The notes under the pieces are model-generated. The model saw only the letters and a list, made by a program, of their open reading frames with translations. It did not search any database and was not told the origin of the DNA. From positions 25,616,489 to 25,680,488 of the forward strand of contig NC_069124.1 of assembly GCF_026914265.1 (NCBI RefSeq): DNA of 64,000 bases. The letters are read 5' to 3'. Made by a program: the position numbers and the translations under genes. Origin of the DNA: Mya arenaria. Lineage: Eukaryota; Mollusca; Bivalvia; Myida; Myidae. This document shows, piece after piece, positions 1 to 64,000 of this stretch (its first letter is position 1; each line of letters starts with the position of its first letter).

Positions 1-144
1 AGATCCTGTCCTTCCGGCACGTGCTGGTGGAGGCCCCAACAAGGTCGTACCCATCGGCACACGTGAATGAGGCCCGGGTGGTCTTACCGTCCGTGGATAG
101 CGTAAAATTACCGCTCGCTGGGACCTCGAGGTCCGGGCATTGGA
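1..144 (-). CDS. CCP domain 16, cut by the window edge
   Basis: Acceptor TTTCAG, phase 1. Motifs: CPDLEVPASGNFT, TDGKTTRASFTC, GYDLVGASTSTC; the closing tryptophan and fourth cysteine lie beyond base 1. The 12-residue TDG-to-Cys spacing is that of the 'a' position, so the three-domain period continues off the edge. Confidence 0.82.
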
Positions 145-2637
145 CTGAAATGTTTGATAGAATAATACGAATTATTTGAAGCATGAGAAGGGAATGCAAG
201 GTGGTATATGTAAGAGTGACACCAGCCCCAAATTTCTCGAACAACCATATGTCCCTGAAAACACTTCAGTATCAAGCAAAGCTCACCTTTTGGTTTTTGT
301 ATAAATAAAGGTGTTTAGACTTTAACTGAAAATTATGATAAACTTTGTTTTGGTTTATAACTTTATAAGATCTAGTTTAATTAATCATCATTGGATGAAT
401 AAAAAAGATCGATAAGCTTGTTACGCTTCAGAGTTTTCGAGAAATTGGACCATTATCTTACCATCTCTTCTACTAAGTTTACTTACTGGACATAATGATC
501 CAGTTACGCACATCACTGAGGTAACGATAGGCCATAGCAAGATACTATAGTTCCCTATAGTGGTGTCTATCGATGTTCAAGATTTATAACGAAATACAAC
601 ATCTTGCAAACTAAAATAATAACCGCATGTGGGGGCGACAGAGCTCCATTGTCCATCCTGCTGGCAGTAACTGACCACTGCTCCGCTGATGGTGTACCCG
701 ACGTCACAGAAATAGTCGGCGTACGTCTGCAGGCCGTCCGTGGATAGCGTGAAATACCCGTCTGTAAGGTCTAGAACTTGAGCGCATTGTGCTGCAAATA
801 TAAATACCCAGAGCATGACTTTAGAAGCATTGCTTGTACAAAAACAACATTTGAAACTATTTTTGTGTGAAGGACAATGAAACAATACAATTCCAAACAC
901 TGTGCACATTTTCTTCAGCTGAGCACCCTAAAACAGTAGGCTTACCACAAGCCGGTTCCGTGCCCATCCAACCGGTTCCATTATCAGAGCACATCCTAAC
1001 TGAGTCTCCCGTTAACGTGTAGTTAACGTCACACCCGTATGTCACTTCCGTCCCGTCGTCTGACTTGATGTAGCCGTTCGCCGGTGCCTCTGCCGACTGG
1101 CAACCTATTGAACACAAACATTTAACAATGGATATATCACGCATGTTCTTGTATAATACAAGCTGCATTCATTGATTTCCGTAAAGCCTATGACAAGACT
1201 AACAGAAGAAAACATTCGAATTATTTATTTGATATTTATAGAGATACTAAGATAACATAATGTTGTAAGTATTGAAGTCCCCACATATTACTGCGTTTCT
1301 TTTTATGTGCAGGAGAAAGTGGCCATTTTACATCTTGGTGGTCTAGACAGGGTTACATCTTATTTCCAGTCCTTTTCTATTGGCAAAAAATGATCGTAGA
1401 GGATTTACACTTTTCTCATTTTACTTCATGTAGCTAAGCCTTCCGAGCTTCCAAATCAAGTGTTTGCAACATATTTGTCTTCAACTTACTGCAAATCGGT
1501 GTAGGGTTAGTCCATGTACCGCCCGACTGACAGACCGAGGTATTGTCCCCGGTCATATAATAACCCTCCGCGCAAGAATACATAACTGTCGTGATCTGTC
1601 CGTTCGTCTCCTGAATGGCGTTTCCACTTTGAAGTGTTACTAGATCGTCACATTTCACTGCAAACATGCAATGATTAAGTTAAAGATGTTAAGATAATAC
1701 CGCTTAGGAGTACAAGAGTGAATGCTAAAGTATCACGTTTGAATACTACACATTTGAGGGTAAAAAATGTAGTCGGTTCAGAAATATGACTTGTGCACAA
1801 CTGATAATCCACAATATTATGTGTTCCTGAGCAACGAAAATACAAATTACACATGCATAACATAAAACTCTAAATACAAGTGATGACATTTACCACAGGA
1901 CGGCGAGTTACCGCTCCACACACCCGAAGTATCGCACGTCAAAACTGACGTCCCTGTCATTGTGTGGCCGACGTCACAGGCGTACTCGGCGCTCGATATT
2001 AGACCGTCCGTGGATACAGTCACCATACCGTCCGTTATAGTGGGGACTGTACTACACGATTCTAAATTTACAAAGGTAATGTATTTGGCTTGCAATGACG
2101 GAGTTATTTTGCTCCAACCGTAAACGACATGTCATATTTCGCTCGAAGTTTATATCGACCATTGTCGCCAAAATAGTACTTCAAAGCTGTTTCATAGGCG
2201 CGTAAATACAAAATCAAATTATCTTGAAAAAAATTTTTTCTTGATTCCAACGAGACATAAACAATAGTATCTTAATTATCCAAATGGTGCAAAGAAAATA
2301 GATGCACACTAACTGCACTCGGGGGACGGGCTACTCCATCCAGACCCATCCGTCTGGCACGTTACTTCCGGTGAACCTAAGAGGTTGTATCCGGCCTCGC
2401 ACTCGAATTCTGCGTGACTTCCGTTTGCCCACATGGACCCGTTGGTAGGGACAAGAGGGGCGTCACATACTGATAAGAACAAATGAATAATATTTGATAG
2501 ATGTAAAAAAGGTTTTAATTTTGAAAAGGTACTTTATATAGTTGTCAAAGCTTGAATGACATCCAAGTATTATTCACAATCGAAACTCAAGTTACATGTT
2601 TATATCCTCGTCATTTTCATCATCATCGTCGTCGTCG

Positions 2638-2700
<63 letters not shown>

Positions 2701-5700
2701 ACAACAACAACAACAACAACACCAGCAGTAATAGAAGCAACTCAAATGCTGAGCAAGGTCAAATCTAAGTCTCTTAAATCGTCTGCTTTACAATTTGTGT
2801 TTTACATGTTTCACTCAGTACGCGTCATTAAAATCAACGTCAAACTTACGACAATCTGACGTTCCCGCGCTCCAAGCACCGTCAGTTCCACACGTCAACG
2901 TTGTCTCCCCGCTCACAACGTAACCGTCCGGACAGACGTACGTCGCCGTGGTCGCTAGGCCGTCAGTGGTCAAATTTATATACGCAGTACTGATGGAAAT
3001 AGTGGGTAAAACGGGACAGGTCACTAAAATAAAGAAGGTCAATCAAAAGGGATGGTGGCAGCAAAAATATATTTTAATTGTTCTGCATCTAGTGTTCTCA
3101 ATAGCAATTGATACTTCTTACATCACATGGCAGTTTTTTTAGAACGGTGACATGAACATTTTGCCTGCATAATATGCTTCACGTACAAACACATGTGCTC
3201 AACAAAGTGCAACAAGCGATGATGGATGTATATGAATGAAACGTAGTTTAAGATTCACATATTCTTTATTGATTTTTTTTTTCATTTTATGATTTAATGC
3301 GATTTTCCGTGAACAAATGCTCCGTTCTGATGAGTCTTGCTGGATGTTAACAATATACATGTATGTAATCTTACTAAGCGCCATATCCGATTATACTACA
3401 CATAGAAAATGCTGAGTGGCACACTATTTATAACAGACCACATGATGGACTCTGTGCCGTCCACGTTCCGTCTTCCGTGCACGTGGGCTGGGAGTCGCCG
3501 TCCAGACTCGAACCAACACTGCACGTGTAAAGGGCGGTGGTTTGCGTTCCGTCCGTTACCAGTGTGACGTCACCGGAAGCGGGCGTGGTAAGATTCTCGC
3601 ATTTCGCTGTAAATGTTAGTTATATAAACGTTTATTTAGAATAATACATACACATGCATTCTGCTAAATCTATTCTGACCCACGACGAGGTATCTCCGCC
3701 TCATGAAATACATTTTAACTTCTAAACATTAGAACAATTCGCAATGTAAATAAAATATTTGTTTTTAGGAATTAAAGGTCAACATGTAAAATAAGGTGAT
3801 TTTCTGGGGGCTTTTGAAAAAGGCAACATTTTCAAAGTACAAACCGCATGCCGGGAAGAATATGAAATAGAATCGATATGAGTGAAGACCATTTTAAAAC
3901 CACCGTTACATGTTGACACACGTCACCGATGGACCGTCGTCGTAAAGAGAAATATTACAAATAACATGTACTTACTGCAGTTGGGATATTTTATGGCCCA
4001 GCCGCCACCGTCCGTGTCACAGGAAATAGTTTGTGTTCCCGTCATGGTGTAGCCTCCGTCACACGTATACGTCACCGATAGGCCGTTAGAGGCGAGGGTG
4101 AAGTTACCGCCTGTGGGGACCGGTGGATCCTCACAAACTATAGTGAAAGCAAGTGGAACTCATGTAACAGTTTATGTTTTCAAAGGTGGTAGGCAAATGG
4201 TTATGTGGAAGTCCTACCAAAACGAACTCGCACCAGATTTGGAGAAGTCGTTACAAGTACATAATATTGTTCAAGCCTTAAAAGGGAAATTGTTTAAACA
4301 ATAATGTAGGGATAAATTCCAGTCTAAAAAGCAAAGCAAATCGCGAAATTTCGTTAAATTGGGTTTTAAATATTACTTTATGTTCTTAATTGTACAACAC
4401 AACTGGTCAACGACAATTAACATCGGAAAATCAGATTTCTTTTTATTACGCGTCGAAAAAAATGGAGATTCGTGGGGTTTTGCCAGATAGGGTCGGGTTG
4501 CTTTAAACACAGGTATTGTTTAAGGCCTTAGATGCTAAGTAAAAGCCCCAATATGGTGAGATCAAATGCAGGTTGGCAAATGTCACAGAGGGATATCACG
4601 TGGTGGTTAGAGACAAATTAGCCATTTAATCGGTTAGTTTGTATCCACCATTTCTTATATAGTTATCTATTGTTTCTGTCGTATATCATCTAGATAGAAT
4701 CGCACTAAGCACAATTAAAAAATAGTTTCATGTACACCAAAACAAGACAAATATATTTTGTTCTTACCACAGTCAGAAGGACCAGAATCCCAGCTGCCGT
4801 CCGACCCACACGTCAGTATGGGGGAACCTTTCACCTGGTAGCCGGCTGGACAGTTGTACGTTGCAAACGTCGCTGTACCATTGGTGCTCAGGGTAACGTT
4901 TCCGGCTGTGACTGATAGCTGGGATAGGTCATCGCACGATTCTTAGAAAAAAAGATTCTTTAAATTTCCATTCACTTTTTTCTAATCAAGGGGGGTAATT
5001 AGGCAACAATGAGTTATAGTTCATGTATTACACACACATATTGTACGCGGTTTATTCTTAGCTCAAATCAACCCCTGCTTTTTGTTCTGGAATGACCTGA
5101 AAGAAGCAATTGAGTGATATAAACTTCTTACACTATCACCGTAAAACGTAACATTTTTATTTGGTTAGATATAGGTAAGGAGAGGGTAGAGGAGGTAAAG
5201 TAGAAAGGAGAGGGTAGAGGAGGGAAAGTAGAAAGGAGAAGAGGGGAAGTAAAATGAAATAGAAAAGGGTAGACGATGGGAAGTATAAAGGAGAGGGTAG
5301 AGGAGGGGAAGTAGAAAGGAGGGGAAGGAGAGAAAGGAGATAGTAGAGGAGGTGAAGTAGAAAGGAGAGAGTGGAGGGGAAGTAGAAAGGAGAGGGGAAG
5401 TAGAAAGGAGAGGGTAGAGGAGGGGAAGTAGAAACGAAATAGGAGAAAGAAGAAGAGGGGAAATAGAAGAGGGGAAATAGGAAAGGGTAGAAAAGGGGAA
5501 GTAAAAAGGAGAGGGTAGAGGAGGGGAAGTAGAAAGGTAGAAGAGGGGAAGTAAAAAGGAGAGGGTAGAGGAGGGTAAGTAGAAACGAGAGGGTAGAGGA
5601 CAGGAAATAGAAAAGAGAGATGGATGGGAAGTAGAAAGGAGAGGGTAGAGCAAGGGAAGTAGAAAGGAGAGGGTAAAAGAGGGGAAGTAGAAAGAAAAGG

Positions 5701-8700
5701 GTAGAGGAGGGGAAGTAGAAACGAAATAGGAGAAAGAAAAATAGGGGAAATAGAAGAGGGGAAATAGGAAAGGGTAGAAAAGGGGAAGTAGAAACGAGAG
5801 GGTAGAGATAACGAGTTGGAGAAGAGGAAAAAGAGATGGGAAGGAGAGAAATTTAGTTTTTGTATTAATAAAGGCTCTCGTAGCATGCGCGACCACATAC
5901 GCTGTACGATTGGAAAAGATAGAAGAGAAACAGATCTCGTACCATGCACGACCACACGTACGAGTGATGGCTATCAGTCTGAGAGCCAGGCTCGAAAACC
6001 AGCACCGCCAGTTCCCGTTCAAATTCGTCCAAGATATGAAACCCTGGGGGAAATTTTCTCATGACTCGAACTTTCAGGTTTAAATGGCGAAATTCTATAT
6101 CAGTTTCCGTGGAAATGCTTTTGTTATAAATTCACGCAGTCGCACACAAAAAGCGTACATATTGTAATATCATATTTTCACAGCATTATTCTGGAATGAC
6201 AAGTATTCAAAAATCAACTAATTGTCATATTTTTCCGATAAAGTAATATTTTTCTGCTTCCGGTTTTTTCTATAGTCAATTTATATTATTTATACATGTT
6301 CTATAAATAAATTTATTATAATAATAACAATGCTTTACTGTAGCGCGTTTGGCTTTTGGCACCTTTTTCCACTACAATGAAAGGTGCGAATAAAGGGCCA
6401 TGAATTAAATGAAAAAATGAAACTTAAGTTTAATACATACTGGCAGTATATGTACAATTTATCTTACTATTTAATGTATAACGCTTGAAATATGAAGAAA
6501 TCATTATATTGAACAATTGTACGTCTCAACATATATGTTTTTCTCGACGACATGATTTTTGTTTTGATTTTTGTTTTCAAACTGTCACGTATCAGTGCAC
6601 CATATCATTGGGAGGACTGTTCAAAACTTTGTTAATGTTAACGTCATCGTTGCAAACATTTTACTGCTCTGGAAGATAAATCGAAACACTTTTGATCTGA
6701 TGTGGTCCTAACACGAGTTCAGAGAACTATTTAAGCAGTATTTGTTTTATTAAAATGTAAACATACGGCATATAGGGGCTTCAGAAGATGTGGACCACGT
6801 CCCGTCTGGCTGACAAGTGGCCGTCCCTCCACCGGAAAGGGAGTATCCGACACCACACAGGTACTGGGCCGTCGTCTCGGTGCCGTCTGTACTCAGCTGG
6901 AGACTTCCGGATGCAGGGTCCGTCAGGTCTTCACATTTGCCTGAAAGGGTTCATTCTTGGGATGCACACATACAATTTACACTGATCACTGTTGTTCATG
7001 TTCATATGTCTATCTATATATAATGATTCCATAAGTCTAAAGATAATCGGACCGTCAAGTAAATTTAGTGTTGATTGTTACAGCCTTTGAAAAATACAAC
7101 GTGGGCCCGGACCTACCATGCCTATTGGAGCTACGCTGGTGGTTGAAGCATTACAGTGCGGTTACTTACTACAGTTCGGATACGAAATCTGCCAACCCCC
7201 GCCCTCCGTGTCACAGGCTATCTCTGACGTTCCATCCATTGTATACCCGGCCCCGCACGTAAACGTCACAGTTAGGCCGTCACTCGATACCTCGAACGAG
7301 CCGCCGTCAACGGGCGCAGGTGGATCACATACTGGGAAAGGAAATCACAGCCAGTTTAAACTGCACTCTCACAGATATACCATTTTTACAACTTTTTATA
7401 TTTTTTGTCTTGGAAAGAGCATGTTTTGGCGTAAATATCTGCAAACCAATGATAGAAGATTGCTGACAAAAGATCAGATCGCAGATGTTCATATTTCCAT
7501 ACGAAAATTAATGTTTTGTAGCTTAAACCGTTACTTACGGTTTTAAGAAAAAAATCATAAAACATCATTTTTTGAACTTAAATATAAAAATCTGCGATCC
7601 AATTTTTTGTCAGCAGTCTTACATAACTGGTTTCCATGGATTTTCGCAAAAATTGGCTCGTTCAAGACAGAAAATAAAAAAGTTGTCAAAACGTTCAATT
7701 TGTGAGAGTGCAGCTTTAAGAAATCCGTTCAACAAATGAACTAGATCTCTGATAGCTTCATCAACCTTAATGCTGAATTGTGATGTCTGGTGGCCCATAT
7801 GCAATTTTGGTATCATGTGAAAGGTATTTGCTGGCTGACTATTTACATCTTAAATAAATGACCAAAACTACTTCATACATACAGTTATTGCAGTTTGAAT
7901 ATTTGCTCTTTATTTAAACTGAAATCAGATTTAAATGTATCATTTCGAAATAAAAGAGGCTTGAAATGACTGTATTGTTATAATGTTTTTGGTAAATATT
8001 TTACATTTCCATCTCTTGCACACAAATCACGTTCAAACGATATCAAACTTATATGGGTGACCAGGCATCTATAGTTCACACATTCGAGGGTCGTATTCCT
8101 TAAAGCTGCACATTCACTGATGGACCGTTTTGAAAACTGTTGAAAACTTTTTACTTTTTTGGTTTTTGCTTGGAATGAGCCAATTTTAGCGCAAATGTCT
8201 GAAAACCAGTGATAAAAGACTGCTGACAAAAGATCAGATCGCAGTTTTTCATATTCACGTTCAAAATTGATATTATGGCTAAGAAAAATGTATTTTTAGG
8301 CAGTATTCCAAACAACTGAGATCTGTTCTATTGTGAATCCTCTTAAATGAGTAAATTAAAGGCATTGCTACCAAAATCAACTGATTCTGAGACAAAAACT
8401 AAAAAAGGTCAAAACTGTCTCTGACTTTGGACAAACTGAGAGCAATACGATGAGGTATACAGAGATGGTAGCAATATGTAATGGGAAGGGTCTGCATGTT
8501 ATTCATTGTAGGCGGTTTTCTACACATATTTCTATAAACTCATAACGTGTATGTGAAGTATATAGATACGATTAAAATGAGCTTTCATATAGCTTGCAAT
8601 ACAAGTACATGTAGACTAACCACAGTCAGAAGTTTCTGCGCTCCAGTTGCTGTCGGTCCCACATGTCAACGTGGACTCGCCGGTAACGACGTAGCCGTCG

Positions 8701-11700
8701 GGACAGGAGTACGTTGCTGTTGTTGTAAGGCCGTCAGTAGCGACGGTCAAATTTCCCGTGCTGACAGATATAGCAGGTAGAGAGGAACAACTAACTGAAA
8801 GCAGAAAGAAACGCTTTTTGCGATTGTCTTATCCAATGTGCTATAAAATTGGCATAACGCTATATATTATTATAAAGTAAAAAGTAACGTCGATAAAAAA
8901 AATTGAAAATCACTTACTCGAATGAGCGATCATATTCGTTATCATTTTTATTACAAACAAATTAGCTGGAAAGCATCCGACACCTAGGCTGACTGGCGTA
9001 TGACAAGTGGTGGAATCCTTCCTATCAACCTATGGTGGGGGTCACAGATAAAATTAACGTTGGACATCTCTTTTGACGTTAAATGAATCTATTAAAAAAT
9101 TACCACATATAGGTTCACTGACATCCCAACTGCCTGACGTCTGACAAGTAGCGGCGTATTGGCCATCCATCGTGTAATACGGATCACATGTAAACGTGAC
9201 GGTTGACGTCACTCCAGTCGACGTTAAATGAACGTTCAGACCAGACGTTGCCGTCAGCTCGTCACACGGGTCTGAAAGGCAATAACATTTTGAATGGTTC
9301 TAATTTGAAGGGGTAGAAAAAAAGTTTTGGTCAATGCATTTTAACGCCGACGACAATGACACGAATGAGACAATTATTCGCCTATTTCTTAGAAAACTGA
9401 CAAAGTTAAATGGTAATAGAATGGAGGAGGGATTTGATTAACACAAAAACAAACTCACTGCAAGTCGGTTCAGATCCGGACCAACTATTGTCTGCCTGGC
9501 ATTCCCTCGTCTGAGCGCCCACGAGAACAAATCCGACGTCACAACTGTATGTTAAAGTTGTCCCGTCGGTAGATACCGACATCGTACCATTGGCGATGGA
9601 AGACGGCAGTATACAGGCTGCGAAGAAAGGCACAGTATAAAAAAACAAAAAAAAAACAATAATGACTTTACTGAAGAAATCACCATGCAGTGTACAGTGT
9701 CTACGATAAATCGCCTAAAATGAGAGTTCTAACTTTCGCGAGTTTTTGGAAATCAGTTACAGTATACATCCCAAAAGTGAGCAACTTTTCATACTTCAGT
9801 ATTCACTTAGAAATTTCAACTGATTTGTTTTGTGTTAAAATTGTCGGACACAGTTTCAATAAATATAATCAAAGTACCGAAAGCACTAAAGGTTAGGACT
9901 GGTAATCAATATTGGTCTTAACTGCATCCAAAAACAATGTAGCTAATCGGGTAACTTGTTGTTAATAACTGACCAACAGTGTGAATGAAGTCAATAAAGC
10001 ATGACCATAAATTAACTAAAGTTGTGTATTTAATACCACCCTGTGAGTCAATAGAATGCAATTAACATTGTGTTGCAACTATCTGTGTACATATTGTCTT
10101 GCTCTTTGTTTATGGTGCTTTTCACGGGCTATTTTGTTGGACGTTCGATAAGGACAAGCATATGCTAGCACGTGTGTGGTACGTTCATGCAGGTGCACGT
10201 GTATATACATCAACCTACTGCAAGTTGGGTCCTCATCTGTCCAAGTATGGTTAGTCTGACAGACCCGAGTTTGAGGCCCGGCCAGCGAGTACTGATCCGT
10301 GCACGTGTAACTGGCCGTGGTCACTGCACCGTCTGTACTGATCGTCACCGTTCCACCGGAAGGGGCCGTCACCGCGGGGCAGGTGACTGTTATTTTGAAA
10401 TGACAGAACGTTTTAGCGGCAATTTAAGCTCATTAACACATGCACTGTTCAGAAGAGAAAAAAATCGTTCAGTTAACTGACGTTAGAGGTTAGAAAGTGT
10501 GATGGTCTCTTTTTAGATGAAATGCTAATTATATTAAATACAGAACAGAACATAACATAATTTTATTCGACGTATACCAACAAGGTACATAGTCATAGAA
10601 TATAAATACATGTATATAACGTGAAATCAACATGTCACTAAATACAGATTCAATACAAGCAATGTCTATATGTAGATATGAATAATTGTCATACGTGAAA
10701 AAAATATAACATGCAAATGATAAAATATGAGGATGAGCTGATATAAACTAATCACTATGTGTAATGGAAGTTCTATGTTTTAGAGCATCTTTTATATATT
10801 TGGATCATTTAAATACAGTATTTTTGTTGTCTTACAGTTCTATGAACTTGTACATGCTTGGTCTGACATAAAAATATGTTTAATGTATTTCCTTCAGATG
10901 TCATTATAACAAGGACATATTAATATTATATTAAGTAATTATGAACTATTTTTACTTACTGCAGGATTCTTCTGTAAAATAAAATAAAATGGAATTAAAC
11001 TTCAAAGCATTGACATAATATATTTTCAATTGAAATAGCGCTTGATAATGGTTTTAAAGCACAAATAACTTATTTTAACCATTGTCGGATTCATCAAGTG
11101 CACTACCTTGAGTCAGGGCCAGTGTTGCAGTCGCTGTCTCCCCACAGCGTCTTGGTGCCACTGAAGCACTCGTGCCGTCCGCTGATATTGCCTATAAACA
11201 CACATACGAGAGTAATATCAGTATTGAAATTTAAAAAAAAAAGAAGAAAAGAAAACAGAAATATAAACTCAAAACAACCCATCGGAATGTTACTGAGTGA
11301 CAGAAAACAATGTTTGGACATGTAAATACACGGTCCTTTCAGAATATTAAAGTATAGTTACGAGGCGTCTGATTTGATTAAAATTGAAAAAATAATTTCT
11401 GGAATCTGCGACCTATGTGTTGACAGTCAAGTGTGGTACCACTAGACCACGAACCCGCCGAGGTGCCTCTAAAAGGTATTAAAATATTTCCCCTTGTGGT
11501 ACCCATCCGCTTAAAATATAAACCAACCAAAACGTTGTATTTGTTGTGCTTTATATACATCATTTGATTGGTCTAAAATCTATATCTATCTTATACAGCT
11601 AAGCCGAAAACATAAGATTTCCTTGGTACATAAATCTACTTTAATCCTTTTTATGACAACAATGGACCTTGTCCTTTTTTCTGATTTTTGCAATAAACTT

Positions 11701-13080
11701 TGAGGAAGATTTCACAAATAAACATAACTTTGCGTTTTTATTCAAAATTTTGAGTAGTGCTTATCGACACCCTGAATGTTTAACTGTACCAGTACACGTG
11801 TTTGTTTGTTTTTTAAAAACCACATATGTTCCTAAAGATCGAACATTTTGGAACAAAGGATTATTTTGTTGTATTACTCGAGAATAATTGGTTTACCAAA
11901 CATGAGAACCTATACACCGTGGACTCATCGATGTCGGCGTCCGCGTCGATGCCGTTGTATACGGTGACGTAATAGGCGTCTCCGACTGGTACATTGTCCA
12001 CGCACCAAACCGTGGGGGAGACTGGAAATAATGTGTTCGGGAGTATGATTAGCAGTCGTGAATAGAGGAATTGATATAATAATATAGGTTGCTAAAACTT
12101 TCAACTAATTATTATGCATCAATCACCTATAAATGTTTCCCCGGCAGGCGCCGTGGGCAAACCGAGGCATTTGGACGAACAGGTTTTGTTGTATAACCCC
12201 TTTCTCCCGGAGCAATTTAATAAACGAAAATCCTGTTGTCGGTAATTTTTAAGGCATCAGAACAATTTCGAAGAAAACCCCGGCCAAGTCGATTTCCCAC
12301 TTGGCGGTCTCAGCGGGCCTGTCTCAAAACCGTCTTTCACCCACCATCTTAAATAAATTGACTGTTTTGACATGTTTTGCCAATCATTAATTGTATTCTA
12401 GATAAAATAAAGTGCTTCTAGCCTGTTGCTTATTTTCATCTAAAAATAAGGCATATCATAGTGAAATTCATGCACCATGTTAGTTTATGTGAGTGAACGT
12501 GTACTCAATACAAACAAGCAATATTTACCAGAGTTTGCAACATCGGATTTGCACGTGTCAAACGTCATTTGAGATGTGTCCGTACACATGTCAAGCGCTT
12601 TACCCGTGCACGAGACCGGGACACCCGTGCCCACTGTCGAATGGGAGAAGGAATAATCTCCAAGCGTCACGTACGGGCAGTCTACTTTACTACCGACTGG
12701 ATTGGCTGAAAATAAATGTATGGCAACAAAATATTTAGAATCTAATAATGTGCCAATTGTTCAGAACGTTGTTGAACGTCTTGAACGTGATCGTTGTCAA
12801 CTGCTCGGGAAGTTAAACATATTTGAGACTCTTATTTGAGTTGAACTTGTTTATATTTTCATATGTGAACACATCATCAAATAATTCAGGTTTAAAAGTT
12901 AACGACGATATCGTTTATCATATTGTTAACAAAGTTCTGAACAATTGGCCCAATAATGTATCTGATCAGATATAAATGGTTCCTACAAACAAATTCTGCA
13001 CCTCATTATAGAAGTATTTAAAGGCCCAGTTAAATCCTTCTATAAAGCCCCCCCCCCCCTAAAAAAATAAAAATATATTA

Positions 13081-13115
<35 letters not shown>

Positions 13116-14325
13116 AAATAAATAAAAAATAACATAAATAAAGAAGAAAAAAAGTGTATTGTACACAAACTCTGTGTTTTGATCTTAGCCTTATTGCCTA
13201 ATAATTGTCTTTTCAGATCTCCGATCTGAGTAGCCTACTGTGCAGTTTTTGAGGTTTTATTGTAGAAATGGACCCTAAATGGCCCAGAGCCAATAAACAA
13301 ATAAACAGGAAATTGGCCCCTACTGTGACATCAGTGCAATCAGCAGAAGATGCCCAGCACAATAGGGGATTGTCATTCCAAACATTCCTTAAACTAGGCC
13401 TTTAAGTTATAGAAGTTTACTTTTAGATGTTGTGTCGTTATACGTTTTGTGTCTTGATAACGCTGTTGCTAGATATATCAGTAAGGCCCCCAAAAAATAA
13501 TTGTTTCTAGGTAGGGTTGGTAGGGATTTTTTTTTCCAAAATCTGTCGTAAGTTCAGAGTGTTTTCTTGCACATGGCAGTCTTTCCTACATTACTGTCAT
13601 TGCCTGACTTTGTTTTATCATATAAACAATAATTCTGAATAAAATCTGCATTTATCCTCCCTTCGTAACTCTCTATTCGCTAACGAATATTTTTTTTGCT
13701 CAGAAACGGAAAAAAATAGTTAGGGTCGGCGCATTTTTATAGGTAGGGTCGGGTTACCCGAAACAGACATATTTTTTAGGCCTAACTGAGGACGAATTAA
13801 CGGTGCATTTCTCACCCTGTTGTTGCAACGTATTAATTAAACAACAAGATGTATCGCAACCTGCTAGTACAGTATACCACGTAATAAATAGGTCATATAT
13901 GCTACATCGGAAGGCAATATATTGCTTAAAATAAAGACTTAAATCAAAGATAACTTTTCTTTTACAACACCATTTTAAATGAGCAGGGCAGTGTTAAAGA
14001 GCCCCGCATTTGTTTTATTACCGACATTTGATAAAGTCATTAGTTTCATCAAACACTTCGACAAACCTGTTTCCAAAATCATGTTTTGACAGTGCTCAGT
14101 CAGACGGCCGTATTGTGAAAAGGTTTGTCGAAGTGTTTAAAGAAATTAAACTCCCAATCAAACTCTGGTGAAAGACCGAAGGCAGGGCTCCGTAAGCGGC
14201 GAAGACTGCGCTTTGTTTTATTTAAAATGGTGCGGAAATAGGAAATTTATCTTTGTTTAAAGTCTTAATTCGAGGCAAAATATTGCCTTCCGAATAAATA
14301 GATAAATAAATAAAGAAAGAAAGAA

Positions 14326-14393
<68 letters not shown>

Positions 14394-14429
14394 AAAAAAG
14401 AAAAGAAAGAAAGAAAGAAAGAAAGAAAG

Positions 14430-14488
<59 letters not shown>

Positions 14489-17074
14489 AAAAAAAAACAT
14501 CAACAATGTATGCAATTGGTAAAGTGTTCGGTTTGGTCGAGCTTATCCAAAATGTTTATTGATTGGTCAATACTTATCCAATAAAAAATCGTTTTAATGA
14601 GTTTACCAGCCAAGTGTTAACCTGTTGACAAGTTATCAACGTTTTATACAATTGACTGCAGTGTGTATTGCGTCATGTAAACATCAGCACCAGTCTGTAG
14701 AATGGACAGTTTGTCTGACAGATAAGACACATTTCATCAGTTGCAATGATTACGAACAGTCTCAAGTCCGAGGCTAGGCTCAGATTCAGAAAAGCACGTT
14801 TATCAAATAACAAAGAATCATATTTATTCAATTTGCTTTACGAAATTAATGTTAATCAATGCTTATTTTCAAAAAGAAAAGAACATTTAGCAAATTTCAT
14901 CATTAATTCTAAACTACGTGTAAAAAAAACTTGCCTGTTGAAATCCACAACCCATATTCAGAATCTGCTGGTCTGTCGTCGAGATAGTCTTCTAGACACA
15001 CGAGGTTTGTGGTGGGATCAGTGGGGCTTCCTTGTATTCGTTTTGGCTCAGTGAACGTGTTGGAGTCCAATTCTAATTCAAATGATATTATACATGTATT
15101 ATGCATGAATTAATTTATATCAACTTTTTTTTTCTATATGTTACAGTGTGTGTATACCACGTGATAAATTGCGTCATAAATGCTACGTCGAAAGTCAAAA
15201 TTTTGCTTTCAATGAAGGCTTTGAACAAAGATTACTTTACCATCTCTTCATCATTTTAAATGAAACATAGCGCAGTCTACGCCGCTTACAGAGCCCGGCA
15301 TTCGGTCTTTTACCAGAGTTTGATTGAGAGTTTAGTTTCTTAAAACACTTCGACAAACCTTTTTACAATACGGCCGTCTGACGGAGCACTGTCAAAACAT
15401 TATTTTGGAAACAGGTTTGTCGAAGTGTTCGATGAAACTAATCACCTAATCGATGTCCGGTAATGAAACAAGGGTGGAGTTCTTTAAACGACGTAGACTG
15501 TCCTTTGTTTCATTTAAAATGGTGTAGTAAAAGAAAAGTTATCTTTGTGTTAAGTCTTCTTTTTAAGCAAAATGTTGCCTTCCGACGTAGTATATATGAC
15601 GTGGTATACACACACTGTATTAGAGTTCGCGCTTATTTTGCCAACTAGTTCCGCCCTTTGTGTAGTAACGTGGTATTTTGGCGCGAAAGTTAACTCGCCC
15701 ATGCGCTAGTTTTATAGTTTTTACTGTATATTTAAAGGAAAATAATAAAGAAGTAGAAAATCTAAGGTATATTCTTTAAAATTGTCACAAAAATATTTTA
15801 AATGTGTATTGAAAAGCTGTCATTACGATTCGATAGCTAATTACATATCTATTTAATTCGGAGAATTTTTCGTCTTCTGATTTCGCCCCAAAATATAAAC
15901 AATATTGCATACTTGTGTAGACGTAGTATCTGTATGAAGAGTCTGTTATTCTAGTGAGATGTAAGCACATGTAGCCCCTAAAATCTGAGTTTAACCTTCG
16001 AAACGTTTCTTTGGACCTGAAAATAAAAAATGGTATTTTATTTAAGTTAGTCATTTCTAAACGTACATTCGTCTGTAGACTACAAAACCCAATGTTCAAA
16101 TACGAAATTTATAAATCTTCTTTTAAAATTACATGTTAAAATGGTCACTGGTCTGATAAAATCTGATCACAGACAGTCGAATGTTTCATCCTTGCAGACG
16201 TGTTTACATGGACGACGCGGCTATAAAAATCCACTAGAAGTTAATCTCTGAAAAGAACTTGAAAAAAGAGCACCTGTATGCACTTAAAAAACTTTAAACG
16301 AGATATTATCTCGTTTAATCGATTTATGTATCTCGTTTTAACGACTCATTGTAATTCGTTAAAGAGACTTACAAACGCGTTATAACGACTAACCTATCTC
16401 GTTTAAACGACATAATTTACCAACCAGAATTGCGAGATTAACGAGATTCCGTAGCTGTTTTTAACAAGTTATTTATTCGTTTTAACGAGATATGTAAGTC
16501 AATTAAACGAGATACTTAGTCGTTTAAACGAGATACGTATGCCGTGACGAGATGAGCAAATAACACCAATGAAACTCGTAACCGTAATTAACGCAGTGGA
16601 AAAAAATCACTGATTTATGGTACGGCGCTGTAATGGAGGCATAAAGTGCGCATTCGATAACTTAGTAGAATGATGCGGAAAAACACACGATTTAAATGGC
16701 TTATATTAATAACTATCAGTGGAATTTTTAAACCAAAATATTGTACAGAAATTGTTATGTTTTAATAGTAATAATTGAAGTGAAATTTAGCATTTTCTCG
16801 AGATCAGCTTTAATTTATACATGTAGACGAATGGCATGCATAAATATTTGAGTAAAATGTAAAAAAAAAATCAACCTGACAATAAGGTATCCTTTCGTCT
16901 CAAGGTTATCAGTACTCAGACACTCCCACTGCGTGTACTCTTGATTCGTACCATCACTTTTTTTTACGGTGAACCAGAACCCGGTCATTGTGGTACTCGT
17001 ATCGAACATTATGGTGTCCTCGACCCCGTCATACCACTCCGTGTTTGTCAGTCCGTACGGCCACGTACACGCCC
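1..17074 (-). CDS. Multi-CCP (sushi) extracellular protein gene, partial at both ends
   Basis: Minus-strand gene assembled from open exons with GT-AG (one GC-AG) splice sites. Order 5' to 3': ectodomain exons 17074-16876, 16016-15913, 15072-14935, 12705-12529, 12021-11910 and 11181-11107, then sixteen CCP exons from 10386-10219 down to 144-1. Within each block the splice phases match. CCP domains are disulphide-bonded modules of about 55 residues found in complement regulators, selectins and invertebrate adhesion or immune proteins, so the product should be secreted or face outward. The signal peptide exon lies upstream and was not found; the C-terminus, with any membrane segment, is beyond base 1. 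The join between exon 11181-11107 (ends in phase 2) and CCP1 (starts in phase 1) is not resolved, so an exon is missed or two genes are merged. The specific function is unknown. Confidence 0.8.
624..791 (-). CDS. CCP domain 15
   Basis: 168-nt exon, acceptor ATTTGCAG, donor GCG|GTTATT (weak). Motifs: CAQVLDLTDGYFT, TDGLQTYADYFC, GYTISGAVVSYCQ, QWSSVAPTC. 'c' position. Confidence 0.85.
946..1104 (-). CDS. CCP domain 14
   Basis: 159-nt exon, acceptor CAATAG, donor GTG|GTAAGC. Motifs: CQSAEAPANGYIK, DDGTEVTYGC, NYTLTGDSVRMCSD, GTGWMGTEPAC. 'b' position. Confidence 0.87.
1490..1657 (-). CDS. CCP domain 13
   Basis: 168-nt exon, acceptor GTTTGCAG, donor GCA|GTAAGT. Motifs: CDDLVTLQSGNA, TNGQITTVMYSC, GYYMTGDNTSVCQ, TWTNPTPIC. 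'a' position. Confidence 0.87.
1894..2061 (-). CDS. CCP domain 12
   Basis: 168-nt exon, acceptor AATTTAG, donor GTG|GTAAAT. Motifs: CSTVPTITDGMVT, TDGLISSAEYAC, GHTMTGTSVLTCD, VWSGNSPSC. 'c' position. Confidence 0.87.
2314..2469 (-). CDS. CCP domain 11
   Basis: 156-nt exon, acceptor CTTATCAG, donor GCA|GTTAGT. Motifs: CDAPLVPTNGSMW, ANGSHAEFEC, GYNLLGSPEVTCQ, GSGWSSPSPEC. 'b' position and the shortest CCP exon. Confidence 0.85.
2611..2722. repeat. (ATC)n then (ACA)n microsatellite
   Basis: About 30 TCA/TCG triplets followed by seven ACA triplets, in the intron between CCP10 and CCP11. Open frames through it give poly-Ser or poly-Ile and are not genes. Confidence 0.95.
2850..3023 (-). CDS. 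CCP domain 10
   Basis: 174-nt exon, acceptor ATTTTAG, donor GTC|GTAAGT. Motifs: CPVLPTISISTAY, TDGLATTATYVC, PDGYVVSGETTLTCG, AWSAGTSDC. 'a' position, very close to CCP4. Confidence 0.88.
3439..3606 (-). CDS. CCP domain 9
   Basis: 168-nt exon, acceptor TTTACAG, donor GTG|GTCTGT (weak). Motifs: CENLTTPASGDVT, TDGTQTTALYTC, QPTCTEDGTWTAQSPSC. 'c' position, near-repeat of CCP6. Confidence 0.85.
3976..4137 (-). CDS. CCP domain 8
   Basis: 162-nt exon, acceptor ACTATAG, donor GCA|GTAAGT. Motifs: CEDPPVPTGGNF, SNGLSVTYTC, GYTMTGTQTISCDT, GGGWAIKYPNC. 'b' position, near-repeat of CCP5. Confidence 0.88.
4768..4941 (-). CDS. CCP domain 7
   Basis: 174-nt exon, acceptor TTCTAAG, donor GTG|GTAAGA. Motifs: CDDLSQLSVTAGN, TNGTATFATYNC, PAGYQVKGSPILTCG, SWDSGPSDC. 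'a' position. The polypurine minisatellite at 5165-5860 sits in the intron before it. Confidence 0.88.
5165..5860. repeat. Polypurine minisatellite 1
   Basis: About 690 bp of near-pure purine on the plus strand, built of imperfect units around GGGGAAGTAGAAAGGAGAGG. It lies in the intron between CCP6 and CCP7. The minus strand is open in two frames only because pyrimidine DNA rarely makes stop codons. Confidence 0.92.
5930..6060. repeat. Flank of polypurine element, shared with 35690-35795
   Basis: Carries GCTCGAAAACCAGCACCG followed by AGTTCCCGT and a TATGAAACC tail. The same ordered motifs follow the second polypurine tract at 35.7 kb. Both tracts therefore seem to sit inside copies of one interspersed element. 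Confidence 0.7.
6767..6940 (-). CDS. CCP domain 6
   Basis: 174-nt exon, acceptor CCTTTCAG, donor GCC|GTATGT. Motifs: CEDLTDPASGSLQ, TDGTETTAQYLC, GYSLSGGGTATCQ, GTWSTSSEAPIC. 'c' position; pairs with CCP9 (CENLTTPASG). Confidence 0.87.
7170..7331 (-). CDS. CCP domain 5
   Basis: 162-nt exon, acceptor TTCCCAG, donor GTA|GTAAGT. Motifs: CDPPAPVDGGSFE, SDGLTVTFTC, GYTMDGTSEIACDT, GGGWQISYPNC. 'b' position; closest to CCP8, which shares the GGGW...YPNC ending. Confidence 0.88.
7361..7717. mobile_element. Foldback MITE, family CTGCACTCTCACAG
   Basis: Inverted termini CTGCACTCTCACAG and its complement, with long inverted arms that both contain TGACAAAA next to CAGCAGTCTT or its complement. Non-autonomous, with no coding capacity. 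It is inside a CCP intron. Related halves or copies: 8105-8270, 19320-19562, 37548-37655 and 51745-52775. Confidence 0.75.
8105..8270. mobile_element. Half copy of CTGCACTCTCACAG foldback family
   Basis: One arm only, with GACTGCTGACAAAAGATCAG, as in the copy at 7361-7717. Solitary arm, diverged. Confidence 0.6.
8621..8794 (-). CDS. CCP domain 4
   Basis: 174-nt exon, acceptor CTTTCAG, donor GTG|GTTAGT. Motifs: CSSLPAISVSTGN, TDGLTTTATYSC, PDGYVVTGESTLTCG, NWSAETSDC. 'a' position; closest to CCP7 and CCP10, sharing the P-x-GY-x-V-x-G and TSDC or PSDC end. Confidence 0.88.
8955..9090 (-). pseudogene. Decayed CCP exon, copy of CCP3
   Basis: On the minus strand the HLTS start, a later CDP and a cag...tcag tail line up with CCP3 (HLTSTGV, CDPYYT, CQTSGS). 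The match has lost cysteines and ends in an in-frame stop, and no good splice sites flank it. It reads as a dead tandem copy of the neighbouring CCP3 exon. Confidence 0.5.
9104..9271 (-). CDS. CCP domain 3
   Basis: 168-nt exon, acceptor CTTTCAG, donor GTG|GTAATT. Motifs: CDELTATSG, VTFTCDPYYTMDG, ATCQTSGSWD, PIC. 'c' position. A decayed copy of this exon lies just downstream in the intron (8955-9090). Confidence 0.85.
9459..9617 (-). CDS. CCP domain 2
   Basis: 159-nt exon, acceptor CTTCGCAG, donor GCA|GTGAGT. Motifs: CILPSSIANGTMS, TDGTTLTYSC, RECQ, NSWSGSEPTC. 'b' position: two residues shorter than its neighbours between the TDG turn and the second cysteine. Confidence 0.87.
10219..10386 (-). 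CDS. CCP domain 1
   Basis: 168-nt exon, phase 1 both ends, donor GCA|GTAGGT. One CCP module with four cysteines: CPAVTAPSGG, ASYTC, RVCQ and the closing PTCS, with the conserved tryptophan in HTWTDEDP. First of the 'a' position in the three-domain period. Confidence 0.85.
10960..10971 (-). other. Possible 12-nt microexon
   Basis: A T-rich acceptor (TTATTTTACAG) and a strong donor (GCA|GTAAGT) enclose only 12 nt. Read in phase 1 it gives E-S-C. It lies where a linker is needed between the ectodomain and CCP1 but does not repair the phase mismatch, so it may be a decoy. Confidence 0.25.
11107..11181 (-). CDS. Ectodomain exon 6 (HECFSGTKTLWGDSDC)
   Basis: 75 nt. The acceptor ATATCAG at 11182-11183 keeps phase 2 with the previous exon and forms a serine codon across the junction. 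The donor is TCAAG|GTAGTG. It encodes GRHECFSGTKTLWGDSDC. It closes the cysteine-rich ectodomain. Its phase-2 end does not match the phase-1 start of the first CCP exon. Confidence 0.55.
11390..11470 (-). repeat. tRNA-derived SINE fragment
   Basis: The minus strand shows an A-box-like TGGTCTAGTGGTA and, about 35 nt on, a degenerate B box GGTCGCAGATTCC. There is no full cloverleaf, so this is a SINE head and not a tRNA gene. Confidence 0.5.
11910..12021 (-). CDS. Ectodomain exon 5 (VWCVDNVPVGDAYYVTVY)
   Basis: 112 nt, acceptor ATTTCCAG, weak donor TATAG|GTTCTC, phase 1 in and phase 2 out. It encodes PTVWCVDNVPVGDAYYVTVY and then an acidic stretch DADADIDEST. The single cysteine presumably pairs with one in a neighbouring exon. 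Confidence 0.6.
12529..12705 (-). CDS. Ectodomain exon 4 (CTDTSQMTFDTC)
   Basis: 177 nt, acceptor ATTTTCAG, donor TCTG|GTAAAT, phase 1 in and out. It encodes KVDCPYVTLGDYSFSHS, then PVSCTGKALDMCTDTSQMTF and DTCKSD. The G-x-Y-x-F strand followed by a C...C-T-D...C cluster is the most domain-like part of the ectodomain and the part most like DUF7042 from memory. The function of that domain is not known. Confidence 0.7.
12744..12957. mobile_element. Short TIR element (CCAATTGTTCAGAAC)
   Basis: Termini CCAATTGTTCAGAACGTTGT and, inverted, ACAAAGTTCTGAACAATTGG, about 210 bp apart, with no open frame. A related element sits in the intron of BIR copy C (38610-38888). Confidence 0.65.
13480..13786. 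mobile_element. MITE-like element with AGGCC...AAAAAATA termini
   Basis: The left end AAGGCCCCCAAAAAATAATT and the right end, inverted (TTAGGCCTAAAAAATATGTC), form imperfect TIRs of about 35 bp, each followed inward by GGTAGGGT-type sequence. Related GGTAGGGTCGGG motifs occur at 4480-4500 and 56770-57010. Poly-C and poly-T runs (13049-13110) precede it. Confidence 0.55.
13870..14297. mobile_element. Foldback MITE, family CAGTGTGTGTATACCACG, copy 1
   Basis: Starts CAGTATACCACG after a TA. An inner palindrome carries AACACTTCGACAAACCT and its complement. The right end is lost in an AAAG microsatellite. Same family as 15142-15619 and 36034-36372. Confidence 0.7.
14310..14497. repeat. (AAAG)n microsatellite
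   Basis: About 45 AAAG units with few interruptions, grown at the right end of foldback copy 1. The minus-strand frame of F/L/S is not a gene. Confidence 0.95.
14935..15072 (-). CDS. Ectodomain exon 3 with GC donor
   Basis: 138 nt, phase 1 in and out. It encodes LDSNTFTEPKRIQGSPTDPT, then NLVCLEDYLDDRPADSEYG and LWIST. The only donor that keeps frame with the next exon is ACAG|GCAAGT, the usual consensus of the minor GC-AG intron class. The acceptor is TTGAATTAG. Confidence 0.65.
15142..15619. mobile_element. Foldback MITE, family CAGTGTGTGTATACCACG, copy 2 (complete)
   Basis: Termini (TA)CAGTGTGTGTATACCACG and the inverted CGTGGTATACACACACTG(TA). Arms are about 200 bp, with the inner AACACTTCGACAAACC palindrome. 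TA flanks and the CAGT start suggest a Tc1/mariner-type parent. It lies in an intron of the ectodomain. Confidence 0.75.
15913..16016 (-). CDS. Ectodomain exon 2 (YMCLHLTRI, YRYYVY)
   Basis: 104 nt, acceptor TTTTTCAG, donor ACAA|GTATGC, phase 2 in and phase 1 out, which matches both neighbours exactly. It encodes SKETFRRLNSDFRGYMCLHL followed by TRITDSSYRYYVYT. The Y-x-C plus aromatic-rich strand pattern continues the domain begun in the previous exon. A longer open frame runs through the exon into intron; only the spliced part is taken. Confidence 0.65.
16295..16560. repeat. Array of AACGAGATA / TATCTCGTT boxes
   Basis: Repeated 9-12 bp boxes (TCGTTTAAACGA, TATCTCGTTT, AACGAGATA) occur in both orientations and alternate over 260 bp in the intron before ectodomain exon 2. 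No TIRs or open frame were recognised. Confidence 0.7.
16876..17074 (-). CDS. Ectodomain exon 1 seen (cysteine-rich, CTWPYG)
   Basis: Open from an acceptor ending TCGTAG to a donor CAG|GTTGAT, phase 1 in and phase 2 out, 199 nt. It encodes GACTWPYGLTNTEW near its start and later EYTQWECLSTDN. Paired C/W positions and alternating hydrophobics suggest a beta-rich extracellular domain. It resembles cysteine-rich invertebrate ectodomains recalled from Pfam as DUF7042 to DUF7045, but no profile search was possible. Confidence 0.65.
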
Positions 17075-17374
17075 CTACGATGTAGACAACTCATGGTAAA
17101 ATATAGAATATCATTATGTTTAAACTGGTCCCATATACACTTACGTGTTCAGCTTGAGTCTTAGACTTAGAAAAGCATATATTTTTTTTATATTTCGGTG
17201 TTATATTTGCTATTACAAGTTTCCAAGGTTATTCAACATTACTCATGTCACAAAATGAGCGTAAAAGAATCAATACAACATAATGAGGTATTACAAACAT
17301 ATTGGACATAATAATACAGATATTTATTCAGACTTTCTAATTATTCATACGTTTTAAATTATTGAAAGTTATTA

Positions 17375-17720
17375 TATATGTTCAAACAAATAAACATTTA
17401 CTTATTGAGAAGAACAAAGTGTTCCATTATTTTACTAAATATATTTACAATACATTTGAGGAATTTACATAGTTTCATGAATTTTGTATTATCTTTGGGG
17501 TCGATTTTCATAATTTCTTTAAATTTCAAAACAATAGGATATTGCTATATTTTTTTCTCAATAAATCTTATTCTATATTCTGTAAACTTGCTACATTCTA
17601 GTACATAATGGATTCCATCACAAATACTGTTTTTGAACAGGGTTGTTTCAGCCCTGTTCAGTGTAGCCACAAACTCGACACTCACAACATAAAATGCCTA
17701 TTGATAGTAACAAGTGTCGT
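17375..17720 (-). mobile_element. LINE 3' remnant
   Basis: The minus strand reads CRVCGYTEQG then DGIHYVLECSKFTEYRIRF and LKFKEIMKIDP in two frames with stops. The CxxC...H...C cluster followed by a charged helix resembles the C-terminal end of invertebrate LINE polymerases. Broken by frameshift and at least two stops. Confidence 0.5.
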
Positions 17721-17778
17721 CTGCCTCTTTACCACCAAAACTATAGCTTGAGAGAGTGCGGACTATATAAAATGTAAG

Positions 17779-18350
17779 TAAGATAGTTTCATTCCGACCC
17801 GAGCGTAGGGTGTTTTGCGGAAACGAGGTTTACCGAGATAAAATGCCAGTATGGAACTCCTTTTTAATGGTCGCCACATTGTAATTACCTCCCTTGTTGA
17901 AGACTGTCGTCTGTAGCATCATGGAAACCTTGTCTTGTGGCAATATTTAGAACGCTAATTAATTATTTCTCGCTTCAAATGTCATCATAAAACAGTTTTC
18001 ACGCACCTTTCAAGAAATAATGTTTTACTCTCCTATTTAAAGACCGATTTGACTATTAACATAATCTGAATCACTGTGCGCATATCCTTGACAACCACGA
18101 ATTATCGCATATCCATACGCAATTATTTTCACTTAGCACAAAAGAGTTCCAGCACAAAATACATTTTTACTTAATTTTGTTTAACTGAGGTGGGAGAAAA
18201 AGCATCTACCATAGCCGCTCGTGTAAGATAGGTTCATCCCGACCCTCGCGCAGGGTGTTTTGCGGAAACTCGGTAAACCTCGTTTCCGCAAAACACCCTA
18301 CGCTCGGGTCGGAATGGACCTATCTTACACTCTCGGCCATGGAAGATACT
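17779..18350. mobile_element. Palindromic element, GGGTGTTTTGCGGAAAC family
   Basis: The outer left copy (17779-17840) and the right palindrome (18201-18350) share TAAGATAG, CCGACCC, TAGGGTGTTTTGCGGAAAC and GGTTTACCGAG. The right palindrome has two arms of about 73 bp around a few bases, so it can fold into a near-perfect hairpin. No open frame. Confidence 0.65.
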
Positions 18351-19309
18351 TATAATCTTGCTGACGAGTTAGCTGACGATATAGAAATAGAAGAGAGTTG
18401 CTGACCATTTAGACAAAGAAGGAAAAAAAAAGTTTTGAATTTAAAGATTTTTCAAGACTTATTTTGTTAAACTTATTTTATATACTTTTTATAGTCTACG
18501 TATAGACGGATGTTTGTGTATTTTTTGTGAAAATGGCCTTTCATTGAAATGAATTGCGTTATATTTTTTGCTGGTTTGGTGTAAATATGAGAAAATATCA
18601 CGGATTAAATCAATTTTTTAGATGTTTCATTTACAGTTGTTTGAATTCAATTATTTTTATTTTGATCATTTGAATTAAGAAATTATTTCTCTTGAATCTG
18701 TTGTACTTTCGAAGTTGTTTTGTGAATAACAAGGCAACATAGGCAACCTCTTGCTAATGAGTAAAGTTTGATTAGTATATATTTCATTTTCTTGGTTGGG
18801 AATAGCATAAGCATTCACCCTTTTTTATATTTTCATGTTCTATTATTAAATCCCACACATTTACGGGGAGAAAGGCTTCGTGGAATTTGGTTCTATGCTG
18901 GTTCAATAATTCACCAGCCGTTGCATATGATCTATTTATCGTTCCTCCCGGGTGAGAATCAATATTTTATGTAAATAATGTATATATCATTTATCAATAC
19001 ACACATGATCGTGAATCATAATGGTGAAAACCCGTATAAAACCCTGTTCATGCAGCGCTATCAGCGCTTTGATTATCAGAGGAGTAGACGTTAACATTGC
19101 TGTATTTGTAACAAATAACCTTGGGTGGTATTCAGTATGTAACTAAGTCAATCTTATTGTCATTCATCATTGTATAAGTTCGTTATTTATATCGAGTAAT
19201 CCGATTAGTTACATCGTTCAAAGATCCAATTAAGACAAGTATTGAATACCGCCCTTGTTTTAAACGAATTTTGTACTTTGAAAGACCCTTATTCTCACAG
19301 TTATAACAT
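18351..19309. other. AT-rich non-coding stretch
   Basis: No exon with supported splice sites, no open frame above about 70 codons with recognisable sequence, and no repeat recognised. Confidence 0.5.
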
Positions 19310-19319
19310 TTGTACAATT

Positions 19320-19562
19320 TTTTTATTATTTGTTTGGTCTTGTTTGGTCTTGGAAAGAGTATTTTTTGCGTAAATATCTGCAAAGTAAACGGTTAAAAAA
19401 CCCGCATACAACTTCATTTTTTTTTAACTTAAATGCGCACCATTTTTTTGTCAGCAGTCTTATATAACTGGTTTCCATGGATTTTCGCAAAAATTGCCTC
19501 GTTCTAAGACAAAAAAATAAGAAAGTTGTCAAAACGTTCAATCTGTGAGAGTGCAGCTTTAA
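19320..19562. mobile_element. Foldback element copy, CTGCACTCTCACAG family
   Basis: Ends with TGTGAGAGTGCAGCTTTAA and holds TTTTTGTCAGCAGTCTTAT and GGTTTCCATGGATTTTCGC, as in the copy at 7361-7717. The left arm is shortened. Confidence 0.7.
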
Positions 19563-19701
19563 CTGATCCTTTGTTATGGTTTGTTATTTTGATCAATCTC
19601 AACAATGACAAAGTGTTTATAGTTGATATACTGATGAATTCGAATTTTATATAATAGTATATATTTCTGTTCGAAATTATGTTTTGTCGAATTGGATAAT
19701 A

Positions 19702-19921
<220 letters not shown>

Positions 19922-20938
19922 ACCGTGAACTAATTTGATGAAGCTTATAATTAAGACGAAACTATATAATAAATTCATTTTAATTCCAAATTACACTTAA
20001 GAGATTCCTTAAACAAGTTGTTTTCCTGAAGTTTTAATGAAAATTATTTTGACATTTGATACGTTTTGGTGTAAGTTACCCGTTGGACTATTGTCTTTAA
20101 AAACAAAAGATTTTTCATAAAGAAAACTCCCTTTCCAATGAACAGATATCAATCGATTATAGATGACTCAAGTTTTGAATGCAAACAATACCTATATTGT
20201 CTTAATTAATTACTTAGTATGGGTTTAACTAACATGAGTTTTTACAACATTTACAAAAATGTATAGATGTTCAATGGTTTTATAGTTTATAAAATTCTCA
20301 GCAATAAATGATATATAAACATTTCATGATATTAACATAAAAATAAAACGTAATGCCACTCAAAGTAAGAGGTAGAAAGACTATAGTTACAACACACTAA
20401 TATCACAGCAAACGGATGATGTATCTTTATTGTGCTAACAAAATATATATTTACACAATAAGAGACAAGAAACGAATGCTAATCTTGAAATAAAAATATA
20501 TTAAAAAGAGGAATTAGAATACTGAAAATTAACGCGCACTATCGTGCATAATTAAGAAAAGAGGGTAAAATACCTATTTCTACCGCGGCCAGACCGGCGA
20601 TGAACTCATGATTAGCGTTCATTTGTAGCTTTACATAAAGAAGTAATAAACTAAAAGCTTGATTATAAATGCATTACATACATAAATAACATCTCATTAT
20701 TAAGAATAGTGTTGCAGGTTTTGGCACAAATTCTTCACAATATATTAGTTGATAGTATGTAAGACAGCATATCATGGCGATATCAGACTTGTTTTGAAAA
20801 AATGGATTGACGATTCGCCTTTTCTAACAATGATATTCAAATAGCGTTTTAGTATCAGTGGTGCTTACTGTGTTATAACCATAAAGCGACAAAGGTTAAA
20901 AGGCTGTTTTGATTGGCAAAATAAGTTTTGGCCACAAT
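19922..20938. other. AT-rich stretch, nothing recognised
   Basis: No exon, RNA gene or named repeat could be supported here. Confidence 0.5.
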
Positions 20939-20941
20939 TTA

Positions 20942-21272
20942 TGCACCAGTCAATTGTAACCACGCCCCCCCCCTCCCCCAGGTCCGTGATTATACCGGGG
21001 ATAACCGGGGAAACGGGCCGTGTTTTTACCTTTCAGGAGGCCCCGCAGTGCCGGGTAAATGCGGTGGTTTTGTCCTCGCTTTAAATATAGCGGGGAATGG
21101 ACCTTACCTAGGGTCCCTGGGCTGTGGGGGCATTTGGCGGGGATTTTACCATCTGTACGTCCCACATATAGAGCACTTTTAGCCGGGGTTGGCTGGACCG
21201 AAAGTCAAAGTCCTCGCTATTCCCCGGACCTGGGGTGGGGGGGGGGGGGCGTGGTTACAATTTACTGGTGCA
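20942..21272. mobile_element. PIF/Harbinger-like MITE
   Basis: 331 bp with TIRs starting TGCACCAGT and ending ACTGGTGCA, matching for about 45 bp with one substitution in the first 20 bases, then a C-rich (left) or G-rich (right) run and CAGGTCCG. It is flanked on both sides by TTA, the 3-bp target duplication typical of PIF/Harbinger elements. No transposase, so non-autonomous. Confidence 0.75.
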
Positions 21273-21314
21273 TTACTAACATGTGACCTAAATATAAATT
21301 CAGTGTTGCGAATG

Positions 21315-21554
21315 TCACCTCTATGCCACCGTACAATAGTCTACTACCGACCTTCATTTTACGGAAACAGAAGTAAATTCGTTTGATGTGTGATTTCTAC
21401 CATTAAGGATGCAGAGATTAGGGTTAATAGAAAACTCAATTAATGGATCTCCATAAGTATTAATTGTAGAATCAACAGCGTAACGTTCTGGTAAAATATC
21501 AACCCCTGCAATAAAATCTTCAATGTCACCCACACCTACTGTTAAAATCTCCAC
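21315..21554 (-). mobile_element. LINE endonuclease remnant
   Basis: The minus strand reads GDIEDFIAG, LPERYAVDSTINTYGDPLIE, NLCILNGRNHTSNEFTSV, a stop, then RSVVDYCTVA. This order (G-D-x-x-DFI, LPER, N-x-x-G-x-LIEF, N-x-x-ILNGR, S-V-V-DYC) matches the end of the endonuclease domain of invertebrate non-LTR retrotransposons. Truncated both sides, with stops. Confidence 0.65.
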
Positions 21555-21964
21555 AAATAAATACAACATATATTTTTTGAAATTGATAAATATTGGCAAG
21601 CAAATGATCAAAATAAGGAAAGGATAAGAAGGAATTGACAACAAAATATTTAGACGAATTTTCAGGCGGCCAGTAACAGACACATGATAATACGGTAAAA
21701 CCATTACTCTAATAAACCAGCTTTAACCAAAAATACCTACATGATCAGCCTCTTATACTGAGATATTAAAATCTTGAAATAAGTATTTTTAACAAGGAAA
21801 CCAGAGCGGTGACGTGCATTTCAACGAATCTTATCATGGTTAAATCCGTACCATATTGCTCCCCAAAATATGTGACTCAGCTTTACTTAAAATATGTAAA
21901 TTTCGGTCAAAAACACAAGTCGATATAAAAAATCAGAACCAGCATTTATGTTCCATTTACTTAC

Positions 21965-22279
21965 TGTCTAAAACCCGGCGGACACCTAGTAAGGCACTTA
22001 GTTGCGTCCCCCGTATCCACCACGCCTTGACCACGGGAGCCATTGCCATCATCGCGTCCCCGGCCTGTGTTCTGCCTCCCGTACCCTCTTCGTGAGTCCT
22101 GATCATCGGGCTGCTGGCCCGAGTTGGGCGGGCGTTGCGACCCACCGTTATCGCGACGACCAATGTCAACGTCATCGGAGTCACCGCGTGTACGTACTAC
22201 ACGTGAACCTTTATAGTTAGTCTCTGACTGTTCAATGAGTTTAAAACCATGCGAAAGTTGCTCGACATGAAAGAACACT
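21965..22279 (-). CDS. Orphan exon, unidentified (Arg/Gly/Asp-rich, ends CLTRCPPGFRQ)
   Basis: 315 nt, open throughout, acceptor TTGCTTTAG and a strong donor ACA|GTAAGTAAAT, phase 2 in and out. It encodes VFFHVEQLSHGFKLIEQSET, a disordered stretch with repeated G, R, D, Q and N (GRRDNGGSQ, GYGRQNTGRGRDDGNGS), then ATKCLTRCPPGFRQ. The last part looks like the start of a cysteine-rich EGF-like module. It could be an upstream exon of the CCP gene, but its phase 2 end does not fit the next exon seen (17074), so other exons or another gene are needed. Not recognised. Confidence 0.45.
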
Positions 22280-22424
22280 CTAAAGCAACTCTAAAGCAGA
22301 ATGCACATCTACAGCACCTTGAGCTAAAATCCAGGTATAAATTATACATGTCATGTAAAGTTTCATTAAATGACATTTTATTAAACGTATGATTTCATAG
22401 GTATAAATTATTCATAAAAGATGT

Positions 22425-22740
<316 letters not shown>

Positions 22741-23248
22741 TGTTTTGCATGTATATTTATTATATATACATATATATTAATAGAATATTGATTTGAATGC
22801 ATGTTCATGCAAATAACACAGATCGGGTGGATACCATTTTCTATTTCCGTTTCCCTATAGTGAGTACAACTAATTAGCACAGGTAAATTTTTCTGATATT
22901 TAAAATATTGGTTTTAAAAAAAATAAGATATCTACATCATTGATACACATGTTGTTTTCTTTCTTTTCTAAATTGAATTTAATTTCAAATATCAAAATAT
23001 AAGAATTAAAAATAGATTTTAAAATACCTTTGTCAATCAAAACAAGGAAGTGAACCATATACGATAACAGGGTAATCATTGATTTTATATCTGGATAAAT
23101 AGGTATTTATACTGAAATATTTTTGTGAAATTACCTTATTTCTTTAGATTAAGATGTCATAAGGTTGTTGAAATGTTATTGTAAGAAGTTCTAGTAACAA
23201 AAACACTCTGTCGTATCATGACCGGGTTACTGGGATACCAAAATTGTT
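22741..23248. other. AT-rich intergenic stretch
   Basis: No supported feature. Confidence 0.5.
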
Positions 23249-23850
23249 TTAAATGAACACAGAAATGAAGTTCTTCAGTAACGTTAAGGGTGACAGTTCA
23301 AAGTTTAACCTTTTACAAAAATATACTTTGAAAAATAAGTTCTACGTTTCTGGCGTAATTACAGATTTTTAATTTATTTTACATTGTTGTATATAGGACA
23401 TCGAAAGCGAAACTATGCTTTTCACCCTGATTTTTTTTTTTCAGATTCATGAAACATTTTTAAAATTTAACAAAACAACCTGAAATTATTCATTTTATAT
23501 AAATTTCATTTCATAATTCATTTTAATCGAACAGTCAAAACTATGGAATTCTGATGGGGACATGACGACCTCGCCATTCGTACATATATTTATATTTTTT
23601 TCACCATGACTCAAGGTTAATCAATACTTTCAAAAGCATAATGTTTACACGTTTTAGTGTGGACCTACTCATAGTTTAAATACATCCACCAATATAATTT
23701 AAAAATGCACTAAAAGTCCCGTATGCAGGAGAGCTTTTGCCAAAATTAGCTGATATTTGGTTTCAGTTATAAAAGGCTCATTTTTTAAGTCGACTAACTA
23801 CATTATTAAACTGCCATTGTTTCATGTTTTTGGATTACAGGCTGCCTTCC
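23249..23850 (+). repeat. 5' flank of BIR copy A, duplicated at copy B
   Basis: Starts with ACAGAAATGAAGTTCTTCAG and matches 28142 onward almost base for base, including GGGGACATG(A/G)CGACCTCGCC and GCACTAAAAGTCCCGTATGC. It marks the left border of the duplicated unit. It may hold the promoter and a 5' non-coding exon: the acceptor GGATTACAG lies 14 nt before the ATG. Confidence 0.75.
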
Positions 23851-23855
23851 AAGAA

Positions 23856-25256
23856 ATGGACGAAGAAAGCGAGAACGAAACGGACTGTAACGCCAGTGTA
23901 AGACAAATCTACATTGGTGGTCCCCAGACCTCGGACACGCGTTCCAAAGAAAGCCCTGTTTATGGGGGACCGTCATTACACAGCACGCAGGAGGTCACGT
24001 TGGATCTACGACGCACTGTGTGTACATCTGCCGGAGGAGGCGACAGAGAATATCCTGCTCCGATAGTTAACCCGCCACCGATTCTGCAGGTCCCACGCTC
24101 CACTTTTGACCCTGGGACGCACTATTCGTGTGCCGAGCCACTACAGTCAATATCCGCTGATGGGGGTGTTGAGTGCGATGGTCACAGGCAGGAGCACAGT
24201 CCGGTTGGATCGCCTGGTGTTGCAAAGATGGAGCAATTTGTGGCAAGCGGCTCGCCCTATAAGAAGGCAGGCAAAAGGAAGCCCCGCCGTTGCAGCGCAA
24301 AGCACCCCAAGTACATCAGCTACGACAAGCGCTTTGAATCATTCAATGGCTGGCCGCGTGGTCTTCCAAGTCCGAAGAAGATGGCCAAAGCCGGGTTTTT
24401 CTATGAAGGTATATACATTTTTCGTACTGAAATTTCATCAACTTAATTAACATTGCGCTTCTCACAAATAAAATCTGTCATTGAAAGAGCTTACATGTCA
24501 AAGGGGCACAATATAGGTTTGCACTTGAAATATCCTTAAAAGAAACGTATTGTTTTTATGTTTTATTATACTCGTATCTTCTGTTTTATTATACTCGTAT
24601 ATTCTTATTCAACTCATTTGACTTTAATGATCAAAACAATAAATCATATGATTTGTGAAGAGATACACACACACATATCAGCCTTTATAAAATAATCGCT
24701 ACGTGGCCACATATTTCACAGTTAAAGAAGCCAAAATATCTCTAATAGTTTGTTATATATACGCAATTCATTTTGATTTTTGTTTTGATTATTTAAGTAA
24801 AATTAACACAGCAAAAAAAAAACACACATAAGATTTCAATTATTACTGTTCTGCTTTTGCAACTTATTGTTAACCTATCATTGTGCCCCTTTAATGTGTA
24901 TTAGTCCAGGGGCGGGCCCAAAAGTTGACGTTATAGGGGGCGTAACTTAGGAGCGTAACATTTTGTATTGCGCCCCTCCCTCAGAACCGATGAAGAACAT
25001 TTTAACAATTTCTAGACCGAAATTGTGTATTATATTCCTTTTTCTCCTGCGCCCCTCCCCCTTCCCCCGGATCCGCTAGTGTAGTCGTTACTCTATGTTT
25101 TCAGGTACCCGTGTTGTTGAAAACGAGACCTACATCGACATGGTCACGTGCTACCAATGTGGTAAGACCCTCCATTCCTGGACAGGCACTGACGATCCGG
25201 TGGAGGAGCACCGTCGGATTTATCCGACAAAGCCCTGCGTCAAACATCTACTGTAG
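23856..25256 (+). CDS. Single-BIR protein, copy A
   Basis: Two coding exons, 23856-24408 and 25105-25256, phase-1 intron, 234 aa. The start ATGGACGAAGAAAGC follows an acceptor conserved in all three copies, so a 5' non-coding exon is likely. Residues 1-150 are low-complexity and probably disordered. A BIR domain fills the C-terminus: RFESF, WPRGLPSPKKMAKAGFFYEG, then CYQCGKTLHSW, DDPVEEH and C229. Zinc ligands C200, C203, H220 and C229 give CX2CX16HX8C. There is no RING or CARD, so it is not a classical IAP ubiquitin ligase. BIR domains bind short peptides in apoptosis, immune and mitotic factors. Role here inferred only. Confidence 0.82.
24500..24894. mobile_element. MITE (AAAGGGGCACAATATAGG) in BIR copy A intron
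   Basis: Termini AAAGGGGCACAATATAGG and, inverted, CCTATCATTGTGCCCCTTT. Same site as in copy B (31568-32326), absent from copy C. Another family member is at 53761-54080. Confidence 0.75.
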
Positions 25257-28136
25257 GCGCTGTTAAAGAACGAGTGAACAAAACCAGTTGACTGAAAATA
25301 CACTTTAAAGAGCGTTTTAATCCTAAAATATTTTTCTCCATCAATAGAAGTTTTCTTAAATTGAAAAGTACAGTTAAAGTGCGGTATTTTTACATTTGAC
25401 CAGCTTATGTTATCAAAGTTTACATCTAATGATTACATTTACAGTCTAGTTAAATAAGTTGCAGACTTGGTGTTTGAGTGAATATTTGTTTGTTTGTTTT
25501 TTGTGTATTTTCGCTTGATGGTTTTGTTTCCATGTCGGGTGATTGTTTTTTCTCTTTATCCTCTGTCCATTTTCTTTCTGTCTTTTCCTTTCTTCAACTC
25601 CACTGATGATGGCACCGAACCACTCGTATATCAATATTAAAAAAACTAAGTCACATGAAAACCCTTATAAATGCGCGTAAATTTGGATTCAATACATTCT
25701 TTTTTAAACAAAGTAGGTTATTATTGGGGGCTGTCTCCATGGCATACATTTAAAAGAACTAGTCACCAGTTAAAAAGTTGATCTTGCCTTTACGTAATAA
25801 TCAACTGCGAAACCTTGAAATGCACATTTTTTACCCGGTAAACTCAGTCTAGACAGCGACAAAAGATTCCTTTAATCGTGTAAATTGATGTTTTATCGGC
25901 TCAATACTAGCTCGTATTGACAATTCTAGACTTACTGTATTTGGCCCTTTTATGGACCATCTAGTGTCCCTTTAATGCTAATTTTGATGTCTGGTGACCC
26001 CTACCAATTTGTTATCATCTAAATGGTATATTTTTGCTTATTACTAAGAATTAAAATAAATGATCATAAGTTCATCATACATTAAGTTATAACAGTTTGA
26101 ATGTCTTTATTTCACCTAAAATCGGACGCAAATGGCGTATTTTAAGGACTTAAAGCACTAACGTGTGAAAGTATTTCCTGTAAATGTTTAGCTTTTCTTT
26201 TTGAACACATAACCCTTTTAATGCTACCACAGATATATGGGGTCACCTGGTGCATCCAAAATTCATATAATTGTGGTTAGGATTATAAATATCAAATTCT
26301 AGTTTTTAGGCATCATACAAAAATATATTATATTATATTAAAAAATACATATTATTTCAAGGGTTGATATAATTACTTTTCAATATGCTATTTATGCACA
26401 ACTTTAAACTTAGAACGTATATCTATTTTCACAGATTTATCAGTAGGAATCCGTAATATTAAAGCTTGTCTAAAAAGAGTTTTTAAGGCATTATTTCCAA
26501 TAAAAAGGCATCTTCATATTTATACTTTTTAAGATGGTATTTTTACACAACTATAAACTTGCTATGTACATGTGTTCTGTTTGAAACTGTATTCTATCTA
26601 TAAACAAAAAATTTCTTCACTGATCTTATTCGTTTGTGCACCCACATCATAATGATACCAAAACTGATTATGCTCGAAAAACATCGATAATGTCCCCACT
26701 TTCATCATAATATTTAATTATTTATGTACTTAAATTTGACCTGAATATTCTTTTTGACTGTTTGCTTCGGATTTTACCTTTCTCATTACATTTATAACCA
26801 GAAACATAACTCGTTTACTAACTAAAACAATCCACCAGAGTAAAAAAACCGATGCAAATCTTGGGCTAAACAACAATTGCACACCCTTCTTAAATGGGGT
26901 GGGGGTGGGGGGGGGGGTCAAATTATTTTAGGCATACATGTACGTTTACTTGACAATATAACTAAGACAATCGGGTCGATAAATGGACAATTATGTCTTT
27001 TATCACTATATGTACATATTCGATGTACAGGTCAAAGGGACCATTACTCTGATCTTATTCCAAGATATTTACATTTAAGTGTACCAAGCACTAGCGGTTC
27101 CGGGGGGGGGGGGGCACACTTTGCGCCCCCCCCCCCTTCCCCCCTATTTCGTCCAAGTTTACTTTTAATGCCATTATCGAAGTAAAAAGTTTAAAAAACG
27201 CCCCATGCACCATTTTGAAACAGATTTTTTTAGAATTTTCTTGGGAGAATACCCCCACCCCCTTGCCAACTTTTGAAACATGCTTTTATTTCTGTTCTGA
27301 TGAAGGTGCGACAGTCAAAGGGTTGTGCCCCTAAGTAATGCCCCGCTTACTTCAACTCCTCGACCCGTCCATGTCAAGCACTAATTGCATTCTATATCAT
27401 GATAAGTTGCGATTTAAGAACACGCGAATCAGATACAACCTTCTAATATAGATGTGTATGATCATACATGCCATACCATTCAGGGAGATTTGTTCAGAAA
27501 GGCTGAAAATTCACGGGGATTTTGGTAGCATTCAGGGTTTTTTTTTAGCAGGTCTAAGTTGACGAAATTTCAAAGTATTTTAAGACGCAAGTACGGAAAA
27601 ATGTATTCACATATATTTTGCTATGAAAACTTTTTCATTATACAGAATTATTTTATGTCATGATTTATAATATTCTTATGATACACTATAATGTCATACT
27701 GTAATGCACTTGCAGAACAAAGTATGTCATTGGAAAAATATGCCGTTTTCAGCGAGACAATTGAATTTTCCCTCCAGTCTTTTAAAAAATTCTGCTTAAT
27801 ACTATCAGCTATGATGACGTTCAGACAATAAGAGAATGGAATAGATATTATTAATTTCTTCCTTTTCCAAAATAGTAGTATTTCTTTGCCGTTGATAATA
27901 ACAACAAATTAATTGATCACTTGTTGTAAAAGTTTCCTTTTGACATTTATAAAACCTTTTTTAAACTGTCATTTCACCCTTTGGTGAGTAGTTTCTTTAC
28001 ATCCAGTTTCACTTACATACTGTGCTATCACTTTGTCATTGGTGCCTGGTGTAAAATCTAAAATTAATATCGAAATTCCGGCGGGGGACCCCCCCCCCCC
28101 CCCCCGCCGGGGGATATGGCATGTATGTATGTTGAA
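25257..28136. other. 3' flank of BIR copy A, shared with copies B and C
   Basis: No gene. Segments match the region after copy C (39107-41683), for example CAAGCACTAGCGGTTCC, and a shorter stretch after copy B (to about 33180). It holds a G-run near 26893 and a G12...C13 hairpin at 27100-27141. Confidence 0.65.
27463..28127. mobile_element. TIR element CATACATGCCATA in copy A flank
   Basis: Left CATACATGCCATACCATT and right GGATATGGCATGTATG are inverted. It holds no coding sequence. The homologous element is at 41002-41683, so it was present before the segment duplicated. Confidence 0.6.
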
Positions 28137-28141
28137 CTCCG

Positions 28142-28609
28142 AACACAGAAATGAAGTTCTTCAGTAACGTTAAGGGTGACAGTTCAAATTTTAGCCATTT
28201 ACAAAAATATACTTGGAAAAATTAGTTCTACGTTACTGGCGTTAATTACAGAAAAAAACGTGTTTTTTTTTAATTTTACAATGTTCTATATTGGAAATCG
28301 AAAGCGAAACTGTAGTCAGAACTATGAATTTCTTTCACCCTTTCTTTAAGATGTATGAATTTTGTTTTAAATCAGTTTACGAAACAGCCTGAAATTATTC
28401 ATTTTATATAAATTTTATTTCATAATTCATTTTAAATTAGCAGTCAAAACTATGGAATTCTGATGGGGACATGGCGACCTCGCCTTTTGTACATATATTC
28501 ATAGTTTTTTACACCATGACTCAAGGTTAATCAATACTTTTAAAAGCATAATGTTTACACGTTTTAGTGGGCTCCTAATCGTAATTTAAATACATTCACC
28601 AATATGATT
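28142..28609 (+). repeat. 5' flank of BIR copy B (start of duplicated unit)
   Basis: Matches 23249-23700 closely. The match is then broken by two insertions (28610-28913 and about 28952-30797) and resumes at AGCTGATATTTGGTTTCA. Confidence 0.75.
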
Positions 28610-28913
28610 TAACAAGAGCACCGCGGAGTGGGTGCCAACGCTCGTCTGATGAAATTCCAAGTCGAAAAGGGGGGATAACTCAATATTAATTAAAGGCAAA
28701 ATTATATGACCTGCTATAAACATGCATAGTGTTAATAGGAACACGTGTAGCAAGTTTAATGTGAAAATGTTGAACGGTTTTTGAGTTATGAGGTAAGGTT
28801 AAAGTTTTTGGACGACGACGACGACGCAGACGCAGACGCAGACGCAGACGACGCCGACGACGCCAAGGCTATCACAATAACTCGACTTTTTTTCTTCGAA
28901 AAACAGACGAGCT
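28610..28913 (+). mobile_element. SINE-like repeat inserted in copy B flank
   Basis: About 300 bp present in B and absent from A: ACAAGAGCACCGCGGAGTGG head, a (GACGAC)n/(GCAGAC)n core and an AACTCGACTTTTTTTCTTCG tail. The layout is that of an interspersed repeat common in bivalves. No tRNA cloverleaf was checked. Confidence 0.6.
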
Positions 28914-28951
28914 AAAAATGCACTAAAAGTCCCGTATGCAGGATGGCTTTT

Positions 28952-30797
28952 TCTTGCATACCGGACGTGTGTTTCCGGTCATGTGACCAGTGCTGGAAAA
29001 ACCCATCTTACATACCCCATGTAAGATGAGTCACGCGCAACAACGCGCCACTTCTTATTTCATATATTGTTCAAGAAAGACCATTGATGCAAAACATCAA
29101 AGGGCGCCGTTTAATAGTTTATGCATTTGTTATATGTAGAAAAAACAAGAAATAGTCAAGGCCAACATGCATAATTATGCTGCATCGAACCGCATCCATG
29201 AAATTCTCAAAAAATTGAAGAGTTTCAAGTTAAAGATTTCATTAGGGGTGTGGTACATTAACGAACATGCCAGAATTAGGGTGCTTGTGCACTGTACTTT
29301 ATGTCATTGCCACCTATCCATATACCAAGTGCAATACCATAAGTAGTTTTAAAGAAATGCTCTGATCAAGAAAACGCGGTAAAGGGCAAGAATTCTGTAG
29401 TTAGCTGAAAAACAGCTAGTTATTGTGCACTGCATTTCCTCTCGTTGTGCTTTACTATTGAATGATGTTTAATGAAATTCTAAACAGAAGTTTTCTAGTT
29501 ATGCTCCGGACAGGAAAAGGTACAAAGGGAATAACTTTGCAATTCGCTGAAATAGAGTTATTGTTCTTGTACACTGCTGTTCTAATCATGGGGGGGGGGG
29601 GGGTACGTCACCATGCTGGAATGACAACTTAAAGGCAAGAATAAGTTTTCTCATTACATGTATATGGGGAATTCATCATGAAGACTGATATCAAATATCA
29701 ATTTAACAATTTTTGAAGTACTTTAATAAACATTATCATTTCGTCTGAAAGTTGCAAACATAAATAGTAACAATATATATAATAACAGGAAATCTATATG
29801 AAAACAAAAACCCTTTAAGGCCATAATTATTTAAACTGAATCAATGAAAGTGTAAGATTTATGAAGTTCCCGCGAAAACATTTTATCACATGACTTACTC
29901 AACCAATCGTTTTGTGCGCACTGTGCAGTGTTCTAAAAATAAAACAACTCGGGGCCAATCGTAATGAAATATTACTAATGTCACCTTCAACACATTACCA
30001 AATAAAGTTTGAACATTTAATTCCGATATCGATTAAATAAAAGAAAACTGCTTACTTCATGGTTTGTCAATGCAGTAAACATAATAAAACAAAATAATAA
30101 TTCCCATTCACATAATAACCGGTCCACACATTTTACATTTCCGGCACATGAATACAGGTAACCAATCGGAAAACATAAACGAATCGGGAACAGTTATTAA
30201 ACTTATTTGTCATTCTTCCGAAATAATGTTTTGAATATTAATTGAAGACAATCTATTTAACCATAGAAAGCATTTTTTTACACCTATGCAATCGCCATCC
30301 ATTTGCATGTTTTAATCATAATAAAATAACAATAAAACCCAACTGTCAATCAAATTAAAAACCGCTCCTACCACTTACTAAAATAAATTCCCATTCCATA
30401 ATAGGCGCGCACTTCAGGGCGGCGCCAAAAATATACAAGAAAGCGCAATCAAATATATATGTTTGCAAGACTTTCAATTAAAATTGAAAATAAATAATCG
30501 TAGAAAATTTTTAGTTATTTAAAATTATTGCACATTATGACGTCAGTAAACAACATCGCACGAGCTTTTTGGTGTAATTGTACAAAAGTTCGTTTTCTAC
30601 GTCATTTTTTCCACAAATTGATAAATTTAGATATGCAAGAAAAATATCAATCATGTTTTTCCGGTCCGGATAGAAAAATCCGACCCGAGGGCACGTGCGT
30701 AAGCCGGTAACGAGGCTTGCCGAGTTACCGGCCACGCAGCGTGCCCGAGGGTCGGATTTTTCGAGCCGGACCGGAAACACATGAAAGATACTTATAT
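28952..30797. mobile_element. 1.8 kb insertion in BIR copy B flank, non-autonomous element
   Basis: Defined by comparison with copy A, where GGAGAGCTTTTGCCAAAATT is continuous. The left part has CCGGACGTGTGTTTCCGG and a CATCTTACAT/ATGTAAGATG hairpin. The right end is a long palindrome (30660-30780) with arms CCGGTCCGG...AAAATCCGACCCGAGGGCACG. No recognisable protein in between. Confidence 0.6.
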
Positions 30798-30923
30798 GCC
30801 AACATGAGCTGATATTTGGTTTCAATTATAAAACGTTCATTTTCTAAGTCGACTAACTACTGTAACATTATTAAATTATCGTTTTTTTTCATGTCTTTTG
30901 GCATTATAGGCTGCCTCCGAGAA

Positions 30924-32750
30924 ATGAACGAAGAAAGCGAGAATGAAACTGACAGTGACGTCAGTGTAAGACAAATCTACATTGGTGGTCACCAGACACC
31001 GGACACGCGTTCCAAAGAAAGCCCTGCTTATGGCGGACTGTCATTACACAGCACGCAGGAGGTCACGCGCGATCCACGACGCGCTGTGCGTACATCTGCC
31101 GGAGGAGGCGACAGAGAATGTCCTGCTCCGATAGTTTACCCGCCGACGATTCTGCAGGTCCCACGCTCCACTTTCGACATAGGGTGGCACTTTTCTTGTG
31201 CTGAAGCAACGTCAATAACCGCTGATGGGGATGTTGAGTGCGATGGTCACAGGCAGGAGTACAGTCCGGTTGGATCGCCTGGCTTCGAGCAAAAGATGGA
31301 GCAACTTGTGCCATGCTGCGCTACCTATCAGAACGCAGGCAAAAGGAAGACCCGCCGCACCAGCTCAAAGTACACCGAGTTCATCAGCTACGACAAGCGC
31401 TTTGAATCATTCGAGAAGGACTGGCCGCGTGGTCTTCCAAGTCCGAAGAAGATGGCCAAAGCCGGGTTTTTCTTTGAAGGTATATATTTTTCGTACTGAA
31501 ATTTCATCAACTCAATTAACATAGCGCTTCTCACAAATAAAATCTGTCATTGAAAGAGCCTACATGTTAAATGGGCACAATATAGGTTTGCAATTGAAAT
31601 AATTATGCTTAAAGTGACACTCTTATTCAAAATCAATACATACACATGTATAACAAACATAAATTTTGACTGATAGACCATTATCTACCTACTAAATAAT
31701 GCATTTATGGAAAATATTAATTACTGATAACAAGATTATAACCGTGTATTTAATTGCAGAAAGCGCAAAAATATTATATGATTGGTGAATGCTAAAAGAT
31801 TTACTGTGGTCTACTATAGGCTCATAAGGTAGAATTACCATGTTTTATGTGCATCTCTTTTAAATTTAACTCGGTATCCTTCATAAGAACCAGTGTTTTC
31901 GACATTTATTCATCATTTTTTTTGGAATATTAAAACAATATTATTAATTGTGGTAAATCTTGTTTTGTGCATCTTTAAATGAAAAGTATTGTATTTATGT
32001 TTTATTATACTCTAATACTCTTATTCAACTCATTTGACATTAATGATCAAACAAAAAAAGCTAATGATTTGTGTACAGATAAGCACATATCAGCCTTTAT
32101 AAAATAATAGCTACGTGGCCACAAATTCCCAGTTAAAGAGGCCGAAATATCTCTAATATAATATCTCTAATATTTTGTTATATATACGCAATTCATATGA
32201 TTTTTGTTTCGATTATTTAAGTAAAATTAACTATGCACAATAAAGCATAATAGTTCTGTTATTCATTTTTTATTGTGTTTTTTTTCTTTATGCATCATAG
32301 TGTTAACCTATCATTGTGTCCCGTTAATGTGAATTAGTCCAGGGGCGTCCCCAGATATTAACGTTATAGGGGACGTAACTTAAGAGCGTATTAACATTTT
32401 GTATTGCGCCCTCCCTCAGAACCGATTTTTGGGGAGTTTAAAATGTTATCAGGGGGGTTTGGGGGTTCCATGAAGAATATAAAACAATTTCTAGTCGAAA
32501 TTGATGTAGTTTATTACTTTTTTTCTCCTGTGCCTCCTCCCCCACCCCCTTCCTCCGGAACCGCTAGTGTAGTCGTTACACTTTCTCGTTGTTTTCAGGT
32601 ATCCGTGTTGTTAAGAACGTGACCTTCATCGACATGGTCACGTGCTACCAATGTGGTAAGACCATCCATGCATGGAAAGGCACTGACGATCCGGTGGAGG
32701 AGCACCGGCGAATTTACCCGACAAAGCACTGCGTCGACCATCTATCGTAG
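30924..32750 (+). CDS. Single-BIR protein, copy B
   Basis: Two coding exons, 30924-31479 and 32599-32750, phase-1 intron, 235 aa. The start ATGAACGAAGAAAGC is homologous to copy A, 14 nt after the acceptor CATTATAG. It has the same disordered N-terminus (VRQIYIGGHQTPDTRSKES) and BIR (RFESFEKDWPRGLPSPKKM, CYQCGKTIHAW, DDPVEEH). Zinc ligands C201, C204, H221 and C230. Very close to copy A; changes are scattered and the frame is intact, which suggests it is still constrained or is a young copy. No RING. Confidence 0.82.
31568..32326. mobile_element. MITE in BIR copy B intron with nested insertion
   Basis: Same family and site as 24500-24894. It is split by a second element of about 370 bp (31607-31977) beginning TTAAAGTGACACTC and ending GTGCATCTTTAAA, which copy A lacks. 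Confidence 0.7.
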
Positions 32751-33183
32751 GCGCTGTTGAAGAACGAAAAAACAAAACCAGTTGATTGAAAATACACTTT
32801 AAAGTGTGTTTTAATCCTGTAGTATTTTCTTCCATCAATAGAATTTTTCTTCAATTGAAAAGCGTACTAAAAGTGCGGTATTTTTATATTTGACCAGCTT
32901 TCAGTTTTAATCGAAGGTTTACTAAAATGCCACTTGACTGAAACACCCAATAAACAGCAATGGCAAATGTATGACCGAAGGCCTATTATCGCGCGATGCG
33001 GTTTTTTTTTCGTTTAAAGGGGATTGTTGCACTTAAAATATTCATGTATTCAAACTGTACGAATTAACTGTATGCATGTTATCTTAAAAAAATATGTTCT
33101 CAACATGTCTTATTCATTTATGCACCCAGATAATAGTGGAAACTAGACCGAGTGTGTTCGAAACTTATCGACCATGTCCCCAC

Positions 33184-35598
33184 ATGAGAGAAAGAGAAAG
33201 AGAAAGAGAAAGAAGGAGCGAGGGGAGGAGGATGAGAAGTGGGGAAAAGGGAGGGGGAGAGATGATAGGAATCAGAGACGAAGGATGGGACTAAATACAT
33301 AAAAGGCAGGGGAGAAAATATGTTGTAATAGGACTGAAAGAGACAAAGGAGAGAGTAAGGGGTGGCGGGGAGGGGGAGATGAAAGAGTGAGAGAATGATT
33401 GGAGGATGAGGAGTGAAGATTGAATCATATGGAGAGAGAGGCAGAGGGAGAAGAGTAACGGTGTGAGATACGATGGACAGGGGAGGCGGTGAAAGGGGAG
33501 GGAAAGAGAGAAAAAAGAGAGGCGCTGAGAGGGGAGAGAAAGAGAGAAAAAAGAGAGGCGGTGAGAGGGAAGGGAAAGAGAGAAAAAAGAGAGGCGCTGA
33601 GAGGAGAGAGAGAGAGAGAAAAAAGAGAGGCGGTGAGAGGGGAGGGAAAGAGAGGCGTTGAGAGGGGAGGGAAAGAGAGGCGGTGAGACGGAAGGGAAAG
33701 AGAGAAAAAAGCGATGCGGTGAGAGGGGAGGGAAAGAGAGAAAAAAGAGAGGCGGTGAGACGGAAGGGAAAGAGAGTAAAAAGAGAGGCGGTGAGAGGGG
33801 GGGAGAGAGAAAAAAGAGAGGCGGTGAGACGGAAGGGAAAGAGAGTAAAAAGAGAGGCGGTGAGAGGGAAGGGAAAGAGGGAAGAAAAAGAGGCGATGAG
33901 AGGGAAGGAAAAAAGAGAAAAAAAGAAAGGCGATGAGAGGGGAGGGAAAGAGATGAGCGAGGCGGTGAGAGGGGAGGGAAAGAGATGAGCGAGGCGGTGA
34001 GAGGGGAGGGAAAGAGATGATCGAGGCGATGAGAGGGACGGAAAAAAGAGAAAAAAAGAAAAGCGATGAGAGGAAAGGAAAAGAGAGAAGAAAGAGAGGC
34101 GGTGAGAGGGGAGGGAAAGAGATGAGCGAGGTGGTGAGAGGGAAGGGAAAGAGAGAAAAGAGAGGCGTTGAGAGGGGGAGGGAAAGAGAGAAGAAAGAGA
34201 GGCGGTGAGAGGGAAGGAAAAAAGACAAAACAGAAAGGCAATGAGAGGGAAGGGAAAGAGAGAAGAAAGAGAGGCGGTGAGAGGGAAGGAAAAAAGACAA
34301 AACAGAAAGGCAATGAGAGGGAAGGGAAAGAGAGAAGAAAGAGAGGCGGTGAGAGGGAATGGAAAGAGATGAGCGAGGCGGTGAGAGGGGAGAGAAAGAG
34401 ATGAGCGAGGCGGTGAGAGGGGAGGGAAAGAGATGATCGAGGCGGTGAGAGGGAAGGGAAAGAGAGAAAAGAGAGGCGGTGACAGGGAAGGGAAAGAGAG
34501 AAAAAAGAGAGGCGGTGTGAGGGGAGGGGAAGGGAGAAAAAAGAGAGGCGGTGAGAGGGGGGGAGAAAGAGAGAAAAAAAGAGGGGCGGTGAGACGGAAG
34601 GGAAAGAGAGTAAAAAGAGAGGCGGTGAGAGGGGAGGGAAAGAGAGAAAAAAGGCGATGAGAGGGGAGGGAAAGAGGGAAAAAAGAGGCGGTTAGAGGTA
34701 AGGGAAAGAGAGAAAAAAGAGAGGCGGTGAGGGGGGGATAGAGAGGCGGTGAGAGGGGAGTAAAAGAGAAAAGAGAGGCGGTGAGAGGGGAGGGCAAGAG
34801 GGAAGAAAGAGAGGTGGTGACAGGAGAGGGAAAAGAGAGGCGGTGAGAGGGGAGAGAAAGAGGGAAGAAAGAGAGGTGGTGGCAGGAGAGGGAAAGAGGG
34901 AAAAGAGAGGCGGTGAGAGGGGAGGGAAAGAGAGAAAAAAAGAGGCGGTGAGAGGGGAGGGAAGGAGAGAAAAAAGAGAGGCGGTGAGAGGGGAGGGAAA
35001 GAGGGAAGAAAAAGAGGCGTTGAGAGGGGAGGGAAAGAGAGAAGAAGGAGAGGCGTTGAGAGGGGAGGGAAAGAGAGAAGAAGGAGAGGCGGTGAGAGGG
35101 AAGGAAAAAAGACAAAAAAGAAAGGCAATGGGAGGGAAGGGTAAGAGAGAAGAAAGAGAGGCGGTGAGAGGGGAGGGAAAGAGATGAGCGAGGTGGTGAG
35201 AGGGAAGGGAAAGAGAGAAAAGAGAGGCGTTGAGAGGGGAGGGAAAGAGAGAAGGAAGAGAGGCGGTGAGAGGGAAGGAAAAAAAACAAAAAAGAAAGGC
35301 AATGAGAGGGAAGGGAAAGAGAGAAGAAAGAGAGGCGGTGAGAGGGGATGGAAAGAGATGAGCGAGGCGGTGAGAGGGGAGGGAAAGAGATGAGCGAGGC
35401 GGTGAGAGGGGAGGGAAAGAGATGATCGAGGCGGTGAGAGGGAAGGGAAAGAGAGAAAAGAGAGGCGGTGACAGGGAAGGGAAAGAGAGAAGAAAGAGGG
35501 GCTATGAGAGGGAAGGGAAAGAGAGAAAAATGAGAGGCGGTGAGAGGGAAGGAAAAGAGAGAAAAATGATAGGCGGTTAGAGGGAAAGGGATGGAGTG
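33184..35598. repeat. Polypurine minisatellite 2
   Basis: About 2.4 kb of G/A-rich plus strand with units of roughly 36 bp around GAGAGGCGGTGAGAGGGGAG and GGAAAGAGAGAAAAAA. It could form triplex (H-DNA). Minus-strand frames of 723 and 855 codons through it are artefacts of a strand lacking A and G. The tract begins where the shared flank of copy B stops. Confidence 0.93.
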
Positions 35599-35689
35599 GT
35601 ATTGTCAATTGGACAGTTCTCTTAAAAGATGTAAATTGATACGCCAGAAACAGTGGAAAGACAGAAGAGACGTCATATATCCTACCATG

Positions 35690-35795
35690 TTCGAAGACAC
35701 GTACGGGCAACGGCGCTGAGAGTCGTGCTCGAAAACCAGCACCGTTAGTTCCCGTATAATTTCGTTCAAATATTTGAAACCATTGAAGAGTGTTT
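35690..35795. repeat. Right flank of polypurine element 2
   Basis: Shares GCTCGAAAACCAGCACCG, AGTTCCCGT and TTGAAACC in order with 5930-6060. A CAC/CTA triplet repeat follows at 35880-35946. Confidence 0.7.
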
Positions 35796-36033
35796 ATCAT
35801 AATAGAGAAATCGGCGTTTGGGGTTCTGTAAGAGATAGACTTTCCATGGTGGACAAAATATGTGCATGAGGTGGCACACACACAATTACTACCACTACCA
35901 CCACCACCACCACCACCAGCAGCACTACTACTTCTACTACTACTACCGTTTGATCCCTCTCCAACCCTCACCATCAGTTTATTTCGTCCCACTTCTACCC
36001 ATCTCCTCGTCCTGGCGCCCTATCTCTCCATCT

Positions 36034-36372
36034 CAGTGTGTGTATACCACGTGAAAAATTTCTTCATAAATTCTACGTCGGAAGGCAATATTTCGCTTTG
36101 AATGAAGACTTTAAACAAAGATAACTTTACTATTTCTTCACCATTTTTAATGGTCTACGCCGCTTACGGAGCCCCGCCTTCGGTATTTTACCAGAGTTTG
36201 ATTGAGAGTTTAGTTTCGTAAAACACTTCGACATAACTTCTAGCCGAACCACTGCTTGATGGAGCACTATCAAAACATTATATTGGAAACAGATTTGTCG
36301 AAGTGTTTGAAGAAACTAATCACCTAATCAAACTCCGGTGATAAAACGAAGGCGGGGCAAAGACTGTACCCC
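36034..36372. mobile_element. Foldback MITE, family CAGTGTGTGTATACCACG, copy 3
   Basis: Starts CAGTGTGTGTATACCACG and holds the inner AACACTTCGACA palindrome. The right end is missing and is replaced by a CTCTCT run. Confidence 0.7.
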
Positions 36373-36379
36373 GCTCCCT

Positions 36380-37547
36380 CTCTCTCTCTTATCTTATCCT
36401 TCATATAACTACGCCCCACTCTCCGCCCCTTCATTAAACTTTGTCTCTGGACAAATACCTTAAACCTTCATACTTCGGCCCCTTCCATCTCCGACGGTGG
36501 GTACAGTAACTGCACATGTCAAAAAAGTTACTTATTAAATCTGATTTCACAAAATGCTATATTATTTTATACAAACAATTGATTTATTCATACAAATTTA
36601 CCGTATGTTAGCGTAAATGCGTTCTGCGTTCAAATGTGTGTGTACTAGTTATGTAAGAGCAGTATACCAATGAACGTGTAGTTATCTATCCATATTTATT
36701 GATACATACCCTATCATTGGTCTATTTTTATCATTTTTGTAGAAGTTGGTTTTACTACTACGTTGGGTCTACTGCTTAAACACTGAGAAGTTTGATTGTT
36801 ATCAAACAAAGGTACCCTGTTCTTCAACAGGTATGTTTAATTACTTACTTATATATAAATAAATACATACTTTATATATATTTTTATATTAAAGCAACTT
36901 AACAAGATAAATTTTTGTAATGTACAAGAAAGAGATATCATTATAGGGTTAGCTTTGAAATATAAAATGAGGAAGCGTTTGGGGCACACTATGACAGGAT
37001 TCTATTTATACGCCATATAATATATATAAAGTAAGGTAAACTCATAATTAATGATAATTCTAGCTGTTTGATGATTTTTATATGTCATTTCAATAGTTGA
37101 TAAGTCTTGTTTATTGCATTTTTGATCGATAAACGTCAAGATGAGAGAAGCTAAAACGAAACTGCAGGAACGTACTGTTCTAAAAAGAGTATTATTTGAC
37201 GAAAAAGTCTAAAAATAATTTTAGGACAGATCTATATACGTTTAATTGGAAATAATACAAATGTGTAATTAAATAAGTTGGGTATTTTAAAATTTTAAAT
37301 CGAAAGCATTTTTAAATCTATTTTAAAACGTTTGTTATTGTTATTGATAAACATTAAACCACGACAGCACTGCATACATTGGCAATACACAGAGCACAAG
37401 GAAAAAAACGACATGCAACGAATACTGTAAGTCATATATCACAGACAGACAGATAGAATATTGCTAAGAGTCTCACTTTTATACATTCATACATACATGA
37501 ATATATAGATACAGATAAAAAAATAATTTGTTATCTTTAAAACCACT
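36380..37547. other. AT-rich intergenic stretch before BIR copy C
   Basis: No gene or repeat recognised, apart from a half foldback element starting at 37548 (CACTGCACTCTCACA). Confidence 0.5.
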
Positions 37548-37655
37548 GCACTCTCACAAGTTGAACGTTTTGACAGCTTTTTTTTAAATTTTTTGTCTTG
37601 GAACGATCCAAGTGCTATAAGACTGCTGACAAAAAAAGTCAAATTGCAGTCAAAT
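37548..37655. mobile_element. Half copy, CTGCACTCTCACAG foldback family
   Basis: CTGCACTCTCACAAGTTGAA through AAGACTGCTGACAAAAAAAG, one arm only. Confidence 0.6.
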
Positions 37656-37890
37656 TTAATATCTAGACTCTATATATTAGTAATATAGTTACTACCCGAG
37701 TTATTAAAATTATTCATAAGCGCAAAGCGAGAATAGGTCGTGTAGTAACTGTTTCGTTCCATAATGTCAATACATGGGTTCAATAAAAATAAGAACTATC
37801 TTGAAGAAAAGTATAAAAAGTTCTTTTGCAATTTCCGTCAAATAATTATCAGTTTTCGTGTATTGTTTATTGACAGGGTGCCTTTCCAAA

Positions 37891-39106
37891 ATGGCTGAAA
37901 ATAAACTTGGAGGCGACTGCAGACCTAGCAATGCTGTTGTCCCTCAACAAGTTGGTCATCAAGGAACCAGACCTCCCGAAGCCATCAAAGAGTCAACACC
38001 ATGGGTCCAAGAAGGCACTTGCGATCCACGCCGCGTGGTGAGTACGTCTGCCAGAGGGCGCGACGGAGAGTACCAGAACTCCAAGACAGAGATTATTTTC
38101 CCGCCTGCCCTGCCTGATATCACTGTTGAGAAAGACTGGGTCTACATCGGTGCACAGGACCGCAAACAGCCAGTATCTCTTCCCGCCGATGAGGAGCTAG
38201 ACTGCGAGCAGAGCCCCGTCGTCTCCTTATGCAACCCATGGTACAAAGACGCGGGGAAAAGTCACGCTCGCCATTCAATTGCAGGATTTCCGGGATTTCC
38301 GCAATACTTCAGTGAGAAAAAACGCTTGCAATCCTTCAAGAAGAACCGCTGGCCGTCCCACCTTCCATCCCCAGAGCGGATGGCCAAAGCCGGACTTTTC
38401 TTTAAAGGTTCACTTATTTCTCAATTAACTAAATACATACATGGTAATTATGGTCACTCATTTATCATGTTAACTCCAACTGCATTTCATGCATTCATGT
38501 AATGAGAACCATAGATGGGCAATTTCGTATTTTTAAAGTTCTCCGATTAATGACTAATGAATCAGTAAACGCTCAGTTTAATTCATTGCCAAAAGTTGCA
38601 TTTAAAACACATTAGCCCGATTGTTCAGAACTTTGTTAAAAGTTATTAACGAGATTAGCGGCGTCTTTGTTAACTTTTAAAGATGAATAATTGATGGTGT
38701 GCTCATATATTTAAATGAAATAAGTACAGCTGAAACGGTTGTTTGAATTTTTGTTAGGAACACTGCAAATAAGTGTATCTGTGAAACTTAAAGAGTAATA
38801 TTGATTTGAAAGTTAACAAGGATGACGTTAAGAACGATGACGTTAACAACGTTGTTAATTTTGAAAAGGTTATGAGCTTTCGGCCCAATTGAGTCTTTGT
38901 CTGGAACAGATACCGCAATATCCCACTTTACGATGCATTTCCCTTTGTTTTCAGGAAAAGTCATTGTGAACGGTGTGACCTACGTTGACATGACAACGTG
39001 TTTCCAGTGCGGGAAAACCCTTCATGCCTGGGAGTGTGGCGACGATCCTGTTAAAGAACACCGGCGCATCTATCCTAGAGAGCGCTGCTTGGACCATCTG
39101 CCTTAG
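37891..39106 (+). CDS. Single-BIR protein, copy C (divergent)
   Basis: Two coding exons, 37891-38407 and 38955-39106, phase-1 intron at the same BIR position, 222 aa. The start ATGGCTGAAAATAAA is 14 nt after the acceptor TTGACAG. The N-terminus differs from A and B except for a box read TCDPRRVVSTSARGRDGEYQ. BIR: RLQSF, RWPSHLPSPERMAKAGLFFK, CFQCGKTLHAW, DDPVKEH. Zinc ligands C188, C191, H208 and C217. An AATAAA lies 30 nt after the stop (39136-39141). It split off before A and B separated, judging by protein divergence and lack of their intronic MITE. Confidence 0.82.
38610..38888. mobile_element. Short TIR element in BIR copy C intron
   Basis: CCGATTGTTCAGAACTTTGT at the left and an inverted AACAACGTTGTTAATTTTGA...GGCCCAATT end. 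Related to 12744-12957. No coding sequence. Confidence 0.55.
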
Positions 39107-41683
39107 AATCAAGTGACGGGACACACAAAAAAAATAATAAAAATATACTCTTTTTTATCATTTGAATATCTACTTTTTTCCTACCAATAGAATTGGCTTA
39201 GCTGGAAAGGAATCGTGTTTAATCAAATTTTAAAGATGGTCAGTCTAGATAGCGGTTTTTCTTTTACTTGTATGGAAGTTTGTATTTTTCAGCTTAAATG
39301 AATTTGTTTGCTTATTTAATTATAGTTTAGGATGAATAAGAAGAGTATATCTTTTGGGAAGGATCAATATTTTAAAAGTTTAAGGAATCTGTCCCACAAA
39401 TTAGCTAGATATTTCATAGTTCCATTAGCTTTAGTGTAAAAATGTTGTTGCCTGGAGACCCCTTACAATTTGGGTATTATTTGAAAAGAGTTTGCTAGCT
39501 GATCACAAATACTTAAAATAAATGCTCGAAAGAAAATCATACATTAAGTTAGTACAGTTTGTATATTTGTCTTTATTTTAACTGAAATCGAACGCAAATG
39601 ACGTATTTTAATTGCAATCTTTGGGGGCCTAAAAGAACTTACGTGTAAAAGTATTTTCAGTATCTGATTTCTTTAACTCTTTTGTTTGCACACATAACCC
39701 TTTAAATGCTACCAAAGTGATATGGGGTCACCTGCGACATCCAAAATTCACATATTTGTGGGTAGGATTCCTTAGTAGTATTTTAAAGGGTATTTTGGGC
39801 ATTATACAATACAATAAGGCTTATTTTTGAAAGGGTTATTACAATTACTTTTTAAGATGATATATTTACACAACTATAAACTTACAACGTATATCTAAAT
39901 TTAACATATTTTTTCGGTAAGATTCCTTTATATTAAATGCTATTTTTAAAAGAGTATTTATAAGGCATTATTAACAAAATAAGGCATATTTTTGAAAGCA
40001 TTAATACTTATACTTTTTAAGATGGTATTTTTACACAACAAAGTAAGGCATATTTTTGAATGCATTAATACTTATACTTTTTAAGATGGTATTTTTACAC
40101 AACTCTAAACTTACAATGTACATACAAATTATGATATGTATGAATGAACTGTTTGCATGTTATCATTAAACCACTATGTTCTACACTGATCGTATTCGTT
40201 TATGCACCAACATCATAGTGATAACTAGTCTCATTATGCTTGAAACACATCGATTATGTCTCCACATTTATCATAATAGTTAATTATGTACTTACTTGGA
40301 CCTCAGTATTCATTAAGACTATATGCTTCAAATTTCCCCCGAGCCATTCTCATTTCATTTATAACAAGAAACATATCCCGTATCTACCAGAGTAAAAAAA
40401 AAACATGCCAATCTTGGGTTAAACATTTCTGTCAACAATAGCACACCGTTCTTGAATGGGGGTCAAAGACTTTTAGGCATTCGTTTGCCCGGCACAAGAT
40501 TACTGAAAAACAATCGGGTCGATAAATGGACACTGATGTCTATTTTCACTATATATTGTTCCGATGTACAGGTCAAAGGGACCATTACTCTGATCGTATT
40601 CCACTTAAGATATGTATATTTACATTTAAGTGTGCCAAGCACTAGCGTTTCCGGGGCGGGGCACACTTTGCCCCCCCCCCTATTTCATCCAAGTTAACTT
40701 TTAATGCCATTATCGGAGTAAAAAGTTTAAAAAAAAAGCTCCATGCACCATTTTGAAACAGAAATTGTTAGATTTTTCTTGGGGGAATACCCCCACCTCC
40801 ACGTACACCCCTTGCCAGCATTTGAAACTTTTTTATTTCTGTTCTGAGAAAGGGGCGACAGTCAAAGGGTTGTACCCCTAAGTTATGTCCCCGCTTACTT
40901 TCATTCCTCGATCCGTCCCTGTCAAGCACTAATTGCATTCTATAAGTTGCGATTTAAGAACACGCGAATCAGTTACAACCTTCTAATATAGTTGTGTATG
41001 ATCATACACGCCAAACCATTTAGGGAGATTTGTTCAGAAAGGCTGAAAATTCAGGGGGATTTTGGTAGTATTCAGGGGGATTTTTTAGCAGGTCTAAGTT
41101 GGCGAAATTTCAAAGTATTTTTTGACGCAAGTACGAAAAAATGTATTCACATATATTTTGCTATGAAAACTTTTTCATTTTACAGAATTATTTTATGTCA
41201 TGATTTATTATATTCTTATGATACACTATGATGTCATACTGTAATGCACTTGCAAAACAAAATATGTTATTGGAAAAAATATGTTTTCGAGACAATTGAA
41301 TCTTCCTCCAGTCTTTTAAAAAAATCTGCTTAATAATATCAGCTCTGATGACGTTCAAACAATAAGAGAATGGAATAGATATTATTAATTTCTTCCTTTT
41401 CCAAAATAGTAATATTTATTTGCCGTTGATAATAACAACAAATTAATTGATCACTTGTTGTAAAAGTTTCTTTTTGGCATTTATCAAACCTTTTTTATAC
41501 AGTCATTTCACCCTTGTTGAGTAGTTTCTTTACAAGCAGTTTCACTTACATACTGTGGTTTCACTTTGTCATTAATGCCTGTGGTAAAATCGAAAAAAAA
41601 TCGAAAAACCGGCGAGGGATTCCCCCCACCCCCACCCCCACCCCCACCCCTCCGGGGGATATGGCATGTATGTAAGATGAACT
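39107..41683. other. 3' flank of BIR copy C, homologous to copy A flank
   Basis: No gene. Ordered matches to 25.9-28.1 kb include GTGCCAAGCACTAGCG, TACAACCTTCTAATATAG and GTCATTTCACCCTT. It ends with the TIR element 41002-41683 (GGATATGGCATGTATG). Local tandem copies of TTTTTAAGATGGTATTTTTA occur near 40020-40100. Confidence 0.65.
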
Positions 41684-41882
41684 CCTGAGAATTAAGAGTC
41701 TGGGTAGGTTTAAATGAATCTGTCTTGAAACGTACCTCGATCAGAATAATCCAAGATCAAATGATCAACTTCAATCAGAGGGACAGTGCGTCATCTGTTA
41801 GCGATATATGTAAAACAATTATAAGGGCAAGTAATCCAGATTAATATAGTTGGATATTATGGTTCACCATAACCATTAGACG

Positions 41883-41954
41883 ATGTGGACAATTTTATTC
41901 GCAAAAGCAAAATGGCCCCCAAATCCAAGTCTGGTGGTGCAAACGCAGATTTAA
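41883..41954 (+). promoter_or_regulatory. Overlapping upstream ORF at the EIF2B5 start
   Basis: An ATG at 41883 opens a 23-codon frame that ends at TAA 41952-41954, out of frame with and overlapping the EIF2B5 start at 41912. Its context (A at -3, T at +4) is weaker than the main one (A at -3, G at +4). It acts only if transcription starts upstream of 41883, which is not known. Confidence 0.4.
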
Positions 41955-43288
41955 AGCAAGAAGACATTCTACAGGCAGTGGTTTTTGCTGACAGCTTCGA
42001 CACAAATTTTTCACCTATTTCTGACGATGTTCCAAGGGTAAAGAATCCGATTTGTTGTTATTTGATAAGAGAAAACACCGTTTTAAAGCTTACCTCGGTA
42101 GGTGGGGAAACGTTGGATGATGAAATATTTTGGCAATAATAATTTGATGTTCCTAGATTATTGGGCCTGTTTTGCAAATTCTATTTTATTGCGCATTTAA
42201 TTTAAGCTGTATGTATGAATAAGTCAGTGCTTCCACAGCCATTCTTTGGTAGTGTTGCACATCATCGTGACATGTATGCAAAGGTGTAAAGAACAGATTT
42301 ATCTACCCAGAGCTCTGTGCTAGTGACTTCCTCCCAGGTTTACTACAAGTTGTCAGGGGTCTAAAGGCCTAGTGCCTGTATTGGTCAGAATTGCATTACC
42401 TGTCAACAAATAGGGTCTTTTGAATAAAAACATTAGTAATATAACACATGCTTTAATCACAGGTGTTTGTCACATTACCTGGATACAGTAATATAAAATT
42501 TTTTTATAACTTTTGATTTTTAATAAAAAAAAATCATTTTTATTATTTATTTTTTTGGTCAAGAAATACCGCAACAAAAAAATTCGATTTAAATAAATAA
42601 GCGTCTTACTCAAGAGTTTTCAACAGTAGGAATGATATTTCAAGCTTCTGTTTGTAATGCATGTGCAAAATTTGCATGTCAGTCTGTATTTTACATGTTT
42701 TAATGGGGAAAAATCTGTTGTTTTTCAACCTCCCGGTTTTTGTAATGGCAAATTTCAGTTTCTGGTCGGTGTATTTTTTTTTTAATATGCCGTAAGTTCA
42801 ATCTTACTAGCATAAAAGTTATATTTTTCTTGTAGATGGGAATCTTACCTTATCAGAAGTTTCAAAATTATTAGATTATTTCCATTATTTTAGGAACTAC
42901 GTTCTATTGATTTTGATGAATTTTTGCACATGTTCACCTTATATTTATTTTTATATATAAATACTCTTTTTTTTCATGAAAAATTGTGGAATATTTTTTA
43001 AAGTGACATATTCACTATCTTGACCCCCAAAAAATATTTTTTTTTACATAACTGTATCCAGGCAATGTGACGAGCACCTGTGGCTTTAATACTGTGATTC
43101 CCATACTACATGTAGGGTTAACAAAATTGAAACAGGATATTTTTTAAGGCAGCCCTAGGAGCTGGGACTGTGAGGAGCAATATTTCTATAACATAGTTTC
43201 CCAACAGTTCCTCTCAACCCCTGCACTGTAGGCATATCCTGCATATCATGTCAGAAAATAGCTCATTGAGCTAATGTTTCTTGTTATC

Positions 43289-43327
<39 letters not shown>

Positions 43328-46300
43328 GCGTAAAACAAGACAAGCCTCAGTGATTTTTTAGAACCCTTTTTGGGGCCTAGATTTGGGCCCATTCCCCTTC
43401 TTAAAACTATATATTTTTCCCACGCCCAGGTAAAAAAAATCCCCTTTTAATTTTACATTTTTTTTAGGAGCATTGACCTCTAAACATTTAGGAATTGTAA
43501 CAATATAGTGCCATTCATGAATATGTTGATAAGTTTGTTGAATAAAGGGTTTGAAAACATGTCGAACATAAGATCAATCATGTTAGTATTTTCCCCTTTT
43601 GCCAAAGGATGCTACTTTTCCCCTATTAAAGAGCCCCGCCACCATTCCTGTAAAAGTGAAAAGAAACACTGAGTTTATAACTTATTTAGTATAGCTGTGA
43701 CTATCCTTCCTTAATAAAAAGGAGATTTCTCAATTTGTGATTTGGTATAATGGTGGGAGAACCTGAGTTCAATACCTGACCTCATCATACAGTATTACAG
43801 TACTGAAGGACATTAAATGTCACTAGTAGCTCCCTTTCCATGCACTCGGCATTAGAGTTGTACCAGGTGATTATGAGTACTGGTTGAAAACCAGCAAAAT
43901 TGTCTCAAGTTTATCAACTATGCACCATAAAGAGCCAAGAGATCTGTTCATAAAGAGCTCTTGGACCTACAATTTCCTGCATCTCACTCTGCTTCATGAA
44001 CTCAGCTTACATCAAAGGTGGAAATTTTGGTTTCTTCATGGTTCTGGAATATCCCAACAGTTGACACTAAAATTACCAACAGTTCCCTGTTTTTCATTGC
44101 AGGCCTTGTTTCCACTGGTAAATGTAGCCCTGTTGGACTACACATTGGAGTTTCTATGTTCCGGGGGTGTACAGGAAGTGTTTGTTCTCTGTTGTCACCA
44201 GGCACAGCAGGTTAAAGAACACCTCAGGTAAATTCACTAATTGTATTATTAAATAAAGAAATATGACAGGATAAATGGACAACACTTAAAGGGCTGCAAA
44301 GCACATGATCATTGTGCTAAAATATGCTGTTAAGTTTGATACAAAGTATGTATAATATCATTAAAAATCACAATATCTCCATTATAATGTTTACCAATAA
44401 ATGTTAAGTTTAGGTGAACTAAAACATATGGATACATAAATAGATACAGAAGGAGCCAATTTAATGTAACTTGAACCATAATCTACAGTAATGTTAAGTT
44501 GTGAACCTTGTAAGAATAATATCTTTGGGGTGCTTTGTTGTGAAATTATCTCACCTTGTTTACCTTTTAGCTCACCTGAGCACGAAGCGCTCAAGGTGAG
44601 CTATTGTGATCGCCCTGTGTCCGTCGTCCGTCGTCAACAATTTGACTGTTAACACTCTAGAGGTCACAATTTGGGCACTATCTTAATGAAACTTGGTCAG
44701 AATGTTACCCTCAATAAAATCTTGGATGAGTTCGATATTGGGTCATCTGGGGTTAAAAACTAGGTCACCAAGTCAAATTAAAGGAAAAGCTTGTTAACAC
44801 TATAGAGGTCACATTTATGACTGTATCTTCAGGAAACTTGGTCAGAATGTTAATATTAATACTCTCTAGGTCAAGTTTGATTCTGGGTCATGTGCGGTCA
44901 AAAACTAGGTCACCAGGTCAAATTGAAGGAAAATCTTGTTAACACTCTAGAGGTCTCATTTATGACTGTATCTTCATGAAAGTAGGTCAGAATGTTTATA
45001 TTAGTAATCTCTAAGTCAACTTTAAATCTGGGTCATGTGTGGTCAAAAACTAGGTCACCAGGTCAAATCATAGGAAAAGCTTGTTAACACTCTAGAGGTC
45101 ACATTTATAAAGGTTTCTTCATGAAAGTTGGTCAGAATGTTTACATAAATTATCTCTAGGTCAAGTTTAAAACTGGGTCATGTGTGGTCAAAAACTAGGT
45201 CACAAGGTCAAATCATAGGAAAAGCTTGTTAGCACTCTAGAGGTCACATTTATGACTGTATCATCGGGAATCTTGGTCAGAATGTTTATATTGATTACCT
45301 CTAGGCCAAGTTCGAATCTGGGTCATGTGCAGTCAAAAACTAGGTCACCAGGTCAAATTTAAGAAAAAGCTTGTTAACACTCTAGAGGTCACATTTATAA
45401 CTGTATCTTAATGACAGTTGGTCAGAGTGTTTATATTAGTAATCTCTAAGTCAAGTTTAAATCTAGGTCAATTGTGGTCAAAAACTAGGTCATTAGGTCA
45501 AATCATAGGAAAAGCTTGTTAGCACTCTAGAGGTGACATTTATGACTGTATGTTCATGAAACTTAGAATGTTTATATTGATTAGCTCTAGGCCAAATTCG
45601 AATCTGGATCATATGCGGTCAAAAACTAGGTCACCAGGTCAAATTTAAGGAAAAGCTTGTTAACACTCTAGAGGTCACATTTATAAATGTTTCTTTATGA
45701 AAGTTGGTCAGAATGTTTATATTAATAATCTCTAAATCAAGTTCGAATCTGGGTCATGTAAGGTCAAAATCTAGGTCATTAGGTCAAATCATAGGAAAAG
45801 CTTGTTAGCACTCTAGAGGTCACATTTATGACTGTATGTCCATGAAACTTAGTCAGAATGTATATATTGATTAGCTCTAGTTTTTATAATGTATTCAATT
45901 TTATCCAAGCCATGACTATTCAATTTCATAGAAATTATTCTGGGTAATAATTATTCTGTATATGACTTTTCTGTTTGATAATTATTCAATGTAATGTAAC
46001 CGGGTATACCATGTGTATATAGTGACACTTATAATGTCTCGCTATAGAGCTAGCTTTTATAGCAACGTGGTAGAGTGTCCACCTGCAGAGCAACAGGTCG
46101 TGGGTTCGAAGCCCGACAGGTGCACATAGCAATTTGTGCAGTCATTGCAAATTGACCTTTGTCTCCGAAATTCGAGGACGAATTTCAAAATGGAGGGGGA
46201 ATGTGTAACTGGTTATATGATGTGTATATAGCGGCACTTATACTGTCTCACTATGGAGCTAGCTTTTATAGCGACGAGGTATTGTCCGCCTGCAGAGTGA

Positions 46301-49300
46301 GAGGTCGTGGGTTCGAACCCCGACAGGTGCACATAGCAATTTGTGCAGTCTGTTACAGTTATATTCATGCTCAAATACCACAATGCAGATGTTCACGCTG
46401 GAATGAAAAAACCTCACCCGTGAATGTTGTGCCGATCATGTCGGAGGGATGTCTATCCATGGGTGACGCCCTGCGTGATATTGACGCCAAGAATCTCATT
46501 CGGAGTGACTTCATCCTCATATATGGAGATTTGGTTTCCAACATCAAACTGCAGTCACTCGTGGAAGAACACAAGTAGGGGCTTTATCTCTGTTTTTTGT
46601 TTTCCATGGGAAAATATTGGTCTATTCTACACTATTTCGTTGGGCTTGAAATACAAATGTAGGCGACCATCGATTGTATTTGGTCATAATCGATCATAAA
46701 TTCAACCGGCTAGTTGTTTGTCTGCTTCTTTCTCTTGTTATATGCGTTCGGTTTATTTCCAGCAGTTTTCTCCTTTGAATTCATTTTAACATTCAGAAGT
46801 GTTCAGATGTTATCGTTAACAATATGCCTGAAAGCAACAACAACACTTATTAACTTCAAGCATACACATAGCAAAGGCATTGTTTGAGTTATTGTACAAG
46901 ATTAAAACTGCAATAAGATATTGTCAAAAACTGATTGTACTATAGATAACCAGTTATATGCTAAAACCTTAGTACTCATTCGCATGAATCTATTTTATAC
47001 TATTTCCAGACAGCGTAAGGAAAAAGACAAATCTGCCATCATGACTATGGTGTTTCGACAGGTGCCCCCAGGTCACGCGAGCAGGTGCCCCGAAGATGAC
47101 ATCATAATTGCCGTTGACAACCAGACACACAACGTCATTCACTACCAGCGGTTGGCAGAGTCAAAAAGCAAGGGATTTGAGTTTCCTGTGGTGAATATCG
47201 ATGCGTCTTTCAATACAAAATTTATTAAACAAGTTTCCCTTAAATTTATAAAATCAGCTAAGGCGATTTTTTTATCAATTTTGGAAATTAGTTTTTATTT
47301 TAATTGCTTATTAGGAATGCTAAATAGATAAAACATTCCTTTAAAGCCAACACATTTATATATGCTATTAATTTATTATGTAACTTAAAAATTTATATCG
47401 CTAGTTATACATAAAAAATATGATGAGTCTTCAGAAAAATCAGAAAAATCAGTATATTATTCTGGATGCAGAGAAAAATGAACACAAAACAATATAAATG
47501 ATATTTCCATATCGTTTAATCAATCAAAATTATTGTTCTAGGAGGTGATGACAGACCATCGTGATGTTCAGATTCGTTACGACCTGCTAGACTCAAACAT
47601 CAGTATCTGTTCACCACAAGTGCCGCAGCTGTTTACAGACAATTTCGATTACGAGACACGCGACAGCTTTGTACGAGGGATACTGATTAATGAAGAGGTA
47701 GTAAAAAAACTAAAGCAGTGTTGTTTTTTTCCATTTTTAAGGGAATTGTGGATTGGCCCTTTGATAGGTTAAACATAGGGTAGTTTTAGCAAAAAGGGGA
47801 AAAATACTAACCTGATCCATATAATGTTCAACTTGTTGTCAAACCTTTTATTGAACCTATTAACATATTCATGAATTACACTTAATTGCTTCATTAATTT
47901 TGTTTAATGTTAAGAGGTCAAAACAAAATTATTGTTTTTCACTGGGATTTATTTGCGGGGTGGAGGGGAATGGGGCCAAGAAAAAAAACACTGAAATGCA
48001 AACAAATATGTTTTTGCACCTATTCTGCTTCTCCAAGTGAATGTAAATTGGATAATGTGATGTATTGTTTGTATAAAATGATTCAAATTTTATACAAATT
48101 TTAAGAGAATTGCTTAATACATGTTTTTATTGTTGAATTCCAGAAAGACTTCTTTTAAGACAAAACAATCCTCAACATTTAATCTTGGATTAAAACCAGA
48201 AGTCATGACTAGGAACAGGCTCAAGTCTGAGTTCATGCTCAAAGAAATTTTTTTTTTCTACAGATGATGAAATTTGCTCATTTTAATTACTAAATTGTTC
48301 AATTATATACATTTATTCTGTAAAACAATTGGAATAAAGATGATTCTTTTTAATTTAATACAAGACTTTTTCTGAAACTTGACTCTAAGTTGAGACTGTC
48401 CTTAATCATTGGCCGTGGAGGTCATGTTTATTTATGATGAAGAGAGCTTATAATCATTGGGGCAGAACTGTCATTTCACTGATCTTTTTGGATGTACAGT
48501 AGAAACTCACTAGACCAGAACTCCACAAAACCGGAATCCTCGGGATACCGGACTTTTTTCAGAGTCCCGGTTTTCCCCTTCTATTTTCAATGTAAAAAAA
48601 TCCCTACAAAACCGGAACCCCGGAATTTCAGATACTGGACAAAAATCGAGAAAATTTGTTAGTTGTCAACGAAATTTTACCTCACAAAACCGACATATAT
48701 TTGTTCCAACATGTCAAAATGATTTGTTGTATTAGGAATTCGCGAATCACGTGTCACTTTGTTTTGACAGCTGGTGCATCGTTAAATATTGCACCTGTGA
48801 TGTTGTTATAACTCGATAATCGATAATGATGATTGCGATGTGGATTGACTGCCGCACGATAATCAAACTTGTGAAAAGAAAATTGACTGAAACATAAACT
48901 TGTTTGTTGCAGAAAAAGTAGAAACGGTTATTAAGTGATCAGTTTGGAGGGTTGTTTTATCTAAAGACTTCTATGATTGAATCAAATTAGAGCAGTGCGT
49001 TAATTAAACTATCAAACATACTCAATATGCATTAAATCACAGATAATTGGATAATTTGTTTGTTTGTTACTCAAATCAAGAACTAAACTGATTGGTGATG
49101 AAGTGATCATTTTTGCGAGTTCTTTTATTTTAAGACTTGGAAAAAAAGATGATTATAAAAACGCAAAAAATGTTTAATTATGTTTATCACTTTTGCATGT
49201 GCTTTAATCTAATTGTCTCAACCTCTGTCTAAACATAATAAATGTTATCTTTATGTGTTTTCATTTTATTCCAGTTTTCAACTTCCCTTTAAAGGTTAAC

Positions 49301-52300
49301 TCAGTTAATATTTTGAGTAAACTTACTCCGTACATCAAATCCTCACTAAACCGGAATCCTCACTAAACCGGATATTTTGCCCAGTCAGGACCTTGTCCGG
49401 TTTAGTGAGTTTCTAATGTACATGTATATGTCATATTTTATGTGGACATGTATCTTACAGATTATGGGTAACACAATACAGATGCATGTAGTGAAGGATG
49501 CCTATGCCGCCAGAGTGTCTAGTCTTCAGATGTACGATGCCGTGAGGTAAGTGCCAACCCTCGTACAAGTCTATTAATCATCTTTTAAAAATTTGGTAAT
49601 AAAAAAATTGCTTGCATTTTATTGAAGTGTAACTCCTTTTGAAGCAGTCAGGATAAATCTCATTTTTCATGTGTTCATGCTGTGCCGTAAATTTTTTCAG
49701 CACTTGTCCAATCGGGCAAGCAATTAATGAAAACCACTTGCCCAAACACAATCTTACTTGCCCGAAATAACCAATTCATGCGTAAATATACGAAAGCCAA
49801 TATTTCAATATAATAATAACGATCAATCAGGATTTGTGACTTGTTGATGAAGAAGTTATGAAAACAGAGGGATCTAAATTTCAGAAAAATGCACTTGCCC
49901 GTTCGGGCAACCACCTTGGAATTTTGAATTGCCCGAAACAGTATTCACTTGTCCCGGGCTTCGGGCAACCCAGTTAAGGCAAAGACTGCATATGTGTTCA
50001 TGCTGTGCATGTTGAAAATTTCACAATTTGGTCACACTCATTCTCATTCAAACAGCAGAAACAAACAAAACAATGTGATCAGGTCTTTTTCATGATTATT
50101 CATCTCTGGCCAAAATAAGTTAAATCTGTGTGTAGCTGTTGATATCCTATAATTACAGCATGACTTGGTTAATTATTTCTAATAACATCCTGTAATGATT
50201 ATGGCTCTTCCTATGGGACAATTGTTTACATGAGAAAGACTGCGAAGTTGCCTTATCTTTGATGTAATAAAACATTGAACCAATTAACGCTTAGCGAAGT
50301 TATCTCCCTCAAGGATGTCACCTGTCTATTTGGGGATGTGTGAATGACAAACAATGTTTGTCTGTTACAATTTCAACATATTTTACTGTCTTAGCCTTTT
50401 TTGGCCGTTATTATAAAAAATAATTTGACCAATTTTTGAGCCATTTGCTGTTTAATACTGAAATTAATCTGACAGGGTCAAAATCAGTCCAGAACAGCAA
50501 GTGGTCAGTTTTTCATATTGTTCAATTCATAATATTGAAGCTCAGAAGCCCTGATTGATACCAATATGTGATTTTTCAGCCAAGATATCCTGAACCGATG
50601 GACGTTTCCCTTTGTGCCGGACAGCTGTTACCGTCATAACAATGACAGTATATCCTACAGCAGACACAACATTTATCTCAGCAAAAAAGTCACACTGGCA
50701 AGGTACTATCATTTTGTTGCTTGATAAAATTCTGTAGTGTAGCAAACTTGCATACAATCCGTCGCCTCATTCATATCATGTTCTTTCTGCAATTTGGTGG
50801 AAAATGAGATTTTTATATCAATTTACTTGTAGAAATAAGCTCTATCTTTTTGGTTGTATCAGAATATTTTAAAACACTTCCCAGTATAATTTTTCTATCA
50901 ACAACACTTTTGCATTGAAAATGGAAACCTTAGGACCAGTTATTGAAAGTGTCAGGCTATAAGGATGTGGTAACAAATTGTATGTTATACATATGGTTGT
51001 TATTAGAATTTGGGTATCCCTTGTACCGTGGTCTCAGAAAAGCAGATGGACATGCCGATGGATGTAAAATCTTTAGTTTCAGTTAATAGTATATTTTACA
51101 AATTCTATTAGTTTATACTAATCTTTAAGCTAGATGGTGACAATAGCTGACAGGTTATAAAAACACGCTTGAGTCCTTTTCCTGGATAGAAACTAGTAGA
51201 GGTGTCCATTTTGAGAGGCCATGAGAATGTACATCTGGTGGTGATCATGCTATTTGGCTGAGAGGTGGACACCTTTACCACCCTCACCTTCATATTCTAC
51301 TATTTGAGGATGCGAAGTGATAACAATACATATTCATGCTACAACTGATAAATGCATTGATCGCTTTGACGTTTTAAAAATGAATCTTCTTTTATTCAGG
51401 GATAATCGACTTGTTGAAAATGTCATGTTGGGGAGTGGTTCCACTGTAGGATCTAACTCGGTGATCTCCCATTCTGTGATAGGCAAGAACTGCACCATAG
51501 GTAAGTGTTTTTTTCTAACTTTTTGTGAATGGGGCCTGGGCCCTTTGAATTGTGAAAATAGGGACACAATGCCTCAAAATTAGTATAATATCAAACAAAG
51601 TAACAACACATCAAGCCATTATGACAAGTTTATCTTACTTTAATGTGAAAAATGCATTATTTTACCACATTAATACATCATTTGATTAATCTCTAGTACA
51701 GAACTTGTACTATCTGAGGTATTCCAATTATGTTGCGCTTATTGAAATTTGAATGTTATTGTTCCATTCCAAAATTGAAGTTTTATGCTTTTTTTCCTAA
51801 ATCGCCAGTAACAGTTTAAGCTATAAAACATTAATTTTGGAATGGAAATACGAAAATCTGCGATCTGATCTTTTGTCAGCAGTCTTTTATCACTGGTTTG
51901 CAGATATAAAAGCAAAAATTTGCTCATTCCAAGACTAAAAAATAAAAAAGTTGGAAAAACGGTACCGTAAATGACTGGGTATAAGACGGTAGGGGGTATT
52001 AGACGCAGGGAAAAAAATCTGTGAAAAGTCCAAGAAAAAAACTTTTAATCGATGTTTTTGGTTAAAAGACGCATAGAAAAGATGTCAAATCATCTGGCAT
52101 TTTTGGCCACCATGTTTGTTGACAGTGACAAAAAATATTTTTTTCGTGAAAATGGCGATGGTTATCTTTAAAACCATAAGATGATAAACTGTCGAGAATG
52201 ATAAGTTAAGTTATGCAAAAACCTTATATTGTACGGGTTTGTTCTCAAAATGTCAACACCTACAGAAAAGAATAAAGAATGAGACAAAGTGCGAAAAAAC

Positions 52301-55300
52301 AAGACCATTATCGCAACAGTATGTAGTATTGGTATGTTAAACAGGATAAAGGCAGTCGAGTTTTTCACACCTTCGAGTACAACTGACAAAAAATATTTTG
52401 ACAGTGCCCAACTTTGCTTTTTTATATGCAAGTTTAAATATTGTTCAATTCAATTTATTATTCAAAATAATATTGAATAACTTTAATCGAAAAATATTTT
52501 TGTTTAAATTATAAACGTCTTACGATATACCGTATCCCGATCTTCAACTGCCGTTTTAACTCCTATATACTCGATCAATATGACGCGAGTTACATCCCTT
52601 TCTACATAAATCTAAACAAACTCTCGGCTTGAAATCGACCTCAGAAAAAAAGTTAAAAAAATTGTTACTGGGTATTATACGCAGGCATTTTTTTGCATCG
52701 AAATCTGAGGGAATAAAGGGCGTCTAATACCCAGTCATTTACGGTAAATCTGTGTGAGTGCAGTGCAGCTTTAATGTGTTGGCTTCAGAAACTTGTCAAA
52801 ACACTCAGATCCTATACTTTTAATTTTAAGTTAAATCTAAGGTTATTATTAAATAAGGCCCCTGCTTAGGCAATGAATGCTTTTATTAATCTGTGTACGG
52901 TAGCAACAATTGATTTGAAAAATAATATTTTATAACATTACAATATAATTATTTCAGGTAATAATGTGACAATCGAGGGATCATACCTCTGGAATAATGT
53001 CACTGTAGAAGACAACTGTGTTCTGAACACGGCCCTGGTCTGTGACAATGTTACTTTGTACGAGGGCGTCACCCTGTGTCCTGGATGTGTCCTCTCAAAA
53101 GATGTAAGTATTGGGTACATTATGTTGTATGATTATGTCTATACTAAATCTACTGTGTACTGGACACTGCGCTGGTCTGTGACAATGTTACTTTGTACAA
53201 GGGCGTCACACTGTGTCCTGGATGTGTCCTCTCGAAAGATGCAAGTATAGGTTTTGTAATAAGGAATGTATGGGTAATATGATTATGTCAAAAGTTGATC
53301 AACTATGTAGTACAAAGCACTGACAGATGCATTCTTGTTTAATATGGTAGAAATTTCAACTTGGCAAGAACTATATTATTGTTCAAGATACATGAAACAT
53401 GGTACAGATATTACCAGTGACAATGATAACATGTGTAGCAAGGACCACAACTCTTGCTTTAATAATTTTAAAGTTATTCCCCTTATTTGACTGAACAAAA
53501 ACTGATAAGCGTTGGCATCGGCTCTGCAGCAAATGTTTTAGTTTGCCCGTCAAATAATATGGATGTGTTGTTTTCATGTATGTCTCAAAAACACTATAGT
53601 CATAATTTGAAAAATAATAGGAACTAAATTCAAAACATGTGTGCCTCATAAAGTACAGTTTATCTATTCAAGGTATCAATGGGTCCGAATGTCAAGCTCC
53701 ATTTGGGCACCATAGCTATGTGTGTCCACCCTGCAAGATGATTTCAGGGATTTTAACAAATTTAAAGGCGCACAATATAGGTTGATGCAATGAAATAAAT
53801 TTATGTTTAATGCATTACCATGTTTTACTCGTATGACATTATTGATTGAAACAATTGAGAGTTTGTAATTTTTGTGTACAGATAAAAAAAAGTCTTTATA
53901 ACTGTTTTATTTTAATTAATAAGTTCATGGTCACAATTCCAAAGTTAAAAAAGCGCCAAATTATCACTATTATTTTTTTTATCTGTACACAAATCATGTG
54001 CTATTTTTTACCGTAAAAGTCAAATGAGTTAATGCATTAAAACATGTTTTTTATTTGCAACCTATATTTGGGCATTTAATGTTAGAACTGTTTTCCACAT
54101 GTTCCAGGTCTCAGTGGGTCCCAAGGTAGAGCTCCAGTCGGGCACCGTAGCTGTGTCCAGTCTGCAGGATGATTTTGGGGATGAAACTGACGCCCCTGAT
54201 GCCGGCACTGACGCAGGTAGGGCTGACTACTGGTTGAAATACGCACAGGCTTGCAAATTAGCGCAAACCCACAAATAAGCACAACCAACATTTTGGCGTG
54301 TTGGATAAATAGACAAATTGCATAATTAAATTGAGATGGACAACACTAATCAGTCATTGAATTGGAAATGATTAAAAGTATATTTCCATAAAAAACATCG
54401 GTATGATAATAACACAATATGTATTCCAACACTAATGTGCATTCCAAGATCCAAAATTTGTCCAACATATTGAATGACAAAAGCGAAAACAAAAACTGTT
54501 TTCTTTCAAAATTTATGGCAGATGTTTGGGTATATGATATTTGTCAACACCTAGAGAATTTGTTACATATGTAAACAAAAAATCTGTTGAAGCAATATGG
54601 TTAATTATAGGAGAATGCATTGTTTTAGAGCATTTAGCAGTCAATGCAATGGCTTACTGTATATGATACAGGAAGATTTGATGTGGGACATTATTGTGTC
54701 CGCCTAGCTGTTTGACTTCATGTATTGGATTCCCTTTTCTTGTCTCAGCTTTTGGCAGCCAAGGTCATGGTTTTGTGTACAAAGATGATGGGGAGGATAG
54801 CGATGTTGAGGACATAACACATCGGATGTGGGGTGTTAACGTGGAAACAGAGTCAAGTGATGAAGAAGATAGTGTTGGAAGCGATGACAGCGACTCTCAG
54901 CCAGGCAGTCTACCACCTGATGGTAAAGTTCTGGCTTGTGTACTTTAAGCCGAGTTGTTTTTCTGAGGGAAAAAAAGGTATTGTGATAGCCTTGGTGTCA
55001 ACAGGAGTGGTGGCCTTGTTGTTGTGTAAAAACTTATTTTGTCTTAACCAAAATAATATTCATTATATTCCCATGAAAGTTTAACAATGTTACAAGTGAC
55101 AATCAATGACCATATGTCTAGCGTTAATGAGACTGGAGTTATTCCCCTTTTTTGAGGTAGGAAAAAACAGTCGATGAGCATTAAATAAATATTGTCTCAC
55201 TTGAGCGAAACAGTGCATCTTGTCAGCCCAAGGATAAACTGTCATCTGAGGCTTTCACAGATTTCATTGAACTAAACAGAACTATCAACCAGGTTAATAT

Positions 55301-58300
55301 AATGATGTACGTTGTCTAAGCGGCCGGGAATCAAAGCTGGGACGCCTTGGTCAGAAGCAAGTGCGCTAAGCATTGCACTGACCGGAGAACTATATCTGTT
55401 CAGAAAATAAAAGTAATGAGGTATAATAATGCCATATGCTTGCGGTGTTGTTGCAAGATTATTTTTTTTTTTGAAGAAGAAGAACAAGTAGTTGTGGCAT
55501 GAAAAAACATTCACGGTATTAACATAAATCTTGGCACATATTCTTGTTATATCAATATGCTCATGTGTGGCAAGTTCAGTATCTCTTGATGTAATATTGT
55601 TTTTGCAATCTCCTTTGTTTCATCAGACAAGTATTGTGATCATCTTGTCCTGTCTTCACTGCTAATGGCTTGGTTTTCATTCCAGTGCCAGTCTACTACA
55701 CAGAGATGCTGGACACCATACAGAGATCCAAGGATGAAAATATCAGCTGTGAAAATCTTATATTAGAAATCAACTCTCTCAAGTATGTATATGGATTGTT
55801 CAGTAGATTCCTGGTTGTGAAGAGAATTCAAAATATAGATTTATAAAATATTTAATAGAATGGATAATCTTTCTATTTTGTAGCTCGTCACTTTTACAAA
55901 TAAAAATTCTGACTTCTTTCTTCAATGGTGGTGTCATCAGTGTTGTTCAAAACCATTAATCTTGGCCATAACTGAAAAACCTTCCAAGATATTGAAATAA
56001 AACTTGGTACACATGTTGCCAGAGACAAAATGCTCATGGAAGTGGATAACTCTGGCTTTAATAAATGATGAGTTTTGTCCCTTTGTTTGAAAGAATAAGC
56101 AAGAACAGACAAGCGGTAGAATTTGCCCTTCTGTGCTCTTGTACAATACCTTGATGATCTTAATATAATAAACCTTTTTCTTTATAGAGAAGTAAATAAG
56201 GGATGCTTCTGTAAAAAATACAATTGTGGCGATGTCTTTGCTGTGTATATTGTATCAATTTAATCCAACTCAAGATAGGAAAGTTCTAAAGACAGTGGAT
56301 GTTTAATTACCAAACAAATGTTTTCTTGATTCTTTATTAAACCACCGATAAGAAATCACCATAACACTAGTGACAGGATTGTTTGTAAACAAGCTCTTTT
56401 CTGAGGACACACCAGTAGAACTGTGCCTCTTTAAGACTATTCTCTGTGTTACAGACATGCATACAACATCTCGATCAAGGAGCTGACAGGCCTTGTGGTG
56501 AAGGTTCTTCTAGAACAGCCCTTTTCTGAAGATCCTAGTCTGTCAGGACCCACAGCCCTTATTGCTGTCAAAAAGGTGAGGGGTGATCATAATGTATTGC
56601 TCTGTCATGGGAAACTGACTTGAATCAAGTTGTGGATAATTTTAAATTCCCTATAGATCACAACATGTTTAGTTTTTAAGAACCTTTGAGCATTACATGA
56701 AAGAAATAAAAGGTTCACATGTCCAAGGCCAATTGAAAAAAAATGGTTTGGTTAGAGTTACATCCTTTTCAAAAATAGGTAGGGTAGGTAGGCTTTTTTT
56801 ATAAGGCTTTAATTAAGAATGTTATTTTCATCATTGGAGAATGGTGTTAAAGTAATCTTCTGTATAAAGCATTCAAGGTCTAAAACTACATATTAAAAAG
56901 CACTTTTTAAGTTTTTCCAAAAAAAATTCAAACTGACGATAAAAACGGTAAGTGTCGGCGCCTTTTTCGTAGGTAAGGTTGGGTAACCCGAACCAAATAT
57001 TGTTTTATTTATCATTTGTTAATATTTTTTTAGGCCCAATCAAAGGCTATGCCAAATTTATTTTATGTTTAGCATCATTGGGTAATTAGCCACTGGATTG
57101 ATAAAACCCAACACCCTTTACCAAATCCTAAATTCATCAAAGGAAAATTGTTTTCTACAGCTGAATAGTTTAAATAACAATTTAGATGAAAGATGAAACC
57201 TTTTTGATTTTTTTATCTTGAACAGGCTAGTGTCATCCTGATTTTTCTTGTCGAGGTCTGCTATCACAGGCTTTTTTTTGCAGAATAAATATGGTATTTT
57301 TCTATTGCACTTGGTTTTTACCTGCCGAAGGTAGGTAGGTTTTGAAACTGGAACCTGATGATGATCATAGAATCAATTTGGTATGGCCTTAAACATTTTC
57401 AGTGATGTTCTTTTTCTGACTGGTCCTCTGGGAGACATCTTGGTGCATTTAAATTGTTTAATCTTTAATGAGGTTTAATTACACAAGATTTTGTTTGTCT
57501 AAGTAAACTCACATTTGAAAGGAAAGCAAGCTATATTTAGTCCATAAATGACTTTGGAACACTGCAATTTGCTTTGAAAATGGAATAATTTCTAGGGTAT
57601 TGTGTTTTCCAGAGGAACATCGATGAATACAATTGGTATTTTTAGTTTGTCAGATGTCTGAGGAAAGTCTAATTAGGTTTTCTATTTCATTCCGTTACAT
57701 GCCAAACATAAATAATTAATACACAATGAACAGATATATAGGTGTGCCACAGATGGGTTACTTTAATCGACAATACACTCCCAATCAAAATAAATGGTTC
57801 CAAAAAAATATACCAGCTAAAGCATCAGGCCGCACTGTTCTTAAACACATCCCAAATAAAAAAAAAAAACAATTCTAAAAAGCAATCATAAAATGTCAGG
57901 AACCACTGCTACCCTCGCTCTCAGACTCAACATCATGTGCACAACCATGGTAATTGAAATATACCAAACAAAATGATAAGACGTGTATGTATGAGACAGG
58001 ACAACACAAAATCCCTGTAAAGACATTCAAGGTCAGAGAAAAGTTCACAATTTTGAATATGATGTTTATTTTATCCCATCTGAGCGTCAAATGACCAATT
58101 TCATACAAATGAATCATGAGGTAATCTTTTAATTTACCCATGAATAATGAAGCCTACCGTATTATAATCCTATACCGCACATATAATAAGTACATTTTTT
58201 GTCAAAGCCTTTGTTCGGGTTGTTGTTTATGTTGTCATTATTGTACAAAACTGGGGAATAACCAAATAATCATTCAAGACATTCAAATGAAATTTGGTAC

Positions 58301-60994
58301 ACATGTTTACACAGACTATTCACACATGTGTGTCAAGGCCTATAACTCTGGCTATAATAAATGCAGAGTTATGCCCTTTTTTCGATTTTGAAAATGACAG
58401 AAGAGCATTGGGGTTCAATTTGTGGCTCTCTTGTTAATACATGTATTTATAACCATTTCAGAGTTTGACCAGACACATTGCTGTACTGAGAAACTACATT
58501 CGAAACGAGGAATCCCAGTCTCAGTGTCTGGTGGCTATAGAGGTATGGTATTCCAGTCCGACGGTCTGGTGGCAATAAATGAATGGTATTCCAATCTGGG
58601 TGTTTCAGTCCCAGTGTCTGACGGCTATAGAATTATGAAATTCTAGTAACTGACAGCTATAGAGTTAGGAAATTCCAGTCCCAGTGTCTGACGACTATAT
58701 GGTTATGAAATTCCAGTCCCAGTGTCTGACGACTATATGGTTATGAAATTCCAGTCCCAGTGTCTGACGACTATATAGTTATAAAATTCCAGTCCCAGTG
58801 TCTGATGGCTATATAGTTATGAAATTCCAATCCCAGTGTCTGATGGCTGTATAGTTATGAAATTTCAGTCCCAGTGTCTGATGGCTATATTGTTATGAAA
58901 TTCCAATCCCAGTGTCTGATGGCTATATAGTTATGAAATTTCAGTCCCAGTGTCTGATGGCTATATAGTTATGAAATTCCAATCCCAGTGTCTGAAAGCT
59001 ATATAGTTATGAAATTTCAGTCCCAGTGTCTGACTGCTATATGGTTTTGAAATTCCAGTCCCAGTGTCTGAAAGCTATATAGTTATAAAATTCCAGTCTC
59101 AGTGTCTGATGGCCATATAGTTTAGAAATTCCAGTCCCAGTGTCTGACAGCTATGTAGTTATAAAATTCCAGTCTCAGTGTCTGACAGATATAGAGCTAT
59201 GAAATTCCAGTCTTAGTGTCTGAAGGCTATAGAGTTTTGAAATTCCAGTCCCAGTGTCTGAAAGCTATATCGTTATAAAATTCCAGTCTCAGTTTCTGCC
59301 AAATAGAGCAATGAAATTCCAGTCTTCGTGTCTGAAGGCTATAAAGTTATGAAATTCCAGTCTTAGTAATTCCAGTCTCAGTGTTTGTTATAGAGTTACA
59401 AAGTTCCTGTCCCAGTGTCTGACGGCTATGCAGTTATGAAATTCCAGTCTCAGTGTCTGACGGCTATATAGTTATGAAATTCCAGTCCCAGTGTCTGACA
59501 GCTATGTAGTTATGAAATTCAAGTCCAGTGTCTGACAATGTTTATTTAAGAGCTGTGAAATTCCAGTCTTAGTGGCTGAAGGCTATAGAGTTATGAAATT
59601 CCAGTTTCAATGTCTGACAGATATAGAGCTATAAAAATCCAGTCTTAGTGTCTGGCAGCTACAGAGTTATGGCATAACTTTCGTTGATATGCACTATGCT
59701 CTGTAGAGGTATAAGTGGTTGTATTCCATAGAGTAATCAATTCATGGAAAAACAAGATGGTTAATTTTTTAACATTACCAAATATGTTCATTACATTACC
59801 TGCTGTGTATGTATTTGCTAAAGCATAATTGCATCAGTTCCAAATTAATCACATTTTACCTGTAACTATTTAATGTAAAAGCTTATGCTTCACCAACATG
59901 CCTGGGTGGTTCGGCATTTAGCCTTGTCATCTGTGTCTTTCAGGTGTTTGGAGGCTCCAGCTCTGCCCACATGCCTCTGGTGACCAAGATCATCCACTTC
60001 CTGTACGAAGAGGACCTCCTTCTGGAGTCATCAATCCTCAGATGGTATAAAGCAGGGCCACAGAACTTGCCGGATAGCGATGACGAAGATTTCGAGGAAC
60101 GAGATAATAAACATGCAGAGATACGTTTACAGGTTCGCTTCTTCTTTTATTACATAACTTGATCATTATAGAGACATTTTCAGTTTAAAAGTCACAAAAG
60201 GTCTCACACATTCAAACATATACTTTTCCAAAGGATTCGTCATGGTATTGTGATAACCTGGGTGTCGTTGTTGGCTGCAGTGACATGGAGTGAAAACTTC
60301 AATCTTTGCTTAACACTGAAACTGTTCCTGTTATTTGAATTAAACTTTGTGCACATGTTGCAAGAAGCAATATGCACATCTAGAGCACAGCATAACTCTG
60401 GCATTTTTTGCTGAAATACAAGAGATGAGCATTGGTATGATCAGCAGCGCTCTTGGTAACAGACATGTGTTCAGGAGTATTCAACTATCACATGAAATGT
60501 TATAGGAACATTATTCAGAATATAGGGTTCAGTTTGGAGCTGTACTCGTTAATACCACAGTTATAGCCGTTGACTTTATCAAAGCCCAATATAGTACTAT
60601 AAGAAGGTTTGGAAACTCATGGAGCAAGTCGAGGTATTTTCATTGCTTTGGCTTGACCTTAGCTGGTATTCTTAACACATGTAAAGTCATTTCTTAACTT
60701 AAGTGGCATTCTTGTCTTGGAGGGCCCTTACTAAAGGGACACATGACACGATATGCATAGCCTTATCTCGTTTGGCATGGTGTCAATTGGTCGACGTTTA
60801 TCCTTAAATGACTCTTATCCAATCAAATTATTTAAATGTGCAAATTAGCAAAAGATTACCTGTAGACGACTTATCAAAGATTAATACATTTAGCTGTTGA
60901 AATTTTTTAACACTCGTGTAAAATCTTTCAGGTGGCGCCACTTATAAAGTGGCTGGAAGAAGCTGACGAGGAATCTGAAGATGACGAGGACTGA
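41912..60994 (+). CDS. EIF2B5: Translation initiation factor eIF2B subunit epsilon
   Basis: Catalytic subunit of the eIF2B complex, which exchanges GDP for GTP on eIF2 in the cytosol and is the target of the integrated stress response. Sixteen exons: 41912-42037, 44103-44227, 46389-46574, 47010-47190, 47542-47697, 49461-49546, 50580-50702, 51400-51500, 52958-53103, 54108-54216, 54749-54922, 55686-55782, 56455-56575, 58462-58542, 59944-60132, 60932-60994. All phases agree and give 687 aa, against 721 in human. Nucleotidyltransferase-like domain about residues 20-260 ([39 protein letters not shown]), with the conserved NF in [18 protein letters not shown]; left-handed beta-helix about 300-440 ([18 protein letters not shown]); acidic linker about 450-500; C-terminal W2/HEAT domain from about 515, ending [15 protein letters not shown]. 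Start chosen for its strong context and homology. Confidence 0.96.
42452..43090. mobile_element. TIR element in EIF2B5 intron 1
   Basis: The left CACAGGTGTTTGTCACATTA and the right end, inverted (CACAGGTGCTCGTCACATTG), pair for about 40 bp and continue through CCTGGATACAGT. AT-rich interior with no open frame. Confidence 0.7.
43292..43324. repeat. (TG)n microsatellite
   Basis: About 16 TG units in EIF2B5 intron 1. Confidence 0.95.
43362..43640 (+). repeat. Interspersed repeat, inverted partner of 47741-47995
   Basis: Shares, in order, GGGCCCATTCCCCTTCTT-like sequence, GACCTCTAAACATT, TTCATGAATATGTTGATA and GTTAGTATTTTCCCCTTTTG with the reverse complement of 47741-47995. Unknown family, no coding sequence. 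Confidence 0.7.
43738..43880 (+). repeat. Possible tRNA-derived SINE fragment
   Basis: TGGTATAATGGT (A-box-like) and GAGTTCAATACC (degenerate B box) are 30 nt apart, followed by a GATTATGAGTACTGGTTGAA body. Weak; could be chance. Confidence 0.35.
44567..45890 (+). mobile_element. Tandem-repeat element with AGCTCACCTGAGC hairpin head
   Basis: It begins with a short palindrome (AGCTCACCTGAGCACGAAGC and its near complement CTCAAGGTGAGCT), followed by nine units of about 145 bp anchored by CACTCTAGAGGTCACATTTA and AAAACTAGGTCACCAGGTCA. Non-coding. A head with an internal tandem array is known for several bivalve MITE-like families. Lies in EIF2B5 intron 2. Confidence 0.75.
45995..46357 (+). mobile_element. 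LTR-type fossil: two 155-bp repeats around 54 bp, tRNA-like inside each
   Basis: Two direct repeats, 45995-46149 and 46204-46357, both start TGTAAC; the second ends GTTACA. Between them only 54 bp remain, with a TTCGAGGACGAATTTC stretch and a purine run TGGAGGGGGA just before the second repeat, as in a Ty3-like 3' end and polypurine tract. Each repeat holds a tRNA-like block with A box TAGCAACGTGGTAGAG and B box GGTTCGAA. The repeats differ by roughly 15 percent, so it is old. No coding capacity remains. No target duplication is clear. Resembles a miniature LTR element; it ends 31 bp before EIF2B5 exon 3. Confidence 0.55.
47741..47995 (-). repeat. Interspersed repeat, inverted partner of 43362-43640
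   Basis: Reverse complement of the intron 1 copy. It lies in EIF2B5 intron 5, so the pair brackets exons 2 to 5. Confidence 0.7.
48497..49418. mobile_element. Pogo/Tigger-like MITE
   Basis: TIRs CAGTAGAAACTCACTAGACC and, inverted, GGTTTAGTGAGTTTCTAATG, flanked by TA on both sides; many internal ACCGGAAT/AAACCGG motifs. The CAGTAGAAACTC start resembles pogo-type Tc1/mariner ends. No transposase frame in 922 bp. In EIF2B5 intron 5. Confidence 0.65.
49690..49980. repeat. Repeat rich in TTGCCCGAA / TTCGGGCAA
   Basis: Several inverted copies of ACTTGCCCGAAA and CGGGCAAC in about 290 bp of intron 6. Family not recognised. Confidence 0.4.
51745..52775. mobile_element. Foldback element (CTGCACTCTCACAG family) carrying a nested MITE
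   Basis: The outer element shows GATCTTTTGTCAGCAGTCTT and ends TGTGAGTGCAGTGCAGCTTT. Its right arm is split at a TA by the element 51965-52744. In EIF2B5 intron 8. Confidence 0.7.
51965..52744. mobile_element. Nested MITE, TACCGTAAATGACTGGGTAT family
   Basis: TIRs CCGTAAATGACTGGGTATAA and the inverted AATACCCAGTCATTTACGG, TA on both sides, 780 bp, with inner copies of GGTATTAGACGC and GGTATTATACGCAGG. TA duplications fit a Tc1/mariner-type origin. Confidence 0.72.
53152..53240 (+). pseudogene. Partial copy of EIF2B5 exon 9
   Basis: The last 89 bases of exon 9 and the start of its intron are repeated in tandem with a 137-bp period. The copy keeps the exon frame, most differences from exon 9 are at silent positions, and it ends in GAT|GCAAGT where exon 9 has GAT|GTAAGT. 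No acceptor was seen, so it is probably not spliced as an exon. Confidence 0.75.
53370..53560. repeat. Interspersed repeat, copy in intron 9
   Basis: Contains AACTCTTGCTTTAATAATTT and TTATTCCCCTTATTTGACTG. The pattern (a TTGGTACACATGTT-like stretch, AACTCTGGCTTTAATAAAT, GAGTTATGCCC) recurs at 55060-55230, 55890-56160, 58230-58440 and 60230-60480, all in EIF2B5 introns. Confidence 0.55.
53673..53750 (+). pseudogene. Decayed copy of EIF2B5 exon 10
   Basis: TCAATGGGTCCGAATGTCAA...GGGCACCATAGCT lines up with exon 10 (TCAGTGGGTCCCAAGGTAGA...GGGCACCGTAGCT), keeping an AG before it. It has lost the frame near its end and runs into a stop; about 435 bp upstream of the real exon. Confidence 0.75.
53761..54080. 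mobile_element. MITE (AAAGGGGCACAATATAGG family) in EIF2B5 intron 9
   Basis: TTTAAAGGCGCACAATATAG at the left and CCTATATTTGGGCATTTAA at the right are inverted. Ends 27 bp before exon 10. Same family as the BIR intron elements. Confidence 0.7.
55300..55400 (-). repeat. tRNA-derived SINE remnant
   Basis: The minus strand reads TTAGCGCACTTGCTTCTGAC, CAAGG and then a B-box-like GCTTTGATTCCCGGCC. Typical tRNA-type SINE head; no tRNA gene structure is preserved. Confidence 0.5.
58543..59690 (+). repeat. Exon-derived 38-bp minisatellite in EIF2B5 intron 14
   Basis: About 29 units of 38 bp, consensus TTCCAGTCCCAGTGTCTGAC then GGCTATAGAGTTATGAAA. The unit aligns to the last 30 bases of exon 14 (CAGTCTCAGTGTCTG, GGCTATAGAG) plus its donor GTATGG. 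Most units have T in place of the donor's first G. Confidence 0.9.
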
Positions 60995-61930
60995 AGACTG
61001 AGGCATTGATTCGTTACTCCATAAAGCAACATCAGTGTCTTTGCAGTTTTTTTTCAAAATAATCTTGGAAAGGTGCATTACAAAAGTTGATTCTTTGGAT
61101 ATCAATGACAATAGAGGATGTTGTTCATAAATCTTTGAAACGACACCAGTGTTTTTGTGAATAGTGCGTTACATTTAAGTAATCCTCTTTTAACAGAAGG
61201 CGATGAATATCCAGGCCACACATGTTTAAACTGAGGACGATGAATTATTGAGGCCCCCATTTGTATATCTTTAAATCTTGGACGATAAATTATCAAGGCC
61301 CCCTTCTTGGGGGGCAATGAATACTGAGGCTACCGTTTGTTGACCTCTAAACAAACAGCTGAGTGTTTTCAGTTTAAACAAGATAATAGTAGTACCCATC
61401 CTTGTTCAATATTCCATGATTGGTGCGTTACAATGGAGAAAAAAACATTATAAAGTTGTTTATAATGTAATAGACATTGGTCTGCAGTAAAACTAAGGTT
61501 CCTCTTTTTGAAAAGTGCTAAGTAGGTCGGCAGTTAAACTAAACGTTGTCTTTCTTTTTTAGCAAAACTGAATGAACACTTCCATTTATTCATTAAATGT
61601 GAAACACTGTTAGACAGCCAAATGTGATATTGTTATACATTTTGCACAGACAAATGGAAATAACTTTTAAGAGTTCTATGTGACTTTCCTGATTTCACAT
61701 ATACATTTCTACTGAAATTCTGCAATATTGAGTAATATTCTGTTGAGCTGTTAATTAAGGAAAATGTTGTAACATGTTGGTGTATATGGTGCAATTAAAT
61801 GATAAAATATGCTGCTGGTGCATTTTTATGTCTGATTCTTAAATGATTTTATGTCTGATTTTTAAATGAGATGTATTATTGAATCAGCCATAGTCGGCAG
61901 CATCCTCGGCTGAATGCTCTCAAACTTGAC
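60995..61930 (+). other. EIF2B5 3' untranslated and flanking DNA
   Basis: No further gene seen. A possible poly(A) signal ATTAAA lies at 61794-61799; no AATAAA was seen nearer the stop. Confidence 0.5.
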
Positions 61931-62389
61931 TATTTTTTATTGAATCTTTTTCAAACTTTGTCAACATGTTTATGGACCTGCTATTTCAGACGAGTTTGAA
62001 AACCAGCCTGACCACTCAGATTACTCCGTAGTTATGGCTATTTACGGTAATTGTCAAAGATTGTCCACTCACTAAAATGACCATCATTTATCCAACCTTT
62101 ACCAAACTTGGTAGCGGGCATACCGAAGACAATCTCCAAATCAAGCCTGAATGTTGAGTAACTGCTGAGTTAGGGTCTGTATATTGTTAATGTGTAAAAA
62201 CATTTTTTATTGACCTTGTCCACACTCAGACTCCTATCTTTAACCAACTTGGTAACACTGTTCTCAAACAATTTTGATAACCAACCTTTATAGCCAGGAT
62301 TACGTACAGAGAATATCTCTTGGAGTTTGAGTGATCATACAATGTTGGTGAAGATATGGGCCCATACTAGCTATCATCTTAAATTTGAT
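61931..62389. repeat. Probable interspersed repeat
   Basis: ACCAAACTTGGTAGCGGGCA and similar AACTTGGTAACA stretches recur at about 150 bp spacing, as in bivalve repeats. Weakly supported. Confidence 0.35.
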
Positions 62390-64000
62390 TTGAACAAGAG
62401 CTGTCACAGTATGTGACGTATGCCCCCGAATGTGACATTGACCTATGAACAAGGTCAGTACATGAAAAGTTGATCTTGCCTTTACGTGTCAAATACATAT
62501 GGCAAGTTTTTTTAAATTGCCTCTAAACATAAGAAAATACCACCCATACTTGACAACCTACACTTATGTCCTTATAAGCAGCATTCCATTGTGAATAAAC
62601 ACTAAGTGTGACCTTGACCTTTGAGGTAGGGACATGGGTCTTGCACGTGACATGTCGTCTTGGTATGTCGGACACATGTGGCAAGTCATTTTAAAATCTG
62701 TCCATACAAGAGAAATTTACAGCCCGGACATGACAACCTATACTCTATGTCCTTATATATGCAGCATTCCATTGAGAATAAATACCCAAGTGTAACCTTG
62801 ACCTTTGAGGTAGGGACACGGGTCTTGCATGTGACACGTCGTCTTGTTATGTGGAACACATGAGGCAAGTTATTTTAAAATCTGTTCATACAAGGGAGAG
62901 TTACAGCCTGGACATGACAACCTATACTCTATGTTCTTATATGCAGCACTCTGTTGTGAATAAACACCTAAGTGTGACCTTGACCTTAGAGGTAGGGACA
63001 CGGGTCTTGCATGCGACATGTCGTCTTGGTATGTCAGACACATGTGGCAAGTCATTTTAAAATCTGTCCATACAAGAGAAAGTTACAGCCCGGACACGAC
63101 AACCTATACTTTATGTCCTTATATATGCAGCATTCCATTGAGAATAAACACCCAAGAGTGACCTTGACCTTAGAGGTAGGGACACGGGTCTTGCATGCGA
63201 CACGTCGTCTAGGTATGTGGAACACATGTGGCAAGTTATTTTAAAATCTGTCCATACAAGGGAAAGTTACAGCCCGGACATGACAACCTATACACTATGT
63301 CCTATATGCAGCACTCCATTGTGAATAAAACATTTAAGTGTGACCTTGACCTAAGAGGTAGGGACACGGGTCTTGCACGCGACAAGTCATTTTAAAATCT
63401 GTCCATACAAGGGAAAGTTACAGCCCGGACACGACAACTTATACTCTATGTCCTATATGCAGCGCACCATTGTGAATAAACACTAAGTGTGACCTTGACC
63501 TTAGAGGTAGGGACACGGGTCTTGCACACGACACGTCGTCTTGGTATGTGGAATGCAAGTGGCAAGTCATTTTTAAATCTGTCCATACAAGGGAAAGTTA
63601 CAGCCCGGACACGACAACCTATACTCTATGTCCTCATATGCAGCACTCCATTGTGAATAAACACTAAGTGTGACCTTGACCTTAGAGGTAGGGATACGGG
63701 TCTTGCACGCGACACGTCGCTTTGGTATGAGGAACACATGTGGCAAGTTATTTTAAAATCTGTCCATACAAGGGAAAGTTACAGCCCGGACACGACAACC
63801 TATACTCTATGTCCTTATATGCAGCACTCCATTGTGAATAAACACTAAGTGTGACCTTGACCTTAGAGATAGGGACAAGGGTCTTGCATGCGACACGTTG
63901 TCTTGGTATGTGGAACACATGTGGCAAGTTATTTTAAAATCTGTGCATACAAGGAAACGTTACAGCCTGGACACGACAACCTATACTCTATGACCTATAT
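62390..64000 (+). mobile_element. Tandem-repeat element, 182-bp unit, open at window end
   Basis: Head AACAAGAGCTGTCACAGTAT, then about eight units anchored by TGACCTTGACCTTAGAGGTA, ACGGGTCTTGCA and ATTTTAAAATCTGTCCATAC. Spacing is about 182 bp, with two shorter units (about 159 and 171). Short open frames in it are not genes. Confidence 0.8.

Follow-up and report, generated by a model that had tools for sequence, protein, structure and literature searches.

The EIF2B5 gene of the clam Mya arenaria carries, directly behind its exon 14, a minisatellite whose 38-bp unit is built from the end of that exon and its splice donor, and the exon end itself forms the first unit of the array. The window, that is the whole stretch of DNA analysed, comprises 64,000 nucleotides of contig NC_069124.1 (positions 25,616,489 to 25,680,488). 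Very probably the tail of the exon was duplicated, the duplicate was amplified, its donor was lost early and the resulting array became inert intron filler.

EIF2B5 lies on the + strand of the window, and its spliced model includes 16 exons and 15 GT-AG introns with an uninterrupted frame of 687 residues. Exon boundaries were placed by hand, guided by the reading frame, the GT and AG dinucleotides and the human protein. The product matches human eIF2B-epsilon over residues 7-686 (E 1.4e-175), and the Pfam domains PF25084 and PF02020 score above their cut-offs. This full-length match, with the LbH and W2 domains, identifies the gene as an EIF2B5 orthologue; the intact 16-exon model and the human match support an earlier note on this DNA, which had named the gene and numbered the exon. 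The W2 domain (PF02020) scores 40.2 bits for exons 14 and 15 jointly, against a cut-off of 30, and the NTP-transferase fragment submitted to Pfam scores 18.4, under the cut-off of 21.2. Exon 14 (58462..58542, + strand) comprises 81 nt, is in phase 0 at both ends and is defined by the spliced model, the W2 match and the human alignment. It is followed by an intron of 1,401 bases and by exon 15 (59944..60132, + strand), placed by the spliced model. Other repeats occur in the region. Upstream of EIF2B5 (window 33483-35584), TRF detected a minisatellite with about 60 copies of a purine-rich 36-bp unit; it also detected an array of 145-bp tandem units in intron 2 (44647-45880) and tandem units of 181-184 bp downstream of the gene (62551-64000), up to the window end. 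Also in intron 2, minus-strand frames at 45986-46388 encode alike short peptides at adjacent places, which suggests a small repeated element.

TRF describes the intron 14 array with a 38-bp period, 27.8 copies and 79% matches. A wrap-around alignment using the exon end as unit 1 resolves it into 30 units, the exon unit and 29 copies, besides which a 14-bp partial unit sits after copy 2. Copy 2 and this fragment were separated by hand before counting, and the last partial row, row 31, was excluded. The alignment confirms the minisatellite and the figure of about 29 copies beside the true exon that the earlier note had proposed. The seed unit (58516..58553, + strand) consists of the last 27 bases of exon 14 and the first 11 bases of the intron, which start with the donor GTATGG; the proposed make-up of coding exon end, donor and intron thus stands, with 27 exon bases and not 30. 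Copy 2 (58554..58591, + strand) keeps the exon state at four columns that are changed in nearly all other copies, and has GA at the donor position. It is followed by the partial unit (58592..58605, + strand), defined by the unit alignment, and by the body of the array, copies 3-29 (58606..59639, + strand). The last copy, copy 30 (59640..59677, + strand), shares the G of the exon at column 16 and at column 33, has the donor sequence TTATGG, and continues as TTATGGCATAAC into the intron beyond the array. Ending near 59677, the array fills most of intron 14, 1,135 bases out of 1,401. With its 30 units of 38 bp, exon included, it is a tandem array in the 10-100 bp range of unit length, and it starts within the exon and covers the donor at 58543. 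The unit length is not a multiple of 3. Translation continued past the end of exon 14 would run into a stop 11 codons into the intron, so that an extended exon 14 would be truncated.

We compared each exon, with 30 bp on either side, to the window by blastn. Exon 14 gave 24 non-self matches, with a best E-value of 4e-12 among the four matches listed. Of the other 15 exons, 13 gave none, and exons 9 and 10 gave one each; this control used provisional exon boundaries, and the exon 16 query covered that exon partly. The contrast between 24 matches and zero or one shows that the repeat is not a product of chance.

The distribution of variants within the array indicates how it may have grown. Exon states at columns 16, 28, 33 or 34 are restricted to the edge copies, copy 2 (four of the four) and copy 30 (two of the four). 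The inner copies have derived states in common, and some are identical (copy 5 to copy 6, and copy 8 to copy 12). This arrangement, exon-like at the edges and derived or identical inside, points to growth from within, after the end of the exon had been duplicated in tandem.

None of the 29 copies has GT at donor positions +1 and +2: 24 have TT, three CT, one CA and one GA, so that +1 is not G in 28 copies. The earlier claim that GTATGG had become TTATGA in most copies is borne out for the loss of GT, which affects 29 of 29, and not for the exact hexamer, which is found at +1 to +6 in 14 of 29. The earlier note had named donor bases no more altered than the other unit positions as counting against its reading, and this largely holds. 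The columns differing from the exon in most copies are +1 (97%), +7 (97%), column 16 (93%) and +6 (93%). When changes were counted by parsimony on a neighbour-joining tree of the units, whose resolution is weak, +1 and +2 each received two, and the exonic columns averaged 2.15. Since other columns changed as much and the donor shows no excess of change events, its loss mainly reflects one founder change that was amplified. Donor loss in the array alone does not show selection, and we did not accept it as proof of selection given this founder effect. The G to T change at +1 left a GT one base upstream of the donor position in 23 of the 29 copies, in poor context.

Donor strength was scored with a metazoan donor matrix. 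The true donor, GAG/GTATGG (58543..58548, + strand), scores 3.50 bits and ranks first among the 136 GT sites of intron 14; it scores 4.64 with a matrix derived from the 14 other donors of EIF2B5. The best of the 115 GT sites in the array reaches -0.49 (-0.494), and none comes within 1 bit of the true donor. The 15 donors of the gene span -0.06 to 7.71, and the weakest, those of exons 15, 5 and 7 (-0.06 to 0.27), are near the highest-scoring array site; use of a site is thus possible despite a low score. The 14 other introns contain 0.64 non-donor GT sites per kb that score at least as high as the true donor; in the array there are none against 0.72 expected, which is not significant. For sites of that strength, a depleted density of donor-like sites was accordingly set aside.

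EIF2B5 contains two further partial exon copies, both in intron 9. A single tandem copy of the last 89 bases of exon 9, its donor and intron sequence is located at 53152..53300 (+ strand), with a gapped intronic part; positions 53015-53114 and 53152-53251 are 91% identical over 100 bp, beyond which the alignment extends with gaps. The donor GTAAGT is GCAAGT in the copy. This duplication is independent of the exon 14 array. A copy of the start of exon 10 (53667-53751, 78%) contains a 4-base insertion, and its acceptor has changed from CAG to AAG, with the AG kept. Three of the 16 exons of EIF2B5 therefore have a partial copy in the window.

Selection against competing donors might have removed GT from these duplicates, the array having grown only once its founder was silenced, a reading that we regard as possible but rather doubtful. 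In its favor, no copy has kept GT in place, and it disappeared through distinct substitutions in three lineages, with +1 changed in the founder of copies 3-30, and +2 changed in copy 2 and, to C, in the exon 9 duplicate. If changes were random, the joint chance would be 0.38 x (0.10 to 0.34) x 0.17 = 0.007-0.022, a post hoc estimate on just three events whose range depends on the number of founder changes. Moreover, none of the 115 array GT sites scores at least -0.49 against about eight expected from the 14 other introns, a comparison in which the copies are not independent. On the other hand, positions +6, +7 and column 16 differ from the exon about as often as +1 does, the donor columns are without an excess of change events, and most copies retain the weak upstream GT. 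The exon 9 copy is possibly alive, as GC splice donors can work, and the exon 10 copy retained the AG of its acceptor. Donor loss in the exon 14 copies together with that in the exon 9 copy hints at selection against extra donors, but the estimate of chance is weak.

A broader proposal is that duplication of an exon tail along with its donor recurs in this genome, as in exons 14 and 9 of this one gene, that selection silences the copied donors before an array can grow, and that a donor-dead, frame-breaking array could be copied into an essential exon by gene conversion. We consider this improbable. For comparison, a second coding copy was found near none of 12 short-exon kinase matches, over about 1.1 kb on each side; these 12 were hand-picked from 133 matches, a sample too small to call EIF2B5 special. 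One of the kinase loci (L061, 1363-2387) harbors a 62-bp minisatellite of about 15 copies, located about 20 bp past the apparent donor of the kinase exon. The matches listed there lie outside the coding match, and the array does not look exon-built. Kinase matches with equal or nearly equal scores, in open frames of 920-924 residues, were observed at ten places of the clam's own genome (on C2, C7, C8, C11, C13, C14 and C16), as if these frames were carried by a multicopy or mobile unit.

The array might instead modulate the splicing of EIF2B5 according to its copy number, through decoy acceptors, CTGAC motifs or intron length. By analogy with human ABCA7, where the length of a VNTR is reported to track both reduced expression and skipping of the exon that follows (PMC5954066), such an effect is conceivable, yet it seems unlikely here. 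The array does contain 13 branch-like CTGAC motifs, born of changes at columns 16 and 17, and 19 exact occurrences of TTCCAG; the earlier note was correct in placing this acceptor-like site in the array, but not in every copy. However, the TTCCAG sites are pyrimidine-poor (mean fraction 0.46, maximum 0.65), while 12 of the 15 EIF2B5 acceptors have fractions of 0.53-0.88 and that of exon 15 is good (0.76). No good acceptor lies near the CTGAC motifs. A 751-nt part of the array, folded as RNA, is ordinary in stability (z -0.96, with four of 20 shuffles at least as stable), and a special RNA structure was rejected on this basis. Judged by its sequence, the array is best read as inert filler of the intron, the first donor being spliced normally, and it probably does little to EIF2B5.

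The direction of descent, from exon to repeat, follows from two observations. The exon 14 tail belongs to the W2 domain and aligns without gaps to human eIF2B-epsilon, between the RNYI and AIE.F stretches. Furthermore, the unit was found only here. A DNA search of the clam's own genome (1,216,080,610 bases in 18 contigs) with the unit returned 12 matches, all inside this array. A pattern search allowing up to three mismatches gave 23 forward matches, all at this locus and including the exon unit, and none in reverse orientation, and the reversed control pattern gave zero matches in the same genome. These searches skip very common words and score only the best candidates, and within those limits the unit was not found elsewhere in the 1.2-Gb genome, nor was a dispersed satellite family with the unit at many unlinked loci. 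The earlier note had regarded the exon as the first unit, and had reserved the opposite direction for the case that the unit recurred at unrelated loci; the ungapped human alignment and the occurrence at the EIF2B5 locus alone support its view that the exon seeded the repeat. The converse, in which EIF2B5 captured an already existing repeat that then served as the end of the exon, is logically conceivable and nothing beyond that; it is extremely improbable and was rejected because conservation of the tail extends to human and those searches found the unit at no other locus. As read from the DNA, the anatomy of the array, its origin from the exon, the loss of GT and, at this search depth, the uniqueness of the unit are firm.

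Descent from the exon would have proceeded as follows. A 38-bp stretch over the 3' end of exon 14, with 27 coding bases, the donor and a few intron bases, would have been duplicated in tandem, and the duplicate amplified within intron 14 to 29 extra copies, perhaps by slippage or unequal exchange. A founder with the G to T change at +1 may be ancestral to nearly all downstream copies, and copy 2 would have lost its donor separately, at +2. The first copy presumably stays the real exon end, and splicing at its donor would still yield the right protein. The array would now be largely inert filler in the intron, without an added donor as strong as the first. We infer the mechanism of amplification, the splicing at the first donor and the near-neutrality of the array.

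The array is a minisatellite with a known ancestor, a conserved coding exon, and the order and direction of change in it are therefore readable. It allows donor loss to be studied in duplicates of a splice junction. Should donor silencing prove general for exon-tail duplications, it would make the cost of surplus splice sites measurable in an animal genome.

Our search found no paper on a tandem repeat in EIF2B5 of a mollusc; most of the subscription literature was outside that search, and prior publication is possible. Turri et al. reportedly described, in 1995, the minisatellite of IFI6 (6-16), with repeat units that hold splice donor sequence. The clam array resembles the IFI6 minisatellite in its donor-bearing units. 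In IFI6, according to PMC4526556, two downstream repeat units act as donors, whereas the downstream clam copies have lost theirs and, with GT in register in none of the 29, are not predicted to provide alternative donors of that type. Another parallel is the 25-bp VNTR in intron 18 of human ABCA7, which PMC5954066 places directly next to exon 18, donor included. Transcripts retaining one VNTR unit amount to about 2%, on our reading of PMC5954066, and the length of the VNTR is reported there to correlate with exon 19 skipping and lower expression. Both arrays have short units directly after an exon, donor included, in tens of copies and with a unit length that is not a multiple of 3; the ABCA7 unit, however, begins at the GT donor, whereas the clam unit has 27 coding bases and no GT is kept. 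In the potato RdRp gene, an intron was gained via tandem duplication over an intron-exon boundary (PMC4974935). The clam duplication likewise crosses an exon-intron boundary, but it is without sign of a new intron, and its duplicate was amplified and lost its donor. For human paralogs, PMC2812944 likewise describes internal tandem repeats located at exon-intron boundaries; those concern recently duplicated paralogs and show a bias to long units, whereas the clam case is one gene with a 38-bp unit. To call an exon-born satellite unusual, as had been done for this locus, is fair, but precedents exist: the donor of exon 18 is part of the VNTR in ABCA7 (PMC5954066). The clam array belongs to a known kind, from which it differs by the coding bases in its unit, as compared with ABCA7, and by having no downstream donor in place.
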